Source: Nostoc sp. TCL240-02 (lineage in GTDB: Bacteria > Cyanobacteriota > Cyanobacteriia > Cyanobacteriales > Nostocaceae). Taken from it: DNA of 64,000 nucleotides. A program made the position numbers and the translations under genes. This document shows, piece after piece, positions 1 to 64,000 of the stretch (its first letter is position 1; every line of letters starts with the position of its first letter). The notes below the pieces were generated by a model. The model saw only the letters and a program-made list of their open reading frames with translations, was not told the DNA's origin and did not search any database. The stretch covers positions 4,216,501 to 4,280,500 of the forward strand of contig NZ_CP040094.1 of NCBI RefSeq assembly GCF_013343235.1, given 5' to 3'.

Positions 1-207
1 AAATAAAAATTCAAAATGTTACATTTTCATTTTGAATTTTTATTGTAATCGAAATCTACTTAAACCTTTTACCATATCCATTAAATCTGGAAGCAATGAA
101 ACATTGACACAAAATTGGGGTAGTTTGTGTTATTTAAGATTCTGAAAAAAGCATTTTGGCAAGGATTTTTAATCAAAAATCAAAAGTTACCATGAGGTGC
201 TGAAAAT

Positions 208-857
208 AACTTATAGCGACTTTACATTAAGTAAATTTAAAAAGTCATTCAGCATCCGCATTGATGAATAAACTGATTTATGTGCCGACATAGAACTTTT
301 ACAGGCAAGCGAGAAACTCCTAAATTCTTTAGAAAAAACTACACAACTAGCTTTATCAATTAATAATGAAAAAGCTCGTTCAGAAATGATTATCACTCCG
401 ATCTTGTTGGAGGTAAGACGTAGGGCTAATTATAAAATTAGTTTATTTTCGGGCGCAAATTTTAATGTAGTAGGATTTATCGAAAACTAAACGCGGTAGA
501 GGCAATTCATGAATTGCGCCTACCTGAAAATAAGGGTTTTGGCTATTTTTTGCGTCAGTCCTGTGTAGATGCAGAAAACGGCTTGGATAGCTATTGTGAC
601 TTTATCATCAGTCGTTCTAAAGAGCAACTAACAATTAATGTGCCTGTGATGGCTATTATTAAAGTCAAAAATGAAAATATTAAAAGTGGATTAGATCAAT
701 GTGCGGCGGCAATTTTGGCAGCATAATTATTTAATCAACAAGAAGGAAATGAAATTAACAAAATTTCTGGCGTGGTAACAAGGGGCGATATTTGGAGTTT
801 TTTAAATTAGAAGAAAACTATAGATTTATTGATTTGAGTAATTATTACATCAAATAA
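208..857 (+). pseudogene. Decayed conserved cyanobacterial hypothetical gene
   Basis: Pieces of one protein can be read in order across several frames: a middle part with ITPILLEVRRRANYKISLFSG (about 385-450), then GLDSYCDFIISRSKEQ (about 570-620) running into KVKNENIKSGLDQCAAAILAA, then LFNQQEGNEINKISG after a stop at 724-726, and finally EENYRFIDLSNYYIK ending near 857. I recall this order from a common cyanobacterial protein of unknown function. The frame is broken by a stop at 268-270, by the segment around 470-555 that holds a palindromic repeat, by the stop at 724, and by a shift near 810. A 70-residue open stretch at 514-726 is only a fragment. The gene is dead or nearly so. Confidence 0.7.
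496..523. repeat. Palindromic repeat inside the decayed gene
   Basis: A 28-base imperfect palindrome with arms GTAGAGGCAATT and AATTGCGCCTAC around TCATG. Similar GGGGCAATT...AATTGCCCC hairpins are frequent between genes in Nostoc-type genomes, and a relative lies at 31634-31671. It sits where the reading frame of the surrounding pseudogene breaks, so its insertion may have helped to inactivate that gene. Confidence 0.65.
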
Positions 858-1122
858 ATAGATAAGAAGATATAGGACTCATATTTGATTGCGTGAAAAA
901 ACTACGTACAACTCAAAAAGCCTTCTTTTCTATTGCCTCTTGCCTTTCCACACAAGATAAGTATAGCTACGCCACGCTGCGCGAACAAAAATCAAAGTGG
1001 ATTCCTATGTTAGGGATTTTATCTCAAAATGTTCAGGGAGATATTCTAAGATTGAGTTCGACTAACTAAACTATATTGGGTTATGCTCATTTGTCTGAGC
1101 TATTTAAATTTGACTGCTGACT

Positions 1123-1662
1123 ATGGCCTGGAACAACCTTTTGCAACCTGACTTGATTTTAGAAGGTTCAGTGTTAAATATAACACCAGATATTATCCAA
1201 AAATACGGGCTGAAAGGGCTGGTGTTGGATGTAGACGAAACCTTAGTACCCTTTACAGTAGGGATGGCTTCGCCAGAACTACGAGAATGGGTGGAGCAAA
1301 TTCGCACCTGTACTGCATTGTGTTTGGTAAGTAATAACCTGAGTGAAGCACGAATTGGGGGAATTGCGCGATCGCTCAATTTACCTTACTATTTGGGTGC
1401 AGCCAAGCCCTCTCGACGCAAAATTAGGGCAGCAGTCAGAACAATGGATCTACCAGTGCATCAAGTAGGAATGGTAGGCGATCGCTTATTTACCGATGTC
1501 ATAGCAGGTAATCGCCTGGGGATGTTTACCATTTTAGTTGAACCGATTGTCCATGCCGATGCAGCCCTGCGCTCTCATCCCGTTCGCAACTTTGAAGTTT
1601 GGATATCTGAAATCTTAGGAGCCTCTATTACCCCCAAGAAAAGCAAGATTCACAAAACTTGA
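1123..1662 (+). CDS. YqeG family HAD-IIIA phosphatase
   Basis: A 179-residue soluble protein. LVLDVDETLVPF at about residues 33-44 is the DxDxT nucleophile motif of HAD phosphatases. LVSNNLSEAR (about 68-77) fits motif II, AKPSRRK (about 95-101) supplies the motif III lysine, and GMVGDRLFTDV (about 119-129) the motif IV acidic residues. Length and motif order match the YqeG/Slr-type HAD-IIIA family, related to a phosphatidylglycerophosphate phosphatase in plants and yeast; the cyanobacterial substrate is uncertain. The ATG directly precedes the family-like start MAWNNLLQPDL. It is followed by a hairpin at 1796-1836, so it is probably a single-gene unit. Confidence 0.85.
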   Translation: MAWNNLLQPDLILEGSVLNITPDIIQKYGLKGLVLDVDETLVPFTVGMASPELREWVEQIRTCTALCLVSNNLSEARIGGIARSLNLPYYLGAAKPSRRKIRAAVRTMDLPVHQVGMVGDRLFTDVIAGNRLGMFTILVEPIVHADAALRSHPVRNFEVWISEILGASITPKKSKIHKT

Positions 1663-1795
1663 AAAATCGTCAGGAAAGTAAATCTAAAGAAATGCTTAAG
1701 GAATCTTACTGGAAGCTCAAAATCGGGGATCATAAGTATTAATAACATGGGGTCAGCCAAAAAAGACCCTAACTCATACTAAGTAAATATACTTC

Positions 1796-1836
1796 GTAAA
1801 GCGTCAACCTTCACTATAGAGGGATTGGCGCTTTAC
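1796..1836 (+). terminator. Hairpin, possible terminator after the YqeG gene
   Basis: Arms GTAAAGCGTCAA and TTGGCGCTTTAC pair with one mismatch around a 17-base loop, followed by AATTTCTTT. The T tract is weak, so it may instead be a dispersed hairpin repeat. Its place, between the YqeG gene and proB, suits a terminator. Confidence 0.5.
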
Positions 1837-1845
1837 AATTTCTTT

Positions 1846-1928
1846 AGTCATTAGTTCTTTGTCCGTTGTCATTTGTCAGTTACTAATAGCCAAAGGACTA
1901 ATGACTAATGACCAATGACCAATAACTA
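1846..1928 (+). repeat. Short tandem heptamer repeats abutting the proB start
   Basis: Degenerate copies of a seven-base unit (GTCATTA/GTCATTT forms, then AATGACC and AATGACT forms) fill the last 80 bases before proB. The two halves are in opposite orientation and could fold on each other. The proB ATG lies inside the last copy (CTAATGACT). These resemble the STRR sequences known from heterocystous cyanobacteria; similar ones lie before coxA and hupL. Confidence 0.75.
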
Positions 1929-3032
1929 ATGACTAAAACAATTGTTGTCAAAATCGGTACTTCTAGCCTTACTCAACCAGAAACTGGACAATTAGCACTT
2001 TCTACCATCGCTACTTTGGCGGAGACACTTTGCCATTTAAGACACCAGGGACATCGGGTAATTTTAGTTTCTTCTGGTGCTGTGGGCGTGGGTTGTGCAC
2101 GGCTGGGCTTAACTGAACGTCCTAAAGCGATCGCACTCAAACAGGCTGTAGCAGCAGTTGGACAAGGTAGGTTAATTCGGATATATGATGATTTATTTAC
2201 TACCCTGCAACAGGCGATCGCTCAAGTATTACTAACTCGCAGTGACTTGGTACAGCGCAGCCGCTATCTCAATGCCTACAACACCTTTCAGGAATTACTG
2301 GGACTGGGAGTGATCCCCATAGTAAATGAAAATGATACCGTAGCGATAGACGAACTAAAATTTGGTGATAATGATACCCTTTCGGCATTAGTTGCCAGCT
2401 TAGTAGAAGCAGATTGGCTATTTTTGCTCACCGATGTCGATAGGCTATACTCAGCCGATCCCCGTTCCGTACCAGATGCGCGACCGATCGCTTTAGTTAG
2501 TAGCATTAAAGAATTAGCAGAATTACAAATAGGTTCCCAAGGTTCTCAGTGGGGGACTGGGGGTATGCTGACGAAAATTTCGGCTGCGAGAATTGCGATC
2601 GCTGCGGGAGTACGTACCGTAATTACCCAAGGGCGATTTCCCCGAAATATAGAAAAAATTATCCAAGGTGAACTGATTGGGACGCATTTTGAACCGCAAC
2701 CTGAACCAACTTCGGCGCGTAAACGTTGGATCGCTTACGGACTTTTACCTGCGGGTAAATTGTATTTAGATGAAGGTGCGATCGCGGCAATTTCTCTAGC
2801 AGGAAAATCGTTATTAGCTGCTGGAATTAAGTTAGTAGAAGGAGAGTTTGACACACAAGATGCGGTGCAATTGTGTGACAGCAATGGTAACGAAATTGCT
2901 AGAGGACTTGTGAATTACAACAGCAATGATCTGCAAAAGATTCGTGGGTGTCATTCACGAGAAATTCCTACAATTTTAGGCTATGCCGGTGTAGAAACAG
3001 TTATTCACCGGGATAATTTGGTTTTGATTTAA
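1929..3032 (+). CDS. proB: Glutamate 5-kinase (proline biosynthesis)
   Basis: Catalyses ATP-dependent phosphorylation of L-glutamate to gamma-glutamyl phosphate, the first step of proline synthesis, in the cytoplasm. The 367 residues have the family's usual length. The amino-acid-kinase domain opens with [10 protein letters not shown] and has SSGAVGVG (about 49-56), [17 protein letters not shown] (about 134-150) and GTGGMLTKI (about 210-218). The C-terminal part from about 265 is a PUA domain ([16 protein letters not shown]). proA is not nearby. No clear Shine-Dalgarno sequence is present because heptamer repeats run up to the ATG. Confidence 0.96.
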
Positions 3033-3049
3033 AATGGAGCGCCGATAGT

Positions 3050-3715
3050 CTAATAGTGTGATAGCAAAGAAGGCAGTTGGTGCATAGAGTAAAAGATATT
3101 ATGCGCTCCAGATGCCTCAAGTAGATGAGCCTCACTTTGCTCGGTGTAACCTAAAACTCTCATACCAGCAGAAACACCTGCACGTACACCCAAAACGCTA
3201 TCTTCGACAACAGTGCAAGATGGAGCTTGAAATCCCATATTTTTAGCTGCATATAAGAATAAATCAGGTGCTGGCTTCCAACTTCCAATTTCATAGGAAC
3301 TAAAGATGCACCTTTCAAATCGAGACAACAGATTAGTTACACGCAAAGCTAACTTAATTTTTTCTGGCGGGCCACTGGAAGCAACGCAAATAGGTAGATT
3401 AATCTTGTCTAAAGCTGCTTCTATTCCTTCTACAGGACGTAGTTCACGCTCGAATGCTTCAGCAATACGGGTACGAAGCTGAGTTACAAAATTTTGTGGC
3501 ATCTTTTTCCCAAGTCTTTGCTCAATGACAGCAACACAATCAGCCATTTTGCAACCCTTAAATAATAAAATAGCTTCTTCAAGTTTCATTGCAAGCCCAA
3601 ACTCAGCGACAAATTCCACAAGAACGCGATTACCTAATCCTTCGCTGTCTACTAACACTCCATCACAGTCAAAAATAACTAATTCTGTTTGCATTACGCT
3701 CCACGCCTGACTCAT
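3050..3715 (-). CDS. HAD hydrolase of the beta-phosphoglucomutase-like group
   Basis: A 221-residue protein with all HAD motifs: LVIFDCDGVLVDSE (about 12-25) with the nucleophile Asp, VASSGPP (motif II Ser), WKPAPDLF (motif III Lys), and VVEDSVLGVRAG (motif IV acidic residues). The helical cap after residue 25 places it with beta-PGM and sugar-phosphatase subfamily I enzymes; the substrate cannot be read from sequence. A second Met at residue 8, just before the core, is an equally good start. Its first ATG (3713-3715) lies directly after the stop of the ROK kinase gene, so the pair is almost certainly cotranscribed and may act on the same sugar phosphate. Confidence 0.88.
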   Translation of the reverse strand: MSQAWSVMQTELVIFDCDGVLVDSEGLGNRVLVEFVAEFGLAMKLEEAILLFKGCKMADCVAVIEQRLGKKMPQNFVTQLRTRIAEAFERELRPVEGIEAALDKINLPICVASSGPPEKIKLALRVTNLLSRFERCIFSSYEIGSWKPAPDLFLYAAKNMGFQAPSCTVVEDSVLGVRAGVSAGMRVLGYTEQSEAHLLEASGAHNIFYSMHQLPSLLSHY

Positions 3716-4717
3716 TTACAAATTCGGGATTGTCATAGAAGCGATCGCCACAGCCCCCCACAAAGGCGCATCATCACCCAACACCGCAGGCACAATTTCA
3801 AAATCAACTTCTGGCAAAGCCGTATCCCGCGCCACCTGACGCACCACCCGCCAAAAATCCTCCCCCGCCTTCGTCACACCGCCTCCCAACACAAAGCGCT
3901 GTGGATTCATCAAGTTCGCCACATTGCCAATACCCACACCCAACGCCCAAGCAGCTTTATTCAAAACTTCCTTAGCCAAATCATCCCCAGCAGCCGCCGC
4001 TTCACTTACCAACTGCCCCGTCAGCAACGTTAAATCACCCCCCACCAAACCTCTCAATACCTCTCCATCTCTGAGTTTTCCGCGCCTCTGCGGTACCCTT
4101 CGGGAAGCCGCTGGCGCGTCTGCGTTTTCCAAAATTTCCCTAGCATTTTGCGCCATATAAGGCCCCGAAGCTAAACGTTCCACACATCCCCGCTTCCCAC
4201 ACAAACAAACTAGACCAGCCGGATCTACAACGATATGTCCAATTTCGCCAGCCATCCCACCAGCACCCCGCCAAGACTGCCCGTTGAGTATCCAACCACC
4301 ACCGACACCAGTGCTGACAGTAATGTAAAACAGGCTATCGTATCCCTGTCCCGCACCAAAGCGATGTTCACCCAAAGCAGCGATATTGGCATCATTGTCT
4401 ACACTCACAGAAACGCCAAACTCATCCTCCAACAACCCTTTGAGAGGAATGTTTTGCCATCCAGCCACATGATGAGATAGTCGCACCGTCCCCGTGGAAG
4501 CATCTACCGGGCCACCAAAGCTGACACCGATCGCAGCAGGTTTTGCGTCTTCTAGCAGCGAGTAAATAAGCGATCGCATAATTTCCAAGTCAGTGCTAGC
4601 ATCTGCATTGGCTGGCGAGAGACGACGTTCATAACGCAACCACTTTCTCGAACCGATATTTACCAATGCAGCCGCCAGCTTAGTGCCACCAAAATCGAGA
4701 GCTAAAATTAATGTCAT
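3716..4717 (-). CDS. ROK family sugar kinase (glucokinase-like)
   Basis: Likely ATP-dependent glucose or related sugar kinase. It has LALDFGGTKLAAALV at the N-terminus (phosphate-binding motif), GVSFGGPVD, the catalytic DNDAN (about 106-110), GEIGHIVVDP, and the ROK zinc signature CLCGKRGCVE (about 171-180). At 333 residues it is longer than most ROK kinases. The extra length falls near residues 195-215 (ADAPAASRRVPQRRGK), which is encoded by a repeat-like sequence at about 4080-4125 read in frame. It is the middle gene of a tight minus-strand trio; its start abuts the stop of the upstream Mut7-C gene. Confidence 0.9.
   Translation of the reverse strand: MTLILALDFGGTKLAAALVNIGSRKWLRYERRLSPANADASTDLEIMRSLIYSLLEDAKPAAIGVSFGGPVDASTGTVRLSHHVAGWQNIPLKGLLEDEFGVSVSVDNDANIAALGEHRFGAGQGYDSLFYITVSTGVGGGWILNGQSWRGAGGMAGEIGHIVVDPAGLVCLCGKRGCVERLASGPYMAQNAREILENADAPAASRRVPQRRGKLRDGEVLRGLVGGDLTLLTGQLVSEAAAAGDDLAKEVLNKAAWALGVGIGNVANLMNPQRFVLGGGVTKAGEDFWRVVRQVARDTALPEVDFEIVPAVLGDDAPLWGAVAIASMTIPNL
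4080..4126. repeat. Dispersed repeat carried in frame inside the ROK kinase gene
   Basis: The stretch holds GCGCCTCTGCGGTACCC, TTCGGGAAGCCGCTGGCGCG and TCTGCG, the same kind of GC-rich sequence seen between genes here (for example 39540-39650 and 39930-39990). In the ROK gene it is read as an Ala/Arg/Pro-rich insert without breaking the frame. Confidence 0.6.
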
Positions 4718-5470
4718 TCACTCACCTTTTCTTGAGTTGAACACTTCGTCAATAAACTGTTGTAATCGTTCATAATGGGAACCTTTCCAATAAATGCGAT
4801 CGCAGTCTTGACAATGCTGGAATTGATCGATTTGGCATCGCACTTTTTCTGGCACTTGTTCAATAATGGATTGCTTATCTACAAATTCTAATAATCCATT
4901 GCAACGCAAACACCGTTTAAATGGTGCAATTAATTTAAACAAGTCGAAGCGTTGTAGTACTTCTATAATTTGTTCTTGAGGGTTAGTGTTTCTAACGTAA
5001 TACCCATGCGTTACCAAACTACGCATCAATAGACCCTTATCACGAGTCAAGAGAATCCGCCCTTGGCTAGAGGATATTTGGGCTAATTTCTCATCCTCGT
5101 AGTCATTGCGGTATAAAGTATCAAAACCTAAAAGTCGTAGGGATGTCGCAAGCTTCCCCAAATGGATATCTACAACAAAACGAATAATAGTGAGCGGTGT
5201 TGGCAAAACAGAAATGCTTGGTATAATGACACTCCTAGCTGAAATTGGATAAACATTGATAGTATCTCCATCCGAAACTATGTAAGAAAAATTTACATAT
5301 TGACTATTAACATTTATAAAATCAACTTCTGGATGAGGGACACCTAACGACTCAATCATGTCCTTGATTGAGGCTTTCTCCTCAAAAAAATGGGGGATTT
5401 TCACCTGCTTGTGATGCCGTGGTAAAAAATGATTCAATTCTGCATGAAAGTAGAAATATGCGATCGCCAT
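4718..5470 (-). CDS. Mut7-C RNase domain protein with ubiquitin-like N-terminus
   Basis: A 250-residue protein. Residues 1-85 resemble the ThiS/ubiquitin-like domain that often precedes Mut7-C (DTINVYPIS near its end). From about 95 the Mut7-C domain follows: DIHLGKLATSLRLLGFDTLY, ILLTRDKGLL and a zinc ribbon with CLRCNG (about 189-194) and CQDCDRIYWKGSH (about 220-232). Mut7-C is a PIN-like predicted RNase fold; the RNA target is unknown. It is probably first in the operon with the ROK kinase and the HAD hydrolase, whose genes follow without gaps. The functional link is not evident. Confidence 0.88.
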   Translation of the reverse strand: MAIAYFYFHAELNHFLPRHHKQVKIPHFFEEKASIKDMIESLGVPHPEVDFINVNSQYVNFSYIVSDGDTINVYPISARSVIIPSISVLPTPLTIIRFVVDIHLGKLATSLRLLGFDTLYRNDYEDEKLAQISSSQGRILLTRDKGLLMRSLVTHGYYVRNTNPQEQIIEVLQRFDLFKLIAPFKRCLRCNGLLEFVDKQSIIEQVPEKVRCQIDQFQHCQDCDRIYWKGSHYERLQQFIDEVFNSRKGE

Positions 5471-5549
5471 AGCTACAGATATTCGGATTACCCTACTGAC
5501 AACAATTTGTCACAATTACGAAACTTTATCTATTGTATTGAAAGAATCA

Positions 5550-5735
5550 ATGTTTCCTTCAGTGAGCCATCTCCACCATAAAATGTCCATTTACCTTGAT
5601 TTGACCAACCTTCTAGAGGCAACAAACGATAATGGAATTAGAAAGATTCTCAAATACTTGCATTTATTATTGAGTTCAGTTACAGTCAAAGCAGACGCAT
5701 ATAATCAAACCCTGACATACGCTTTAGAAAGTTAG
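5550..5735 (+). CDS. Small hypothetical protein, uncertain
   Basis: An open frame of about 61 codons from an ATG at 5550 (a TTG lies 12 bases upstream), with AAAGAA as a weak ribosome site. The middle (LDLTNLLEATNDNGIRK, then ILKYLHLLLSSVTV) would form amphipathic helices and looks protein-like. I recognise no family. It stands alone in an AT-rich stretch divergent from the Mut7-C gene and could be chance. Confidence 0.3.
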   Translation: MFPSVSHLHHKMSIYLDLTNLLEATNDNGIRKILKYLHLLLSSVTVKADAYNQTLTYALES

Positions 5736-6535
5736 ATTAGATAAAAGGGTAAATAACATGTTTGTTAATGTTGATATCAGTGACGCGGCTAATCATTAGT
5801 CACTAGATTTGAACATTAACTGGTCGCGCATGAAATACAGGGCACTAAAGCATTTATAACTAGTTTAAGTGTTTTTATTTTTCCAAATTAATTGAGAATT
5901 ATTATCAATATGTACAAATAGATGGATATATTAAAAGTAGATAGCGGGAATAACCCCACTAGGTTATATTGGTTTGTTTTACATCTATCTTTAGAAAGAT
6001 ATTTTTTAGAAAAAACAGAGAATTATATTTATATATGTAAAAACAGGATTGGTAACTAGCTATGTAAATAATTTCACCAAAACTTTAAATAAGTATCTAA
6101 CTACTAACAATATTTTTGATTGTAATATCAGCTACATTGATATTATCAGCAAGTTAATCCTTAGTAATTCTCCAAGTAGCTTTGCGCCTATGTACAAGGT
6201 TTAATATATTTGATTTTACCAAATAAAGTAAGTTCAGAAAAGCCGAGTTTCAGTAAGTGGAAATTTATAAAATACCAAATAACAATAAAACTAGATACAA
6301 AATTAACGTCGCTCATACGGAAAAATCTATCTTGACACTATTTATCTTTATTGTGGAGAATTTATTAACCGGAAAGACCTCGATCAATAATGATGTTATA
6401 AAGTGGCTACCTAGTTTTAATAGGGAAATGAATATTGTTCTTTTTTCTCTCCTTTAGCCAAGGATTTGTAGCTAAGAACACAAATGTATTTTGTAATACC
6501 TTTTGTCCAAAAAATAAGCTAATGAGTACAGCGAG
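5736..6535. other. AT-rich intergenic stretch
   Basis: About 800 AT-rich bases between the small ORF and the sucrase/ferredoxin-like gene. A 66-codon frame at 6257-6457 has a GTG start, no ribosome site and low-complexity content; I do not accept it. No RNA gene or clear terminator was seen. Confidence 0.5.
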
Positions 6536-7513
6536 ATGAATACTTTTTTCTGTTCTGATGAGTCACAGCAAGTAGGAGAAGATATTATTGGTAGCGCCAC
6601 TAATTATCAAACTTATATTTTAGTTGAGTGTCCTTTACCTTGGACATCAGAAGCCTTTAATTCTAAATGGGTTCCTCAGAACTTGAGGGTTTTAGTAGAG
6701 GAAGTGAAGCGTGCTAAACTACCGATTAGATTTCTTTTAATTGCTAATGATATCTCACACAAAGTAAATCACACTACGCTGTTGATTTATCAAAAGAAAG
6801 AGGGGCTAAGTGATGGATACCATAAGCAAGAGTTTAAGCTAGGAAATATTGAGCAAGTAGCAGCAGTTGTCCAAAAATGGATATGGGGTATTAGTTCTAA
6901 TTCTGAGGTAGAAACTAGTACAACTAGAGATATTTTAGTTTGTACCCACGGTAGCCATGATAAATGCTGTGCTAGATATGGCGCTCCTTTTTACTTCCAT
7001 GTAACAGCTAGTAATGCTGATTTGTGCTTGGATAATGTGCGAATTTGGAAATCATCGCACTTTGGTGGACATCGGTTTGCGCCAACAATCATAGATTTAC
7101 CAGAAGGAAGATACTATGGCCGTCTCGATCAAGATTCATTTAGATCGATTTTGACTCGAACAGGCGATATTAAATGCTTACAGAAAGTCTATAGAGGTTG
7201 GGGAATTCTGCCTGCTGCACTTCAGGTTTTGGAAAGAGAACTAATCCTTTGTAACGAATGGGATTGGTTTAATTACAAAGTTGCAGGCAAAATTTTGGAG
7301 CAAAGTTTAGACAATAATACTATTTTAGCTGAACTAAGTTTTGAACAACCTTCTGGTTCTCTCTCCACTTACCAGGCAAAACTTGTGAAAGATGAAACTA
7401 AGACTCAACAACTGAAGAGTTCATGCAATGCTACACAAGAGTTAACAGTTACTAAATATGCTGTAGCTAGCCTCTGGGTTTCTTCTAATAAGGTAATGAG
7501 TTATAGTACATAA
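6536..7513 (+). CDS. Sucrase/ferredoxin-like (thioredoxin-like 2Fe-2S) protein
   Basis: A 325-residue protein of the Suc_Fer-like family, which has a thioredoxin-fold ferredoxin domain. The signature is DILVCTHGSHDKCCARYG (about residues 132-149), with cysteines able to hold a 2Fe-2S cluster, followed by SHFGGHRFAPTIIDLPEG (about 193-210), typical of the family. The old name sucrase does not mean that it cleaves sucrose; a redox role is more likely. It lies convergent to patB. The C-terminal 60 residues are less conserved. No partner gene identifies its electron donor. Confidence 0.85.
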   Translation: MNTFFCSDESQQVGEDIIGSATNYQTYILVECPLPWTSEAFNSKWVPQNLRVLVEEVKRAKLPIRFLLIANDISHKVNHTTLLIYQKKEGLSDGYHKQEFKLGNIEQVAAVVQKWIWGISSNSEVETSTTRDILVCTHGSHDKCCARYGAPFYFHVTASNADLCLDNVRIWKSSHFGGHRFAPTIIDLPEGRYYGRLDQDSFRSILTRTGDIKCLQKVYRGWGILPAALQVLERELILCNEWDWFNYKVAGKILEQSLDNNTILAELSFEQPSGSLSTYQAKLVKDETKTQQLKSSCNATQELTVTKYAVASLWVSSNKVMSYST

Positions 7514-7650
7514 AAATGTAGAGATTTTAAACGCAAAGGGACGCAAAGGGAAGCGCAAAGTAACGCAGAGGATTGCTAACGCTGCACAAATTCGTAATAA
7601 AACCTCTACGTACCTTTGCGCTCCTCTGCGTTGAAATTCCAAATCCAAAA
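7514..7650. repeat. Repeat between convergent genes (CGCAAAGGGACGC type)
   Basis: TTTTAAACGCAAAGGGACGC, AAAGGGAAGCGCAAAG and, further on, the opposite-oriented CCTTTGCGCTCCTCTGCGTT. The same element recurs at 38270-38315 before hypE and in related form at 39930-39990 and 63195-63275. Its two halves can pair, and it lies between two convergent genes, where it could end transcription. Confidence 0.6.
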
Positions 7651-9246
7651 TCAAGATGAAGCCATATTTAAGACTTTCCTTAGCAGAACTTGGTCTTCTA
7701 ATTTGGCTTTTAAACGACCATTTTCGATATCTCGAATCCAGCTTTGGCTTTTACCTGTGAGTTTTGCCAATTCTCTTTGAGAGAGATTCAAATTTTTTCG
7801 CGCCTGCAAAATCTGTTCGCCCAGTAAATCGTTTGTAGCTTTGGGTTTTCTTTTGGCTTTAGCAGTTCGCCGTTGCTTTTTTTCCGATTCTGAAATTTGC
7901 TGTTCCCATTCTGGTGGGAGTTCAAAAGCTAAAATCCGCGCATTCATGAGCAGATTCCACTTACCACGGGGGCCTGTGTCTGTGAGGCGAGTTTCAGCAC
8001 CACCGTCGTTAGTCCAAAATTCTAATGCTTCATCTGGATCTTCGGGAAGATCGATTAACTTCGCCCACAAAGGTTGAATTTCTGGTGGATAAGTAATTGG
8101 ATCAAAAAGTGGCTTCATTCCATAGTGATTGAGAATTTCCAAATCGCTTTCAAAGGTTCGCAGTAGACGTTTGCGTTCTTCCCGTTGTCTGGATGCAAGG
8201 GCGACTTTTTCTTCGCCGTAAGCAATACGCAGCAAGGTAGGAATGGTAATGCGTTGTTCTTTGCCCATTTTGGTTTTAAACAGTAACCACAGCATTAACC
8301 GGACTGCGCCTTCATGTTGCTGCCAAATGCTCATAACTGTGGTTAGTAGTGTTTTAGGAAGACTACCGTATTGATAGAATGCAGTTCGCTCTTTACACGC
8401 TTGTTTGTTTAAGAAATATTGCGCCCATGCGCCTGCTTTGACTTTAAAAGTTAGCCCAATCAGATATTTGCATCCAAGATTGTCTTCTTGAAAGTGGTGC
8501 TGAATATCTACTAAGTGCCATAAGCGGCTGTTTGTAACAGAGAATCCGTTAATTCGACCTTGTTGGGGCCAATCAATGGAGATAATCAGGGAGCAAGCTT
8601 GCTGGACAAGATTTTTCATTAAAGCTAGCTTGGCAGCTTTGCTTAAATCTTTGCGTTTCTCCATCCCCAAATATTTCTCGATTTGACGCTCATCGATCAC
8701 AAATGCTTGTTCCCAAGGTTGCTCTAAAGCTGTAGCATAACTTGCAAAAATTAGATGTATGCAAGCGGCTCTGATGTCAAGCGCCTCAATTGCTGCTATA
8801 TCTGTGGCTTTGTCGTTAACTTTAAATGGATCTTGGATATGAAAAGCGATCGCACCCTTACCTTGATTGACTTGTCGGCTGTAACATAGATACCCGTCTT
8901 CATCAGTTTCCCAATGTAGCGATGTGCGTTGCCCTAGTACATTACACGCTTCCCAAATTGCGATCGCAGAAGCAAATGGATTATTCTTGCCGTTAGAAAA
9001 CAAGTCTAAACTGGTAGAATCTCTCGGTTCAACTTTGCATCTCCCCTTTTTCGCCTGCCAAAGAATCGGAGAATTAGTTGGACAAGCTATTACACATTGC
9101 GGTTCTGAATAATAGCCCTCACAATTATTACAAAGACCAGGATCAACCCAATATTCATTGTTCTCTATTCTGATTGCACCCGTAGGACATTGGGGGCGGC
9201 AGTTGTCACATCCAACGCAACTGTTGTTAGGAATTGTATAAGGCAT
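7651..9246 (-). CDS. patB: PatB/CnfR: ferredoxin-HTH regulator of nitrogenase genes
   Basis: A 531-residue regulator from the preferred start (an upstream start at 9318 would add 24 residues). The N-terminus holds two cysteine clusters: CVGCDNCRPQCPTG (about 10-23) and CNNCEGYYSEPQCVIACP (about 38-55), as in two-[4Fe-4S] ferredoxins. The long middle part is specific to this family. The C-terminus is an XRE-type helix-turn-helix (LSQRELAKLTGKSQSWIRDI). This arrangement is that of PatB/CnfR, which activates nif genes in heterocysts under low oxygen; the clusters probably sense oxygen. ATG at 9244-9246 follows AAAAGAG. It is divergent from fdxB, with a candidate NtcA site between. Confidence 0.92.
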   Translation of the reverse strand: MPYTIPNNSCVGCDNCRPQCPTGAIRIENNEYWVDPGLCNNCEGYYSEPQCVIACPTNSPILWQAKKGRCKVEPRDSTSLDLFSNGKNNPFASAIAIWEACNVLGQRTSLHWETDEDGYLCYSRQVNQGKGAIAFHIQDPFKVNDKATDIAAIEALDIRAACIHLIFASYATALEQPWEQAFVIDERQIEKYLGMEKRKDLSKAAKLALMKNLVQQACSLIISIDWPQQGRINGFSVTNSRLWHLVDIQHHFQEDNLGCKYLIGLTFKVKAGAWAQYFLNKQACKERTAFYQYGSLPKTLLTTVMSIWQQHEGAVRLMLWLLFKTKMGKEQRITIPTLLRIAYGEEKVALASRQREERKRLLRTFESDLEILNHYGMKPLFDPITYPPEIQPLWAKLIDLPEDPDEALEFWTNDGGAETRLTDTGPRGKWNLLMNARILAFELPPEWEQQISESEKKQRRTAKAKRKPKATNDLLGEQILQARKNLNLSQRELAKLTGKSQSWIRDIENGRLKAKLEDQVLLRKVLNMASS

Positions 9247-10281
9247 TTGGCTCTTTTCCCACTCTAATCGTTGAGATGTCTGTCTCAGGTCTCCCCTGGA
9301 TGAGTCCTGTCTATTCATGACTCACTACCACATAATCTTTCTGGCGAGAAAAAATTATTCTCACCATATTCACTCCCCACATCCATATTTTGACTTTGCA
9401 TCCAATCGGAAGCTATTTAAGGCTTTTAAACCGAGCCGGACAAAACTTATTTATTAACTATACATTTCATGAAAAAAGTCATTAATTTGTTTGTACCGAG
9501 CTTAGAAAAATATCTTAATATTCATTTAATTAGGTATTTAATGAACATTTGAACTTTAACCATAAAGTGTTTTGAGAACATATTGAACCCTGATAGGATT
9601 GGAATTAATCTGATTTATTAATAATTTTAATATTTAAGGTAGGTTCGGATTCTGCTATAAAAATCACAGTTGCTTTATAAATTGATTATGTTTCCTTCAT
9701 AAATTCATTATATTGATTTAAATGTAAAACGAATATTTATTTTGTCATCATTTATATAAATAGTTGAATCAGATTAGATTGCAAATTGTTGCTTTGCAAA
9801 ATACATATTGCATATATCAAAATGTAATTAATGAACATTTATTTTGGTATATATGTATACTGTTTATCTACATTTCTTTGTCTAGAGCTAAAAGTATTTG
9901 AAAAATAATATCATCACTTTTATCGATATACTTGCGTTTACATGAGGCTTTACCAACGAGGGTAGGTTTAAAACCTGTAATTTATGCTGTATGGGAATAG
10001 CTGATTAGCGGCTGCTGCCTCCAGTCAGATATCGAGTCATAGACTCAATGAATGCGTTCCTATGCTCCGCATGGGAACGAGGAAAATTTAAGCATTAGTA
10101 ATTATTATTGGCAATAATTTGCATTTATTTTTGATTTAAAAAATGATTTGTCATTGTGTTCAAAATCATCGATTTTTTATAAAGTGAAAGTGAGTTTTGA
10201 ATACAAAATAATAAAAGATTAGGATAATATGATGATTAATGCACAAACAGATTGATAGGCAAAATTGCCAAGGGATTATTA
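9247..10281. promoter_or_regulatory. Long divergent control region between patB and fdxB
   Basis: About one kilobase of AT-rich DNA between two divergent nitrogen-fixation genes. It holds one NtcA-type palindrome (9847-9860) and a hairpin repeat at 10055-10079 (CGTTCCTATGC / GCATGGGAACG). No credible gene is present. Its length suggests several start sites or distant activator sites. Confidence 0.5.
9847..9860. promoter_or_regulatory. Candidate NtcA-binding site
   Basis: GTATATATGTATAC matches the NtcA consensus GTA-N8-TAC. It lies about 600 bases before the patB start and 420 before fdxB. No unmistakable TAN3T box occurs 22-23 bases downstream on the plus strand, so which gene it serves, if any, is open. 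Both neighbours are expected to respond to nitrogen deprivation. Confidence 0.45.
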
Positions 10282-10575
10282 ATGGCACAACTAACAGGTT
10301 TGACATTTGGCGGTAAAGCTTGGACACCAAAATTCGCTCAAGAAATTGACAAGGATAAATGTATCGGCTGTGGCAGATGTGTTAAAGTCTGCGGGTACAA
10401 TGTGCTAGGTTTGAAGGCACTCAATGAAGAAGGCGAATTTGTAGATGACGAAGATGATGACGAAATTGAACGGAAAGTAATGGCAGTTACCTCTCCAGAA
10501 AACTGTATTGGTTGTGAAGCGTGTTCGCGGATTTGTCCGAAAAATTGCTACACCCATGTTGCAGTAAATAATTAG
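10282..10575 (+). CDS. fdxB: Ferredoxin III, nitrogenase-associated 4Fe-4S ferredoxin
   Basis: A 97-residue ferredoxin from the ATG at 10282, which follows AAGGGATTATTA; an upstream TTG at 10252 is in frame but less likely. It has [14 protein letters not shown] (about residues 28-41) and [14 protein letters not shown] (about 75-88), two cysteine clusters of bacterial type, with an acidic insert between them ([11 protein letters not shown]). This matches the FdxB/ferredoxin III family associated with nif genes, probably passing electrons in nitrogen fixation. It sits between patB and the cox2 operon, as I recall for the patB - cox2 locus of Anabaena PCC 7120. Confidence 0.92.
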
Positions 10576-10607
10576 AGTTTTTAGAGTTAGTCCAAATTGT
10601 TGTTAAC

Positions 10608-10805
10608 TCAAGGAGGCACTGTTTGTAAAAAGCGCAAATGCGCTAGGCAAGGTAACTTGAGGGGAATACTAAGTATTGACTGTAACTAATAAATAGTTCA
10701 TAGTAAACAAATCCGTAAATCGCAAAATGTCAGCTATTAACAAATTTAAACTTGCTGCTAATATAGCCTAATCAATATTAGGTCAACAGTGCCCTCTTGG
10801 AACAA
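10608..10805. repeat. About 190-bp segment bounded by inverted repeats
   Basis: CAAGGAGGCACTGTT at the left end and AACAGTGCCCTCTTG at the right are imperfect inverted repeats (13 of 15 pair). Between them are about 160 AT-rich bases without a gene. It could be a small non-autonomous element or a long RNA stem between fdxB and coxB. I saw no target duplication. Confidence 0.4.
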
Positions 10806-10941
10806 CGAGCTTTTTTGAAAGCAGGGGGCTAACTTTTTCATAGGAGTTGAAATATAATTTGTATTTTTTTGGGGGAAAGATATGGAAAAAATCTGGAAGT
10901 TTCCCCCATTTTTAATGGCTGCACGTTAGAAAGTTAATAAG

Positions 10942-11085
10942 TGAAAAGGGAAAAGGGAATGGGGACTGGGGACTAGGGAATAAGGACTAGGAAGACAAAG
11001 AATAGTTTTTCTAATAGCTAATACCTAATACCTAATACCTAATCACCAATCCCCAGTACCCAATACCCAGTACCTATAAAAGACT
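10942..11085 (+). repeat. Heptamer-type repeats before coxB
   Basis: Runs of GGGGACTGGGGACTAGGG and, after a short spacer, CTAATACCTAATACCTAAT and CCCAGTACCCAATACC. These degenerate 7-base units occur in opposite senses and could pair. They fill much of the 529-base stretch from fdxB to coxB, which otherwise shows only the inverted-repeat segment at 10608-10805. Confidence 0.65.
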
Positions 11086-11104
11086 GTTTACACAGGTAGC
11101 ATGT

Positions 11105-12094
11105 ATGCAACAAGTTCCTGTTTCACTATGGACTCTGGTTGCTGGGATAGTAGTTACAGCAATCAGTATTTGGATCGGTCAAAACCACACTCTCATGCCG
11201 GTGCAGGCATCGCTACAAGCGCCTTTGGTAGACGGTTTTTTCAACGTCATGTTTACCATTGCGATCGCACTCTTCTTGGTGGTAGAAGGAACCATTGTAC
11301 TTTTTTTGATTCAGTTTCGTCGCCGCAAGGGTGACGATACCGATGGCGTGCGAGTGGAAGGTAACGTTCCCTTAGAAATCTTTTGGACAGCAATTCCAAC
11401 AGTGATTGTCCTCTGTTTGGGCATCTACAGTGTAGATGTTTTTAACCGAATGGGCGGTTTTGAGCCTGCTGGTCATCCTCATTCAGCGGCTCATGTTGCT
11501 CATAAGTCGGGAACTGCTCTTGCAGCTACACTTAGCGATACCTCTGAAGCAACAACTGCACCATCAATTGCCCCAACAATCGGTATTGGCGCGTCTCCTC
11601 AAACCCTAAACAAACCAGCCGATTTAGTTGTTGATGTCAAAGGCATACAGTACGCCTGGTTATTTAATTACCCCGATAGTGGCATTACCTCTGGGGAATT
11701 GCACATACCCGTCGGTGCTGATGTGCAACTCAACCTTTCAGCACAAGATGTAATTCATTCATTTTGGGTTCCAAACTTCCGCTTGAAGCAAGATGCACTT
11801 CCCGGTATCCCCACCGAACTACGATTTGTTGCCACCAAACCAGGTACATATCCCGTAGTTTGTGCTGAGTTGTGCGGTGGTTATCACGGTTCGATGCGGA
11901 CACAGGTAATTGTCCACACACCGGAAGAATATAAAAGCTGGCAAACAGAGAACCAGATTGCTCAACAGCAAAACCTCAATCAAGTTGTTGCAGTTAATCC
12001 AGCCGACTTATCAACATCAGAGTTTCTCGCACCCCACACCCATGATATGGGCATTAATGCAGCAACTCTAGAGTCAGTAGTTATGAGTCATTAG
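11105..12094 (+). CDS. coxB: Cytochrome c oxidase subunit II (cox2 operon)
   Basis: A 329-residue membrane-anchored subunit that takes electrons from cytochrome c or plastocyanin through the CuA centre. Two N-terminal membrane segments (about 8-28 and 45-70) are followed by a hydrophilic cupredoxin domain. CuA ligands are visible: H218 in VIHSFW, then C253, C257, H261 and M264 in CAELCGGYHGSM. An Ala/Thr-rich stretch at about 125-170 is extra linker. The last residues and the stop codon are written in heptamer repeat DNA. It is first of coxB-coxA-coxC; by synteny with patB and fdxB this is the heterocyst oxidase set that protects nitrogenase from oxygen. Confidence 0.95.
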   Translation: MQQVPVSLWTLVAGIVVTAISIWIGQNHTLMPVQASLQAPLVDGFFNVMFTIAIALFLVVEGTIVLFLIQFRRRKGDDTDGVRVEGNVPLEIFWTAIPTVIVLCLGIYSVDVFNRMGGFEPAGHPHSAAHVAHKSGTALAATLSDTSEATTAPSIAPTIGIGASPQTLNKPADLVVDVKGIQYAWLFNYPDSGITSGELHIPVGADVQLNLSAQDVIHSFWVPNFRLKQDALPGIPTELRFVATKPGTYPVVCAELCGGYHGSMRTQVIVHTPEEYKSWQTENQIAQQQNLNQVVAVNPADLSTSEFLAPHTHDMGINAATLESVVMSH

Positions 12095-12213
12095 TCATTG
12101 GTCATTGGTCATTTGTCATTGGTCATTAGTTATTGGTAACTGACAAATGACAACGGACAAATGACAAAAGACAAAAAGACAAAGGACAAATGACAAATGA
12201 CAAACGACAAAGG
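12083..12213. repeat. Heptamer repeats filling the coxB-coxA junction
   Basis: Copies of GTCATTG/GTCATTT/GTCATTA on the left and of TGACAAA/GGACAAA on the right, in opposite sense, so the transcript could fold into a long hairpin. The coxB stop (12092-12094) lies in the first copies. The last copy leaves AAAGGA eight bases before the coxA ATG, where it can act as a ribosome site. Confidence 0.75.
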
Positions 12214-12221
12214 ACAAAAAT

Positions 12222-13910
12222 ATGACGCAGGTAGAATTTCCACGGAATACTCCACCAGAAGGAAAGAAACCGGAAATGGTGGCTGGCCACGCTTCCCATC
12301 CGAAGGCGTGGAAATGGCAAGATTATTTTACTTTTAATGTTGACCACAAGGTTATTGGTATTCAATACCTGGTGACGGCGTTTGTCTTCTATCTCATTGG
12401 CGGACTGATGGCGATCGCTCTGCGGGTCGAATTAGCAACACCAGATGCAGACGTACTCGACCCCAATCTGTATAACGCTTTCATGACCAATCACGGGACG
12501 ATTATGATCTTCCTGTGGATTGTCCCTAGCGCTATTGGCGGATTTGGTAACTATTTAGTGCCCTTGATGGTTGGTGCTAGGGATATGGCGTTTCCGAAGC
12601 TAAACGCGATCGCCTTTTGGTTAAACCCACCAGCTGGTGCGCTCATATTAGGTAGTTTCATTTTTGGCGGTTCGCAATCTGGTTGGACAGCTTACCCACC
12701 TTTGAGTTTGGTGACAGCGCCAATCGCTCAAACTATGTGGATACTTGCGATCGTTTTGGTGGGAACTTCCTCAATTTTGGGTTCGCTGAACTTCGTAATC
12801 ACCATTTTGATGATGAAGGTTCCGAGCATGAAATGGGATCAAGTGCCCCTATTCTGCTGGGCAATCTTGGCAACCTCACTGCTAGCACTTCTCTCCACAC
12901 CTGTATTAGCAGCCGGTTTAGTTTTGCTGTTGTTCGACCTCAACTTTGGTACATCCTTCTTTAAACCAGATGCAGGCGGTAACGTTGTAATTTATCAACA
13001 CTTATTCTGGTTTTATTCGCATCCGGCAGTATATTTAATGATTCTGCCTATCTTCGGCATCATGTCGGAGGTAATTCCAGTTCACTCCCGCAAGCCAATC
13101 TTTGGTTATAAAGCGATCGCTTACTCTAGTGTAGCCATCTGCGTTGTGGGTTTGTTCGTTTGGGTACACCACATGTTTACCAGTGGTACACCCGGCTGGA
13201 TGCGGATGTTCTTCACCATCTCCACTCTCATCGTTGCAGTTCCCACTGGCGTGAAGATTTTTGCCTGGGTTGCTACCCTTTGGGGTGGTAAAATCCGCTT
13301 CACAGGTGCGATGCTTTTCGCCATTGGCTTGTTGTCTATGTTTGTCATGGGTGGCTTAAGTGGTGTGACGATGGGAACAGCACCTTTTGATGTTCACGTC
13401 CACGACACATATTATGTTGTCGGACACTTCCATTACGTTCTGTTTGGCGGTTCCGTGTTTGGCATTTATGCCGGCATTTATCACTGGTTCCCCAAAATGA
13501 CCGGACGAATGCTGAATGAAAGCTTAGGACGGATTCACTTTGCTCTCACCTTCATCGGCACGAATCTCACCTTTTTACCCATGCACGAGTTGGGTTTGAA
13601 AGGAATGCCCCGACGAGTGGCAATGTATGACCCCCAATTTATCGACCTCAATCAAATTTGTACCTTCGGTTCAATTGTTTTGGGGATATCGGTAATTCCT
13701 TTCGCCATCAACATGATTTACAGTTGGTTGAAAGGGCCTTTGGCTGGTGATAATCCTTGGCAAGCTTTGACTTTAGAATGGACAACTAGCTCACCACCTG
13801 CAATTGAAAACTGGGAAGTATTGCCGGTTGTGACTCATGGCCCTTATGACTACGGTCACGATCATAGTAATGAAGTACAGCCATCAGCAACACCGGAAGC
13901 TAGTGCTTAG
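12222..13910 (+). CDS. coxA: Cytochrome c oxidase subunit I (cox2 operon)
   Basis: The 562-residue catalytic subunit of an aa3-type oxidase, reducing O2 to water with proton pumping. It has about 12 membrane segments. Ligands are visible: H91 in NHGTIMIF (low-spin haem), H267 and Y271 in YSHPAVY (CuB and the cross-linked Tyr), the HH pair in VHHMFTSG (about 316), and VVGHFHYVLFGG (about 398-409; both haems). YSHPAVY in place of GHPEVY marks the A2 type of haem-copper oxidases. The start ATG follows AAAGGACAAAAAT. The C-terminal tail is His-rich. It is cotranscribed with coxB and probably coxC. Confidence 0.97.
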   Translation: MTQVEFPRNTPPEGKKPEMVAGHASHPKAWKWQDYFTFNVDHKVIGIQYLVTAFVFYLIGGLMAIALRVELATPDADVLDPNLYNAFMTNHGTIMIFLWIVPSAIGGFGNYLVPLMVGARDMAFPKLNAIAFWLNPPAGALILGSFIFGGSQSGWTAYPPLSLVTAPIAQTMWILAIVLVGTSSILGSLNFVITILMMKVPSMKWDQVPLFCWAILATSLLALLSTPVLAAGLVLLLFDLNFGTSFFKPDAGGNVVIYQHLFWFYSHPAVYLMILPIFGIMSEVIPVHSRKPIFGYKAIAYSSVAICVVGLFVWVHHMFTSGTPGWMRMFFTISTLIVAVPTGVKIFAWVATLWGGKIRFTGAMLFAIGLLSMFVMGGLSGVTMGTAPFDVHVHDTYYVVGHFHYVLFGGSVFGIYAGIYHWFPKMTGRMLNESLGRIHFALTFIGTNLTFLPMHELGLKGMPRRVAMYDPQFIDLNQICTFGSIVLGISVIPFAINMIYSWLKGPLAGDNPWQALTLEWTTSSPPAIENWEVLPVVTHGPYDYGHDHSNEVQPSATPEASA

Positions 13911-13974
13911 TTGGTATATTCAGTATTGCGATCGCACCCAAAATCACTAAAACTTCTAGTCATTAGATTTGAAA

Positions 13975-14204
13975 ACTCGAAACTCCAAGCTTGGAACCCG
14001 AAACTTCAAGCTTGGAACACGAACGCCCGAATTCAATAAACGGACGCTTGAATTCAATAAACGGATGCCTGAATTCAATAAACGAACACCCGAATTCAAT
14101 AAACGGATGCCTGAATTCAATAAACGAACACCCGAATTCAATAAACGAACACCCGAATTCAGAAAACAAAAGCCCGAATTCAATAAACAAAACTCGGAAT
14201 TTTG
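13975..14204 (+). repeat. 21-bp tandem repeat array between coxA and coxC
   Basis: About ten head-to-tail copies of a 21-base unit. The first two read AACTNCAAGCTTGGAACNCGA; the rest read CCCGAATTCAATAAACGGATG with small changes, each holding an EcoRI-type GAATTC. Because the unit is a multiple of three and has few stops, several frames on both strands stay open for 70-90 codons; these are by-products, not genes. It fills almost all of the 350-base coxA-coxC gap. Confidence 0.9.
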
Positions 14205-14337
14205 AAAATTCCTGAACAAGTCAAGAGTTTGGCTAAACAAGGATTTTGGATAAAGAATGGAAATTTTGCTGGTTCAGATTTCATTCTTTATTCAAGCCTC
14301 CACAACAGACAGAGTAGATCGTATTGTCAATAAATCT

Positions 14338-14937
14338 ATGACTATAGCTACAACCACAAGCGAAGAACACAGTGCAGAACACGAAGAACATCCAGATTTA
14401 AGAGTTTGGGGATTGTTGACATTCCTCGCCTCTGAATCCTTGATGTTTGGGGGATTTTTTGCCACTTTCTTGTTTTTTAGAGGTATTACAGCAGTTTGGC
14501 CACCAGAAGGGAGTGAGGTAGAACTACTTGTGCCGACAATTAACACCATTATTCTGGTGTCTAGTAGTTTCGTGATTCACTTCGGTGATACGGCGATTAA
14601 AAAGAATAACGTCAAGGGAATGCAACTGTGGTATGCCATTACTGCAATCATGGGTGCAATTTTCTTGGGTGGTCAGGTTTATGAGTATTCAACATTAGGA
14701 TACGGACTGACTACCAACGTCTTTGCCAACTGCTTTTATATCATGACTGGGTTCCACGGTTTGCACGTTTTTGTGGGACTGTTATTGATATTACGTGCAT
14801 TGTGGCGATCGCGTCTCCCTGGTGAATATTCTGCAACCAATCATACTTTCATCGAAATGACAGAGATTTACTGGCACTTCGTAGACATTATCTGGATTGT
14901 CTTATTCACCTTAGTGTACGTTCTGACTTTGTTTTAA
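14338..14937 (+). CDS. coxC: Cytochrome c oxidase subunit III (cox2 operon)
   Basis: A 199-residue membrane protein from the ATG at 14338 (MTIATTTSEEHS), which fits the family N-terminus; an in-frame ATG at 14257 would add 27 residues. It has five hydrophobic segments, as expected for short bacterial subunit III. LTFLASESLMFGGFF (about 26-40), TGFHGLHVFVG (about 137-147) and the C-terminal EIYWHFVDIIWIVLF are characteristic. It completes the coxBAC set. The 21-bp array upstream separates it from coxA by more than usual and could affect its share of the transcript. Confidence 0.93.
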   Translation: MTIATTTSEEHSAEHEEHPDLRVWGLLTFLASESLMFGGFFATFLFFRGITAVWPPEGSEVELLVPTINTIILVSSSFVIHFGDTAIKKNNVKGMQLWYAITAIMGAIFLGGQVYEYSTLGYGLTTNVFANCFYIMTGFHGLHVFVGLLLILRALWRSRLPGEYSATNHTFIEMTEIYWHFVDIIWIVLFTLVYVLTLF

Positions 14938-15044
14938 TTTGGGTATGGGTATTAACAATTCGTAATTCGTAATTCGTAATTATGTTGAGTTATTGCCCAA
15001 TCCCCAATCCACAATCCCTAATTCCCTATTCCCCATTCCCTAAT
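14938..15044. repeat. Short repeats between coxC and the TPR-like gene
   Basis: AATTCGT units repeated three times (about 14957-14980), then CCCAATCCCCAATCC and CCCTATTCCCCATTCCC runs. They keep a frame open upstream of the next gene from 14982, but the encoded Pro/Ser-rich leader is repeat DNA. Confidence 0.6.
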
Positions 15045-15530
15045 ATGCAAGCTAATACAAACAAATTCTCATGGTTTCTGGTTCCAGATGATATCAAAAA
15101 CCTATTAATTTTAGCTGCACAAAACTGGGAGAACACATCAGAATCCGAAAAATATATTCAACAAGCTTTAGAGCAAACTGGTGAAAATACAGATGTATTA
15201 GTAGCAGCATATAGATTTTTCTATTATAAAAATAATTATTCTCTTGCACTACAAACAACAATCAAATTATTAGATAAAATTAAAGAACTAGAAAAATTTC
15301 CTGATAATTGGGAGCAACTTCAGCCTATATTAGTCAATCGCAAAGAAGACCCACAAATTCGATTGTACTTAAATGCTTATGCTGCTTCTGGATTAGTGCT
15401 AGCAAAGTTAGGAGAAATTGAGCAAGCCAAAAAAATCAGCACCAGAGTCAAACAGATAGATGAAAAAAATGATTTTGGTTCTGGTATTCTGCTGGATATT
15501 TTGACACATCCAGCAGAAGAAGACGATTAA
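15045..15530 (+). CDS. Small TPR-like protein of the cox2 cluster
   Basis: A 161-residue soluble, helical protein from the ATG at 15045 (MQANTNKFSWF); the longer frame from 14982 adds only repeat-encoded sequence. Two helix-turn-helix pairs resemble tetratricopeptide repeats: YIQQALEQTGENTDVLVAAY with YYKNNYSLALQTTIKLL, and LYLNAYAASGLVLAKLGE with IEQAKKISTRV. TPR proteins hold other proteins together. Its place just after coxC suggests an assembly or regulatory role for the heterocyst oxidase, but this is inference. I recall a hypothetical gene at the matching place after cox2 in Anabaena PCC 7120. Confidence 0.75.
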   Translation: MQANTNKFSWFLVPDDIKNLLILAAQNWENTSESEKYIQQALEQTGENTDVLVAAYRFFYYKNNYSLALQTTIKLLDKIKELEKFPDNWEQLQPILVNRKEDPQIRLYLNAYAASGLVLAKLGEIEQAKKISTRVKQIDEKNDFGSGILLDILTHPAEEDD

Positions 15531-15652
15531 TTAGTCAATGTGTGGAGATTGAGTACTGGGTACTGAAAAAGTATTCTTAAATATTTATTTCCTAGTCCCC
15601 AGCCCCTATTCCCTAGTCCCTATTTCTCTTTTATTCAGTCAAGGTGAAAATC

Positions 15653-15814
15653 ATGAACAATTGGTTATCTACTAAATCCTATTCTTTATTAGGAGCAAGT
15701 ACTGATAGTAACTCTATCATTCCTCCTATTAACATACCTACTAAACTTCCTGTAGGTAACATTCCTAATGTCTCACCGATCATTGTGATCCAATCTTCTC
15801 CACTATCAATTTAA
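15653..15814 (+). CDS. 53-residue hypothetical small protein
   Basis: An ATG at 15653 preceded by AAGGTG at a spacing of six bases opens a 53-codon frame ending at 15814, five bases before the cupin gene at 15820. The product begins MNNWLSTKSYSLLGAS and is rich in Ile, Pro and Ser (SIIPPINIPTKLPVGNIPN), without cysteines or a membrane helix. I recognise no family. The good ribosome site and the tight spacing to the next gene favour a real gene or a translated leader coupled to the cupin. Confidence 0.5.
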   Translation: MNNWLSTKSYSLLGASTDSNSIIPPINIPTKLPVGNIPNVSPIIVIQSSPLSI

Positions 15815-15819
15815 AAGTT

Positions 15820-16431
15820 ATGAAAGGTAGGGATTGGCTGCTAACAGGGGACGGTCAGCATCAAGCCTGTAAATCTGTAAGAGCATGGGATTTATTGAGA
15901 GAAAATTACCGCCTTTATCGGTTTTTAACTGAGGTGGAAGATGTTCTCAATAGCAGCGACAATGAAACCAATTGTCTGCCAGAAATTCGGATGCTCGTAA
16001 GGCGCTTGATGGTAAATTCCTATTGGGTGCAAAGTCAACATTTAGAACCTTCACCCAAAACGGGAAGCTCTGTTTTACTCCTATATGATGAATTGGGTTT
16101 TCCGTTAACAGTGCAAACAGTAACATTTGCACCGGGAACCCGTTCAAACATTCATAATCATGGAACATGGGGAATAGTAGCGGTGCTAAAAGGCCAGGAA
16201 AAAAATACTTTTTGGCGACGCACCAATAGCCCAGAATTTCAGGACAAGATTGAAGCAACGGGAGAAGTAACTCTTTTCCCAGGAGACATTATTAGCTTTA
16301 CTCCCGATGCAATTCACAGTGTAGAAGCAGTGGGTGATGAACCAACTGTGACTTTTAATATTTATGGCGAAACCGATCCAAATGAGAGATTTGAGTTTGA
16401 CTTAGTTAGCCATAAAGCGAGGAATTTTTAA
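15820..16431 (+). CDS. Cysteine dioxygenase-like cupin
   Basis: A 203-residue cupin of the type I cysteine dioxygenase/PCO-like group. Three Fe-binding histidines are visible: H112 and H114 in NIHNHGTWG and H166 in DAIHSVEAVG. The second cupin motif contains FPGDIISFTPDAIHS. Family members add O2 to a thiol (cysteine, mercaptopropionate or similar) to make a sulfinic acid; which thiol is used here is not known. It follows the 53-residue ORF and precedes the ArsC-like gene, with cysK downstream on the other strand, so thiol chemistry is a shared theme. An oxygen-consuming enzyme next to the oxidase genes is notable. Confidence 0.82.
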   Translation: MKGRDWLLTGDGQHQACKSVRAWDLLRENYRLYRFLTEVEDVLNSSDNETNCLPEIRMLVRRLMVNSYWVQSQHLEPSPKTGSSVLLLYDELGFPLTVQTVTFAPGTRSNIHNHGTWGIVAVLKGQEKNTFWRRTNSPEFQDKIEATGEVTLFPGDIISFTPDAIHSVEAVGDEPTVTFNIYGETDPNERFEFDLVSHKARNF

Positions 16432-16487
16432 TTTCATCGGTTCATAGTTGGCGCTTTAGCGCAAAAGAGTAATTAGGAGATAGTTGA

Positions 16488-16958
16488 ATGGCAAAGGTAA
16501 TTTTCTATAGCAAACCAGGCTGTAAAGGTGGTGTTAAGCAAAAAGTTTTGCTAACAGCTGCTGGTCATGAGGTGATACCACAAAACCTGCTAAAAGAACC
16601 TTGGACAGCTGAACGGTTGCGCTCATTTTTTGGCGATCGCCCCGTAGTCGAATGGTTCAATCCTTCCGCTCCCAAGATAAAATCTGGTGAGGTGGTTCCT
16701 GAAAAAGTGGATGAACAAACCGCTTTGGCGCTGATGCTGAAAGAACCACTGTTAATTCGCCGTCCTTTGTTAGAAGTAGGCGATCGCCGCGAAGTAGGAT
16801 TTGATGTCCAAAAGATTGATACTTGGATTGGCTTACAAGCTGTAGACGAATCCTTGCAAGAAGTCAGCGACAAGCTTCTGAAGCAAGACTTGCAAAACTG
16901 TTCCCACGGTAAAGATCATAGCCATCAACACCATAAGGAAGGCGGCTGTAAACATTAG
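16488..16958 (+). CDS. ArsC-like nitrogenase-associated protein
   Basis: A 156-residue thioredoxin-fold protein. YSKPGCKGGVKQKVLL near the N-terminus, WTAERLRSFFGDRPVVEWFN and LLIRRPLLEVGDRREVGFD (about 91-109) match the ArsC/Spx-related nitrogenase-associated family found in nif regions. The single Cys in KPGCKGG replaces the CX2C of glutaredoxins, so it is unlikely to be a true arsenate reductase. The C-terminal HSHQHHKEGGCKH tail could bind metal. It starts after TTAGGAGATAG, a good ribosome site, and shares orientation with the cupin gene. Confidence 0.8.
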   Translation: MAKVIFYSKPGCKGGVKQKVLLTAAGHEVIPQNLLKEPWTAERLRSFFGDRPVVEWFNPSAPKIKSGEVVPEKVDEQTALALMLKEPLLIRRPLLEVGDRREVGFDVQKIDTWIGLQAVDESLQEVSDKLLKQDLQNCSHGKDHSHQHHKEGGCKH

Positions 16959-16965
16959 ACATAAG

Positions 16966-16990
16966 AGAGACGTAGCATTGCTACGTCTCT
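16966..16990. terminator. Hairpin between convergent genes
   Basis: AGAGACGTAGCA and TGCTACGTCTCT pair perfectly around one base (T). It lies between the convergent ArsC-like and cysK genes and could serve both as a terminator, though a T tract is missing. The same GAGACGTAGC hairpin is a common dispersed repeat in Nostoc-type genomes. Confidence 0.55.
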
Positions 16991-17014
16991 ACAAGGGTTA
17001 TATCCCCACTCTCT

Positions 17015-17974
17015 TTAACGAACGCCAGCAGTTTCTAAAGACAAATCCTGAAACATAGGTGTGCTGAGGTAACGTTCGCCGAAGGAAGGCTGAATCATCA
17101 CAATTAAACGTCCGGCGTTTTCTGGACGTTTACCTACTTGAATAGCAGCACACAAAGCTGCACCAGAGGATATCCCAGATAATAAGCCTTCTTCTTTTGC
17201 CAAACGTCGCCCATAAGCGATCGCTTGTTCATCACTGACCCTAATTACTTCATCAACCAATTCTAGGCGGAGAACATCGGGGATAAATCCGGCCCCAATG
17301 CCTTGAATTTTGTGTGGCCCGGCTTCACCACCGGAGAGAACTGGGCTGTTGCTGGGTTCAACTGCGATCGCTTTAAAAGTCTTCTTACGACCTTTAATTA
17401 CCTCTGCAATCCCGGTAATCGTCCCACCAGTACCTACCCCAGCAATAACGATATCCACTTCTCCGTCTGTATCTGTCCAAATTTCTTCGGCGGTAGTTTC
17501 CTGGTGAACTTTAGGATTGGCTGGGTTGCGAAACTGTTGCAACATAAAAGCATTAGGAGTATTAGCCACAATCTCTTCGGCTTTGCGAATAGCTCCCCGC
17601 ATTCCTTCAGCGCCTGGTGTCAACTCTAAAGACGCGCCATAAGCTCTCAGCATAGCGCGTCGTTCTTGGCTCATTGTCTCTGGCATTGTCAAAATCAAAC
17701 GGTAGCCACGCGCTGCTGCTACCATTGCTAGAGCAATTCCTGTGTTACCGGAAGTAGGCTCAACTAAAATAGTCTTTCCTGGGGTAATTGAGCCAGCCGC
17801 TTCTGCTGAAAGTACCATACTTAACCCAATGCGGTCTTTCACCGAAGCTGCTGGGTTCATCCCTTCTAATTTGACAACTATCCTTGCTACTACTCCCTCA
17901 GCTTGAGGAATCTTGTTTAGTTGAACTAAAGGAGTTCGTCCGATTAATTCTGTAATGTCTTGAGCAATCCGCAT
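17015..17974 (-). CDS. cysK: Cysteine synthase (O-acetylserine sulfhydrylase)
   Basis: A PLP enzyme that makes L-cysteine from O-acetylserine and sulfide. The 319 residues have the usual CysK length. [15 protein letters not shown] holds the PLP lysine (about residue 42), [11 protein letters not shown] (about 68-78) is the asparagine loop, [12 protein letters not shown] (about 176-187) binds the phosphate of PLP, and [11 protein letters not shown] (about 261-271) the pyridine nitrogen. Its neighbours are the cysteine dioxygenase-like cupin and the ArsC-like protein, on the opposite strand. Heterocystous strains often carry several paralogues; which one this is cannot be told. Confidence 0.95.
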
Positions 17975-18933
17975 TATTTAACTCCTAGAATTCTAAATCT
18001 TAGTACAAAGTATTTACTTGTAACAATAAGCTTGTGTGTATTTAATTTGCAGTTTAATGTCAATGAGTGCATATACTATGTATTCTAACTAAACCACAAA
18101 ATATGAAAGCTTAAGAAGAACTTTTATCAGAGGCTCTTATTTTTATATTTTACCATTTGGAATTGCTGACTGTTATCTCTTAGGCTAAGATAAATTTTTA
18201 TAATTCTGTATATATGAATAATTTTTATCCTTATTTTCATTTGTTATGGAAACATAATTCACTTTCAAAATATTTAATTGCTTTTATTAATTTATTAGTT
18301 TATCTTTATCAAGAGAGATTGATATTTTCTTTTGAGTGCAGGTTTTGTTTAGCAAAACTAACATCCAAAACAGTTCTAAAGTATTGCCTACATTGCTTTT
18401 AGGTTGAGTACAAAAACACCAGAACCCCACTTAAAAAACACTAGAACCCCGTCTCAAAAACACTAGCACCCATACCCCAATAAATTTTTATAATGCTTAT
18501 CAGATGAAGATTACAGGCTTTGAGTACTATTCTAATAAATTTAATAATCTTAACGGGGCTGGGGTAAACTGTTTTGTGGAGAGCGGCTGATATAAATCGT
18601 ATAGGATTTACGCAGAGATTCCCCTCTACCCCCCAACATTCCTGAGCGAAAGCTGAGTGAACTAGGGGGGACTTCTTAATCTCCTTTTTAAGAGTAAGAT
18701 GAAACGAGATTATAAAATCTAAATGCGTTTTTTCTGATTGAATAATCCTACGTTTTGCAAAAAGTTTGGTAACTTTTCATTGGTAAGTAGTCAGTAGTAA
18801 TTATAAAAACAATTGACAACTTATGATTGTGAAAATTACCAATTACACATATTTTAATATCAAAACTGTTTGAGATAAACAGCAAAGGATATTTTCTTAC
18901 TGGGTGCAGACTACCTAGCAAGGGAGAGCCAAG
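17975..18933. other. Intergenic stretch with a small repeat
   Basis: About 960 AT-rich bases. At 18410-18475 the unit AAAACACTAGAACCCC occurs three times with small changes. Around 18600-18690 GC-rich CCCCTCTACCCCCC and AGGGGGGACTTC segments of a dispersed element can pair. A 62-codon frame at 18214-18402 is AT-rich, has no ribosome site and is not accepted. No RNA gene was recognised. Confidence 0.5.
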
Positions 18934-19356
18934 ATGAAAGCAAAAGTTTTAAATGTCCTTACAGTTTGTGTAGTTACCTTAACAATGCTTTCTCCAGGGT
19001 TAGTAGTATTTGGCATAATTTGGGAGCGACATCTGGACTTCGTAAAATCCCAAAACTTAGCCTACGAAGTTAACAAGACTACTAAAAATGCTCCCGCTTT
19101 GGCTCCCCAGACAGAGATTACACATTCCCCTCAGACTAGCATCCAATCCTCTGATCGTAATGTGATTCATCAAATGCTGACTGTTGCTGAAAAATATAAA
19201 TTTGCCACTATTTTGCAATGGTTCTTCTTGTTAACCCCTATTTGTGTTGGGTTAGGCATTCTCTTTTATGACAGATATCTTGTACATCGTGCGGCTGTTT
19301 TAAAAGAACAAGTTGAAATGTTGGAAAGACTGTGGCACCAAAGTATAGAACAGTGA
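18934..19356 (+). CDS. Two-helix membrane protein of unknown function
   Basis: A 140-residue protein with a good ribosome site (AGGGAGAGCCAAG). It has a membrane segment at about 5-30 (VLTVCVVTLTMLSPGLVVFG), a polar loop of about 65 residues, a second segment at about 93-112 (FFLLTPICVGLGILFYD) and a basic, probably coiled C-terminus (LKEQVEMLERLWHQ). I do not recognise the family. It is first of three same-strand genes spaced 39 and 2 bases apart, so they are probably one operon. Confidence 0.7.
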   Translation: MKAKVLNVLTVCVVTLTMLSPGLVVFGIIWERHLDFVKSQNLAYEVNKTTKNAPALAPQTEITHSPQTSIQSSDRNVIHQMLTVAEKYKFATILQWFFLLTPICVGLGILFYDRYLVHRAAVLKEQVEMLERLWHQSIEQ

Positions 19357-19395
19357 CCAATTCTCAATTAACTCACTAAAATCAACAAAAAAATC

Positions 19396-19677
19396 ATGTC
19401 AGAACAACGCCAGCAATTATATTTTAACCTGATTGATGAATTGCTCAAATGTCCTAATGGTCAGGAACCAGAAGTTTTAGAATCTAAGCCAGAGTTGATT
19501 GATTCTGGTTTTGTAGAAACAATGTTACAAGTAGCAACTATGTTTGCCCATGAAGGCAATCAAGATGGTGCCAAATTTTTATTTTTTGTGGCGCGTGAGC
19601 TAGCTAAAGAACTGGGTTTATATCCGGAAGTTCCGAATACCGAAGTTGAAAATACTGAAGTCGCAAATAAGGAGTAA
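19396..19677 (+). CDS. Small helical conserved hypothetical protein
   Basis: A 93-residue acidic, helical protein (MSEQRQQLYFNLIDELLKCP, then VETMLQVATMFAHEG and FLFFVARELAKELG). The pattern is like one I recall at the N-terminus of larger cyanobacterial TPR or CHAT proteins, but here it stands alone. The C-terminus repeats EVPNTEVENTEVANKE, a short acidic tail. It overlaps the ribosome site (AAGGAG) of the next gene. Function unknown. Confidence 0.7.
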   Translation: MSEQRQQLYFNLIDELLKCPNGQEPEVLESKPELIDSGFVETMLQVATMFAHEGNQDGAKFLFFVARELAKELGLYPEVPNTEVENTEVANKE

Positions 19678-19679
19678 AA

Positions 19680-19991
19680 ATGTTGTTGACTTCAACAGAT
19701 GCGGGGCAAATTGCTTTAGAACTGCTCATGGCAGATTGGAATATTTCAGAAGAGAATCGGGAGTGGTTTACAATCTTTAACTCTCGTCTGATTGGTGAGA
19801 GTTGGTACACTGTAGAATTGGGTGTAGAAGGATTTCCCGATAGGTGGTTTATTCAAGTGTATGACACTGGAGCGTGCGATCCAAACTATACATTTATATC
19901 GCCAATTCGTGGTTCTGAAGGATTTACAGACTTTGGAAATGTGCCGGATATCATAGCAGAAGTATTAGTTTGTGAACGCAATGCTCGATAG
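19680..19991 (+). CDS. Conserved hypothetical protein
   Basis: A 103-residue protein with a strong ribosome site (AAGGAGTAAAA) formed by the end of the preceding gene, two bases away, which implies translational coupling. It is compact and mixed alpha/beta, with many aromatics (NREWFTIFNSRLIGESWYTV, FPDRWFIQVYDTG). No membrane segment or known motif is seen. Unrecognised; its fate is tied to the two genes upstream. Confidence 0.7.
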   Translation: MLLTSTDAGQIALELLMADWNISEENREWFTIFNSRLIGESWYTVELGVEGFPDRWFIQVYDTGACDPNYTFISPIRGSEGFTDFGNVPDIIAEVLVCERNAR

Positions 19992-20123
19992 TAATTAAGA
20001 ATTCAATTTTAAAATGTACTAATAAAAGACATTTTATTTGAATTCATAATTTTTGATATCAAAGTTTTTGCAGCAAGGCTACTTTGATATTTTATTCAAT
20101 ATAAAGATGCTTTACGCAAATCG

Positions 20124-20155
20124 GAGGTGATACCAAATAGGTATACCTCTTTTTT
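20124..20155 (+). terminator. Rho-independent terminator
   Basis: GAGGTGATACC and GGTATACCTC pair with one bulge around AAATA, followed directly by six T residues. It ends the three-gene unit 18934-19991. Confidence 0.8.
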
Positions 20156-20236
20156 CTGTAATATTTAATATTTTATTTAAGCCCTGTAAGGTATTTTGTC
20201 ATCTTTAATTGATAAAATTATGTTATATTAAATAGC

Positions 20237-20602
20237 GTGATGGACGCTACAGAAATATCAGTTCCAATGATTGCTGAAGATATCTTAGCCAAAGAATTCA
20301 CAAGAGTCCTCAACCACTACTACCCACAAGTTGGGGAATTACTAGACGGGTGTTATGTGAAAGTCATCACCTGTTTTTGGGGACGGCCTGCTAGACGCTT
20401 GCAATATATAGGAATTTATTGCTCTGCCGAAATGATTTCCTGTGTGCAAGCCCACAAAGAAATACTCAGAGAAGTTGCAGGCAATATGGGTTTAGTGCAA
20501 GTAGTTTGCATGAATGCCAAACGATTGTTGCGCGATCCGATGTCGAAGGTCAAACATAATAATCCACGCCTATGGTTGGAGTTGCAGTGGGTTGCAAATT
20601 AG
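20237..20602 (+). CDS. Conserved hypothetical protein
   Basis: A 121-residue soluble protein; GTG at 20237 or ATG at 20240 can start it. It has VLNHYYPQVGELLDGCYVKV, FWGRPARRLQYIGIYC and a basic stretch KRLLRDPMSKVKH. Four cysteines are scattered without a metal-binding pattern. No family was recognised. It lies alone between a terminator and the LLM oxidoreductase gene on the same strand. Confidence 0.65.
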   Translation: MMDATEISVPMIAEDILAKEFTRVLNHYYPQVGELLDGCYVKVITCFWGRPARRLQYIGIYCSAEMISCVQAHKEILREVAGNMGLVQVVCMNAKRLLRDPMSKVKHNNPRLWLELQWVAN

Positions 20603-20718
20603 TCATTTATCGGATGATTTGATAGGTGAGAATTGAGGACTAAAATTATCAAATATTTAAGCACTAAAGTGCTTACTACGAACCTATCAACCACTAGATT
20701 AGCCAGCACAAAGTATTA

Positions 20719-21735
20719 ATGCAAGTAATGAAAACTGGAATTTTCTGCAATTACGATAATTATCACCAAGATGCTCGTCGTGCCATTTCTGAGCAAGTCG
20801 CGCTGATAAAACAGGCAGAAAGTTTAGGTTTTGAGTCAGCCTGGGTGAGTGAGCATCATTTTAGTGAATCCAATCTCAGCCCGTCTATGTTGCTGTTAAT
20901 GGCACACTTGGCGGGAATGACTTCAACTATCCAATTAGGCACTGCGGCGGTGTTACTGCCATTCCATAACCCAATTCGGGTAGCTGAGGATATCGCCACT
21001 CTAGATAACCTGTGCAATGGACGATTATTATTTGGAGTTGCCAAAGGCGGCCCCTTTCCCCAACAAAATAAGCATTTTGCGACACTCCCAAGTGAAGCCC
21101 GTCCCAAGATGCTAGAGGCGATCGCACTGGTTCAAAAGCTTTTATATGAAACTGATGTATCATTTAAGGGCAAGTATTATCAATGCGATCGCTTAACCAT
21201 TTACCCAAAACCATTGCAGAGTCAAGTCCCAGTCTATGTTGCCACTGGCGGCGATGATGGTATCGAGTTTGCTGCTAAACATTCCTTCAGCTTAATGGGT
21301 GGGCCGCCATTCTCCCTACACAGATTGAAGGATACTGTTGCTAAATATCGAGCCTTAAATTCTAGTGGTGCAGAAAACTTCGTGCTGGCACGCTTTTTTT
21401 ATGTTGGCAAAACATTTGATGAAGCAGTGAGTGAGGCATTGCCTTTCATCCGCCAATTTAGTCAGAAAATGAAGGCTAATACGGCTGAAGTATTGCAAAA
21501 TAGTGCGAATCCCAACCAAAAACCATTTGATCGCACAAACATCTGTTTCGACGAAGATTATTTGATTGAGAACTCAATTATCGGTGATGTGGAGACTTGT
21601 CGAGACAAAATCAAGAAATTTCAGGACGAATTAAATTTAAGTACCCTAGCCCTCAAACCCTCGTCTTCGGATCTGCAAAAAAACCTGGAGAGTTTGACGC
21701 GCTACAACCAAGAAGTGCGAAATTATGTCTTCTAA
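20719..21735 (+). CDS. LLM class flavin-dependent oxidoreductase
   Basis: A 338-residue luciferase-like monooxygenase of the bacterial luciferase alpha-chain type, using reduced FMN or F420-like flavin and O2. The TIM-barrel starts with MKTGIFCNYDNYHQD, followed by LGFESAWVSEHHFSE (about 35-49), TIQLGTAAVLLPFHNPIRVAEDIATLDNL split over about 70-98, and GRLLFGVAKGG (about 100-110). No long-chain aldehyde genes accompany it, so luminescence is not implied; the substrate is unknown. Its 3' end overlaps the next gene by 11 bases, so the two are coupled. Confidence 0.88.
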   Translation: MQVMKTGIFCNYDNYHQDARRAISEQVALIKQAESLGFESAWVSEHHFSESNLSPSMLLLMAHLAGMTSTIQLGTAAVLLPFHNPIRVAEDIATLDNLCNGRLLFGVAKGGPFPQQNKHFATLPSEARPKMLEAIALVQKLLYETDVSFKGKYYQCDRLTIYPKPLQSQVPVYVATGGDDGIEFAAKHSFSLMGGPPFSLHRLKDTVAKYRALNSSGAENFVLARFFYVGKTFDEAVSEALPFIRQFSQKMKANTAEVLQNSANPNQKPFDRTNICFDEDYLIENSIIGDVETCRDKIKKFQDELNLSTLALKPSSSDLQKNLESLTRYNQEVRNYVF

Positions 21736-22099
21736 ACTTTACCAGCTTCCTCCTGATGATTTACCTCCAACTGAGGTAACGAAACAGGATGGAATGCTGC
21801 AAATGGAGCTAGAACAGTCTACTGGCAGATGCTTTTTTCTAGCTTGCGATCGCATTACGCGAGTACTGTTATCTAATTGTCAGTGGTATATCACAACAAA
21901 TGCTAGCATCCTAACATTAATTATTGATTGCCCTGACTTAGTATCTTACTGGCATATAGTCAGCAATATTGCCCAATTGGGTAATAGGTTAGAACGGTTT
22001 GCTAGCAATGGCAAAATCCGCGTTTATCCGCCATTTGGAAAAGGGATGCCATTTGAAATCAGCGTAAATGAAATATCTGCTTATCGAGATTGGCTGTGA
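21725..22099 (+). CDS. Hypothetical protein coupled to the LLM oxidoreductase
   Basis: A 124-residue protein whose ATG lies inside the last codons of the LLM gene. It begins MSSKLYQLPPDDLPPTEV and has mixed helix and strand content, with SNCQWYITTNASILTLIIDC in the middle and a C-terminal FGKGMPFEISVNEIS. No motif is recognised. The overlap suggests that it works with the flavin enzyme, perhaps as a small partner subunit. Confidence 0.68.
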   Translation: MSSKLYQLPPDDLPPTEVTKQDGMLQMELEQSTGRCFFLACDRITRVLLSNCQWYITTNASILTLIIDCPDLVSYWHIVSNIAQLGNRLERFASNGKIRVYPPFGKGMPFEISVNEISAYRDWL

Positions 22100-22145
22100 G
22101 GTAAATAGGCACACTCTGGGAATCACACAAAATATAGCTGTCTTC

Positions 22146-22184
22146 CACCCTGTACTCCTAAAGTGCAGGGTGTTGCAATTTTTA
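22146..22184 (+). terminator. Probable terminator after the LLM pair
   Basis: CACCCTGTACT and AGTGCAGGGTG pair (10 of 11) around CCTAA, followed by TTGCAATTTTT. The placement 47 bases after the last gene fits a Rho-independent terminator. Confidence 0.7.
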
Positions 22185-22253
22185 TCAAAGCTGCTCTCAA
22201 ATTAATATGAATTCGACGGCTCATATAGTATCTACCTAATTAGCTGAATCAAA

Positions 22254-22346
22254 ATACCTCTCCCTGGTTTTACTACACAAAACCGTCCCTCTCCGAGTCG
22301 GAGAGGAACAGACTTGAACTAAAGTTCAAGGTAGGGAGAGGTTTGT
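22254..22346. repeat. Hairpin repeat element of about 90 bases
   Basis: Outer arms TACCTCTCCCTGG and AGGTAGGGAGAGGTTT are partly complementary, and an inner perfect palindrome CCTCTCCGAGTCGGAGAGG lies at the centre of the left half. This looks like a dispersed palindromic element of cyanobacteria lying between convergent genes. Confidence 0.6.
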
Positions 22347-22374
22347 CGAACCTGCATCAAAATAAATAGCAGTT

Positions 22375-23046
22375 TTACGGAATAGAATTTACTCCCAGAT
22401 GCTCACGAATTTCGCTAACTTGTACATCCCAAAGTTGATCCCATTTTTGCGCGATAAACTTGCCTGGAGTGTGAGATCCCAACTTGTAGCCACGAGATAT
22501 TTCTGTCATTAAATCTTTCAAATTAGTAGGTTGATAAAGGCTAATCATCACCATGCCAAAACTCAAAAGCATGATATTGATGGGAATTGGAGTCTGAGCT
22601 AAGAAAAAAGCTTGTAGACCAATTTCACCAATTACATTTGTGTCAAATCCAGCAACTACATGATATATGTCATGGGTGGATCTCCAAAGCATTTTAAGAT
22701 AGGAAATGTCATCAACAACAGGAACTTTTTTATAAAAGTAGGGATCAAATCCTCTAGCTTTCATTTCTCTGGCATAAACATGACCTAGTGTTCCTTCTGG
22801 GAGTTTGGCTAAATCATCTAAATTGAAAGGAGCTGGTAGCCAGCGTTCTGTAAACAAAGCGTTGATTTCAGGGATTTTTTTTAATTCATCAACAGCTAGC
22901 TGTGCCATTTCTGTTTGGTCGAGTGCGTCCTCGAAGTCAAATACTCTATCAGTATTACCTTCTCCAATTTTTTGGACACTAGATGCTAGAAATTGAATGT
23001 AAGCAAGGAGTCCTTTATCGTTGTTGTAAGTAATTACATTCTCCAT
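22375..23046 (-). CDS. Coq4 family protein
   Basis: A 223-residue Coq4-like protein. The family's metal motif HDxxH-x11-E is present: HDIYHVVAGFDTNVIGE at about residues 124-140. Coq4 is needed for ubiquinone synthesis in mitochondria and proteobacteria, where it has been linked to oxidative decarboxylation of the ring. Cyanobacteria make plastoquinone instead, so the substrate here must differ or be unknown. No quinone or carotenoid genes are adjacent. It is convergent with the LLM pair and divergent from a membrane protein gene. Confidence 0.85.
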   Translation of the reverse strand: MENVITYNNDKGLLAYIQFLASSVQKIGEGNTDRVFDFEDALDQTEMAQLAVDELKKIPEINALFTERWLPAPFNLDDLAKLPEGTLGHVYAREMKARGFDPYFYKKVPVVDDISYLKMLWRSTHDIYHVVAGFDTNVIGEIGLQAFFLAQTPIPINIMLLSFGMVMISLYQPTNLKDLMTEISRGYKLGSHTPGKFIAQKWDQLWDVQVSEIREHLGVNSIP

Positions 23047-23200
23047 AGTAATTCTCTACTTTTAGATAGAATTTTTTTAGTTGAAATCTTAGTCTTCAAT
23101 ATTGGAATATATTTATTCAGGTTTTCATGAATCTTCAGAGGTATTTAGTGATTTTTTTTGCTATAAATATGTTTATTAATAACGCCAACTCAGAAAATAT

Positions 23201-23803
23201 ATGAATGATCAACAAATGGAGCAGCAGATTAATATAAAAATCAAGAGCTTCCTGTTAGCTGCAATTACACTATCTCTAAGTATGTGGGATCTGAGCTTTA
23301 ACTTCGGAGCCTTTAAAGTTATTTTCTTTGATAAAATCTTCTTGATTTGGGTAGCTTCATCAGCAACTCTCCTAGCGTGCCTTTTACTTCCACGCAATCA
23401 TTCACCAATTAGATGGAAAGGATTACTGTTAATGAGTATCCCTACATTATGGTTTATCCTGCCTTTTATACCTTTCTATGAAGTTTTTACGACGGGTGCT
23501 TTGCGAAAGATAGTTAGTCTCAACTTAGGAATTTTTGTTTATCTAATTTGCCTACCTTATACCCTATACATAATTTTTGCGATTATCAATGAAGATATTG
23601 TTCAGCTTTCTAAAAAGCTGATTATAAAATTGTTTGCGATTATTTTAATTATTGGCTGTATCGGATATTTCGTTGGCAGCCATAACTATCTATTTTTGTC
23701 ATGTTTTGACTTTAAAGTGAGTGGCAATGATTTGCCTACGAATTGTCTACAAGAAGGCTATAAACCATTAAGAAGATTTCGATTAAAATTGGATAAAAAT
23801 TAG
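23201..23803 (+). CDS. Polytopic membrane protein, hypothetical
   Basis: A 200-residue protein with about five hydrophobic segments: near 15-35 and 45-62 (FLIWVASSATLLACLLL), 75-95 (LLLMSIPTLWFILPFIPFY), 110-130 (IFVYLICLPYTLYIIFAII) and 145-165 (LFAIILIIGCIGYFVG), and a basic C-terminus (RRFRLKLDKN). No family was recognised. It stands alone between the Coq4-like gene (divergent) and the GH13 gene (convergent). Confidence 0.65.
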   Translation: MNDQQMEQQINIKIKSFLLAAITLSLSMWDLSFNFGAFKVIFFDKIFLIWVASSATLLACLLLPRNHSPIRWKGLLLMSIPTLWFILPFIPFYEVFTTGALRKIVSLNLGIFVYLICLPYTLYIIFAIINEDIVQLSKKLIIKLFAIILIIGCIGYFVGSHNYLFLSCFDFKVSGNDLPTNCLQEGYKPLRRFRLKLDKN

Positions 23804-23885
23804 AATGTAGATATTTATTAATTGCAGGGGCAAAGCATTTTGGTAAAAGTTTATTCCAAAGCTTTGCCTAAATGCTAGTGTTTGC

Positions 23886-25469
23886 TTACGCTAAAATCAC
23901 CATTCCAGAAGGAGGCAAATCAATTCGTACAGTTGCGCGACGGTCGTTATGATGTTGCACAGCTACAGTTTGGTCGCGGGGTGGATGGCGTAAATATGAA
24001 TCGCTCCAATCGCTTTTGTATAAAAAGGTCATGGTCGAGTCTTGGCGATGTATATAAGTATCTACTGTCACTTCTGCACCGCGATTTTCTAAGCCGTTGG
24101 TATTTAGTACCATCAGCACTTCTGTGTCAAATAAAGTCTGTGACCAAGCAACTAATTCACCTTGTCCAGGAATCGAGAAGGGGGAGTTACAAAAAGATGT
24201 TTCGCGTAGGTAGTGATGTCCACGGCGCAATGCTTTACCAATTTTATCGTGGCTGTTGCGAATTCGTGCGATCGCAGCTATCCGCAAATAGGTAGGATGG
24301 TCGATATCGAAGAAATGACAGTCTGCTGTTTGAAATGCGCCAAAAGCACCGCCAAACATTGCTTCTTTAATATACCTATCTTCCGCAAACCTTCCGCCTT
24401 CTATGCTGTAATCGTGATAACCTTCATTCCCATCAAAAGCCTGTTCTGTTCCATAATAAATAGCAGGAATTCCTGGCATAGTTAATTGCACACCAACAGC
24501 ATGAGCAACTTGCTCATAGAGATTAGGTACATTACTATATGCGGCAAATCGCTGCTTATTAGTTCGGGATGACATCTCATAATCATCCAAGATGGAGACA
24601 TGATATATCCCAATTTGGCGGTATTCTCCAGCGAGATTGTTTTCGCTATACAAATCGAAAAATTGCTTGGGGTGTACTAACCCTTTGGTGAATGCAGCCA
24701 ATTCATTAGGGGTTTGTACGCTATCTAATACAGCACTAAGGTTGCGAGCAATAATGTCTATGTAAGCACCAGCCATACTACCGGAGGTTATTTCTCCAGT
24801 CAGTAAAAAGTTGTCTTTACCAATAGATTCGGCGTATTCACGAATAGCTGTGCAGAATTTGCGGGAATCTTCTGGAGAAACGTGCTTGAGGCTATCTATC
24901 CGCAAGCCATCGCAGTCAGAAAGAGCAATCCAATATTGATAAACTCTGGCTAAAGCTGCAATTACATCATTTCTGTTGAACCAGTTTTCACCACTCTGGT
25001 TGTATGTTACATCTAAGATTACATACATTCTGCGATCGTGGGCAGCATCAATTAAATCTCTTAAATCTTGACGGGTGCCAAAGTGCGGGTCAACATCTAA
25101 AAATTCTTGAATGCGATCGCTATGGTAAGCTTCTAACTCAGAACGTTGTTGCCAAGGTGGATTAATCCACAGGGTTGTTATTCCCAATCGTTGCAGGTAG
25201 TCTAATTTGCTTTTAATTCCTTTAAGATTACCACCAACAAATTTTGTCCCTGCTGCCATCCAGTTGGCTTTATCCTTAACTTGGAATTTTGCAAGATTGG
25301 TGTGGTCAAAAAGCTCCCTTTGATTTTCATTATCATCACTGAATCTATCTAATACCAATTGATACAAAAACTGGTCACGCCAACTGATAGGACTCGGATA
25401 AACTCTCCCTCGTGGTTTTAGGTCTGTTTCGGAGAGTTGCTGGGGTACCAATTCTTCAACTTTAGCCAT
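23886..25469 (-). CDS. GH13 alpha-amylase-like protein with altered active site
   Basis: A 527-residue TIM-barrel protein. Region II DGLRIDSLKHV (about 187-197, nucleophile D192) and region III LTGEITSG (acid/base E226) are intact. Region I reads DVTYNQSG, where Gln replaces the usual His, and region IV reads LDDYEMSSR (about 294-302), where the usual HD pair is YE. Only about 29 residues separate regions I and II, so the domain B loop of alpha-amylases is almost gone. It has no signal peptide. Activity on alpha-glucans is doubtful; it may be a degenerate paralogue or a binding protein. It stands alone, with no glycogen genes nearby. Confidence 0.82.
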   Translation of the reverse strand: MAKVEELVPQQLSETDLKPRGRVYPSPISWRDQFLYQLVLDRFSDDNENQRELFDHTNLAKFQVKDKANWMAAGTKFVGGNLKGIKSKLDYLQRLGITTLWINPPWQQRSELEAYHSDRIQEFLDVDPHFGTRQDLRDLIDAAHDRRMYVILDVTYNQSGENWFNRNDVIAALARVYQYWIALSDCDGLRIDSLKHVSPEDSRKFCTAIREYAESIGKDNFLLTGEITSGSMAGAYIDIIARNLSAVLDSVQTPNELAAFTKGLVHPKQFFDLYSENNLAGEYRQIGIYHVSILDDYEMSSRTNKQRFAAYSNVPNLYEQVAHAVGVQLTMPGIPAIYYGTEQAFDGNEGYHDYSIEGGRFAEDRYIKEAMFGGAFGAFQTADCHFFDIDHPTYLRIAAIARIRNSHDKIGKALRRGHHYLRETSFCNSPFSIPGQGELVAWSQTLFDTEVLMVLNTNGLENRGAEVTVDTYIHRQDSTMTFLYKSDWSDSYLRHPPRDQTVAVQHHNDRRATVRIDLPPSGMVILA

Positions 25470-25605
25470 GAGGATTTACACAGTGAGAGGAAAATGGAAG
25501 TATGCATTTTAGATGTTAGAAAAAACACTTTAAATTTTAATTAACCCGTGGGGGGATTTTGTAAGTTAGTGACTTTCTTTTGTGATGATAGATTTTAGTT
25601 TAAAC

Positions 25606-25705
25606 GTAGATGCGCTTCTCTACGAGACGCTACGCGTAGCTTGCTTCCACGTTCGCGTAGCGTCCCGCAGGGAAGTGGTACGCCTGACCGCAGGGTAGGG
25701 ACGCA
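25606..25705. repeat. Dispersed palindromic repeat cluster
   Basis: CTCTACGAGACGCTACGCGTAG, ACGTTCGCGTAGCGTCCCGC and AGGGAAGTGGTACGCC are joined pieces of a common cyanobacterial repeat; the same pieces lie in the hupS-hupL gap at 49120-49200. This fills most of the 324-base gap upstream of the GH13 gene. Confidence 0.65.
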
Positions 25706-25793
25706 AAAAAAGTGTGGAGGAACACAAAAAATACGGAGAGATAATAAATAGAGTTTTTACAAATAGTTTAAAACTGCTATGGAATTAAAATTT

Positions 25794-27644
25794 TTAATTA
25801 GCTTTTTGAGAAATTATCTGATAAAGGTTATCAAACTGAGCTATGAGTGATGGAGGAACAGATGTAAAATGAATATAAAATTTTCCTCTAATTGTCGGTT
25901 TTTCTAAGACTTTGGCATAGATATCTTCACTGACTTGTGCTGAGTTTTTAGATATGAAAAGATTTATTTTAAGATTAGTTAGCTTTGGTGGTACTTCATT
26001 GGGAATATCTACTTGTAATTCAGCTCCTTTTGCTGATAGTTTGACTAAACGCCCGTAAAAGATCGGATTACCCATTTGCTTTTCATTCAAAATAGTGTAT
26101 AAAAGCGGAATTTCTTGAGGAACAGGTAAAAATAATTCTTCTTCTTTGGGTAAATAAAGATTGTATCTTCCACCCACACCATATACTTCGTAAATGGTAA
26201 TTGTCTGGCTCACACCCTTTGGCTGAACTTGCTTTTGTCCGATAATTTTGATGCTTGATCCGACTTCTTTGAAAGTCTGCTCGGAAATGAGAATTTGACC
26301 GCCACTAGTATATGACTCAATTCGATAAGTGAGATTTACTTGACTACCGACAATTCCATATTTAGTCCGCTTTTCGGAACCAATATTACCAACTATAACT
26401 TCACCTGTATTTATACCAATACCCATTTCTAATGGTGGCCAGCCGAGGGTTTTCATCTTTTCATTAACGCCACCCATTGCTAACTGCATGGCACAGGCAC
26501 AAGTAACTGCTCTGAGGGCATCATCTTCTTTAGCGATTGGGGCACCAAATAAGACCAGAATACCATCTCCCATAAACTCATCAATTGTGCCTTGGTAATG
26601 ATTAATCACATCGGCCATATATTCTAAATAGAGGTTGAGAATGTGAATTACCTCTTCTGGTGGAAAGCGTTCTGAGAGAGCGGTGAAGCCTCTTAAGTCA
26701 GAGGTGAGGATAGTAATTTTGCGGCGTTCACCACCAAGTTTTAATCCTTCCGGGCTTTCTAACAAGTTAGCAACAACTGTATCACTCAAATATCGTCCAA
26801 AAACTTGGCGAATTAATTGGTTTCTTTTTTCTAATTCAGTGTTGGCTTCTGCTAAATCTGTAGTTCGTTCTTTAACCCGATGCTCTAAATTTCTGCTGTT
26901 TTCTCGGAGTTTCTCAACAACAAGTGTCAATCCTGAAAGTCCTAAGACTGACATACCGCCTAACATGGCGAAGGTTCCTTGGAGACTTTGATTGGTCTTG
27001 GTTACTAAATTATCGAGAGATTGAGATATCTCCCAAGCTCCAGCAACATCTCCTACTTCCCAGTTTCTCTTTGGACTAGTAGCATCTGTGTTATGACAAG
27101 TTACACAACTTGCTTTCATGAGGCTAGCTTGTGCATAGCGCAAGGTGGTGTTTCCATTTTTCTTCTCAAGACGATAGAATTTTTGACGAGGGTTTTCTCT
27201 CAAGAAGTTTAGTGCATCGCTCTCAAATTCGTCTTTTGCTCCCCCTTTCGTGCGCCAAGGATATGGATAGTTACTATATAGTCTTACAGACATTTCGGCA
27301 TTTTTTTCACTAATTTGCTCACCTAGTTCGATCGCAAAAGTTGAGGGTAGGGGGATTGCGCCTTTGGTATTGAGGTAAGCGTGGGTAACGGTAATTCCAG
27401 GTACAACTTTAGCTCGCTCTGCGGCTGCGGCGCTGTAGAGGTCAAAAGCTTGAGTTAATGATTGAATGTTCAAGGCAGCATTTTGCACTGCTTGGGCTTC
27501 AATCAAGCTCGATGAAAGCGTAGACATATTAGAAATTGCGATCGCGATCGCTGCACATAACATCAGCGTGAGTACAAGAGTAATTCTCTGTAACAGTAAA
27601 CGTGAAAGCGATTGCCAAATTCGATTAATTAATAACTGAATCAT
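25794..27644 (-). CDS. Membrane nucleotide cyclase with CxxCH sensor domain
   Basis: A 616-residue class III adenylate/guanylate cyclase. An N-terminal membrane segment (about 20-40) is followed by an extracytoplasmic DUF3365 (Tll0287-like) domain with CVTCH at 180-184, a c-type haem attachment motif, then a second membrane segment (about 223-243), a coiled linker (250-285) and the cyclase domain (305-480) with metal aspartates in LTSDLRGF (D316) and EFMGDGILVLFG (D360). The C-terminus (about 510-610) resembles a PilZ-like domain. It probably turns a redox or ligand signal at the haem into cAMP or cGMP. Divergent from the NB-ARC/WD40 gene. Confidence 0.88.
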   Translation of the reverse strand: MIQLLINRIWQSLSRLLLQRITLVLTLMLCAAIAIAISNMSTLSSSLIEAQAVQNAALNIQSLTQAFDLYSAAAAERAKVVPGITVTHAYLNTKGAIPLPSTFAIELGEQISEKNAEMSVRLYSNYPYPWRTKGGAKDEFESDALNFLRENPRQKFYRLEKKNGNTTLRYAQASLMKASCVTCHNTDATSPKRNWEVGDVAGAWEISQSLDNLVTKTNQSLQGTFAMLGGMSVLGLSGLTLVVEKLRENSRNLEHRVKERTTDLAEANTELEKRNQLIRQVFGRYLSDTVVANLLESPEGLKLGGERRKITILTSDLRGFTALSERFPPEEVIHILNLYLEYMADVINHYQGTIDEFMGDGILVLFGAPIAKEDDALRAVTCACAMQLAMGGVNEKMKTLGWPPLEMGIGINTGEVIVGNIGSEKRTKYGIVGSQVNLTYRIESYTSGGQILISEQTFKEVGSSIKIIGQKQVQPKGVSQTITIYEVYGVGGRYNLYLPKEEELFLPVPQEIPLLYTILNEKQMGNPIFYGRLVKLSAKGAELQVDIPNEVPPKLTNLKINLFISKNSAQVSEDIYAKVLEKPTIRGKFYIHFTSVPPSLIAQFDNLYQIISQKAN

Positions 27645-27952
27645 TCGAAAAACTGTTTTTTACTAGTTAAAATTTTTGCAAAGCCTAGAAAATATTAAAA
27701 TAATTCGTAATTTTTAACCCGTAATTAAGTTTTGCAACGGTGAGAAAGACAATATTTACAAAACTTGCTGATGAGAAACCTAGGAACTTAAACCCCAGAA
27801 TTTGTTAACGTCTTAGTTTATTGCTCAACGGCAAAGCCTTGTGTAAAGAATTTGTAAAATATTGCATATTGTTTTTGCTATTATCTGATAAATGAATTAT
27901 GCCATTCTAATTATAAAATTTAAAGTGCATTTAACTTTTGTCAATTGCAGCA
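27645..27952. other. Divergent promoter region
   Basis: About 300 AT-rich bases between the cyclase and WD40 genes, which are transcribed away from each other, so both promoters should lie here. I see no operator of a known type and no repeat. Confidence 0.45.
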
Positions 27953-30900
27953 ATGGATATTGATCAAGCACTCGCATTTACAGACGCTCTTGTTTTTGCC
28001 AAGTCAAGAGTTCATTTAAGCGATCTCCAACAAGCCATGTTGCGTGAGTCTTGGTCTTTGGAACGCCAAAGTTACGATCGCATTGCCGACATTTATGGGT
28101 ATTCACCAACTTACTTAAAACATGATGTTGGCCCCAAGCTATGGAAACTCCTTTCAGAAGTGTTAGGAGAAAAAGTTAATAAAACAAGTTTCAGAAGAGC
28201 AATCGAGCGGGCGACGGCACAATCAAATCAAGATATTGAAGAAAAAACGCGAGTAAAATTTGCTGATAATCTACTAGTTGCAGAAGTGAAGACTTCCTAT
28301 CAAGATTGGGGAGATGCTATCGATGTTGATTTTTTCTACGGAAGACAAACAGAACTAGCTCAGTTACAGCAGTGGATTTTGGTTGACCAGTGTCGGCTGG
28401 TGGCTGTGTCAGGAATGGGCGGAATGGGAAAGACTTCTCTATCTATCAAGCTGGCGCAACAATTACAGAGTGATTTTAAATGGGTGATTTGGCGGAGTTT
28501 GCGAAATGCACCACCAGTACAAGAGATATTAACCGAGTTATTAAAATTATTATCTAATCAGCAAGAAATTGATTATCCAGAAACCGTTGAAGGCAAAATT
28601 TCGCGCCTGTTACATTATTTGCGATCGCAGCGTTGTCTGGTAATTTTTGATAACATTGAAACCATCTTACAACATAACGATAAATCTAAATCATCCTATA
28701 TTGAAGGCTATGAAGCTTATGGCGAAATATTTAGACAAGTTGGAGAAATTCGCCATCAAAGCTGCTTAGTTATAACCAGCCGAGATCAGCCTCCAGAAGT
28801 TCGCCTCTTAGAAGGAGCAAGCTTACCCGTTCGGGCTTTTCAATTGGGTGGATTGAAAAAAGCAGAAGTACAAGAACTTTTGCAGTTAAAGGGTAATTTT
28901 CAAGGCTCAACAGAAGAATGGAATCGGCTAGTTGAAGGTTATGCCGGAAATCCCTTAGCATTGAAAATTATTGCGACGACAATTCAAAACTTATTTGATG
29001 GCAGTATTTCTGATTTCCTCAACCAGCAAGCTTTTGTTTTTGGGAATATTCGCAATCTCATTGAGCAGCAATTTGAACGGCTTTCTGAGCCAGAAAAAAC
29101 GGTTATTTATTGGCTTTCTATCTATCGCGATTCCGCTTCCTTTTCGGAACTGCGATCGGATATTTTTCCACGTAGATCGCCCCAAGAATTAATTGATATT
29201 TTAGAATCACTAGAGCAACGCTCTTTAATTGAGAAGACCAAGCCGACACTGATTGAAAAACATCAGACCCAGTTTTCACTTCAGCCTGTGGTAATGGAAT
29301 ATGCTACTGAGAAATTGGTCGCTCAAGTTTGTCAAGAAATTCTAGCAGGTTTAGAAGCGAATGCCGCTCAAAAAAATTTGCTGTTCAAAACTCATGGATT
29401 ACTCAAAGCTCAAGCAAAAGATTATGTGCGAGAAACACAAGTTCGTTTCATTCTCAAGCCGATTCTAGAACGCTTATTACTCGATCGCTTATTCATAGAA
29501 GCAAACGAAGAACTTGTCATTGAGAACCTGCTCACTCAATGCTTAACTAAGTTACGAGGTACATCATCACTTAAAACTGGGTATGCAGGTGGTAATATTT
29601 TAAATTTACTTTGTCAATTGCAATCAACTTTAACTAACTATAATTTTTCAAATTTAACAATTTGGCAAGCCTATTTACAAGATGTAAATTTGCATAATGT
29701 TAATTTTGAATATTCTGATTTGAGTCAGTGTGTTTTTGCTGAAATCTTTGGTATGGTGTTTGCTGGCATTGCTTTTAGTCCAGATGGAACATTATTAGCT
29801 ACAGGAGATGCAGAAGGTGAGCTTCGTTTGTGGCAGGTTGCAACTGGGCAACTGGTTGTGAATTTTGCCGGACATCTGGGTTGGGTTTGGTCGCTTGCTT
29901 TTAGTCCAAATGGGCAATTATTAGCAAGTTGTAGTAGTGATAAAACGATTCGGCTGTGGGATGTCAACACTGGTAAATGTTTGAGAACATTGTCAGGGCA
30001 TACAAGTTCAATTTGGTCAGTTGCCTTTAGTGCTGATGGTCAAATCCTCGCGAGTGGAGGCGATGAACCAACAATAAGATTATGGAATGTCAACACTGGG
30101 GACTGTTATAAAATTTTATCGGGTCATACCAATCGAATTCTCTCAGTATCATGGAGTCCAGATGGTCAAACTCTAGCAAGTGGCAGTGCCGATTTCACGA
30201 TTCGACTTTGGAAAATTAGTGGAGAATGCGATCGCATTTTAGAAGGACATAGCGATCGCATTTGGTCAGTATCATGGAGTCCAGATGGGCAAACCCTAGC
30301 CAGTGGTAGCGCCGATTTCACGATTCGACTTTGGGAATTTAGCACTGGAAAGTGCTTCAATATATTACAAGAACATAGCGATCGCATTCGGTCAGTAGCC
30401 TTTAGCCCCGATGCCCAAATGCTAGTCAGCGCCAGCGACGATCAAACAGTCAGAATTTGGGAAACTAGTACAGGGCAATGCCTGAACATTTTACCAGGAC
30501 ACACCAATTCTATATTTTCAGTTGCTTTTAACGTAGATGGTCAAACCATTGCCAGTGGTAGCACAGACCAAACTGTAAAGCTATGGGATGTCAGCACAGG
30601 TAGATGCTTTAAAACCTTAAAAGGCTATAGTAATTCGGTATTTTCAGTTGCTTTTAATGCAGATGGTCAAATTGCCAGTGGTAGCACAGACCAAACCGTG
30701 AGATTATGGGATGTCACTACGGGGATTTGCCTGAAAAAATTCACCGGACATAGTGGCTGGGTAACTTCCGTAGCGTTTCACCCAGATGGAGATTTTCTGG
30801 CCAGTAGCAGCGCCGATCGCACCATCCGTATTTGGTCAGTTAGCACTGGGCAATGTCTGCAAACTTTGACAGGTCATATAAATTGGGTGCAATCAGTTGC

Positions 30901-31609
30901 CTTTAGTCCTGATAGACAAATCTTAGGAAGCGGCAGTGACGACCGAACCATTCGCTTATGGTCTATCAATACAGGAAAATGCCTCAACATCTTGCAAGGT
31001 CATTCCAGTTGGATTTGGTGCGTTACCTTTAGCCCCAATGGTGAAATCCTCGCTAGCAGTAGTGAAGATCAAACCATTCGCCTGTGGTCTATTTCCACTG
31101 GTGAATGTCTCCAAATCTTAGAAGGACACACTAGTAGAGTCCAGGCGATCGCTTTTAGTCCAGATGGGCAAATCCTCAGTAGCGCTAGTGAAGATGAAAC
31201 AGTGCGCCTGTGGTCAATTGATACAGGTGAATGTCTCAATATTTTTCAGGGACACAGTAATAGTGTTTGGTCAGTTGCCTTTAGTCCAGAAGGTGATATT
31301 TTGGCAAGTAGTAGTTTAGATCAAACAGTGAGAATTTGGGATAGGCATACAGGAGTTTGCCTGAAAGTGCTGCCTGTTCTGCCTCATGCAATGCGATCGG
31401 CGATCGCTTATGGCAAATCTACAGAACATTATGCGATCGCTAGTGGCAGCCAAAACGGGACTATTCAGATTTGGGATGCCCAAACGGGTAAATGTTTGAA
31501 AATACTGAATCCTGACAGACCTTATCAAGGAACTAATATTACAGGCGTAACAGGAATCACCACAGCTCAAAAAGATGTTCTCAAAGCGTTAGGTGCCTTC
31601 GAGATTTAA
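27953..31609 (+). CDS. NB-ARC ATPase with 14 WD40 repeats
   Basis: An STAND-type protein of 1218 residues from the ATG at 27953. Residues 1-110 form a helical, winged-helix-like effector-associated domain typical of cyanobacterial NB-ARC/WD40 proteins. The NB-ARC part has Walker A SGMGGMGKTSLS (about 158-169), Walker B CLVIFDNIE (about 225-233), TSRD and GNPLALKI. A short pentapeptide-like strip (NLHNVNFEYSDLS) leads to 14 WD repeats (about 600-1190), enough for two seven-bladed propellers. Such proteins are thought to sense a ligand with the propeller and oligomerise; the effect here is unknown. A hairpin terminator follows. Confidence 0.92.
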   Translation: MDIDQALAFTDALVFAKSRVHLSDLQQAMLRESWSLERQSYDRIADIYGYSPTYLKHDVGPKLWKLLSEVLGEKVNKTSFRRAIERATAQSNQDIEEKTRVKFADNLLVAEVKTSYQDWGDAIDVDFFYGRQTELAQLQQWILVDQCRLVAVSGMGGMGKTSLSIKLAQQLQSDFKWVIWRSLRNAPPVQEILTELLKLLSNQQEIDYPETVEGKISRLLHYLRSQRCLVIFDNIETILQHNDKSKSSYIEGYEAYGEIFRQVGEIRHQSCLVITSRDQPPEVRLLEGASLPVRAFQLGGLKKAEVQELLQLKGNFQGSTEEWNRLVEGYAGNPLALKIIATTIQNLFDGSISDFLNQQAFVFGNIRNLIEQQFERLSEPEKTVIYWLSIYRDSASFSELRSDIFPRRSPQELIDILESLEQRSLIEKTKPTLIEKHQTQFSLQPVVMEYATEKLVAQVCQEILAGLEANAAQKNLLFKTHGLLKAQAKDYVRETQVRFILKPILERLLLDRLFIEANEELVIENLLTQCLTKLRGTSSLKTGYAGGNILNLLCQLQSTLTNYNFSNLTIWQAYLQDVNLHNVNFEYSDLSQCVFAEIFGMVFAGIAFSPDGTLLATGDAEGELRLWQVATGQLVVNFAGHLGWVWSLAFSPNGQLLASCSSDKTIRLWDVNTGKCLRTLSGHTSSIWSVAFSADGQILASGGDEPTIRLWNVNTGDCYKILSGHTNRILSVSWSPDGQTLASGSADFTIRLWKISGECDRILEGHSDRIWSVSWSPDGQTLASGSADFTIRLWEFSTGKCFNILQEHSDRIRSVAFSPDAQMLVSASDDQTVRIWETSTGQCLNILPGHTNSIFSVAFNVDGQTIASGSTDQTVKLWDVSTGRCFKTLKGYSNSVFSVAFNADGQIASGSTDQTVRLWDVTTGICLKKFTGHSGWVTSVAFHPDGDFLASSSADRTIRIWSVSTGQCLQTLTGHINWVQSVAFSPDRQILGSGSDDRTIRLWSINTGKCLNILQGHSSWIWCVTFSPNGEILASSSEDQTIRLWSISTGECLQILEGHTSRVQAIAFSPDGQILSSASEDETVRLWSIDTGECLNIFQGHSNSVWSVAFSPEGDILASSSLDQTVRIWDRHTGVCLKVLPVLPHAMRSAIAYGKSTEHYAIASGSQNGTIQIWDAQTGKCLKILNPDRPYQGTNITGVTGITTAQKDVLKALGAFEI

Positions 31610-31633
31610 TTCAGGAATTACGCAAACAATAGT

Positions 31634-31671
31634 CAAAACGGGGCAATTAATTAATGAATTGCCCCGTTTTG
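31634..31671 (+). terminator. Hairpin terminator after the WD40 gene
   Basis: CAAAACGGGGCAATT and AATTGCCCCGTTTTG pair perfectly around AATTAATG. It is a strong stem just after the WD40 stop codon; the right arm contributes the only T run. The core GGGGCAATT is shared with the repeat at 496-523, so it may be a repeat used as a terminator. Confidence 0.65.
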
Positions 31672-32148
31672 CTTGTCCTGACAATTCAGATCGGGAGCAT
31701 CCACTTTTGGAATAAATTTACTCAAAAATTACCCAAATCAATTCATCTAGTCACGAGCAAAGGTTTTATGCTTAACCTCAGAGCTTTTATCTTTGCTTTT
31801 ACCTTATATAGGCACTTTTGTAATTAACAAGTTAGGTTATATAATCAATCTGATACATTTCTATAAGAAAGTTATCAAATTACAAAAAACTATTTAAATA
31901 CATTAGGAGTAGTGAAATAACTTCCCTTTTGAAAAAAATTAACCTTGATTAGTAGGGGTTCAGCGATTAAAAAAGGTAACTTATTCGTGTGGGGTTCCTT
32001 AGCAAAAATTTAAAATCATAACTTTGATTAAACCAGAAAGCTAAAATTTGTCAAAATGGCTTGAAGATTGATAAATTTTAAACTTATTGTGTCATCCTCT
32101 GATTTTTGAAATCAATTCTTTAATTGCTTTAACCAACAGACTAAACTA
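31672..32148. other. Intergenic stretch before the hybrid kinase gene
   Basis: About 480 AT-rich bases without a credible frame, repeat or RNA signature. It probably holds the promoter of the kinase gene. The kinase ATG has no clear ribosome site. Confidence 0.45.
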
Positions 32149-35100
32149 ATGCGATCACTTTCTCCTGTGGATTTACCTACTTTAGAGCAGATAGTTGAAC
32201 GTTCTCCTTTAACTGTATTACCTGATACCCCACTTATTGATGCTATTGCTCTAATGAATAGGGTAAACAGCAGTATAGTAGAGTCTAAGTTTGATTTTAG
32301 TAGTTGTGTTTTAGTAGTTGAAGAAACAAACTTAGTCGGTATATTAACTCTACGGGATATAATCCGACTGACTGGGATGGGCAAAAATTTATCCAGTGTC
32401 AAAATCTCAGAGGTGATGACACAAGCAGTCATCACCCTGAGGTTGTCTCAGGCTCAAAATGCCCTCACAGCTTTATCTTTCATGCGTCAACATTGTATTC
32501 GCCATCTACCTGTAGTAGATGATCTTGGACAATTGGTAGGCTTAATTACCCAAGACAGAATTCGTCAGGTTATCCAACCAGTTCACCTGTTGAAATTGCA
32601 ATGTGTGACGGAAGTAATGGTAACTGAAGTTATTCATGCTCCCTCGACTACATCTGTGCTGGAATTGTCTCAAATTATGAGCGATCGCCAGATCAGTTGT
32701 GTGGTAATTGTCGCCCAACAGAAGACGAAATTGATCCCGGTAGGGATGATCACTGAAAAAGATATTATTAAATTCCATTTACAGGGACTAGATATAGCCC
32801 AAACCCAGGCGCAAGATGTGATGAGTACCCCTGTATTAAGCATCACTCCCACTGAATGTTTATGGACTGTTCACCAGTTGATGCAAGAGCGAAAGGTGCG
32901 GCGATTAACCATAGTTGGAGAACAAAGCGAATTACAAGGACTGGTGACACAAACTAATCTCCTGCAAGTACTTGATCCCCTAAAAATAGACAGGGTAATT
33001 CAAGTTTTGCAAGCAAAAGTTGAGGAACAAACAGTTAAACTTAGACAATGCAACCAGCAGTTAGAACAGGAAGTTAAACAACGCCGCCAAGCTCAACAAG
33101 AATTAGAGTTACGGGTGGCGGAGCGTACAGCTGAACTACTGCAAGCAAATGTACGTTTGATACGGGAAATTGAGGAGCGCAAACAGACTGAAATAGCACT
33201 CCAGCAGCGTGAACATCAGTGGAAAGCTCTTTTTGATCATGCTCTTGATGCGATCGCTATTGCCGATGACGAGGGACGCTATATAGAGGTCAATCCAGCA
33301 GCCTCTAAGCTTTTTGGTGTATCTAAGGAAGAACTGTTAGGTTCCACAATCGCGGATTTTGCAGCACCCGAATTTGATTTTACCCAAGCTTGGCAACAGT
33401 TCTACGAACAAGGACAAATGTTGGGTGAGTTCACCTTATATTGTCCCGATGGCACAGTGCGAGAAACTGAATTTGCGGCGGTTGCAAATTTTATACCACA
33501 TCGTCATCTTGCAATACTGCGGGATGTGAGCGATCGCCAAGCCGCGCTACGCGATCATAAACAAGCTGAGGAAACCCTCAGAGAAAGTGAGCAACGGTTA
33601 CAACTGGCGCTTAGTGTTGGTAACATTGGCCCTTGGGAATGGAATCTGAAAACCAATCAGGTTATCTGGTCTGAGAGTTTGTTTACTTTATTTGGTCTAA
33701 CTCCTGATACCTTTGATGTCAGCTATGAAAATTTTTTAAATCTCATTGTCCACCCTGAAGACCGCGAATTGCTGCATCAATCAGTTTTGCGAGCAATTGA
33801 CCAGCAAGTACCCCATAATCTCGAATTCCGGTTTATTTACCCAGATGGTACAGTTGGTTGGTCAGTATGCAAGGGTCAAATATTGTATGATGACATCACC
33901 AATGAGCCACTCCAGATGATTGGGGTGAATATAGATATCACCGAGCGCAAACAATCGGAACTTGAAATCCGTAAATTTGTTTCTCTGACCGATAACAGCA
34001 CGGAATTTATCGGTATGTGTGATATGAATTTTGTGCCATTCTATTTGAACCCGGCGGGTATGCAACTAGTCGGGCTGAATAACACTCAGCAATATAGAGA
34101 AACGCCAGTCAGAGAATTTTTCTTTCCCGAAGATCAGGACTTTATCATCAATGAATTTTTCCCGCGTGTTTTGCGTGAGGGACGGGCGGAATTAGAAATT
34201 CGTTTCCGTCATTTCCAGACGGGAGAAGCATTATGGATGGTTTACAGCGTTTCTTGCATCAAAGACATGAACGACCAGCTAATTGGTCTAGCAGCCGTCA
34301 GCCGTAATATTAGCGATCGCAAGCTGGCCGAACAGAAAATTGCCGAACAAGCAGCTTTAATTGATATCGCTACCGATGCCATTTTTGTCCGCGATTTAGA
34401 AAACCGCATTCTGTTCTGGAGTCGAGGTGCTGAAAACTTATACGGTTGGACAGCAGAGGAAAGCATAGGGAAATTAGCCCATGAACTTTTCCAGGTAGAA
34501 TCCTTGTCTCAACTAGCAGCTGGTTTAAAAACCACTCTCGAACAAGGTTCTTGGCAAGGGGAGTTAGAAAAAACCACCAAAACTGGGAGAAAAATTATCG
34601 TTGCTAGTCGGTGGACACTGATACACAATCAATTCGGACAAAGCCAATCTATCCTATCAGTCAATACCGACATCACCGAGAAAAAACAACTAGAGCAACA
34701 ATTTTACCGCGCTCAACGCTTGGAGAGTGTAGGAATTCTAGCCAGTGGCATTGCTCACGACCTCAACAACGTCTTTGCTCCCATAATCATGATTGCCCAA
34801 TTGCTGCCTTTGAGATGTAAAAATGTGGATGCGCGGACTCAAGAACTGTTCAAAACACTAGAAAACAGCTCGCAGCGTGGAGCGAACTTAGTTAAACAAA
34901 TTCTCGCCTTTACCCGTGGTACAGAAGGGAAGCGCATCTTGTTGCAACCTGGGCATTTGCTCCAAGAATTGGTCAAAGTCATCAAACAGACATTTCCTAA
35001 ATCCATTGAAATTGTTAATGACATTCCCATAAACACATTGTGGATGGTGCAAGCTGATCCCACCCAACTAGAACAGGTATTTATGAACTTGGCAGTCAAT

Positions 35101-35859
35101 GCCCGTGACGCTATGCCCAATGAGGGTATACTCACAATTAATGCCGAAAACCGGATGATTGACGAAACAAACGCCCGAATGCACCTGGACGCGAAAGCAG
35201 GAGGCTACATCGTTGTTACCGTCTCAGATACAGGGTCGGGAATCCCTCCAGAATTCTTAGAGCGTATATTTGATCCCTTTTTTACAACTAAAGAAGTTGG
35301 TAAAGGTACAGGGCTAGGACTGTCAACAGTTTTAGGTATCGTCAAAAACCACGGTGGTTTTGTGGAAGTATCAACTCAGATAGGTAAAGGGACACAATTT
35401 CAGGTATTTTTGCCCAGAGGAGAAGGCAAAGCAACCGAGACAATAACAAAGGCAGAATTACCTAAAGGTAATGGCGAATTGATTTTAGTTGTTGATGATG
35501 AAGACTTAGTAAAACAAACTAATCAGGAAACTTTAGAAGATTATAACTACAAAACCCTTGTAGCTAATGATGGCATTGAGGCGATCGCTTTATATGCCCA
35601 GTATAAGGAACGAATTAGTGCAGTTTTGCTAGATATGTCCATGCCCAACATGGACGGATTAACAACTATCTCCATCCTGCGAACGTTCAACCCCAATATT
35701 AAGATTATTGCCACCAGTGGTTTACCCACTAACGAGCAAAAAGCTATTGCTGTTGGTGCTGATAAGTTTCTTTCTAAGCCTTACACAGCGACAGATTTAT
35801 TGACTACTTTATCTGTTGTAATCGGGCATTTTGGAGAAATGAGTCTGACAAGTTCATAA
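32149..35859 (+). CDS. Hybrid sensor histidine kinase with CBS and PAS domains
   Basis: A 1236-residue soluble two-component protein. Residues 1-280 hold four CBS motifs (LVGILTLRDIIRL, QLVGLITQDRIRQ, VGMITEKDIIKF, LQGLVTQTNLLQV), which bind adenine nucleotides. A coiled coil (about 285-345) precedes about four PAS/PAC modules (350-850; PAC ends such as ITERKQSELE). The kinase has SGIAHDLNNVFAP (phosphorylated His), NLAVNARDAMP (N box), VSDTGSGIP and GKGTGLGLSTV, and the C-terminal receiver has VVDDED and VLLDMSMPNMDG (phosphorylated Asp). No membrane helix is seen. It probably joins energy status to redox or light signals; its output is unknown. Confidence 0.93.
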   Translation: MRSLSPVDLPTLEQIVERSPLTVLPDTPLIDAIALMNRVNSSIVESKFDFSSCVLVVEETNLVGILTLRDIIRLTGMGKNLSSVKISEVMTQAVITLRLSQAQNALTALSFMRQHCIRHLPVVDDLGQLVGLITQDRIRQVIQPVHLLKLQCVTEVMVTEVIHAPSTTSVLELSQIMSDRQISCVVIVAQQKTKLIPVGMITEKDIIKFHLQGLDIAQTQAQDVMSTPVLSITPTECLWTVHQLMQERKVRRLTIVGEQSELQGLVTQTNLLQVLDPLKIDRVIQVLQAKVEEQTVKLRQCNQQLEQEVKQRRQAQQELELRVAERTAELLQANVRLIREIEERKQTEIALQQREHQWKALFDHALDAIAIADDEGRYIEVNPAASKLFGVSKEELLGSTIADFAAPEFDFTQAWQQFYEQGQMLGEFTLYCPDGTVRETEFAAVANFIPHRHLAILRDVSDRQAALRDHKQAEETLRESEQRLQLALSVGNIGPWEWNLKTNQVIWSESLFTLFGLTPDTFDVSYENFLNLIVHPEDRELLHQSVLRAIDQQVPHNLEFRFIYPDGTVGWSVCKGQILYDDITNEPLQMIGVNIDITERKQSELEIRKFVSLTDNSTEFIGMCDMNFVPFYLNPAGMQLVGLNNTQQYRETPVREFFFPEDQDFIINEFFPRVLREGRAELEIRFRHFQTGEALWMVYSVSCIKDMNDQLIGLAAVSRNISDRKLAEQKIAEQAALIDIATDAIFVRDLENRILFWSRGAENLYGWTAEESIGKLAHELFQVESLSQLAAGLKTTLEQGSWQGELEKTTKTGRKIIVASRWTLIHNQFGQSQSILSVNTDITEKKQLEQQFYRAQRLESVGILASGIAHDLNNVFAPIIMIAQLLPLRCKNVDARTQELFKTLENSSQRGANLVKQILAFTRGTEGKRILLQPGHLLQELVKVIKQTFPKSIEIVNDIPINTLWMVQADPTQLEQVFMNLAVNARDAMPNEGILTINAENRMIDETNARMHLDAKAGGYIVVTVSDTGSGIPPEFLERIFDPFFTTKEVGKGTGLGLSTVLGIVKNHGGFVEVSTQIGKGTQFQVFLPRGEGKATETITKAELPKGNGELILVVDDEDLVKQTNQETLEDYNYKTLVANDGIEAIALYAQYKERISAVLLDMSMPNMDGLTTISILRTFNPNIKIIATSGLPTNEQKAIAVGADKFLSKPYTATDLLTTLSVVIGHFGEMSLTSS

Positions 35860-35875
35860 TTTAAAGCCGACAAAC

Positions 35876-35917
35876 TTACACCCGGAAATTATTTTTCAGT
35901 TCCGGGTGTAATTTTTT
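35876..35917 (+). terminator. Rho-independent terminator of the hybrid kinase gene
   Basis: TTACACCCGGAA and TTCCGGGTGTAA pair perfectly around a 12-base loop and are followed by six T residues. It lies 17 bases after the kinase stop and separates it from the convergent hyp operon. Confidence 0.88.
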
Positions 35918-35970
35918 CATTGTCAAGTCACTCATGACTGTAGGGTAGGGTATGGTATGGTGCGATCGCT

Positions 35971-36807
35971 TCAGTATTTAGACAGTAAACTTTCAGTTAC
36001 CCATTTATACCAATTATCTAACCCTACACCAGTAGTTGCAGAAACCTGAAAAATCTGAATTTGGGGATTTACCTGCACAGCATATTCTATGCATTTTTGA
36101 GCATCAAAATTTACATAAGGCAACAAATCAATTTTAGTGATAATCATTACATCACTAGCACGGAATATATGCGGGTATTTTAGCGGCTTATCTTCTCCTT
36201 CTGTGACGGAGAGAATCACGACTTTTGCATTTTCTCCCAAATCAAATAAGGCTGGACAAACCAAATTTCCCACATTTTCAATCATCACAATTGAGTCCAG
36301 GGGCGGATTCAGTTGTTGTAAACCCCTGTCTATCATTGATGCATCTAAATGACAGCCTGTTCCGGTATTTATTTGGATGACTTTAGAGCCTGTTTCTTTA
36401 ATTTTTTTGGCATCATTAGCAGTTTCTTGGTCGCCTTCAATGACGCTAATAGATAATTGATGTTTTAAATCATTAATGGTTCGCGTTAAAAGAGTTGTTT
36501 TACCTGAACCCGGAGAACTCATTAAATTTAAAGCGAGAATATTTCGACCTTTAAACCATCCGCGATTTTGGGCAGCTAGGAAGTTATTCTTTGCCAATAT
36601 ATCCTGTTCTAAGGATATCGTTGTATTGTGTATATTGGCATGAATTTGAGGCGCTTCTATATGAATGTCGTGATTGTGGGAATGCGTGATGACAGTACCA
36701 TCTGGTAGAGTGTGGGTATGATGATGGTGATTATGTTCCATTTCATCTGTTTCTAAATTGGTAATTTTAGCTTCGCCATCATCAGAACAACCGCAGGTTA
36801 CACACAT
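35971..36807 (-). CDS. hypB: Hydrogenase nickel incorporation GTPase HypB
   Basis: A GTPase that delivers Ni to the hydrogenase large-subunit precursor together with HypA. Of 278 residues, the first part has the metal site CVTCGCSDD and a His-rich stretch (HNHHHHTHTLPDG, then THSHNHDIHIE) that can store nickel. G1 is NLMSSPGSGKTTLL (about 90-103), ISVIEGDQETANDA follows, and IITKIDLL (about 223-230) gives guanine specificity. It is last of the extended hyp operon, and its start overlaps the end of hypA by 10 bases, so translation is coupled. Confidence 0.96.
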   Translation of the reverse strand: MCVTCGCSDDGEAKITNLETDEMEHNHHHHTHTLPDGTVITHSHNHDIHIEAPQIHANIHNTTISLEQDILAKNNFLAAQNRGWFKGRNILALNLMSSPGSGKTTLLTRTINDLKHQLSISVIEGDQETANDAKKIKETGSKVIQINTGTGCHLDASMIDRGLQQLNPPLDSIVMIENVGNLVCPALFDLGENAKVVILSVTEGEDKPLKYPHIFRASDVMIITKIDLLPYVNFDAQKCIEYAVQVNPQIQIFQVSATTGVGLDNWYKWVTESLLSKY

Positions 36808-37139
36808 AATTCCTCTATTTCTATTTCTTTAATTTTCAGTTCTTCACCAGTAATTAAATCTAATTGAACGCTACCGCAGCTACAGATACCATAAGGTTTA
36901 TCTAGAACATTCTCTGCACCACATTGCCGACATTTTGCTAAACCGGGAATTTCTAATATTTCTAATATCGCCCCTTCTAAAACTGTACCTTGAGTGCAAA
37001 TATCAAAACAAAATCGGATAGCATCGGGCATAATGGCTGAAAGTTTGCCAATTTCTAATAAAACTCGCTGCACTTTTGCGCCTTTGGCGTGTTCAGTCAC
37101 AATTGCCACAATATTTTGGGTAATTCCAAGTTCGTGCAT
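36798..37139 (-). CDS. hypA: Hydrogenase maturation nickel metallochaperone HypA
   Basis: A 113-residue Ni/Zn chaperone from the ATG at 37139 (MHELGITQNIV), whose His2 is the nickel ligand; a frame start nine codons upstream is not needed. The zinc site has CRQCGAEN and GICSCGS, a C-x2-C and a C-x-C pair. It works with HypB to insert nickel. The upstream in-frame extension overlaps the end of hypE, showing tight packing of the operon. Confidence 0.95.
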   Translation of the reverse strand: MHELGITQNIVAIVTEHAKGAKVQRVLLEIGKLSAIMPDAIRFCFDICTQGTVLEGAILEILEIPGLAKCRQCGAENVLDKPYGICSCGSVQLDLITGEELKIKEIEIEELCV

Positions 37140-37159
37140 ACTATAAAATCTATTAAAAA

Positions 37160-38263
37160 TTAACAAATTCGTGGCAATTGGTCGCCTACCAACATATCAA
37201 CAATCCTTTCAGCACCAAAAAGTGTTTTTAACAATAAGATACCTGGAGGTGAAGAAATAACTTCGCCAATAATACAAGCATCTTTACCTGCTGGGTGTAA
37301 TTTCATAGCGGATAACACTTTGCCAGCATTCTCTTTTTGAACCACTACAACTAACTTACCTTCATTAGCTAGATATAATGGGTCTAAACCGAGAATTTCG
37401 CAAACTCCGTTGACTTCTTCACGCACTGGGATAGATTCTTCAAAAAGACGAATTCCCACATTAGAACTGAGGGCAAATTCATTTAAAACTGTAGCTAAAC
37501 CACCGCGTGTTGCATCTCGCATAGCATGAACTTGTGGGCATATATGGAGAATAGTTTCTACTAAACTATGCAACGGCTGACAGTCACTTTCAATATTAGT
37601 ATCTAAGGCTAATTCCCCACGGGCAATTAAAATTGCTGTCCCATGATTGCCTATTTCACCATTAATTATTATTACATCTCCAGGTTTTATATTGTGGGCG
37701 GAAATGTTAACTCCTCGTGGGATGATACCAATGCCAGCAGTATTAATAAAGAGTTTATCGGCAGCACCTCGATGTACAACTTTTGTGTCACCAGTGACAA
37801 TTTGAACACCAGCTTTTTCTGCGGCTGCTTTCATACTGGTTGCGACGCGGCGTAAGGTTTCGACAGGTAATCCTTCTTCTAAAATTACACTGCAAGTTAG
37901 ATATAAAGGTTTAGCACCACTGACAGCTAAATCATTAACTGTACCGTTTACGGCTAATTCTCCTATATCACTACCGGGGAAAAATAACGGGTCTACAACA
38001 TAAGAATCTGTTGTAAATGCGAGTCTGTCTCCTTGTTGCAAGAGACTGGCTAAATTAAAGCTAGCTTGGTCTTCTAATTGGGAAAGAATTAGATTATCAA
38101 AATTGCTGACAAAAATATCATCTATTAAATCGCGCATGGCTTTACCGCCGCTACCATGTGCGAGAGTTATATGAGTTTCTTGGACTTTAGTTTGGCGACG
38201 ACGGACTTTTTCTATTTTTTGGAATAGGGGATTTTGGATTGGGTTTGTGGGGGAAATATTCAT
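37160..38263 (-). CDS. hypE: Hydrogenase maturation protein HypE
   Basis: Makes the cyanide ligands of the Fe(CN)2CO site by dehydrating a thiocarboxamide on its C-terminal cysteine. The 367 residues end in PRIC, the reactive tail. LAHGSGGKAMRDLI (about 33-46) and the ATP-binding AIR-synthase-like fold (GSDIGELAVNGTVNDLAVSG in the middle) are intact. The carbamoyl group comes from HypF, encoded in the same operon. The gap to hypD holds a CGCAAAGG-type repeat. Confidence 0.95.
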   Translation of the reverse strand: MNISPTNPIQNPLFQKIEKVRRRQTKVQETHITLAHGSGGKAMRDLIDDIFVSNFDNLILSQLEDQASFNLASLLQQGDRLAFTTDSYVVDPLFFPGSDIGELAVNGTVNDLAVSGAKPLYLTCSVILEEGLPVETLRRVATSMKAAAEKAGVQIVTGDTKVVHRGAADKLFINTAGIGIIPRGVNISAHNIKPGDVIIINGEIGNHGTAILIARGELALDTNIESDCQPLHSLVETILHICPQVHAMRDATRGGLATVLNEFALSSNVGIRLFEESIPVREEVNGVCEILGLDPLYLANEGKLVVVVQKENAGKVLSAMKLHPAGKDACIIGEVISSPPGILLLKTLFGAERIVDMLVGDQLPRIC

Positions 38264-38269
38264 ATTAAA

Positions 38270-38318
38270 TTTTTTTTAAACGCAAAGGGACGCAGAGGGA
38301 AGCGCAGAGGTACGCTGA
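38270..38318. repeat. CGCAAAGGGACGC repeat between hypD and hypE
   Basis: TTTTTTTTAAACGCAAAGG, GACGCAGAGGGAAGCGCAGAGG and TACGC: the same element as at 7514-7560, and related to 39930-39990 and 63195-63275. It occupies the intergenic space of the hyp operon. Confidence 0.6.
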
Positions 38319-38321
38319 GTG

Positions 38322-39500
38322 TTATTCTGAGGAGAAGCCGCAGGCGGGGAGGGGTTCTTGAGTTATTTTTGGTTTTTGGGCCATTGTTCTTTTGGCAATG
38401 GTGGAGAGTCGCCCATATTTGTAATAAGCTGCACAAGCACCTTCAGAAGATACCATGCAAGCACCGATTGGTGTTTCTGGTGTGCAAGCTGTACCGAATA
38501 CTTTGCACTCCCAAGGTTTTAAGACTCCTTTAAGGATTTCTCCACATTTACAAGCTTTATGGTCGGCTACTTTGAAATTTGGAATGGTAAATTTAAGTTC
38601 GGCATCGAATTGGGCATATTCAGGTTGAATTTTTAATCCTGAATAGGGGATGTCACCTAAGCCGCGCCAATCAAAACTATCTCGAACGGCGAAAACTTTA
38701 TTTATGGCTTGGAGGGCTACTGTGTTCCCAGTTTTTTCTACAATTCGGTTATATTGGTTTTCAACTTCGCAACGATTTTCTGTTAGCTGTTGCAATAGCA
38801 TCCAAATTGATTGGAGAATATCTAAGGGTTCAAATCCTGATACGACAATCGGCTTATTATATTGTTGGGAAATGAATTGGTATGGGTCACTGCCAATTAC
38901 CATACTGACATGACCAGGCCCAACAAATCCATCTAGTTGCAAGTCGGGATTATCTAATAGTGCTTTGAGGGCGGGAATCACGAGAACGTGATTGCTAAAC
39001 ATACTAAAGTTATGAATTTCTTCGGCTGCTGCTTGCAGAATGGTGAAAGCGGTGCTGGGGGCTGTGGTTTCAAAGCCTAAAGCGAAGAAAACTACTTCTT
39101 TGTCGGGGTTATCTCTGGCAATTTGCAGGCTATCTAGGGGAGAGTACACCATACGGATGTCTGCACCTTGTGCCCTAGCTTGCAGTAAAGTGGTTTTAGA
39201 ACCAGGAACTCGCATTGCGTCGCCAAAGGTGGCAAAAATGACGTTATGATTTTGGGAGATTGCGATCGCATCATCTAATCTCCCTTTTGGCATAACGCAT
39301 ACTGGACAACCAGGCCCATGAATTAGTTCAATGGTTTGGGGTAAGATTTCTTCGATGCCATATTTAAAAATGGAATGGGTATGTCCGCCGCATACTTCCA
39401 TTATTTTGATGGGTTTCTCTAGCCGATTGCATAATTTGGCGATTTCGCGGCGTAAGGCTTCTGCTTTTTCCGGTTCGCGGAATTCGTCAACATATTTCAT
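38322..39500 (-). CDS. hypD: Hydrogenase maturation protein HypD
   Basis: An iron-sulfur scaffold on which Fe receives CN and CO ligands, acting with HypC. Of 392 residues, key motifs are EVCGGHTHSIFKYG (about 39-52), HGPGCPVCVMP (about 61-71), ALGFETTAPST and the C-terminal [4Fe-4S] cysteines (CKCGEILKG, ACTPETPIGACMVSSEG). The C-terminus runs on a few residues beyond the usual end, close to the repeat at 38270-38318. It is flanked by hypC upstream and hypE downstream. Confidence 0.95.
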   Translation of the reverse strand: MKYVDEFREPEKAEALRREIAKLCNRLEKPIKIMEVCGGHTHSIFKYGIEEILPQTIELIHGPGCPVCVMPKGRLDDAIAISQNHNVIFATFGDAMRVPGSKTTLLQARAQGADIRMVYSPLDSLQIARDNPDKEVVFFALGFETTAPSTAFTILQAAAEEIHNFSMFSNHVLVIPALKALLDNPDLQLDGFVGPGHVSMVIGSDPYQFISQQYNKPIVVSGFEPLDILQSIWMLLQQLTENRCEVENQYNRIVEKTGNTVALQAINKVFAVRDSFDWRGLGDIPYSGLKIQPEYAQFDAELKFTIPNFKVADHKACKCGEILKGVLKPWECKVFGTACTPETPIGACMVSSEGACAAYYKYGRLSTIAKRTMAQKPKITQEPLPACGFSSE

Positions 39501-39539
39501 AAGGTTTAGGGAATAGTAAGCTTTATGCCAATACGGTAT

Positions 39540-39648
39540 TTCTCTCTTCTCTCTGTGCCGCGCTAGTTGCTACCTTGCGGGAACGCTAAAAGCGAACAAG
39601 TCGGGGAACCCGCCCAACGCACTGGCTTCTCTGCGCCTCTGCGGTTCG
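39540..39648. repeat. Dispersed GC-rich repeat between hypC and hypD
   Basis: Holds GTGCCGCGCTAGTTGC, CTTGCGGGAACGC, CGAACAAGTCGGGGAACCCG and TCTGCGCCTCTGCGGTTCG. It runs up to the hypC stop codon. Several hyp intergenic gaps carry related DNA. Confidence 0.55.
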
Positions 39649-39909
39649 TTAAGTACTAATCCCTGCTTGTGCTGCTGCTAATTCTTGAAGGAGTTGTAAT
39701 GTTTCTGCTGCTTCTTGTTCGTTAATTCGATTCATCGCAAAGCCAACATGGACTAATACCCAATCGCCAATACAAGCTTCAGGGGGATGTTGTTCATCTA
39801 CGATACAAGCAATATTTACTTCGCGCTTAACACCACCAATGTTAACTAGGGCTAATTTATGGTTAACGTTGGTAATTTCTATAATTTGTCCGGGGATTCC
39901 TAAGCACAT
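39649..39909 (-). CDS. hypC: Hydrogenase maturation chaperone HypC
   Basis: An 86-residue chaperone with the invariant MCLGIPGQIIEI start; Cys2, exposed after Met removal, binds the Fe precursor on HypD and then the HupL precursor. GDWVLVHVGFAMNRI is the conserved second motif. It sits between hypF and hypD. Confidence 0.95.
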   Translation of the reverse strand: MCLGIPGQIIEITNVNHKLALVNIGGVKREVNIACIVDEQHPPEACIGDWVLVHVGFAMNRINEQEAAETLQLLQELAAAQAGIST

Positions 39910-39914
39910 TTTTT

Positions 39915-40018
39915 TATTTTTAAGATAAACGTAGACGCTTCGGCTTGCCGCAGGCTACCGCAGAGGCGCGGAGGGCACAGAGAGAATTATTTAGGAGAAA
40001 AAAGTTGTAAAATAAATA
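39915..40018. repeat. Repeat between hypF and hypC
   Basis: Contains AAACGTAGACGCTTCGG, CTTGCCGCAGGCTACCGC and AGAGGCGCGGAGGGCACAG, a rearranged relative of the repeats at 7514 and 38270. Confidence 0.5.
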
Positions 40019-42385
40019 TCAACACTCATGTATTAATTGTGCGGCTGCAATCACTGCTTGTCCTAAAGATAAACCGCCGTCATTAGCTGGAACTAAGCTG
40101 TGAGTCAGTACTTTTATTCCCAATGTTTGTAATCGTTTGGTAACTTGCTCTAACAATATACAATTTTGAAATACTCCTCCTGTTAAAGCTACCTGATTAA
40201 TCAGATTTTTTTGGGAAAGATGCTTAACTATTTCCACAATCGCATTAGCTAAACCTTTGTGAAATTTTGCAGCTATAACTGGCTGTGGAATCTGCTGCTG
40301 TAAGTCCTTGAGCAAGGCTTGCCACATTGGACGCGGGTCTATACAATAAATACTATCTGAAAAGCTAAAACTAAAAGAGTATATTGGCGTTTCTTTATCA
40401 TTATTTAAGCTGCTAACATCTACTATAGCTTCAAGTGCGATCGCAGCTTGTCCTTCATAGCTACATTCATCTCTATAAATACCGATAGCCGCCGCCACTG
40501 CATCGAACAACCGCCCCACAGAAGATGCTGGAGGTGAGTTAATTTTCTTCTCCATAAGTTGATTGAGTAGTTTTAGTGGTTTTTTATTCAGAAATTTTAC
40601 GATTTCTAAATCAGCATACTGTTTTTGGCAATCATCCCAAAGATTAGCAGCTATTAATTGGGCGTAGGTATTACGCCAAGGCTGATAAGTTGCCTGTTCA
40701 CCACCAATCATTGCTACTGCTTTAAATGTTGCTAGTCGCTGAAACTTTCGATAATCTGCTACAAGAAATTCTCCACCCCAGAGTGTGCCATTATCACCGT
40801 AACCTAAACCATCTAAAGCAATACCTAATACTGGAGGTGAATCTAAAGGAATTCCATTTTCTGCCATACAAGCAGCAATATGGGCGTGATGATGTTGGAT
40901 TTGATGAATTGGAATTTGATTTGTATCTGCTAGTTCTTTCCCAAGTTTGCTTGAAAGATATTCAGGATGTTTATCAATGGCAATTACTTCTGGTTTATGT
41001 TCAAATAAATTTAAGTATAAATTTAAAGTCTCTTGGTAAGCATTGAAAGCCGCAACATTTTCTAAATCTCCCAGATGTTGAGATAGAATCGCTTCTCCTT
41101 CACGCAATAAACAAAAGGTATTTTTTAATTCACTACCCATTGCTAAAATTTGCGGTACATCGTGAAATCCCGCCGGTAAACTAATTGATGCTGGTGCATA
41201 TCCTCTGGCACGGCGAATTGTTTGGGTTTTATCGCTGATAACTCTTACTACTGAATCATCTACTCGATTAATAATCTCTCGATTGTGAAAGATAAAATAA
41301 TCAGCAATTGCCCCTAATTTTTCTCTTGCTTCATCATTATCAATACATTGTGGTTCATCAGCAAGATTACCACTTGTTAAAACAATTGGGCGATTCATTC
41401 GCCGCAAAATTAAATGATGTAAGGGCGTATAAGGTAACATAAAACCAAGGGTATTTTGCCCGGATGCTACCGATGGTGCTACTATTTTTTTACCTATTGC
41501 TTGTAATAAAACAATTGGTGCAGCAGAACTTGTCAATAATTCTTTTTCTTTAGCGTTGACAGTACAATATTGTTCAATTATCTCAATATCTCGCGCCATT
41601 AAAGCAAATGGTTTGTGATAGCGCTTTTTATGCTGACGGAGTTTTTGTACAGCAGTTTCTTGAGTTGCATCGCAAGCCAGATGAATACCACTTAACCCTT
41701 TAATTGCGACAATCTCGCCTTTTTGCAACAAAGTACAAACGGCATCCACATCATCTAGCATGGAAAACATGGAAGCAGTAACCGATTTACCATCAGCACG
41801 TTCTAACCAAGCTGAAGGGCCGCAAACATGGCAAGCTACAGGTTGGGCGTGAAAACGGCGGTTTTCGACATCATAGTATTCCTTTGCACATTTGGGACAT
41901 ATCACAAACGCAGACATACTGGTATTGTATCTGTCATAAGGAATGGCACGAATAATACTCAAGCGGGGGCCGCAATGAGTGCAATTAGTAAAGGGGTAGC
42001 GATAAAAGCGGCTGAAAGGGTCAAATATTTCTTGTTGACACTGGGGACAAGTGGCTGCATCAGGAGTAATTTCTGTGTTAATGGCATTACTAACACTAGT
42101 AGAAATCACAAAATTATCAAATTTAAATTCGCCTTCATAAGGAGTTCTAGTTAGTTTGTTAATTTTTGCTAGTGGTGGACATTCTGTTTGCAATCTGGTA
42201 ACAAATTCTGTTAATGCTTCCTCACTACCAGATACCCGAATTAATACACCTTCACCATCATTACAAACATCTCCGCGCAAACCGCAAGCTTTAGCCAGAC
42301 GATATACGGTAGGGCGAAATCCTACTCCCTGAACAGTACCGCGAACTCTAATTTCTTCAGTCGCCATATAAATTTGACTTTCCAA
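40019..42385 (-). CDS. hypF: Carbamoyltransferase HypF
   Basis: Activates carbamoyl phosphate and passes the carbamoyl group to HypE. Its 788 residues carry all domains: acylphosphatase (VRGTVQGVGFRPTVYRLAK, about 14-32), two zinc-finger-like motifs (CPQCQQEIF with CTHCGPR; CPKCAKEYY with CHVCGP, about 112-190), YrdC-like (PFALMARDIE, about 235-245) and a Kae1-like carbamoyltransferase part with HHHAHIAACMAENG (about 490) and VALTGGVFQNC near 735. No truncation is seen. It follows the NHL-repeat gene by nine bases. Confidence 0.95.
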   Translation of the reverse strand: MESQIYMATEEIRVRGTVQGVGFRPTVYRLAKACGLRGDVCNDGEGVLIRVSGSEEALTEFVTRLQTECPPLAKINKLTRTPYEGEFKFDNFVISTSVSNAINTEITPDAATCPQCQQEIFDPFSRFYRYPFTNCTHCGPRLSIIRAIPYDRYNTSMSAFVICPKCAKEYYDVENRRFHAQPVACHVCGPSAWLERADGKSVTASMFSMLDDVDAVCTLLQKGEIVAIKGLSGIHLACDATQETAVQKLRQHKKRYHKPFALMARDIEIIEQYCTVNAKEKELLTSSAAPIVLLQAIGKKIVAPSVASGQNTLGFMLPYTPLHHLILRRMNRPIVLTSGNLADEPQCIDNDEAREKLGAIADYFIFHNREIINRVDDSVVRVISDKTQTIRRARGYAPASISLPAGFHDVPQILAMGSELKNTFCLLREGEAILSQHLGDLENVAAFNAYQETLNLYLNLFEHKPEVIAIDKHPEYLSSKLGKELADTNQIPIHQIQHHHAHIAACMAENGIPLDSPPVLGIALDGLGYGDNGTLWGGEFLVADYRKFQRLATFKAVAMIGGEQATYQPWRNTYAQLIAANLWDDCQKQYADLEIVKFLNKKPLKLLNQLMEKKINSPPASSVGRLFDAVAAAIGIYRDECSYEGQAAIALEAIVDVSSLNNDKETPIYSFSFSFSDSIYCIDPRPMWQALLKDLQQQIPQPVIAAKFHKGLANAIVEIVKHLSQKNLINQVALTGGVFQNCILLEQVTKRLQTLGIKVLTHSLVPANDGGLSLGQAVIAAAQLIHEC

Positions 42386-42394
42386 AATTACGAA

Positions 42395-43609
42395 TTACGA
42401 ATTATTAAACTGCCACAACAAAATTCGGTTATTTCCAGAATCAGCTATTACCAACCTATTGCCACAAATTTTTATCCCGTAACACCAATTTAAACTATCT
42501 CGTTTAGGCAATCTGTAATTACGATTTTCACCTTTACTTTGAAAATTTATTTGTCCTGCCAACCCATCTGCCATTACACCTTGCAGTGATAAAATTGATT
42601 CTGGCTTTCTCCATCCTAACAAACGAGAATTAGCAGTATCTGCAACTACTAACCAATCGCCAGCCACCGCCACACCATAAGGCATACTTAAACTACTAGC
42701 GCTAGGATAATAAACTCCTTGATTCATTTCCACAAAATCAAAGCTTTTTTGTCCTAAAACCACTGCACAAGGAGTATTATTTTCTGTAGGTATTCCTTGC
42801 CAAATCATTACTCGGTGATTACCTGCATCGCTGACAACCAAATTATCTCCCCAAAAAGCGATGTCGTGACACCATCGCATACTCGCTGCGGTTGGAGAAT
42901 CACCGCCGTTTTCATTGCGAGATATCATATCTGGTTGTCCCAAAACTAAATCAGCAGGTTGACCATTTTCTGTTGGTAATTGATGCCAAATTAATAGCCT
43001 TCGATTACCAGTGTCAGCAATAAATAGCCGTCCTTGATGATAGTAAACACCATAAGGCCAGTGCATTGTACTAGCAGATGCTTGCTGATTTCCTCGATTT
43101 GGTTCATTATCGGTAAAATTAACTTGCCCTAATACCAAATCTGCTGGAACATTGTTATCTTCTGGTAAGCTTTTCCAAATCAAAACCCGATGATTCCAAG
43201 CATCGGCTACAGCTAACCCTTCGCTGCAAGCACAAATCCCTGTTGGTACACTTAAAGTTGCCCTTCCCGGTATATTTTTAGCATTTTGTCCTTCATGATA
43301 AAAATCTGGTTGTCCAATTACCCAATCAGCCGGTTGACTATCTCTGGTGGGTAAATTTTGCCATCCTAATAATCGATGATGTCCTGTATCTGATACCCAT
43401 AAAGGACCAGTTTCTGATAATAAACAAGCACCACGAGGCCCAAACATATTTGTCGCATTAGGCGCTACAGGTATGACTAATTGTTCTGGTTCAATAATGT
43501 TACCTAAAATTACCTCTGCACCTTGAGGTGATAGAGGCAAATTTTGAAAATTTTCTGTTGCTTCTAGCGGTAATTGTGATATGGAATTATTTATGATTGG
43601 GATATCCAT
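42395..43609 (-). CDS. NHL-repeat protein of the extended hyp operon
   Basis: A 404-residue beta-propeller protein. At least five blades have the pattern VSDTGHHRLLGWQNLPT, VADAWNHRVLIWKSLP, IADTGNRRLLIWHQLP, VSDAGNHRVMIWQGIP and IADSGNNRILLWQF. No signal peptide or membrane segment is visible. It corresponds in place to the NHL gene I recall at the same position of the extended hyp operon of Nostoc PCC 7120 (alr0693). NHL propellers bind proteins; a role in maturing the small subunit has been proposed for these accessory genes. A repeat array separates it from the NifU/Rieske gene. Confidence 0.85.
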   Translation of the reverse strand: MDIPIINNSISQLPLEATENFQNLPLSPQGAEVILGNIIEPEQLVIPVAPNATNMFGPRGACLLSETGPLWVSDTGHHRLLGWQNLPTRDSQPADWVIGQPDFYHEGQNAKNIPGRATLSVPTGICACSEGLAVADAWNHRVLIWKSLPEDNNVPADLVLGQVNFTDNEPNRGNQQASASTMHWPYGVYYHQGRLFIADTGNRRLLIWHQLPTENGQPADLVLGQPDMISRNENGGDSPTAASMRWCHDIAFWGDNLVVSDAGNHRVMIWQGIPTENNTPCAVVLGQKSFDFVEMNQGVYYPSASSLSMPYGVAVAGDWLVVADTANSRLLGWRKPESILSLQGVMADGLAGQINFQSKGENRNYRLPKRDSLNWCYGIKICGNRLVIADSGNNRILLWQFNNS

Positions 43610-43734
43610 GAACCGCAGATAGACGCTGATATTTATTTAAAAACATTAATGTTGATTAGCGTGTAACAACAGTAACGGTTTTGCATTATACTTTTTTTAA
43701 ATTTAGTTAAAACCTTTAATTAATTTTGATATTA

Positions 43735-44175
43735 ATCAAGCCTAAAAAATTAAGTTATCCTTTAGTAACTTTTGCAACATAGCGAATTTTTGGCATGAGT
43801 GCGCGATATACTGAAATGAGTAAGCAAACTGGGGTTTGAGAAAGTAAAATCTTCTTTTACTTGCGGAAAACACTAAAATGAGTAAGTCAAATGACCTTTT
43901 GCTTGCGGAAAACACCAAAATGAGTAAGCAAACTGGAGTTTGAATAAGTAAAAGCTTCTTTTGCTTGCGGAAAACACTAAAATGAATAAGCAAACTGGGG
44001 TTTGAATAAGTCAAATGACCTTTTGAGAAAGTAATATGCCTTTTTACTTTCTCAAAACGCTAAAATCAATACCTGAATTACTTAAATGAGAATGAATTCA
44101 GAAATATTGAGAAAGTATTTAGGCAATTTACTTGCACAAAATACTAAAATGAATGCGCGAACTACTGAAATGAAA
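43735..44175. repeat. Complex tandem repeat array inside the hyp operon
   Basis: At least four copies of a unit with GCTTGCGGAAAACACTAAAA, TGAGTAAGCAAACTGGGG and TTTGAATAAGTAAAAG, alternating with a variant holding AAGTCAAATGACCTTTTG. The 3' part grades into shorter pieces (CTTTCTCAAAACGC). Neighbouring pieces are inverse of each other (TACTTTCTCAAAA against TTTTGAGAAAGTA), so RNA from it would fold. A 90-codon frame at 43742-44014 is made only of this repeat. It fills the 630-base gap between the NHL and NifU/Rieske genes. Confidence 0.85.
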
Positions 44176-44238
44176 AAGCAAAGTAGCTGTGATTGACTAG
44201 TCGCCAAGTATATTTGCTGAAATGTCACCTTCGCATTA

Positions 44239-45105
44239 TCATTTTTGCATTTTCACAAAAACCTTATCGCCTTTAATCTTGACTGGGTATGACTGAAGCG
44301 AAATATCAGGCGCAGTTAAGCATTCACCTGTCTCTAATTTGTACTGGAATCCGTGGGAAGGACAGGTAATAATACCATCTTCAATTTTACCCTTTTCTAA
44401 GGGAGATCCTAGATGACTGCAAGCATTCCGGTAGCATTTTACTGTAGTACCTTGACGATGTAAAATTAGTGAAGTACCAGCAAGTTGTACTGTCACTACA
44501 CTAAATTCAGGAACTTCATCAAGGGTCGCTACTTTCATCCAAGTACAAGTTATTTTTGCAGAGAATGGACTGATTAAACTAGAATTAGCATTGTTAACAG
44601 TAGAACTGTTATTAACTGCCACTACTTTGATAATTTCGGGGCAATGGTTTTTTATTGCTTGTTCTACTCCCTGAGATAAAGTTAAATTAGAAGTCGGACA
44701 ACTGCTGCAAGTTCCGATTAATCTAACTTCTACTGTATCTGGTGGTTTAATTGCCACTAATTCTACATCACCGTTATGGCTTTTTAAGCCTGGGCGAACT
44801 TCTTCAAGCGCTGTCTGAATGCGTTGTGAAAGCGGAGGTTTTGGTGGTTTAACTAGTTCGTGATACAGTAGCACTGCATAGACTATTTCATCTGCAACTG
44901 CATGGCGCAAAGCTGGCATTGATTCTTCTTTCAGACTTTTAATCAAGCTAGTCAATGCAGCTTTATGCAAAGCTTCTATTGCTCTTTTTAAACCCACTGC
45001 TACACACCGTTGGCTTTCATCCCACTCGGATATAATTGCCTCAAAACGATTAATTTCCTGAACTAATTCTTCAAGATTGGGCATAGAGAATTGGGCATGG
45101 GGCAT
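44239..45105 (-). CDS. NifU C-terminal domain fused to a Rieske domain
   Basis: A 288-residue fusion. After a helical N-terminus (about 1-90), a NifU/Nfu scaffold domain (about 95-165) has LKSHNGDVELVAIK and the cluster-binding GTCSSCPTS. After a Ser/Asn-rich linker, a Rieske domain (about 190-285) has CYRNACSHLGSPL and CPSHGFQYKLETGECL, i.e. the CxH and CxxH pairs that hold a [2Fe-2S] cluster. This matches the NifU-like gene of the extended hyp operon in Nostoc PCC 7120 (alr0692, from memory). A role in giving HupS its Fe-S clusters is plausible. Starts at residue 1 or 8 are possible. Confidence 0.88.
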   Translation of the reverse strand: MPHAQFSMPNLEELVQEINRFEAIISEWDESQRCVAVGLKRAIEALHKAALTSLIKSLKEESMPALRHAVADEIVYAVLLYHELVKPPKPPLSQRIQTALEEVRPGLKSHNGDVELVAIKPPDTVEVRLIGTCSSCPTSNLTLSQGVEQAIKNHCPEIIKVVAVNNSSTVNNANSSLISPFSAKITCTWMKVATLDEVPEFSVVTVQLAGTSLILHRQGTTVKCYRNACSHLGSPLEKGKIEDGIITCPSHGFQYKLETGECLTAPDISLQSYPVKIKGDKVFVKMQK

Positions 45106-45126
45106 TGGTTATTCACAAAGGACAAT

Positions 45127-45351
45127 TCACTTCATTTTGAAGTCTTTGAGGAGAAATGGCATAATTATGCCTGTCACTAAGCTAGATAATATTATTGGTA
45201 AGTAGAAGGGAATCGGTGCTTGTGCGAGTAAAACTAGTAGTAAGAAACCTACAGCAATACCAATAGTAGTTTGCTTGACAAAATACACTGGGTTGCGTAG
45301 TAGCTTTCCTTTAAAAAATAACTTGGCAGAAAACCAACCTATCTCTAACAT
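45127..45351 (-). CDS. Small membrane protein of the extended hyp operon
   Basis: A 74-residue protein with two hydrophobic segments (GIAVGFLLLVLLAQAPI and FYLPIILSSLVTGIIMPFLL) and basic flanks. It starts after TTAGGAGAAAAT, a good ribosome site. It is like the small genes at this place in Nostoc PCC 7120 (asr0689/asr0690, from memory). It could anchor the hydrogenase or its maturation factors to the membrane; HupS itself has no membrane anchor here. Confidence 0.75.
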   Translation of the reverse strand: MLEIGWFSAKLFFKGKLLRNPVYFVKQTTIGIAVGFLLLVLLAQAPIPFYLPIILSSLVTGIIMPFLLKDFKMK

Positions 45352-45359
45352 ATTTTCTC

Positions 45360-45626
45360 CTAATAATTTGTCAAGAAATTTAAGGCAGCAAGCCCTAAGA
45401 AGATGGCGGGAATTACACCCGCAGGGGCGAATAATGCACCAAGCATTGCTGAAAACTGATAGCCTATATCTTTACCAGCTAATAGCATTCCACCAATTGC
45501 ACCGCCGACCATAGATAAGGCGGCTGCTATGATTAGCCACACTAATTCTGTTGCTATGTTCAGATCGCCATCTGCTAAACTTGTGAGAAAATTCATCAGA
45601 TTTTGCGTTGTTAAAATATCTCTCAT
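45360..45626 (-). CDS. Small membrane protein of the extended hyp operon
   Basis: An 88-residue protein with two or three hydrophobic segments (LVWLIIAAALSMVGGAIGGMLL, given here in part: AAALSMVGGAIGGMLLAG, and ALFAPAGVIPAIFLGLAAL). It lies eight bases before the 74-residue membrane protein gene, so the two are probably made together. No catalytic motif is seen. It is one of the accessory genes that travel with hyp in heterocystous strains. Confidence 0.75.
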   Translation of the reverse strand: MRDILTTQNLMNFLTSLADGDLNIATELVWLIIAAALSMVGGAIGGMLLAGKDIGYQFSAMLGALFAPAGVIPAIFLGLAALNFLTNY

Positions 45627-45680
45627 GCTGTTTTTTTACTCATTGTTAAAGTAATAAGAGTTCAATGAGATTCATAACTC

Positions 45681-46691
45681 TTAACCCTTCATTTCTGCTT
45701 CTACGTCTTGTAGTGCTTGAACTACTACTTCTAATTGTGAAATTTGTTGGTGTTCCGTAAATATTTCTAAAGCAGCTTGATAGTAAACACGCGCTTGCAA
45801 AAGATTTTTAGGATTACCAGCTTCTGGTTTTTCGGGATCGTCTGGTAAGTTGAATAGGGCGTTGGCTTTGTTTGAAATTGTGTTAGCGTACTCTAAAGGT
45901 GTATCTTTGATGTTACGCACTTTTAACGCTTCGTCATAAGCTGCGATCGCTCTTAAGTTATTCTCTACAGGATGGGAACTTACTAGGTATTGCAAAGCAT
46001 TACCTAAATTGTTCTGCAACATCGCGTATTCTCTAGGATGGTCAATCAAATTAATATGCTTTAGCGCCACCTCAAATGATTGCACAGCTAACCCTTGACG
46101 CAAGTATTCCCGTTCCGATGCCAGTGGCATAGAAAGGTATGCGATCGCAATATTGTTATACAAAATAGCGTATTCTTGAGGGTAATCCTCCCAAGTAAAG
46201 ACCCGCAAAGCCTCATGATAAGCCTGGATGCTGTCAGTTATTCGCGCCAAATTAAATGGCACTAGCGACTGCAACACCAGACCAAAATTCATCTGTGTCT
46301 CTGCCACTTCCTCTGGCGTTGCTAATTGTTGTAAAATCGGTAATGCTTCTTCATAACCGACTTTCGCTTGCATCAACAGTTGGTAATCAGCATCCGGTAT
46401 TGCCTGTAACGTCCCCGCCATACCTACTTGGGCCCTGGCTTTTAATAAGGGATACTCCTCACCACACATTTGATATGCCCGGTAATATAACCCAACTGCA
46501 TTTCGCAAGTCTTGGGCAGCTTTGGGCTTTTTTTGAAAACCCTGTGCTATCTCAATCAGCATCTGGATTTTTTCTTCTGCTGAAGCTGACTCTGAAGCAA
46601 CAGCTGCTACCGCAGCCTTCACTGCTGAATCTGTAATGCTGGGGGTCATAACTCTGCCGTACTCTAGCCAATTGGGAATTGAATCTGTCAA
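45681..46691 (-). CDS. TPR protein, first gene of the extended hyp operon
   Basis: A 336-residue helical protein made of TPR-like pairs, for example DLRNAVGLYYRAYQMCG, ADYQLLMQAKVGYEEALPIL, SIQAYHEALRVFTWED, and NLRAIAAYDEALKVRN with EYANTISNKANALFNLPD. It appears cytoplasmic. It matches the TPR gene of the extended hyp operon in Nostoc PCC 7120 (alr0691, from memory), proposed to help maturation of the HupS subunit. As the first gene of the operon, its upstream region, facing hupS, should hold the hyp promoter. Confidence 0.85.
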   Translation of the reverse strand: MTDSIPNWLEYGRVMTPSITDSAVKAAVAAVASESASAEEKIQMLIEIAQGFQKKPKAAQDLRNAVGLYYRAYQMCGEEYPLLKARAQVGMAGTLQAIPDADYQLLMQAKVGYEEALPILQQLATPEEVAETQMNFGLVLQSLVPFNLARITDSIQAYHEALRVFTWEDYPQEYAILYNNIAIAYLSMPLASEREYLRQGLAVQSFEVALKHINLIDHPREYAMLQNNLGNALQYLVSSHPVENNLRAIAAYDEALKVRNIKDTPLEYANTISNKANALFNLPDDPEKPEAGNPKNLLQARVYYQAALEIFTEHQQISQLEVVVQALQDVEAEMKG

Positions 46692-47086
46692 CGCCCACGA
46701 ATGATTGAGATACGTAAAAGCATCTAATCACGGGCCATACTGATTTACGCAGGCTTCGAGTCCTTTAGGCGGAATTCCCCTTTTTTATTTGAGCTAAGAT
46801 TAAAGACTAGAAACTAGGGAAAAAACTTAATCCCCTATAGCTAATGTCTTATGCCATGCTCAATACAATACTATAAAACACCCTATTTCTAAAATTCTAG
46901 GGGGAAATTGCTAATATTAATGTCAGTTTTAAACACCTAATTTTTTTTAAATACTTTTTGTATCATCGTCTTATACAATTTCAATATTTTTTATTGAATT
47001 GTTGACATACATAATATTTATTGTACTCAAAATAGTTACCACGGGTTAGTCGTTGTGTAAAATATATTCATCAACTGTAAAACAAG
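46692..47086. promoter_or_regulatory. Upstream region of the extended hyp operon
   Basis: About 400 AT-rich bases ahead of the first hyp-operon gene. No GTA-N8-TAC site was found by eye. A repeat-like piece (GATTTACGCAGGC, GGCGGAATTCCCC) lies at about 46742-46785. The promoter of the minus-strand operon should be here. Confidence 0.4.
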
Positions 47087-47452
47087 CTCCTTTGAAAACA
47101 GACAGTATCTTTTATCGAATCTTTCAGAGTATCCCCAGTACTTTTTTTGAACTGATTAACCAACTACCTCAATTAGCTAGTGCTTACCAATATTAGGGAA
47201 ATAATACAAATAGAGACGATATTAATCTACAAGTTACCGCGATTGAGCCAGGAGGAGATAGGAAAAATGTTTGGATTAAATGAATTAAAGCAAACTAGAT
47301 TTTACCAAGATGTTTTTGCAGAAGGTAAGCAAGAAGCTAAGTTAGAAGTGATACCCCAGTTATTAGCGTTGGGTTTAAGTATTGAGCAGATAGCTCAAGC
47401 GTTAGGTTTGGACGAACAACTTGTTAGGCAAGCTGCACAACCAAAATCATAA
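47087..47452 (+). pseudogene. Remnant of a PD-(D/E)XK (DUF2887-like) transposase-associated gene
   Basis: The N-terminal piece LKTDSIFYRIFQSIPSTFFE starts near 47093 and stops at a TAG about 47195. A C-terminal piece follows in another frame: IQIETILIYKLPRLSQEEIG, then KQTRFYQDVFAEGK and LGLSIEQIAQALGLDEQLV. Both ends belong to the Rpn/DUF2887-type proteins common in cyanobacteria, but the catalytic middle of some 150 residues is missing. The gene is therefore an internal-deletion relic. It lies in the hyp-hup divergent region. Confidence 0.75.
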
Positions 47453-47473
47453 AATAGGGAGAAGACAGAAAAA

Positions 47474-47671
47474 ATGTTTGGATCAAATGAGTTAAGGCAA
47501 ACTAGATTTTACCAAGATGTTTTTGCAGAAGGTAAAGAAGAAGGGATACAAGAAGCTAAGTTAGAAGCAATACCCCAGTTATTAGGGTTTGGTTTAAGCA
47601 TTGAGCAGATAGCTCAAGCGTTAGGCTTCGACGAACAAGCTGTTAGGCAAGCTGCACAACCAAAATCCTAA
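47474..47671 (+). pseudogene. Tandem duplicate of the same gene's 3' end
   Basis: A 65-codon frame that repeats the last part of the preceding relic (NELRQTRFYQDVFAEGKEEG, LSIEQIAQALGFDEQAVRQA) with a few changes and a four-residue insert (EGIQ). Ribosome-site-like AGGAGATAGGAAAA and GGGAGAAGACAGAAAA precede the MFG starts in both copies. It has no catalytic residues and is probably not functional, although a short helical peptide could be made. Confidence 0.65.
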
Positions 47672-48110
47672 AACAACTGATATATAGTTGACGGGGCGCA
47701 AAGTTTAGTGCCCCTATTTTTGGCTCATTTATTACATGAAAATCTGATGACTTAAAATACTCATCACTTTATGCAAATTAACAGTTGATAGTAATTATTA
47801 ATAATTACAGAGTTTTGACAACGATAAATTAAGCATATTAAGTTTGTTTAACGTCAAGATTTAAAAATAAGATGCAGTGCTTATTTTTACTATTTTGCAT
47901 TTGTTAAATGTGTTGTATGTAACAGACAAAGCTATTGAAAATAGCATTGAGACTATTTAATATATTGTTAATGATTAATTCTTTTTTAATGAAAGTGAAT
48001 TAGATAAAAAAATATCTTACTATTAAAAAACAAATATTGATAAACAGGTGAAACTTTGCAAGCATTATCACCTAATCATGCATGGGAAACAATACAAAAA
48101 CACCTAGCCG
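47672..48110 (+). promoter_or_regulatory. hupS upstream region
   Basis: About 440 AT-rich bases with the palindrome at 47791-47808. No GTA-N8-TAC match was found. The hupS ATG (after CCTAGCCG) lacks a clear ribosome site. Confidence 0.45.
47791..47808. promoter_or_regulatory. 18-bp perfect palindrome upstream of hupS
   Basis: GTAATTATTAATAATTAC is its own reverse complement. It begins GTA and ends TAC but with 12, not 8, bases between, so it is not a standard NtcA site. It lies 303 bases before the hupS ATG. It may be an operator for an unknown regulator or an AT-rich coincidence. Confidence 0.35.
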
Positions 48111-49073
<963 letters not shown>

Positions 49074-49295
49074 TCATTAGTCCTTTGTCATTTGTGAAAA
49101 AGCAATGACTAATGACCAATACTTCTCTACGAGAGGCTACGCCAACGGCTTCTCTACGAGACGCTACGCGTAGCTTGCTTCCCCGGAGGGGTACGCCCAG
49201 TACAAGTGACCAATGACAAATGACCAATACTTCGACTTACCTCGACTTCGCTCGGCACAAGTCGCTCAGTACAAGTGACAAAGGACAAATAACAA
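49074..49295 (+). repeat. hupS-hupL intergenic repeats and hairpins
   Basis: Heptamer repeats (GTCATTAGTCCTTTGTCATT at the start; CAATGACAAATGACCAATAC later) flank a GC-rich core with CTCTACGAGAGGCTACGCC, CTCTACGAGACGCTACGCG and CTTCCCCGGAGGGGTACGCC, the same dispersed element as at 25606-25705. The parts can pair into long stems. The last copy leaves AAAGGAC 12 bases before the hupL ATG. Confidence 0.75.
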
Positions 49296-50891
<1,596 letters not shown>

Positions 50892-50973
50892 TTCTCAAAA
50901 TTCTTCCGGCTTTCTATCACCATTTCTTCAATCCATCAATTATTGTAGCTGTTCAAGACTCATTTAGTCGTCG

Positions 50974-51573
50974 TTAATGGCACTGCAAAACTTGAACAGC
51001 AGTCAACTTTAGATCGGCAAATACCAGTGAAGCGATAACTTCGTTAAGCTGCGCTAACGCACTATCTCCTAGATACACCTTCTCCTCATAAAAACCCTCT
51101 ACCCATTCCAGAACTGTCACTCGCTGTTGTATCGGATCAACAATCCAATACTCAGCGATACCCCGTGCGGCATACTCAGAGCGCTTATAGCGATAATCAC
51201 GACTACTCTGATTTGGACTTACCCCTTCAACCACTAGTAACGGCGGTGGCATCTCTGGCATTACCGTAGATCGTTTAGCCCCCTCCATCGCCGTCGCCAA
51301 CTCCTCAGAAAACACCACTAAATCAGGAACGCGCACCCGTGAGCCAGTAGTCATAATTTCTGTTTTCATCGACAGCCGATAAGCAGGAATACCCAGTTGC
51401 ACGAAGCAGACAAGGATAAACATGGCAATTCGTCGATTTATCTCACTCTCAGCCGTCATCAGAAGCAATTTTCCATCTTCAAACTCATAGAGAGCATCTG
51501 TACCATCGTCATAATTAAAGAACTCCTCAAGAGTCATATTTACAGATGCAGCTTTATCTAATGTGATTGCCAT
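50974..51573 (-). CDS. Uma2 family PD-(D/E)XK nuclease-like protein
   Basis: A 199-residue protein from the ATG at 51573, which follows AAGGTGATT; an in-frame start at 51603 is less likely. The restriction-nuclease-like fold of Uma2 proteins is marked by TLEEFFNYDDGTD, VRVPDLVVFSEE (metal Asp), PLLVVEGVSP (Glu) and YWIVDPIQQRVTV. These are very numerous in cyanobacteria and their function is unsettled. It is convergent with hupL and has no transposon signature around it. Confidence 0.88.
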   Translation of the reverse strand: MAITLDKAASVNMTLEEFFNYDDGTDALYEFEDGKLLLMTAESEINRRIAMFILVCFVQLGIPAYRLSMKTEIMTTGSRVRVPDLVVFSEELATAMEGAKRSTVMPEMPPPLLVVEGVSPNQSSRDYRYKRSEYAARGIAEYWIVDPIQQRVTVLEWVEGFYEEKVYLGDSALAQLNEVIASLVFADLKLTAVQVLQCH

Positions 51574-51603
51574 AATCACCTTACCTTCTGGTAAAAACAT
51601 CAT

Positions 51604-51924
51604 TAGCTTACTATTATCACAATATCTCTAAGATTTACCCGCTTAATTTAATTATCAGGTGCGTTATTCATAGGTAAGGCACCGAAATTTTTGTAGTTTA
51701 TAGTTTCCTAAGCAGCTATTGTGAGTCTACTGACTCCATTCATACAACATAAGACATAAAATACACCTGCCGTTGCCCAAGTTTGGAACGATAGAACCCA
51801 TATTTTTATCTATTTGATGCAAAAATATTGTTAAAACGCTGTGAAAGTATAGCGCGATAAAATAGATGTTCAAATCAAGTAAGTTTGATTATATATTTTC
51901 TTCAAAAAGACTAAAATACCATAA
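51604..51924. other. Intergenic stretch
   Basis: About 320 AT-rich bases upstream of the Uma2 gene. No gene, repeat or terminator of note was seen. Confidence 0.45.
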
Positions 51925-52398
51925 CTATACTTGTCCTTGAAGAATTTGAGTTAATTCGCTGCGGCTGCGATTTGCTTCTGACCAAAAAGCCGTCCAAAAT
52001 ATAAATAGCATTAACATAGGCATTACTACAAAAAGTGCAGCCACGTAATTAGGCATCGCACCTGTCAATGCTATAGGGACAACTGCACTGTACCAGAATA
52101 AAAACCAGAATCCTAAAAATACCATAACAAAAGAATGTATGCTCATTTGTACATGAATCACTGTTTGCTGGGACTCTACTTCAAAACGTCCTCTAATCAG
52201 TGGTAAAAAAGAGTTGCGGTAGTGAATTACTCGTCTAATTTGAAAACTTTCTTCAGAAATTGTTCCTTGATAAGGAGCGTGATTATTAGAGAATCTAAAT
52301 GCTTTTTGAGGTTCAACTTTTGCATTCAACCGTTGCATAACTACAGGCAGTGCATCAGGTGTCGAAATCGTAAAGCTATCGTGGGGTAATAGTTTCAT
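51925..52398 (-). CDS. Two-helix membrane protein, hypothetical
   Basis: A 157-residue protein. The first 85 residues are soluble (SFTISTPDALPVVMQRLNAK, SFLPLIRGRFEVESQQT) and look like a small beta domain. Two membrane segments follow (SFVMVFLGFWFLFWYSAVV and AALFVVMPMLMLFIFWTAFW), with a short polar C-terminus. I do not recognise the family. It lies between the Uma2 and serine hydrolase genes on the same strand but not close to either. Confidence 0.6.
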   Translation of the reverse strand: MKLLPHDSFTISTPDALPVVMQRLNAKVEPQKAFRFSNNHAPYQGTISEESFQIRRVIHYRNSFLPLIRGRFEVESQQTVIHVQMSIHSFVMVFLGFWFLFWYSAVVPIALTGAMPNYVAALFVVMPMLMLFIFWTAFWSEANRSRSELTQILQGQV

Positions 52399-52692
52399 GT
52401 TGATTGAGTTTACTAACTGACAAAAAAACCGATAAATTTTAATATGAATGCCATTACTTGATTCAACACAGTGACTTGCTTTCAGTATTCCCTTAGCAGT
52501 AGCTTTTCTAACAAAAGAAGCTGATGAACAAATCTTCGCGCCAGATTTATCGCTAACTCATAACTCCAATAGCCAACATCAGCAAGGCTTTCGGAATATG
52601 CCTCGTTTTGAAAGTGATGTCTACAACGATAAACTACGCTTATACCATTTCACAAAATGGTATTGGCTTTTGCCATAGCTTTAATATTGATA

Positions 52693-53874
52693 TCATTTAT
52701 TACTGACGACCTCTAAACCTGTCCTAGCTATTGATTTAATATCAACACCCTGATCGTTTAGCAGCACTACTATAGTGGTATTTTGATTGGGGAGATATGC
52801 CAGCAATGTTGTGAAGCCATAAGCTATACCACTATGGCCAATTGCTGTTTCCAAAGGAGATGAGAACCGTTCTACACCTAACCCATAACTATAGCTTTCG
52901 CCATTATCTTTAAATTTCAGCATTTCTTTCATCATCTTTGAGGAAAGTAAGCTTTTTTTGACAAATAACGCTTTAGCAAACTTGGCTAAATCCTCTGCTG
53001 TTGAAACTAATCCACCATCTCCTAAACCGTTGCCATCATTGACTTCGGCGTAGCTATCTAGCTTACCATCCTTATTGCGATCGCTATAACCTGTAGCTAC
53101 TTCTCCAATTGTCGGTTCGCGCAATTCTGTAAAGGTGTGTTTTAATCCTAATGGTTTTAAAATCTGACTGCGGATTGCTTGTGCGAGAGTTTCCCTAGTT
53201 ATATTTTCAACGATCAGTTCTAAAAGAATGTAGTTGCAATCAGTATAAATAAATTTTTCTCCAGGATTTGCCTGCGGTTGTTCCTGGTACATATACTGAA
53301 TAGCTTCTCTGGCTGTCCAAGGCTGTGAGCGGCTTCTTTTGGCAGTAGCTTGAATAAACTCTTTTGTATTCAGGTATTCAGCAACACCACTGGTATGGTT
53401 GAGTAGTTGACGAACTGTAATTTTGTCGCTGTTGACAATATGAGGAGTGATGTCTCTTGGTAAGTAGGTTGCGATCGCCCGATCTAATTCGATCTTCCTT
53501 TGCTCTACTAATTTCAGCACCACCACCGCCATAAAAGTTTTACTCATACTGGCAATGGAAAAGCCATCTGTAGGTTTCATCCGAGTTTTAGTTGACAAGT
53601 TATTAACGCCAGATGCTCCCACCCAAGAACCATTATGTGTAGAAATATACATTACAGCACCAGGGATTTTTTCTTCTGCAACTATCTCATTTAAAAGTGT
53701 TTGTAGCTGAGAATTTTTTCCAACGGTAGAGGTAGATATGACTTGTTTAGCAAAAGATTTTCCAATTACTCTCTGACTAATGTTATCACTCACTAGATAT
53801 CCTGCAAAACCAAGGGAAATCACAAATACTATTGCAAATAAAATTTTTCTGAAAGCCAAAAATTTTAGGTTCAT
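52693..53874 (-). CDS. Serine hydrolase, beta-lactamase class C family
   Basis: A secreted or membrane-anchored hydrolase of 393 residues from the ATG at 53874, which follows AGGAAGTAAA; an upstream frame extension is not credible. The N-terminus is a membrane segment (ILFAIVFVISLGFAGYLV). Catalytic motifs are SMSKTFMAVV (SxxK, about 107), YTDCNYILLE (YxN-like: Tyr and Asn in YTDCN) and GHSGIAYGF (HxG). Family members include D-alanyl-D-alanine peptidases and esterases; the substrate is unknown. It is a single gene. Confidence 0.88.
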   Translation of the reverse strand: MNLKFLAFRKILFAIVFVISLGFAGYLVSDNISQRVIGKSFAKQVISTSTVGKNSQLQTLLNEIVAEEKIPGAVMYISTHNGSWVGASGVNNLSTKTRMKPTDGFSIASMSKTFMAVVVLKLVEQRKIELDRAIATYLPRDITPHIVNSDKITVRQLLNHTSGVAEYLNTKEFIQATAKRSRSQPWTAREAIQYMYQEQPQANPGEKFIYTDCNYILLELIVENITRETLAQAIRSQILKPLGLKHTFTELREPTIGEVATGYSDRNKDGKLDSYAEVNDGNGLGDGGLVSTAEDLAKFAKALFVKKSLLSSKMMKEMLKFKDNGESYSYGLGVERFSSPLETAIGHSGIAYGFTTLLAYLPNQNTTIVVLLNDQGVDIKSIARTGLEVVSNK

Positions 53875-54025
53875 TTTACTTCCTAAATAGAAATCTACCC
53901 AATTTAGATCAACTGCACAAAGTAGTTGGTGAGCATCAACGAGATATCTGATATACAAATAGCATTACTCTATTCCCAGATTAGTATCAAAATTTCGATT
54001 TACCAACTCTTACATAAATTTGCCA

Positions 54026-54859
54026 ATGCCAACTAAAAGCAAAACCAAAGCCACTGTTTGGGTAGTGGAAAAAGGTCAAGTACGGCCTCGTTTAGATCAT
54101 CTCACTACTGAGGAACCTTTAGAAATTCGTCTTGTTCCTTTCCAAAAGACAGTAGCTGTAACAATGCGGACACCAGGTGCGGATTTTGAACTAGCAGCTG
54201 GTTTCCTCTACAGTGAAGGAGTCGTTAGCCGCAGAGAAGATATCCGACGGATCAGCTACTGCGTTGATGAATTAGTAGATGGTGAGCAACGCCATAATAT
54301 TGTAAATGTAGAATTGCGGGATGGGTTGATTCCAGATTTACAGCCTTTGGAGCGTCATTTTTATACTAGTAGCGCCTGTGGGGTGTGTGGTAAAGCTAGC
54401 CTTGAGGCTTTGCGTCTGCGAGGATGTCCAGTGATTCCTTCTGGCCCGACAGTAACACCTGAGGTTGTATACAGCCTACCTGATAAGCTCCGGGCTGCTC
54501 AAGGTATCTTCACAGCTACAGGAGGTTTGCACGCTGCGGCTATCTTCGATACTCAAGGTAATTTGTTAAACTTGTGGGAGGATGTTGGACGACACAATGC
54601 TTTGGATAAATTGATTGGTACAGCTTTTCTCAGTGACGAATTGCCTTTAAATAATTGTATTGTCCTGGTCAGTGGACGCTCAAGTTTTGAAATTTTGCAA
54701 AAGTCTACAACTGCTGGAGTTCCCATTGTTTGTTCTGTTTCTGCTCCCAGTAGTTTGGCGGTATCTGTAGCCAAAGAATTCGGGATTACCTTAATTGGAT
54801 TTCTGCGGGGAGAACGATTTAATATTTACACTGGTTTGCAAAGAATTAACGCTGTTTAA
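54026..54859 (+). CDS. fdhD: Formate dehydrogenase accessory sulfurtransferase FdhD
   Basis: A 277-residue protein from the ATG at 54026 (a TTG at 54020 is also in frame). FdhD passes sulfur from a cysteine desulfurase to the molybdenum cofactor of formate dehydrogenase. The reactive pair is in TSSACGVCGKASLE (about 113-126). LVSGRSSFEILQKS and GVPIVCSVSAPSSLAV are conserved. No formate dehydrogenase or cofactor gene lies in the window, so its client enzyme is elsewhere. Confidence 0.93.
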   Translation: MPTKSKTKATVWVVEKGQVRPRLDHLTTEEPLEIRLVPFQKTVAVTMRTPGADFELAAGFLYSEGVVSRREDIRRISYCVDELVDGEQRHNIVNVELRDGLIPDLQPLERHFYTSSACGVCGKASLEALRLRGCPVIPSGPTVTPEVVYSLPDKLRAAQGIFTATGGLHAAAIFDTQGNLLNLWEDVGRHNALDKLIGTAFLSDELPLNNCIVLVSGRSSFEILQKSTTAGVPIVCSVSAPSSLAVSVAKEFGITLIGFLRGERFNIYTGLQRINAV

Positions 54860-55307
54860 GAACACTTTCGTAGTGGCATAGCGAAGCTAAATTGTTGTAA
54901 AAGAATTTGTAGTTGTATTGAGGTTTTTTGATGAAAATTATAAATTATAAAGACGCGATAAATCGCCGCCTCTTGCCTTAACCGCTCCGTTCAATGTTGG
55001 GTTTCGCGTTGCTCAACCCAACCCACATCTAATGCACTATTTTAACTATGCCATGCTACTACGAAATAGAAAATATATATAAGGGTTTTCAATCCCGTAT
55101 TTTAGCTGTCTTTAGCCAAGATATTGAACCGTTAATTGCTATCAACAGCAAAGTTACATACAAAAAAGCAATAAATTTAACTTCTTTAACGTAGTACAAC
55201 CAAATACCAATAACATCAACGATGAGCCAGTAATACCAGCTTTCAATCCTTTTTTGTACCATGAGCCACATAGCAGTAAAACTCATGATTGTTGTGAGTG
55301 CATCTAA

Positions 55308-56233
55308 GAGCTGATTCGTAAACAAAAGATTAAGCTGCCATTCGTTTTACCATCAGACGAATCAATGAGCCGTAAATCATGGCTTCACTGATCTCTGTGT
55401 ACAACTCATAATCCTTGCTCAAACGCCGAAATCGATTGAGCCAGCCGAATGTCCTTTCCACAATCCACCGCTTGGGTAATCGTTCAAATGTTTTCGATAT
55501 TCTCTCAATCACCTCAACACGAACCTGTTCTCCGCAAACTTGCTTGACAGCTTGAGCAAAGTTTTCACCAGAATAGCCTTGATCTACCCAAACAACTTCC
55601 AATTTAGACAATTCCTGAGCCGATTCATGGAGTACAACCACAGCCCCCAAACGTTCCGACGCATTAGCTTCAGTCACTAAAACGCCAATCAACAAACCTT
55701 GAGAATCCACAACTATATGTCGCTTACGGCCTTTAACTTTCTTACCACCATCGAAACCGTAGACTTCCCCTTTTTTTCCGTTGTCTTCACTGACTGAGAA
55801 TCGGCGATCGCAACGCTAGAGTGTTCGTCTCTGCCCAAATCTTGTCGCAGTTGATGGCGCACTTGGTCGTGAATTTTCTGCCATATTCCTTTGCGCTGCC
55901 ATTTCTGAAAGTAGCCGTATACTGTTGTGTAAGGTGGAAGATCATGGGGTAGCATTTCCCACTGACACCCGGTACGTTGCACATAGAAAATAGCATTCAA
56001 AATTTCTCGTAAATCTACTTCTACAGGATGCCCAAACCCTTTAGGTTTTGGTAGAAAGGGCTTGATAATTAACCATTCGGCATCGCTTAAATCACTTGGG
56101 TAGGGTTTACGCTGTGGATTTTCAATCGCAGGTAGACGGCTCATCGACTACAACATAAATTACACTCGACTTAGCCTATAACCTGAACAAAACCGGATTC
56201 AGTTTTCTTTAGATTTTCTTTACGAATCAGCTC
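55308..56233 (-). mobile_element. 926-bp IS5-family insertion sequence
   Basis: Terminal inverted repeats GAGCTGATTCGTAAA[C/G]AAAA match 19 of 20 bases. A 3-base target duplication TAA lies at 55305-55307 and 56234-56236, as in the TNA duplications of IS1031-type members of IS5. Two overlapping transposase frames are inside. It has inserted into pnuC. The tight ends and intact frames point to a fairly recent insertion. Confidence 0.93.
55330..56144 (-). CDS. IS5-family transposase, made by -1 frameshift
   Basis: A DDE transposase in two frames. The first (55713-56144) reads MSRLPAIENPQRKPYPSDLS, EWLIIKPFLPKPKG, RTGCQWEMLPHDLPPYTTVY and IADSQSVKT (first Asp). The second (to 55330) has VVWVDQGYSGENF (second Asp) and RWIVERTFGWLNRFRRL (the Glu). 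At 55770-55776 the minus strand reads A AAA AAG followed by GGG, a classic slippery site; a -1 shift gives KGEVYGFDGGKKVKGRK, linking the frames into one protein of about 270 residues. Confidence 0.9.
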
Positions 56234-56340
56234 TAAGTAAGGGAAAGAAGCTTTTTCTAGAAATATTGCAGGGAGTAATAGGTGAATTTGACTCATCAAA
56301 GCTCCCGCTACAAACGAAATTGCTACTGTGATTACCGCAA

Positions 56341-56856
56341 TCAAAACAATTTTACGCGGTGGACTATATCGAATCTGCAAAACTTTACTAGAATCAGATC
56401 GCGATATACATCAGGATGTAAATACTCCCGAAATGCGTAAGTGTCTGTTCTGACTTGCGTTCCTGAAATTGGAAAAGTTTTGCGATCGCAATCCACAAGT
56501 CGATTAACTGCTACTAGTGCCTGGCTTACGTGTTCACCGTAAAATTCACTACAGTAAAAGTGAGTAATTTTTTTTGATTCCAGTTGTTTCAGGATGTAAT
56601 CTTCGTGCTTTTTCTTAATCTCAGGAGTGTCACCAAGCTCCGTTGGACCATCCCAAGCTTCAATTACCTGGATTTGGGGATAAATTTGACGCAGCAAGTT
56701 AGCTCGAACGGTTAAAGGAATCGCAGTCACCTCTGGACACTCATAAATTATCACCAGCACTTCATCCATCTCTGCTAAAGCAGTTTCAATCACCAATTGA
56801 TGTCCTTTGTGGAGAGGTGCGTATTTTCCAAGCGTGAGTCCGCATGTACCAGCCAT
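56341..56856 (-). CDS. NadR-like NMN adenylyltransferase, truncated
   Basis: A nucleotidyltransferase making NAD from NMN. TLGKYAPLHKGHQLVIETAL (about 8-27) is the GKYAPLHKGH-type ATP site, and the later ISGTQVRTDT matches the ISGT[KQ]IR signature. In NadR proteins a ribosylnicotinamide kinase domain follows YRDLI; here, after YRDLI at about residue 155, the frame runs 16 unrelated residues and stops. The kinase domain has been lost, apparently in the same deletion that removed the 5' half of pnuC. The adenylyltransferase part looks intact. Confidence 0.8.
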   Translation of the reverse strand: MAGTCGLTLGKYAPLHKGHQLVIETALAEMDEVLVIIYECPEVTAIPLTVRANLLRQIYPQIQVIEAWDGPTELGDTPEIKKKHEDYILKQLESKKITHFYCSEFYGEHVSQALVAVNRLVDCDRKTFPISGTQVRTDTYAFREYLHPDVYRDLILVKFCRFDIVHRVKLF

Positions 56857-57006
56857 AGTTTTGACTTTCCTGAGCTTTATATTTGAATTACACTAATGTC
56901 TATTTAAAAAACTTGGAAACATTGGACTTATAACTTTTGGTTGATGAGCTTGTTAGTTAATTAGATGAAAATTTTGCTGGAATTTAGAAAATATTAAGCA
57001 AAAAAT

Positions 57007-57168
57007 ATGTCCAAGATCGCAATTATTGACTTGCAGCCTGACAATCAAGTTGAAGAACGCGAAGTATCTGAGGCAGTTATGGCGGTAGTCATTGGAGGAA
57101 TTCAAGTTAAGCTTCTAGGTAATAATATTCTGGATGCGACATTCAAGGGTTTTACATTGACGGTTTAA
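57007..57168 (+). CDS. Double-glycine leader small peptide (53 residues)
   Basis: An ATG at 57007 opens 53 codons: MSKIAIIDLQPDNQVEE, then SEAVMAVVIGG at about 21-31, then a short core IQVKLLGNNILDATFKG. The start (MSKIAIIDL) and the GG at 30-31 are typical of cyanobacterial bacteriocin-type leaders (MxKIxIxDL ... GG). It has no cysteine. The core is unlike the three relatives at 59-61 kb. No ribosome site is obvious. It may be a remnant of a longer precursor. Confidence 0.55.
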   Translation: MSKIAIIDLQPDNQVEEREVSEAVMAVVIGGIQVKLLGNNILDATFKGFTLTV

Positions 57169-57443
57169 ATTTGGCAACATATCGCTTGGGGAAGGGGTAA
57201 ATTCAAACCTTTTCCCCTTAATCCAAAGAGGTTGCCTACACACTAGTGATAATAAATACCTTTTATGGTGCGTGACTGCCGCCATGCAATCACACAAAAA
57301 GACAAAGATGCCAGTTCCTTTCTCTTGATCTTCTCTTTCTGCGCCAGAGGTATTATTTTTCAGACAAATTTTTTAATATACGGAATGACTCAAGTATGGT
57401 TACACTACCGACATAGTAATCACTGTTGGTGGAATACCGAGCA

Positions 57444-58772
57444 ATGTATAAAAATGTTAAAAGATTTACTGCTATTTTTCTGTTGGTCTTTCTGTTGATT
57501 GTTTCTATCAACTTTGCAGTAATTGCTCAAAATAGTTCAGATGGCCCTTCTGGGAATTTTGCATCACCTCAGATATGTTCAGTACCTCCTGGTCTGAAAA
57601 CTCAACAAGTCATTGCCGACAATGGTCGTAATCTAGTTAAGATGGGCGATCGCATCAGGGTAAGAGTTGAAGGATTATCAGCAGCCACCAAAAATACAAC
57701 GGCTAATGCCAGCAATTCATTTGATCCTCGACAATTAGTGTTGTACCTGGATGGTTATGAACTAGAGGATGTTCACGGAGAACCAGTCATCGTCATGGTT
57801 CCGGGTAAAGATCAACAAAAAATTGTTGATGATAATTGGTTAGCTTTTCGGCTTGAACGTACCGACTCGTCTCAAGCTGCATGGAATACGCTTCTTGGCC
57901 AGGCAAATAGATACAGTATTAACGTAATAGCGGGGGTAGGCTGTCCCAGAAAACTGGCGATTCCGGTGAGCAATCCTCTATCACCTCCTCAATTAAAAAT
58001 AGTTCTGTTATCATGGCGATTTTGGCTGTGTCTGCTTCTAGTGCTGTCTATTATTTTAATATTCATTAGGTATTGCCGAAGCACTCTTCGTAGCCCTGGA
58101 ATAGAAGGGGTTTACTCTAAAAAAGAGGTGATTGGTGGCCAAGAATTGTTGATTCCAGAAAAGGCGGAACTTGAAAAAGAAGATCGAAAAACCCAAATTG
58201 CTCAATTTTTTCTTGGTAGGAAAAAACTAAACAAAAACCCGTTCAGTTTATCGATATCTCAACTTGCTTTTTGGACATTTCTCATTTTTGGCTCTTACCT
58301 GATTATCTATGGCATAACAGGGGACTATACTAATATTTTGACTCAACAATCACTAATATTATTGGGAATCAATTCTATCACTGCGTTTGGTACTTCCTTA
58401 ATTGATGGGCAAGGTAATGAGAAAAATAGAAAAGGTAGTCAACGCATTTCTGAAGGTTTTTTCTATGATATATTATCGGATATTAATGGAGTCAACTTTC
58501 ACCGTTTCCAAACATTTATTTGGACAGTTGCGATTGGGCTTTTCTTTGTTTGGGAGGTCATTAAAAATCTGGCAATGCCGGAATTTGATGAAACACTTTT
58601 GACACTACAAGGAATCAGTGCTGCAACATATCTTGGGCTTAGAGGGCAAGAGCAGCATGGTATGACAAAAGAGCCGGAATCTACAACTATAGAAGATAAT
58701 TCATCTGAACAACCGCTTCCACCAGCACAAGACAATCCACCAGAGAGTGATTCATCGATTCCTGCTAGTTAA
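57444..58772 (+). CDS. Secreted/membrane protein of unknown function
   Basis: A 442-residue protein from the ATG at 57444 (a TTG six codons upstream is also open). It has a signal-like N-terminus (FTAIFLLVFLLIVSINFAV), an extracytoplasmic domain (about 30-175) with RIRVRVEGLS and LVLYLDGYELEDVHG, a membrane helix (about 188-210, FWLCLLLVLSIILIFI), a cytoplasmic basic part (220-275), then three more helices (LAFWTFLIFGSYLIIYGI, SLILLGINSITAFGT, FIWTVAIGLFFVWEVI) and a Pro/Ser-rich acidic tail (SEQPLPPAQDNPPESDSS). I do not recognise the family. It lies between GG-leader peptide genes. Confidence 0.7.
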   Translation: MYKNVKRFTAIFLLVFLLIVSINFAVIAQNSSDGPSGNFASPQICSVPPGLKTQQVIADNGRNLVKMGDRIRVRVEGLSAATKNTTANASNSFDPRQLVLYLDGYELEDVHGEPVIVMVPGKDQQKIVDDNWLAFRLERTDSSQAAWNTLLGQANRYSINVIAGVGCPRKLAIPVSNPLSPPQLKIVLLSWRFWLCLLLVLSIILIFIRYCRSTLRSPGIEGVYSKKEVIGGQELLIPEKAELEKEDRKTQIAQFFLGRKKLNKNPFSLSISQLAFWTFLIFGSYLIIYGITGDYTNILTQQSLILLGINSITAFGTSLIDGQGNEKNRKGSQRISEGFFYDILSDINGVNFHRFQTFIWTVAIGLFFVWEVIKNLAMPEFDETLLTLQGISAATYLGLRGQEQHGMTKEPESTTIEDNSSEQPLPPAQDNPPESDSSIPAS

Positions 58773-59274
58773 CATCACAACCCAAATAAGCTGTTAAGCA
58801 AATAAGATTGCACATTGAGATCGTAGAGGGGCAGGGAGCAAGGAAGAGAACATGAAAATGATGCAATTTAAATGACGATTAGCTTACCAGCAGTGTAACC
58901 TCGGCAATTGCTGGCGCTACAGTCGAACGCACCGAGTCAGACATGTCTACCAGTGCCAAAAATGCAAATTTAAAGTCATGTTGTTTTTCAGGAAAATTAT
59001 TTGGCTTGTTGTCCGTCTGATGTCGTCCGAACGCTTGTGGATAGGAAAGATTCACCTATTAACAGAAACTCATCGACGCTCAAATTTGTAGACTCAATCA
59101 CCACAGCATCCGCACTAACTCGATCTCCATTTTACTTGAGGCGATCGCCTCAAGTAAAATGGAGATCGCCCTATGATAGATTCAATCTCGATTTTATGAG
59201 CCATTTTTTGCTCTGCAAATTAATTAACTTAGAAGGTAATAGTTTGAGAAGAACAGGCAGCGACGCTACTAACT
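58773..59274. other. Intergenic stretch with a long palindrome
   Basis: About 500 bases. A frame at about 58890-59090 has QCNLGNCWR and YQCQKCKF, zinc-finger-like spacing that might be the worn end of an IS transposase, but no further homology was recognised. A perfect 48-bp palindrome lies at 59121-59168. No complete gene was seen. Confidence 0.45.
59121..59168. repeat. 48-bp perfect palindrome centred on a HIP1 site
   Basis: The left half runs CGATCTCCATTTTACTTGAG plus GCGA; the right half is its exact reverse complement. The centre is GCGATCGC. The stem is perfect for 24 base pairs with no loop, so it is likely to extrude as a cruciform or to be a repeat copied in inverse. No T tract follows. 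Confidence 0.85.
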
Positions 59275-59541
59275 TTATAGTTGCATCAGGACAAGAAGCC
59301 AATTATAGTTCGATCTTGAATAGTCTATAGTGTAAATCTTATTGTCGCGGAAGTTATAAGAATTTGCACCTTCATTTGTAGTGCTTGAGCCACTTACTCC
59401 AATATTTACACTATCACTAAAGTTTTTAATGTAGACGTTATTAACTCCCCCAAATATAGTATCTAATTGCACTAGATATAGGGGATTGCAAAATGTTTCT
59501 ACATCATCTAGACAAAGGTTAAAAATTACTATTTTAGCCAT
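59275..59541 (-). CDS. Double-glycine leader peptide, family member A
   Basis: An 88-residue protein: leader MAKIVIFNLCLDDVETF ... LYLVQLDTIFGG ending at GG about residues 31-32, then a core NNVYIKNFSDSVNIGVSG and, near the end, KIYTIDYSRSNYNW. Apart from one Cys in the leader and one more before it ends, the core has none. The start follows AAAGAG. The core matches members B and C in YIxNxSDSVNI and TIDYSRSNYN. The GG leader predicts cleavage by a C39 peptidase-ABC transporter or a C1A-type transporter; none lies in the window. Product type unknown. Confidence 0.7.
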   Translation of the reverse strand: MAKIVIFNLCLDDVETFCNPLYLVQLDTIFGGVNNVYIKNFSDSVNIGVSGSSTTNEGANSYNFRDNKIYTIDYSRSNYNWLLVLMQL

Positions 59542-59898
59542 TAGACTCTTTGGTGGTTCAGGATTTTATTGAAAAGTGTTTAACTGTGACTGTATCCCCC
59601 TTAATCTATCTTTTTAGGCTACGAAGTACACACATCTATACACACGAAGCAAAACATTGCGTGATCCTCCTAAATCTCCCTTTATTAAGGGGGATTTTGA
59701 CATTTATTACCGCTCTTAAAAAGGGGGTGGGGGATCTAAAACTTTGGGGCAACTCTAAAAGAATTGTATGTACACCGTAGCTTTTTAAGCGAGAGTAACC
59801 GGAATTGAAGTCACCCTTAGCAAGGGGGATTCAGAGGTATCTAAAACTTTTGATACTGAAAAGATAACTGTTCAAACATCCTCTTAAATGCATTTGCC
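59542..59898. other. Intergenic stretch with dispersed hairpins
   Basis: Between peptide genes A and B. It holds CTCCCTTTATTAAGGGGGAT (about 59684-59703), a CCCCCTTA/TAAGGGGG-type hairpin, AAAAAGGGGGTGGGGGATC, and CTTAGCAAGGGGGATTC, pieces of a common repeat. A 76-codon plus-strand frame here is repeat DNA and not accepted. Confidence 0.5.
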
Positions 59899-60180
59899 TT
59901 AGTGCCCCATCGAACCTACGTACATTACACCAAAATTATTGTAATTTGACCTTGAATAGTCTATGGTGTTGAACTTACTATCATTAATGCTATAGCCACC
60001 TGTACCTACATGTTTAATGTCTCCTGTACCTGTGCTATTTATATTTACGGAGTCACTGTTATTGGATATATAAATGTACGGAGAACCTCCCCATACAGTA
60101 GATATTTCTGTAGGGCTTAGATCGTCTTGTAATGCCTTTACACTAATATAGTGTAAACTTAAAACTACTATTTTTGGCAT
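59899..60180 (-). CDS. Double-glycine leader peptide, family member B
   Basis: A 93-residue protein with a good ribosome site (AAGGAAATAAAAAC). Leader MPKIVVLSLHYISVKAL ... LSPTEISTVWGG ends at GG about 31-32. The core starts SPYIYISNNSDSVNINSTG and ends KFNTIDYSRSNYNNFG, followed by a Met/Gly-rich tail (VMYVGSMGH). It has no cysteine, so it is not a lanthipeptide or disulfide bacteriocin. The Gly/Ser/Asn-rich middle (STGTGDIKHVGTGGYS) looks like beta-strand adhesin sequence. It lies in tandem with member A. Confidence 0.72.
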   Translation of the reverse strand: MPKIVVLSLHYISVKALQDDLSPTEISTVWGGSPYIYISNNSDSVNINSTGTGDIKHVGTGGYSINDSKFNTIDYSRSNYNNFGVMYVGSMGH

Positions 60181-61155
60181 GTTTTTATTTCCTTATAAAT
60201 GCAATTTCATTTTACATGATTAATTAAAACAGGTGTAATGTGATTTTTAAAATCTCTAGAAGTTAAGAAAAAACTATTAATTCGAGCATCAATTTAGTTT
60301 TTTCTCAAATTTGGGATCTTGTTTCCCTTCAAGCAAAAAACTAAAGTACTGATTAGGGAGAACTCACAGGCTTTCTAAAACCCTTGCTGGATAAGAATCT
60401 TGATGAAAAAATTGGCTAAGTTCTAAAACTCGTAAACCTTGACTATGAAAGGATTATTAGCCTTTAGATGCGTTTACACTAGCGGCATGGCTGTAAAGGT
60501 TGTCTCTTTCATATTGAAGTTCTCTTGATGTGAAAGCTAGCTAGTAAAGTACTGTAACCTATTTTAATTTATTTTTTGTTTAGGCTCTATTAAGACATAT
60601 TTGGCTTTTTTTGGTCTCAAAATATTAGCTTTTTATCTAGTAGTTTTTAATCTACGTTGTCAAAATACCGAGAAATAATTAATACGATACAAGTGATAGA
60701 GAATTTATATATTCATCGCTAGTGTAATTCTTTCTATACGTCTGTATATAGCACAGTTAAAAGACAGGAAGTCCTTATACAGCATAATATTTAATGATAA
60801 ATAGCAAGTCATTATCTTAGACTATATAAGTTTAAATATCTCACTTTTGACAGTTAATTTTAAGACAAAAATAATTTGATTATGTCCTGAAAAATTATAC
60901 ATACAGCTAATTATTTTATTAAATCTTTATATGAAATATTTTTTCAACATAAAAGCTTCATGTAAGAACTATTGAAATTATAGTTGATGGTGTAAAAATT
61001 TAAGAGTCAAACCAACTCCTCAAAAAATAAGATGAACCGAAATAAGAGGATTTTTGACTCAATTAATGATTGTTAGACTCTGAGTGCTGGTAAATAATCA
61101 GAGAACAATTTGCAATGTTGAAATCAAAAAATTTCTGATTCAAAAAAGTAATGCA
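60181..61155. other. Divergent region between peptide genes B and C
   Basis: About 975 strongly AT-rich bases with no accepted gene. B is read leftward and C rightward, so both promoters should lie here. CTTTCATATTGAAGTTC and GATGTGAAAG near 60509-60535 form an imperfect hairpin. No transporter or modifying enzyme is encoded. Confidence 0.45.
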
Positions 61156-61416
61156 ATGGCTAAAATAGTAATTTCTGACTTACGTTCTAGTGATGTAGAA
61201 ATATTTCTGCACGGGCTAGCTCCAGTACAATTAGAGACAATATTCGGTGGTGCTTCTGATCTCTACATAAGCAATGTTCCTGATAGTGTAATTAATCAAT
61301 TATCTGATGTAACTAGTAAACTGTCTACATTGATTCCTTCGTTAAATTTGGATAATAACAAGTTTCTTACCGTTGACTTCTCAAAATTAAATATAAATTT
61401 TGTCTTTGCTAGTTAA
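61156..61416 (+). CDS. Double-glycine leader peptide, family member C
   Basis: An 86-residue protein from the ATG at 61156; an in-frame start at 61084 would add 24 residues but masks the family start MAKIVISDL. Leader ends LAPVQLETIFGG at about 32. The core has DLYISNVPDSVINQLSD and FLTVDFSKLNINF, the same two blocks as members A and B, with more changes. No cysteine. The rRNA/tRNA pseudouridine synthase gene starts 20 bases after its stop, so the two may share a transcript. Confidence 0.68.
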   Translation: MAKIVISDLRSSDVEIFLHGLAPVQLETIFGGASDLYISNVPDSVINQLSDVTSKLSTLIPSLNLDNNKFLTVDFSKLNINFVFAS

Positions 61417-61436
61417 AAGTCTCCTAAAAACGCTGT

Positions 61437-63125
61437 ATGGTAGTTCTGCACGCACTTTCAGATTTCATCGACTGCGATTTTGCTGTCAGCGATTTATCTC
61501 CGAGTTATTGGTACGAAGGGCGTTGTCTCCAAAGTGACGTAGGCGTAGCCCGTCGTAGACATCGCTTAAGATTACCCCGCACTTCAATGTCCGAAGCGAT
61601 CGCTAACGGACTCATGCAACAGCTTGCAAACAATGACTGTTATTCTCGTGAGGGCAAGATGTATGGAATACTTTTGGTGGAACTGCCTAATGGCGAACAA
61701 CGTGTGCTGAAAGCCTTTTCCGGTCTTTTAAATGGTTGCAATATTGTTGAAGGTTGGGTTCCACCAATTCCAGGACGAGACGAAGTTGCTTTAGAGGAAG
61801 CCCGCACTTTAGCTGAGTTGGATAAGATCAAACAGGAAATTCTTTGTTTGAAGCAACTAACCGAACGTCAGCAGTATGAAACCCTATCTGATGAATTTGA
61901 GCGACAGTTGCAAGCAATGAGCGATCGCCATCGTCATTGCAAACACCAACGACAGGAAAAACGTCAACAAATCTGCAATACGCTCACTCCAGAAGCACTC
62001 GCGATCGCCCTTGAACAACTCGACGAAGAAAGTCGTCAGCAGGGAATTGAGCGAAAACAACTTAAACGCCAGCAAAATGAAGTATTACAGCCCCTCCAGC
62101 GTTTCATAGCAGCAACAGATGCGCGAATTAGCGAACTGAAACAACAGCGTAAAGCCCTATCCCGTCAATTACAAGCTCAGATGCAAGCTACCTACAGTCT
62201 GACTAATTTTTCCGGGCGATCGCTATCATTACAGCAATTGATGCCAGGAGGTTCGCCCACTGGCACAGGTGACTGTTGTGCCCCAAAATTGCTCCATTAT
62301 GCGGCAACACATAATTTAAAACCACTAGCAATGGCAGAGTTTTGGTGGGGTGTGTCTTCAGTAAATCAGGATAAAATTCCGGGAGAATTTTATGGCGCGT
62401 GTATCGAACGATGTCAGCCATTGATGGGGTTTTTGCTCTCAGGGTTAAGACTTAACCCCCCAGCCCCCTTCCCTCGCAGGGAAGGGAGAGAAGTCACTTT
62501 ACCCATTATTTATGAAGACGAATGGTTAATTGCTGTAAACAAACCTGCTGGGTTACTTTCGGTACCTGGACGTTATCGCGATCGCCAAGATAGTGTTTTG
62601 AGTCGCTTACGTCATCTGTTACCGGATGGGATGATGCTTACATCTGTGCATCGCCTAGATCAGGAAACTTCTGGGATTTTGTTATTAGCACGTGATCGCC
62701 AAACCCATAAGCAACTCAGCCAGCAGTTTCAGCAACGCCAAGTTCACAAGGTTTATGAAGCTATACTTTCCGGTGTTGCGATCGCTGAACAAGGTGTAAT
62801 TGACTTGCCATTATGGGGAGATCCTGAAAATCGCCCTTATCAAAAAGTTGATTGGCAAAATGGTAAACCCAGCTTGACACAATTCCAGGTAATGGCAAGA
62901 GAACAAGATTACACCCGCTTAGAATTTACACCGCTAACAGGACGCACCCATCAATTGAGGGTTCATGCGGCTGATGTGCGAGGACTTGGGATTGCTATTT
63001 TAGGCGATCGCCTTTATGGATGCGATGCAGTCACCAGTCGCTTACATCTACACGCTAGAGAACTTCATATTGAGCATCCACAGTTTAAAAAAACCTTGTA
63101 TCTAAAAGCAATTACGCCCTTTTGA
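61437..63125 (+). CDS. RluA family pseudouridine synthase with long N-terminal extension
   Basis: Converts uridine to pseudouridine in rRNA or tRNA. Of 562 residues, the catalytic RluA domain covers about 355-560: WLIAVNKPAGLLSVPG, HRLDQETSGILLLARD (catalytic Asp in HRLD) and TGRTHQLRVHAAD. The first 350 residues are an extension with a basic start, KMYGILLVELPNGEQRVLKA, and a long coiled coil (about 115-255). Two parts look repeat-derived: RCLQSDVGVARRRHR (61520-61565) and NPPAPFPRREGRE (62455-62495), both in frame. The RNA target is unknown. Confidence 0.87.
   Translation: MVVLHALSDFIDCDFAVSDLSPSYWYEGRCLQSDVGVARRRHRLRLPRTSMSEAIANGLMQQLANNDCYSREGKMYGILLVELPNGEQRVLKAFSGLLNGCNIVEGWVPPIPGRDEVALEEARTLAELDKIKQEILCLKQLTERQQYETLSDEFERQLQAMSDRHRHCKHQRQEKRQQICNTLTPEALAIALEQLDEESRQQGIERKQLKRQQNEVLQPLQRFIAATDARISELKQQRKALSRQLQAQMQATYSLTNFSGRSLSLQQLMPGGSPTGTGDCCAPKLLHYAATHNLKPLAMAEFWWGVSSVNQDKIPGEFYGACIERCQPLMGFLLSGLRLNPPAPFPRREGREVTLPIIYEDEWLIAVNKPAGLLSVPGRYRDRQDSVLSRLRHLLPDGMMLTSVHRLDQETSGILLLARDRQTHKQLSQQFQQRQVHKVYEAILSGVAIAEQGVIDLPLWGDPENRPYQKVDWQNGKPSLTQFQVMAREQDYTRLEFTPLTGRTHQLRVHAADVRGLGIAILGDRLYGCDAVTSRLHLHARELHIEHPQFKKTLYLKAITPF
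61520..61567. repeat. Dispersed repeat within the RluA reading frame
   Basis: GACGTAGGCGTAGCCCGTCG and TAGACATCGC belong to a common cyanobacterial repeat (reverse: GCGATGTCTACGACGGGCTA). Here it is translated as an Arg-rich segment near residue 35. Confidence 0.6.
62452..62496. repeat. Second dispersed hairpin repeat within the RluA reading frame
   Basis: CCCCCCAGCCCCCTTCCCT and AGGGAAGGG around CGC form the hairpin known from many cyanobacterial intergenic gaps. It adds about 14 residues (LNPPAPFPRREGRE) just ahead of the catalytic domain. Confidence 0.65.
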
Positions 63126-63899
63126 CAGAACTCCCAAGAATCAAAGTATAGCTTTGTCTGCCCTAACAGTAGCCCTTTCAAGGTGACTAGTAAAATCTCT
63201 TATCTTTTCTCAGCGCCTCTGTGGTTAAAAAAATACTTTTAAACCGCAGAGGCACAGAGGACACAGAGTATAGAGCTTAAAGAGGAATTTATTGACCAAA
63301 ATTTTTACTCACTTTGAAAGGGCTAGCCCATTGCTTTTTTAATTTGTATGTGATAATTTTTGCTTGTAGTTAATTCAACGGTTATCCGACCGACTTGCCG
63401 TATTTACAGAAATCAATATCACAGCTAAAAAACTGCACAATAAACCTATCCAACGAATTATTGTGAGATTACTTCACAAGATTGCCTGATCTATCCTTGA
63501 AAATCCCTAGTGAGTGGTAAGAACGAGAGTGCTGGAGTTTATTTTTAGACTCTCATTCTTATCTTTTCTTTAATCAAAGGAGTAATAAAAAAGTTGTTGA
63601 TCCAGTTCAAAAAGTTATTATTTTTATTGCCACGACACTCAATCAAATCCCTTGATAGCTTATTAATTGGCGCTATCCGGGTCAATGCATAGCGATTCCT
63701 CTATGAGTAAACCTGCCCAAATTGTATGTCAAAAATTTGCTGTTAACCTAGCTGGTGCAGGCAAGGATCTGTTATTAAAAATATTGGAAAAAAGAATATT
63801 CCGAAACAAAAATTTCACTGTGTCTTCTTACCTCCAACTATTTAAGTAGAAAGGGTAAATAGAGAACAATTCTCAATGTAGTTTTTAAAGATATGCACT
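63126..63899. other. Intergenic stretch with an inverted repeat
   Basis: About 775 bases. At 63205-63262 GCGCCTCTGTGGTT and AACCGCAGAGGCAC form a hairpin around AT-rich DNA, a relative of the CGCAAAGG-type repeat, and may end the RluA transcript. A 60-codon frame at 63667-63849 has no recognised family or ribosome site and is not accepted. No RNA gene was seen. Confidence 0.5.
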
Positions 63900-64000
63900 A
63901 TGCCAATTGAATTTATTGGAATGATTGGAACGCGACAAATATCTGAGTTAAATGGACCGAAAGTTGCAATCACGGGCGGTTCTATAGATCCTGCTTATGT
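63900..64000 (+). CDS. LLM class flavin-dependent monooxygenase, partial (5' end)
   Basis: The last 101 bases open a frame from the ATG at 63900: MPIEFIGMIGTRQISELNGP followed by KVAITGGSIDPAYV. The MPxEFIGMIG start and the IDPxYV motif match alkanesulfonate-monooxygenase-like LLM enzymes. The rest lies beyond the window, so the catalytic part cannot be judged. Confidence 0.65.
   Translation, partial: MPIEFIGMIGTRQISELNGPKVAITGGSIDPAY

Follow-up and report, generated by a model that had tools for sequence, protein, structure and literature searches.

Pairs of small, mostly cysteine-free and apparently exported proteins in heterocyst-forming cyanobacteria

Work on Synechococcus elongatus has described the EbfG proteins, double-glycine (GG) proteins that are secreted with a C39 peptidase transporter and occur in the biofilm matrix (PMC4997328, PMC9981879). 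Across 58 cyanobacterial genomes, Wang et al. listed 290 putative precursors (PMC3140520); as far as the text of that 2011 paper was covered, it names NHLP, N11P, HetP and DUF37 precursors together with 150 'other' ones, and the cores described below are not among its descriptions. In its groups I and II of 'bacteriocin' clusters, a C39 exporter that carries an additional nucleotide-binding domain occurs with HlyD and a SurA-type PPIase. With respect to gene control, the SigJ regulon of Nostoc punctiforme provides an example of a promoter-like box, the J-box GGGaAtacT, that is common to many genes of a filamentous cyanobacterium (PMC6495340).

Here we consider a window of 64,000 nucleotides from Nostoc sp. 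TCL240-02, which contains genes for three related proteins, A, B and C, and a fourth GG leader (Table 1). Like EbfG1-4 of S. elongatus PCC 7942, A, B and C are small GG-leader proteins with several paralogues per locus and no domain of known function. The 2016 EbfG paper describes the mature EbfG proteins as lacking homologues in other cyanobacteria, and the comparison with A, B and C is one of description. In the article listings and passages covered by a literature search, neither the A/B/C core nor the DNA box upstream of these genes is described.

Table 1. Positions of the peptide genes and upstream boxes in the window
Feature	Position	Strand	Details
Protein A, type 1 GG-leader peptide	59275..59541	-	88 aa; leader 1-32, core 33-88
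Protein B, type 1 GG-leader peptide	59899..60180	-	93 aa; leader 1-32, core 33-93
Protein C, type 2 GG-leader peptide	61156..61416	+	86 aa; C-terminal core end TVDFSKLNINFVFAS
Fourth GG-leader ORF	57007..57168	+	53 aa; short core unrelated to A/B/C
Box GACAAAA-N9-TTATGTC	60864..60886	+	points at C, 270 bp before start
Degenerate box, 2 mismatches	60594..60616	-	points at B, A behind it

The genes for A, B and C are conserved and belong to one GG-leader family. A whole-genome search with protein A at E<=0.001 returned only A itself, C (E 4.3e-13) and B (E 4.5e-13), and since these three are the sole matches in the genome at that threshold, their likeness is far above chance; a search with the family profile also lists a fourth match in this genome. 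The frames that a sequence-only reading of this DNA had proposed for A, B, C and the fourth leader were confirmed in coordinates and strand. Its shared leader and two core blocks are likewise present, with the GG at residues 31-32 of all three leaders (a GG-like pair occupies this position in 74 of the 103 extracted members under a strict filter), but the last block of C is TVDFSKLNIN, not DYSRSNYN. Its statement that the cores lack cysteine holds for mature A, B and C, which have none, but not for all of their relatives: this hallmark of lanthipeptides occurs in 4 of the 80 cores of the kept set (the proteins among the 103 that passed a core pattern and length filter), and type 3 relatives, most of which fall outside that set, have a cysteine directly after the GG. 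None of A, B, C and the fourth leader gave a Pfam or NCBIfam match above the curated cut-off, which bears out the view that the core of this real GG-leader family is an unfamiliar one. The NCBIfam library presumably includes NHLP and N11P, so that the same result places none of the four in either family. An Rfam scan of 56500-62000 and a plasmid search using A gave zero matches.

The fourth leader, whose core does differ from those of A/B/C as had been said, has four matching clusters with 68-96% identity and is thus a conserved ORF; it is at most a candidate member of the A/B/C pair system. A membrane protein of 448 residues (57426-58772) lies in kept synteny in the two nearest relatives. Among the fetched peptide loci it is labelled only in these and in the window, and it was rejected as a partner of the family.

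Across the order, 32 of 388 sampled genomes match the family profile at E<=1e-7, and all 32 belong to the Nostocaceae, the family of the window. Within this family 95 of 217 genomes have a match at E<=0.001, the weak ones being perhaps to the leader only. A profile search of a protein database found 56 proteins, among them Nos7524_0528 of Nostoc sp. PCC 7524; all those with a visible source name are called hypothetical or uncharacterized, and one match comes, by its label, from a Leptolyngbyaceae metagenome bin outside the Nostocaceae. A single-sequence search with B against 5.8 billion proteins found a near-identical copy only, which we attribute to rapid divergence of the cores at the level of exact words. 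The members form two homologous types, with A and B in type 1 and C in type 2, the latter being richer in leucine and phenylalanine. Of 57 loci with either type, 49 have type 1, 49 have type 2 and 41 have both; by genome, both types are present in 41 of the 42 genomes with fetched loci (the other, G089, is represented by one fetched locus). Heterocyst-forming cyanobacteria encode such small proteins, mostly lacking cysteine and apparently exported, in pairs.

The C39 transporters that the sequence-only reading had suggested seeking, and which are expected beside GG precursors or elsewhere in their genomes, were found in relatives. Peptides adjoin an exporter in 22 of 58 loci, of HlyD/C39 type in 12 and of DevB/DevC type in 10, with exporter domains scanned in L034 and L049 only and the other loci assigned by likeness. 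In the first group the closest labelled gene on one flank of the peptides is HlyD, 62 to about 1,300 bp away; a C39 ABC protein is labelled in 11 of the 12 (the contig of L083 stops inside HlyD); and in 10 a PPIase lies on the side opposite HlyD, with the peptides in between. This gene content is like that of groups I and II of Wang et al. (PMC3140520), whereas the remaining 36 of the 58 loci, unlike those groups, have no labelled exporter within the fetched stretch. As with EbfG1-4, whose secretion depends on a C39 peptidase, the secretion of the A/B/C family would depend on such a peptidase. In the window's own genome there are six C39 places, none of them in the window. The exporter that matches L049 (C39 ABC 80%, HlyD 69% and PPIase 69% identical) lies at G000:C1, about 6.088-6.095 Mb, with no family peptide adjoining it. 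The sequence-only reading mentioned neither this exporter nor the two types nor the shared box.

In all 10 loci of the DevB/DevC type, a type 2 gene precedes DevB, and in 7 a type 1 gene follows DevA. The three L034 proteins exceed the NCBIfam cut-offs for DevA, DevB and DevC, and their Dev-type counterparts at 9 further loci share 72-93% identity with them. Heterocyst glycolipid is the substrate of the known DevBCA, and we are not aware of an earlier case with a peptide gene next to such an exporter. An HlyD-like gene at L109, 22% identical, was left out of the exporter count.

All 125 compared pairs gave dN/dS <1, with a median of 0.24 for cores and 0.49 for leaders (the cut was fixed at residue 32, so in short-leader type 2 members the leader part includes a few residues of the core), the cores being the more conserved part. 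For A, B and C together, the changes relative to the two nearest relatives (6 synonymous and 8 other; 5 and 6) are too thin for dN/dS alone. Although some copies have stops in the aligned stretch, there is hardly any chance that the peptides are relics, that is, decaying functionless copies of old precursors, which was the outcome against which the sequence-only reading had set its case: purifying selection in every pair, exporter linkage in relatives and intact A, B and C in three genomes all argue against decay. It is very improbable, too, that the family consists of cysteine-free peptides modified by a HopA1/kinase pair through dehydration like that of class V lanthipeptides. The CaoK/CaoY pair is reported as a precedent for such dehydration (PMC9486802), the cores are rich in Ser/Thr, and 7 of the 12 loci of C39 type contain kinase and HopA1 genes; however, in all 7 a different Cys-free GG peptide lies immediately before the kinase, the stretches fetched for 51 of the 58 peptide loci contain no pair of this kind, and the distribution of HopA1, which 214 of 217 genomes carry, does not follow that of the family. 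The pair was consequently rejected as a defining modifier, and no dedicated modifying enzyme of the kind that had been suggested was found among the fetched loci.

The main rival to a matrix role is a two-component bacteriocin, in which type 1 and type 2 would attack competing cyanobacteria while DevBCA-like pumps export the peptides or protect the producer. Paired homologous peptides, a feature of two-peptide bacteriocins, several type 1 variants at each locus, the HlyD/C39 linkage and the DevBC(A)-like operon behind the type 2 gene in 10 loci are all consistent with this, as are the scores, below the cut-offs, of the L034 ATPase with darobactin and lactococcin 972 export models. We nevertheless consider it unlikely. 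Mature bacteriocins of this sort are cationic, but the median core charge is -1 in the 62 sequences classed as type 1 and -3 in the 18 classed as type 2 (range -7 to +6), and the cores are more conserved than the leaders. Moreover, small neighbours in the 36 exporter-less loci recur within syntenic groups only and none across groups, which would leave no general immunity candidate there, although immunity proteins can be small and unannotated. The term 'bacteriocin-type' used in the sequence-only reading is not established. A role in signalling, with the core as a ligand for neighbouring cells in, for example, heterocyst or hormogonium development, appears improbable. It would suit a conserved core that, within the sampled order, is confined to one family of filamentous cyanobacteria, and HetC is described as a C39-type exporter without a known substrate (PMC10986499). 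On the other hand, several core variants of about 50 residues are, in our judgement, long for a signal, presence in at most 95 of 217 genomes is patchier than that of a developmental essential, and no receptor was noticed among the recurrent neighbours.

The clue to regulation is the box GACAAAA-N9-TTATGTC, found upstream of GG-leader peptides as an apparently new, predicted control element; it may be either a palindromic operator or a directional promoter. The exact copy in the window is the only one in the 7.9-Mb genome, where 0.15 would be expected from base composition. The degenerate copy is weak by itself, being one of 104 genome sites at <=2 mismatches (a reversed control pattern gives more, 168), and the copy in G119 is nearer the consensus. 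The pattern was learnt on the peptide loci, in which its loose form has 82 sites versus a shuffle mean of 46; together with the two-mismatch control this means that only exact or near-exact boxes are meaningful. Of 48 sites <=450 bp upstream of peptides, 37 share a 13-bp gap, 19 of these being GACAAAA..TTATGTC and 1 the symmetric GACATAA..TTATGTC, and 22 of the 37 sit 98-123 bp from the start codon. Such a 13-bp-gap box is upstream in 28 of the 58 peptide loci, and gaps of 8-18 raise this to 37.

Boxes elsewhere in relatives were examined with 30 of 119 rows, from the first genomes by handle, one of which (L198) is of the A/B/C peptide family. Of 29 exact boxes tested, 18 precede a family-like GG leader, mostly with other cores, compared with controls of 0/200 (random stretches), 0/17 and 1/30 (upstream side) (Fisher p 1e-19, 2e-5 and 8e-7, uncorrected for shared descent); because several test loci are orthologous, the 18/29 represent roughly eight lineages by our grouping. 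GG leaders of another kind follow the box at L224 and L225, outside the 18, and at L248 in a second batch. That batch was weaker: a family-like GG leader follows 1 of 7 new in-family sites, five of which resemble copies of one recurrent site (those inspected lie between unrelated genes), 7 of 9 sites of known peptide loci and none of the 11 that lie outside the family. In the window's own genome, 2 of 10 one-mismatch boxes precede a GG-leader ORF. The sequence differs from the J-box GGGaAtacT, the motif of PMC6495340 with which it was compared. A sigma-factor neighbour, seen in 9 loci, was rejected as a general regulator, as its companion gene, which 49 of 217 genomes have, is also found where no peptide match is listed (e.g. 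G207).

Taken together, the GG leader, the type 1/type 2 pairing, the selection on the core, the HlyD/C39 or DevBCA-like linkage elsewhere and the upstream box, all read from sequence, point to A, B and C as exported precursors of two types, with predicted C39 export, control through the box, and a two-part role at the surface or in the extracellular matrix rather than in killing, a reading to which we assign a probability of about 0.5. A C39 peptidase exporter, most likely the one at G000:C1, would cut after the GG and secrete the 54-61-residue cores, assisted by a parvulin-type PPIase. The box would be a promoter or operator that lets a single regulator or sigma factor activate the GG-peptide genes jointly, and outside the cell the type 1 variants would act with their type 2 partner, most likely in the surface or matrix by analogy with EbfG. 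How far the analogy extends is limited by the structural tests. EbfG1-3 are described as forming amyloid in an E. coli assay, whereas simple tests of the A/B/C cores gave no such sign: amphipathicity of the C-terminal block as a strand does not exceed that of shuffles (mean z -0.52 for type 1, 0.07 for type 2), nor do aggregation peaks (-0.01 and -0.75), so that the aggregation-prone strands of an EbfG-like matrix protein were not seen and an amyloid version is weakened. AlphaFold2 with 69 sequences gave no fold for A (pLDDT 48.7, pTM 0.20).

Hardly any of the 290 putative precursors has, to our knowledge, an assigned role or trigger. A shared box provides a handle on the timing of precursor production and may serve as a search tool for unannotated precursors. 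A broader proposal, which we advance tentatively and at somewhat less than even odds, is that GACAAAA-N9-TTATGTC(C/T) would be bound by a single regulator or sigma factor, as yet undescribed, that jointly activates GG-leader peptide genes of many unrelated kinds across the Nostocaceae, a secreted-peptide regulon under which A/B with C would form an obligate two-part extracellular system. The presence of the box before many GG peptides makes a common control switch testable, and the two-type family offers a concrete test case in culture-collection strains such as Nostoc sp. PCC 7524.

The peptides A, B and C, together with a fourth double-glycine (GG) leader ORF that has an unrelated short core, lie where the sequence-only reading had placed them, and none of the four has a Pfam or NCBIfam match over the curated cut-off. 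The genome of the window is a single contig of 7.9 Mb; with A as the query, B and C are recovered from it, and nothing else at E ≤ 0.001. In G119 and G120, its closest relatives within the set, long pieces of the region align at 93-97%, and A, B and C are all intact and in the same order. A two-frame gene to the left, which from its likeness we take to be a transposase, has a second part with an identical copy elsewhere in this genome; the immediate left neighbour of the peptide locus is thus probably an insertion sequence.

A profile search of cyanobacterial genomes, proposed in the sequence-only reading, recovered the family. B as a single query matches in 51 of the 217 genomes of the Nostocaceae, and a 69-member profile matches in 95 of the 217 at E ≤ 0.001, a threshold at which the weakest matches may cover the leader only. 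An even draw of 388 genomes across the order gave matches at E ≤ 1e-7 in 32, all from the window's family. A scan of named genomes found 16 peptide loci, in Amazonocrinis, Nostoc, Cyanocohniella, Anabaena, Cylindrospermum, Desmonostoc, Dendronalium and Cuspidothrix. Against a set of 5.8 billion proteins the profile matches 56; where a source name is visible it reads "hypothetical" or "uncharacterized", and one of the 56 is labelled Leptolyngbyaceae.

Two consensus motifs are common to the cores, I-x-N-x-[ST]-D close to the start and [DN]-N-K-[IL]-x-T-[IV]-D-[YF]-S-R close to the end; HMMs built on the last 58 residues separate two main types. Type 1 (DYSRS), to which A and B belong, occurs in up to four copies per locus; type 2 (DFSRLTINLV), which includes C, is usually single. 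Among 57 loci with either type, fetched around matches and so no random sample, type 1 is found in 49, type 2 in 49 and both in 41; on the same basis, both are present in 41 of 42 genomes, the exception (G089) being represented by one fetched locus. Beside these stands a small group, type 3, in which a cysteine directly follows the GG in all five members inspected in full (of six loci). The frames have the codon conservation by which the sequence-only reading would have told genes from relics: dN/dS is below 1 in all 125 pairs of family members at 60-93% identity (median 0.34). In these pairs the median is 0.24 for cores and 0.49 for leaders, whereas the cores of cyanobacterial precursors are reported by Wang et al. 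(PMC3140520) to be very little conserved; this hints that the core sequence itself is the function.

The linked C39 exporter that had been named as a check is found beside the peptides in relatives, but none is labelled in the window. In 12 of 58 loci with family members, the labelled gene closest to one flank of the peptides is HlyD; a C39-peptidase ABC exporter stands behind it in 11 of the 12, and a PpiC-type PPIase lies on the opposite side in 10 (exporter domains were scanned in two fetched stretches, L034 and L049). This layout is that of groups I and II in Wang et al. 2011. Ten further loci contain DevB and DevC, with DevA in nine; a type 2 gene precedes DevB in all ten, and a type 1 gene follows DevA in seven. 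A sigma-70 gene with an unknown companion is present in nine loci, and DevBCA is lacking in two of these. In the remaining 36 loci, window included, no exporter is labelled in the fetched stretch, and their small neighbours are repeated within groups of syntenic relatives only. There are six C39 places in the window's own genome. The exporter at ~6.09 Mb shares 80% identity with its L049 counterpart, and the adjoining HlyD and PPIase each share 69% with theirs; no family peptide lies between HlyD and PPIase there, and we infer that A, B and C use this exporter. Elsewhere in this genome, eight near-identical tandem GG-leader ORFs of 79-80 residues (MSDNIKPVELSAEELDNVAGG...) lie upstream of a C39-type exporter gene.

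Words common upstream of the peptides yielded a DNA motif, the box, GACAAAA-N9-TTATGTC. Within 450 bp upstream of the peptides a loose pattern has 48 sites. In 37 of them the gap from GACN to TATGTC is exactly 13 bp, and 22 of the 37 are found 98-123 bp ahead of the start codon. Across all 58 loci the loose pattern has 82 sites, and shuffles average 46; what counts is therefore the fixed gap and the place. In the window the box before C is perfect and the one pointing at B degenerate; both are kept in G119 and G120. There the C box has one change in the fixed letters; the B box is a closer match to the consensus in G119, and in G120 its gap is 12 bp. Across the whole genome of the window, no exact match exists besides the C box (0.15 expected). 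Ten places have one mismatch, and at two of them another GG-leader frame follows, after 86 and 138 bp; at two or fewer mismatches there is no excess (104 sites, 168 for the reversed control). The frame at 86 bp has a very histidine-rich core, GHGHSHSKHNHEHEKKHEYWHHK, and its product is possibly a secreted metal binder. In some loci (L048 and L117), tandem boxes at ~110-bp steps precede the peptide operon.

Locations of the features (coordinates after L### are local to that fetched stretch; all others without a prefix are in the window)
Feature	Location	Strand	Remark
A	59275-59541	-	type 1
B	59899-60180	-	type 1
C	61156-61416	+	type 2
Fourth leader	57007-57168	+	unrelated short core
Two-frame gene	55330-56144		presumed transposase
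Repeat of its second part	L136:18905-19282		own genome
Box before C	60864-60886	+	perfect
Box pointing at B	60594-60616	-	degenerate
One-mismatch box	G000:C1:1130022-1130044 (L171)		own genome; before GHGHSHSKHNHEHEKKHEYWHHK frame
Eight-copy array	G000:C1:5305071-5307557 (L139:2072-4558)		own genome
Tandem boxes	L048:7325-7545, L117:6857-7077		
Type 3 relatives	L034:1658-1978, L035:6254-6559, L037:11235-11531, L044:3217-3513, L050:7965-8246, L096:11835-12155		end INTIDNSRKIYINGVPIKG-like
GG-leader peptide before kinase/HopA1 pair	L040:1950-2189, L049:3583-3810, L051:869-1081, L102:2386-2628, L103:2986-3243, L110:1261-1509, L114:297-593		

The exact box, with W before and Y after, was searched in the 217 family genomes and is found in 83 of them (119 rows); its reversed control gave 43 rows, 29 from the window's own genus. 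From the 119 rows 30 loci were taken, at sites not picked for peptides, and 29 had enough sequence. A family-like GG-leader ORF lies within 700 bp downstream of the box in 18 of the 29, with many kinds of core; among the controls, such an ORF was present at none of 17 two-mismatch sites of the own genome, in none of 200 stretches drawn at random from the window, and in 1 of 30 cases on the upstream side. A second batch was weaker, with GG-leader matches at 1 of 7 new in-family sites, 7 of 9 known peptide loci and 0 of 11 sites outside the family; five of the seven new sites resemble copies of one recurrent site. Taken together, the two batches show that in Nostocaceae exact boxes are a marker of GG-leader genes, though not at every site; beyond the family, occurrences of the pattern are probably due to chance. 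The recurrent exact box belongs to one genus group and a relative (L222, L223, L234, L235, L236, L249 and L250). No GG-leader match lies within 700 bp of it; in the four stretches inspected (L222, L235, L249 and L250) it stands between unrelated genes, and it is perhaps an unannotated RNA or the trace of a lost peptide.

The genes, their pairing, selection, linkage in relatives and the box are seen directly; the action of the box and all that follows transcription are inferred. The box would drive or gate transcription, ribosomes would then make the leader-core precursors, and the C39 exporter with HlyD would cut after the GG and export the cores, whose folding the PPIase may aid; outside the cell, types 1 and 2 would act jointly. 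For that joint action we prefer a role in the surface or matrix: among the 36 exporter-less loci no immunity candidate is shared across groups of relatives, and the cores are neutral to acidic (median charge -1 in type 1, n=62, a set defined by pattern that admits a few members of other types, and -3 in type 2, n=18). The precedent of EbfG1-4 of Synechococcus elongatus, the cyanobacterial GG proteins with a tested function, which work in biofilm (PMC4997328 and PMC9981879), points the same way. Against the surface or matrix role, structure prediction gave no fold, and strand and aggregation signals are not above those of shuffles. A role as bacteriocins is less probable but a serious alternative.

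In the fetched stretches, all seven pairs of a kinase (APH / LxmK-like) and HopA1 have a GG-leader peptide directly before them, with a cysteine-free core and a common SFN-like stretch near the end. Such a class V lanthipeptide-type dehydratase pair, without a cysteine for ring closure, would leave dehydro amino acids in place.

Among the paper listings and passages searched, none describes this core, its two types or the box. Cyanobacterial GG-leader peptides as such are already known, and the present family adds a variant to them; the newer element is the box, as a putative common mark of GG-leader genes.
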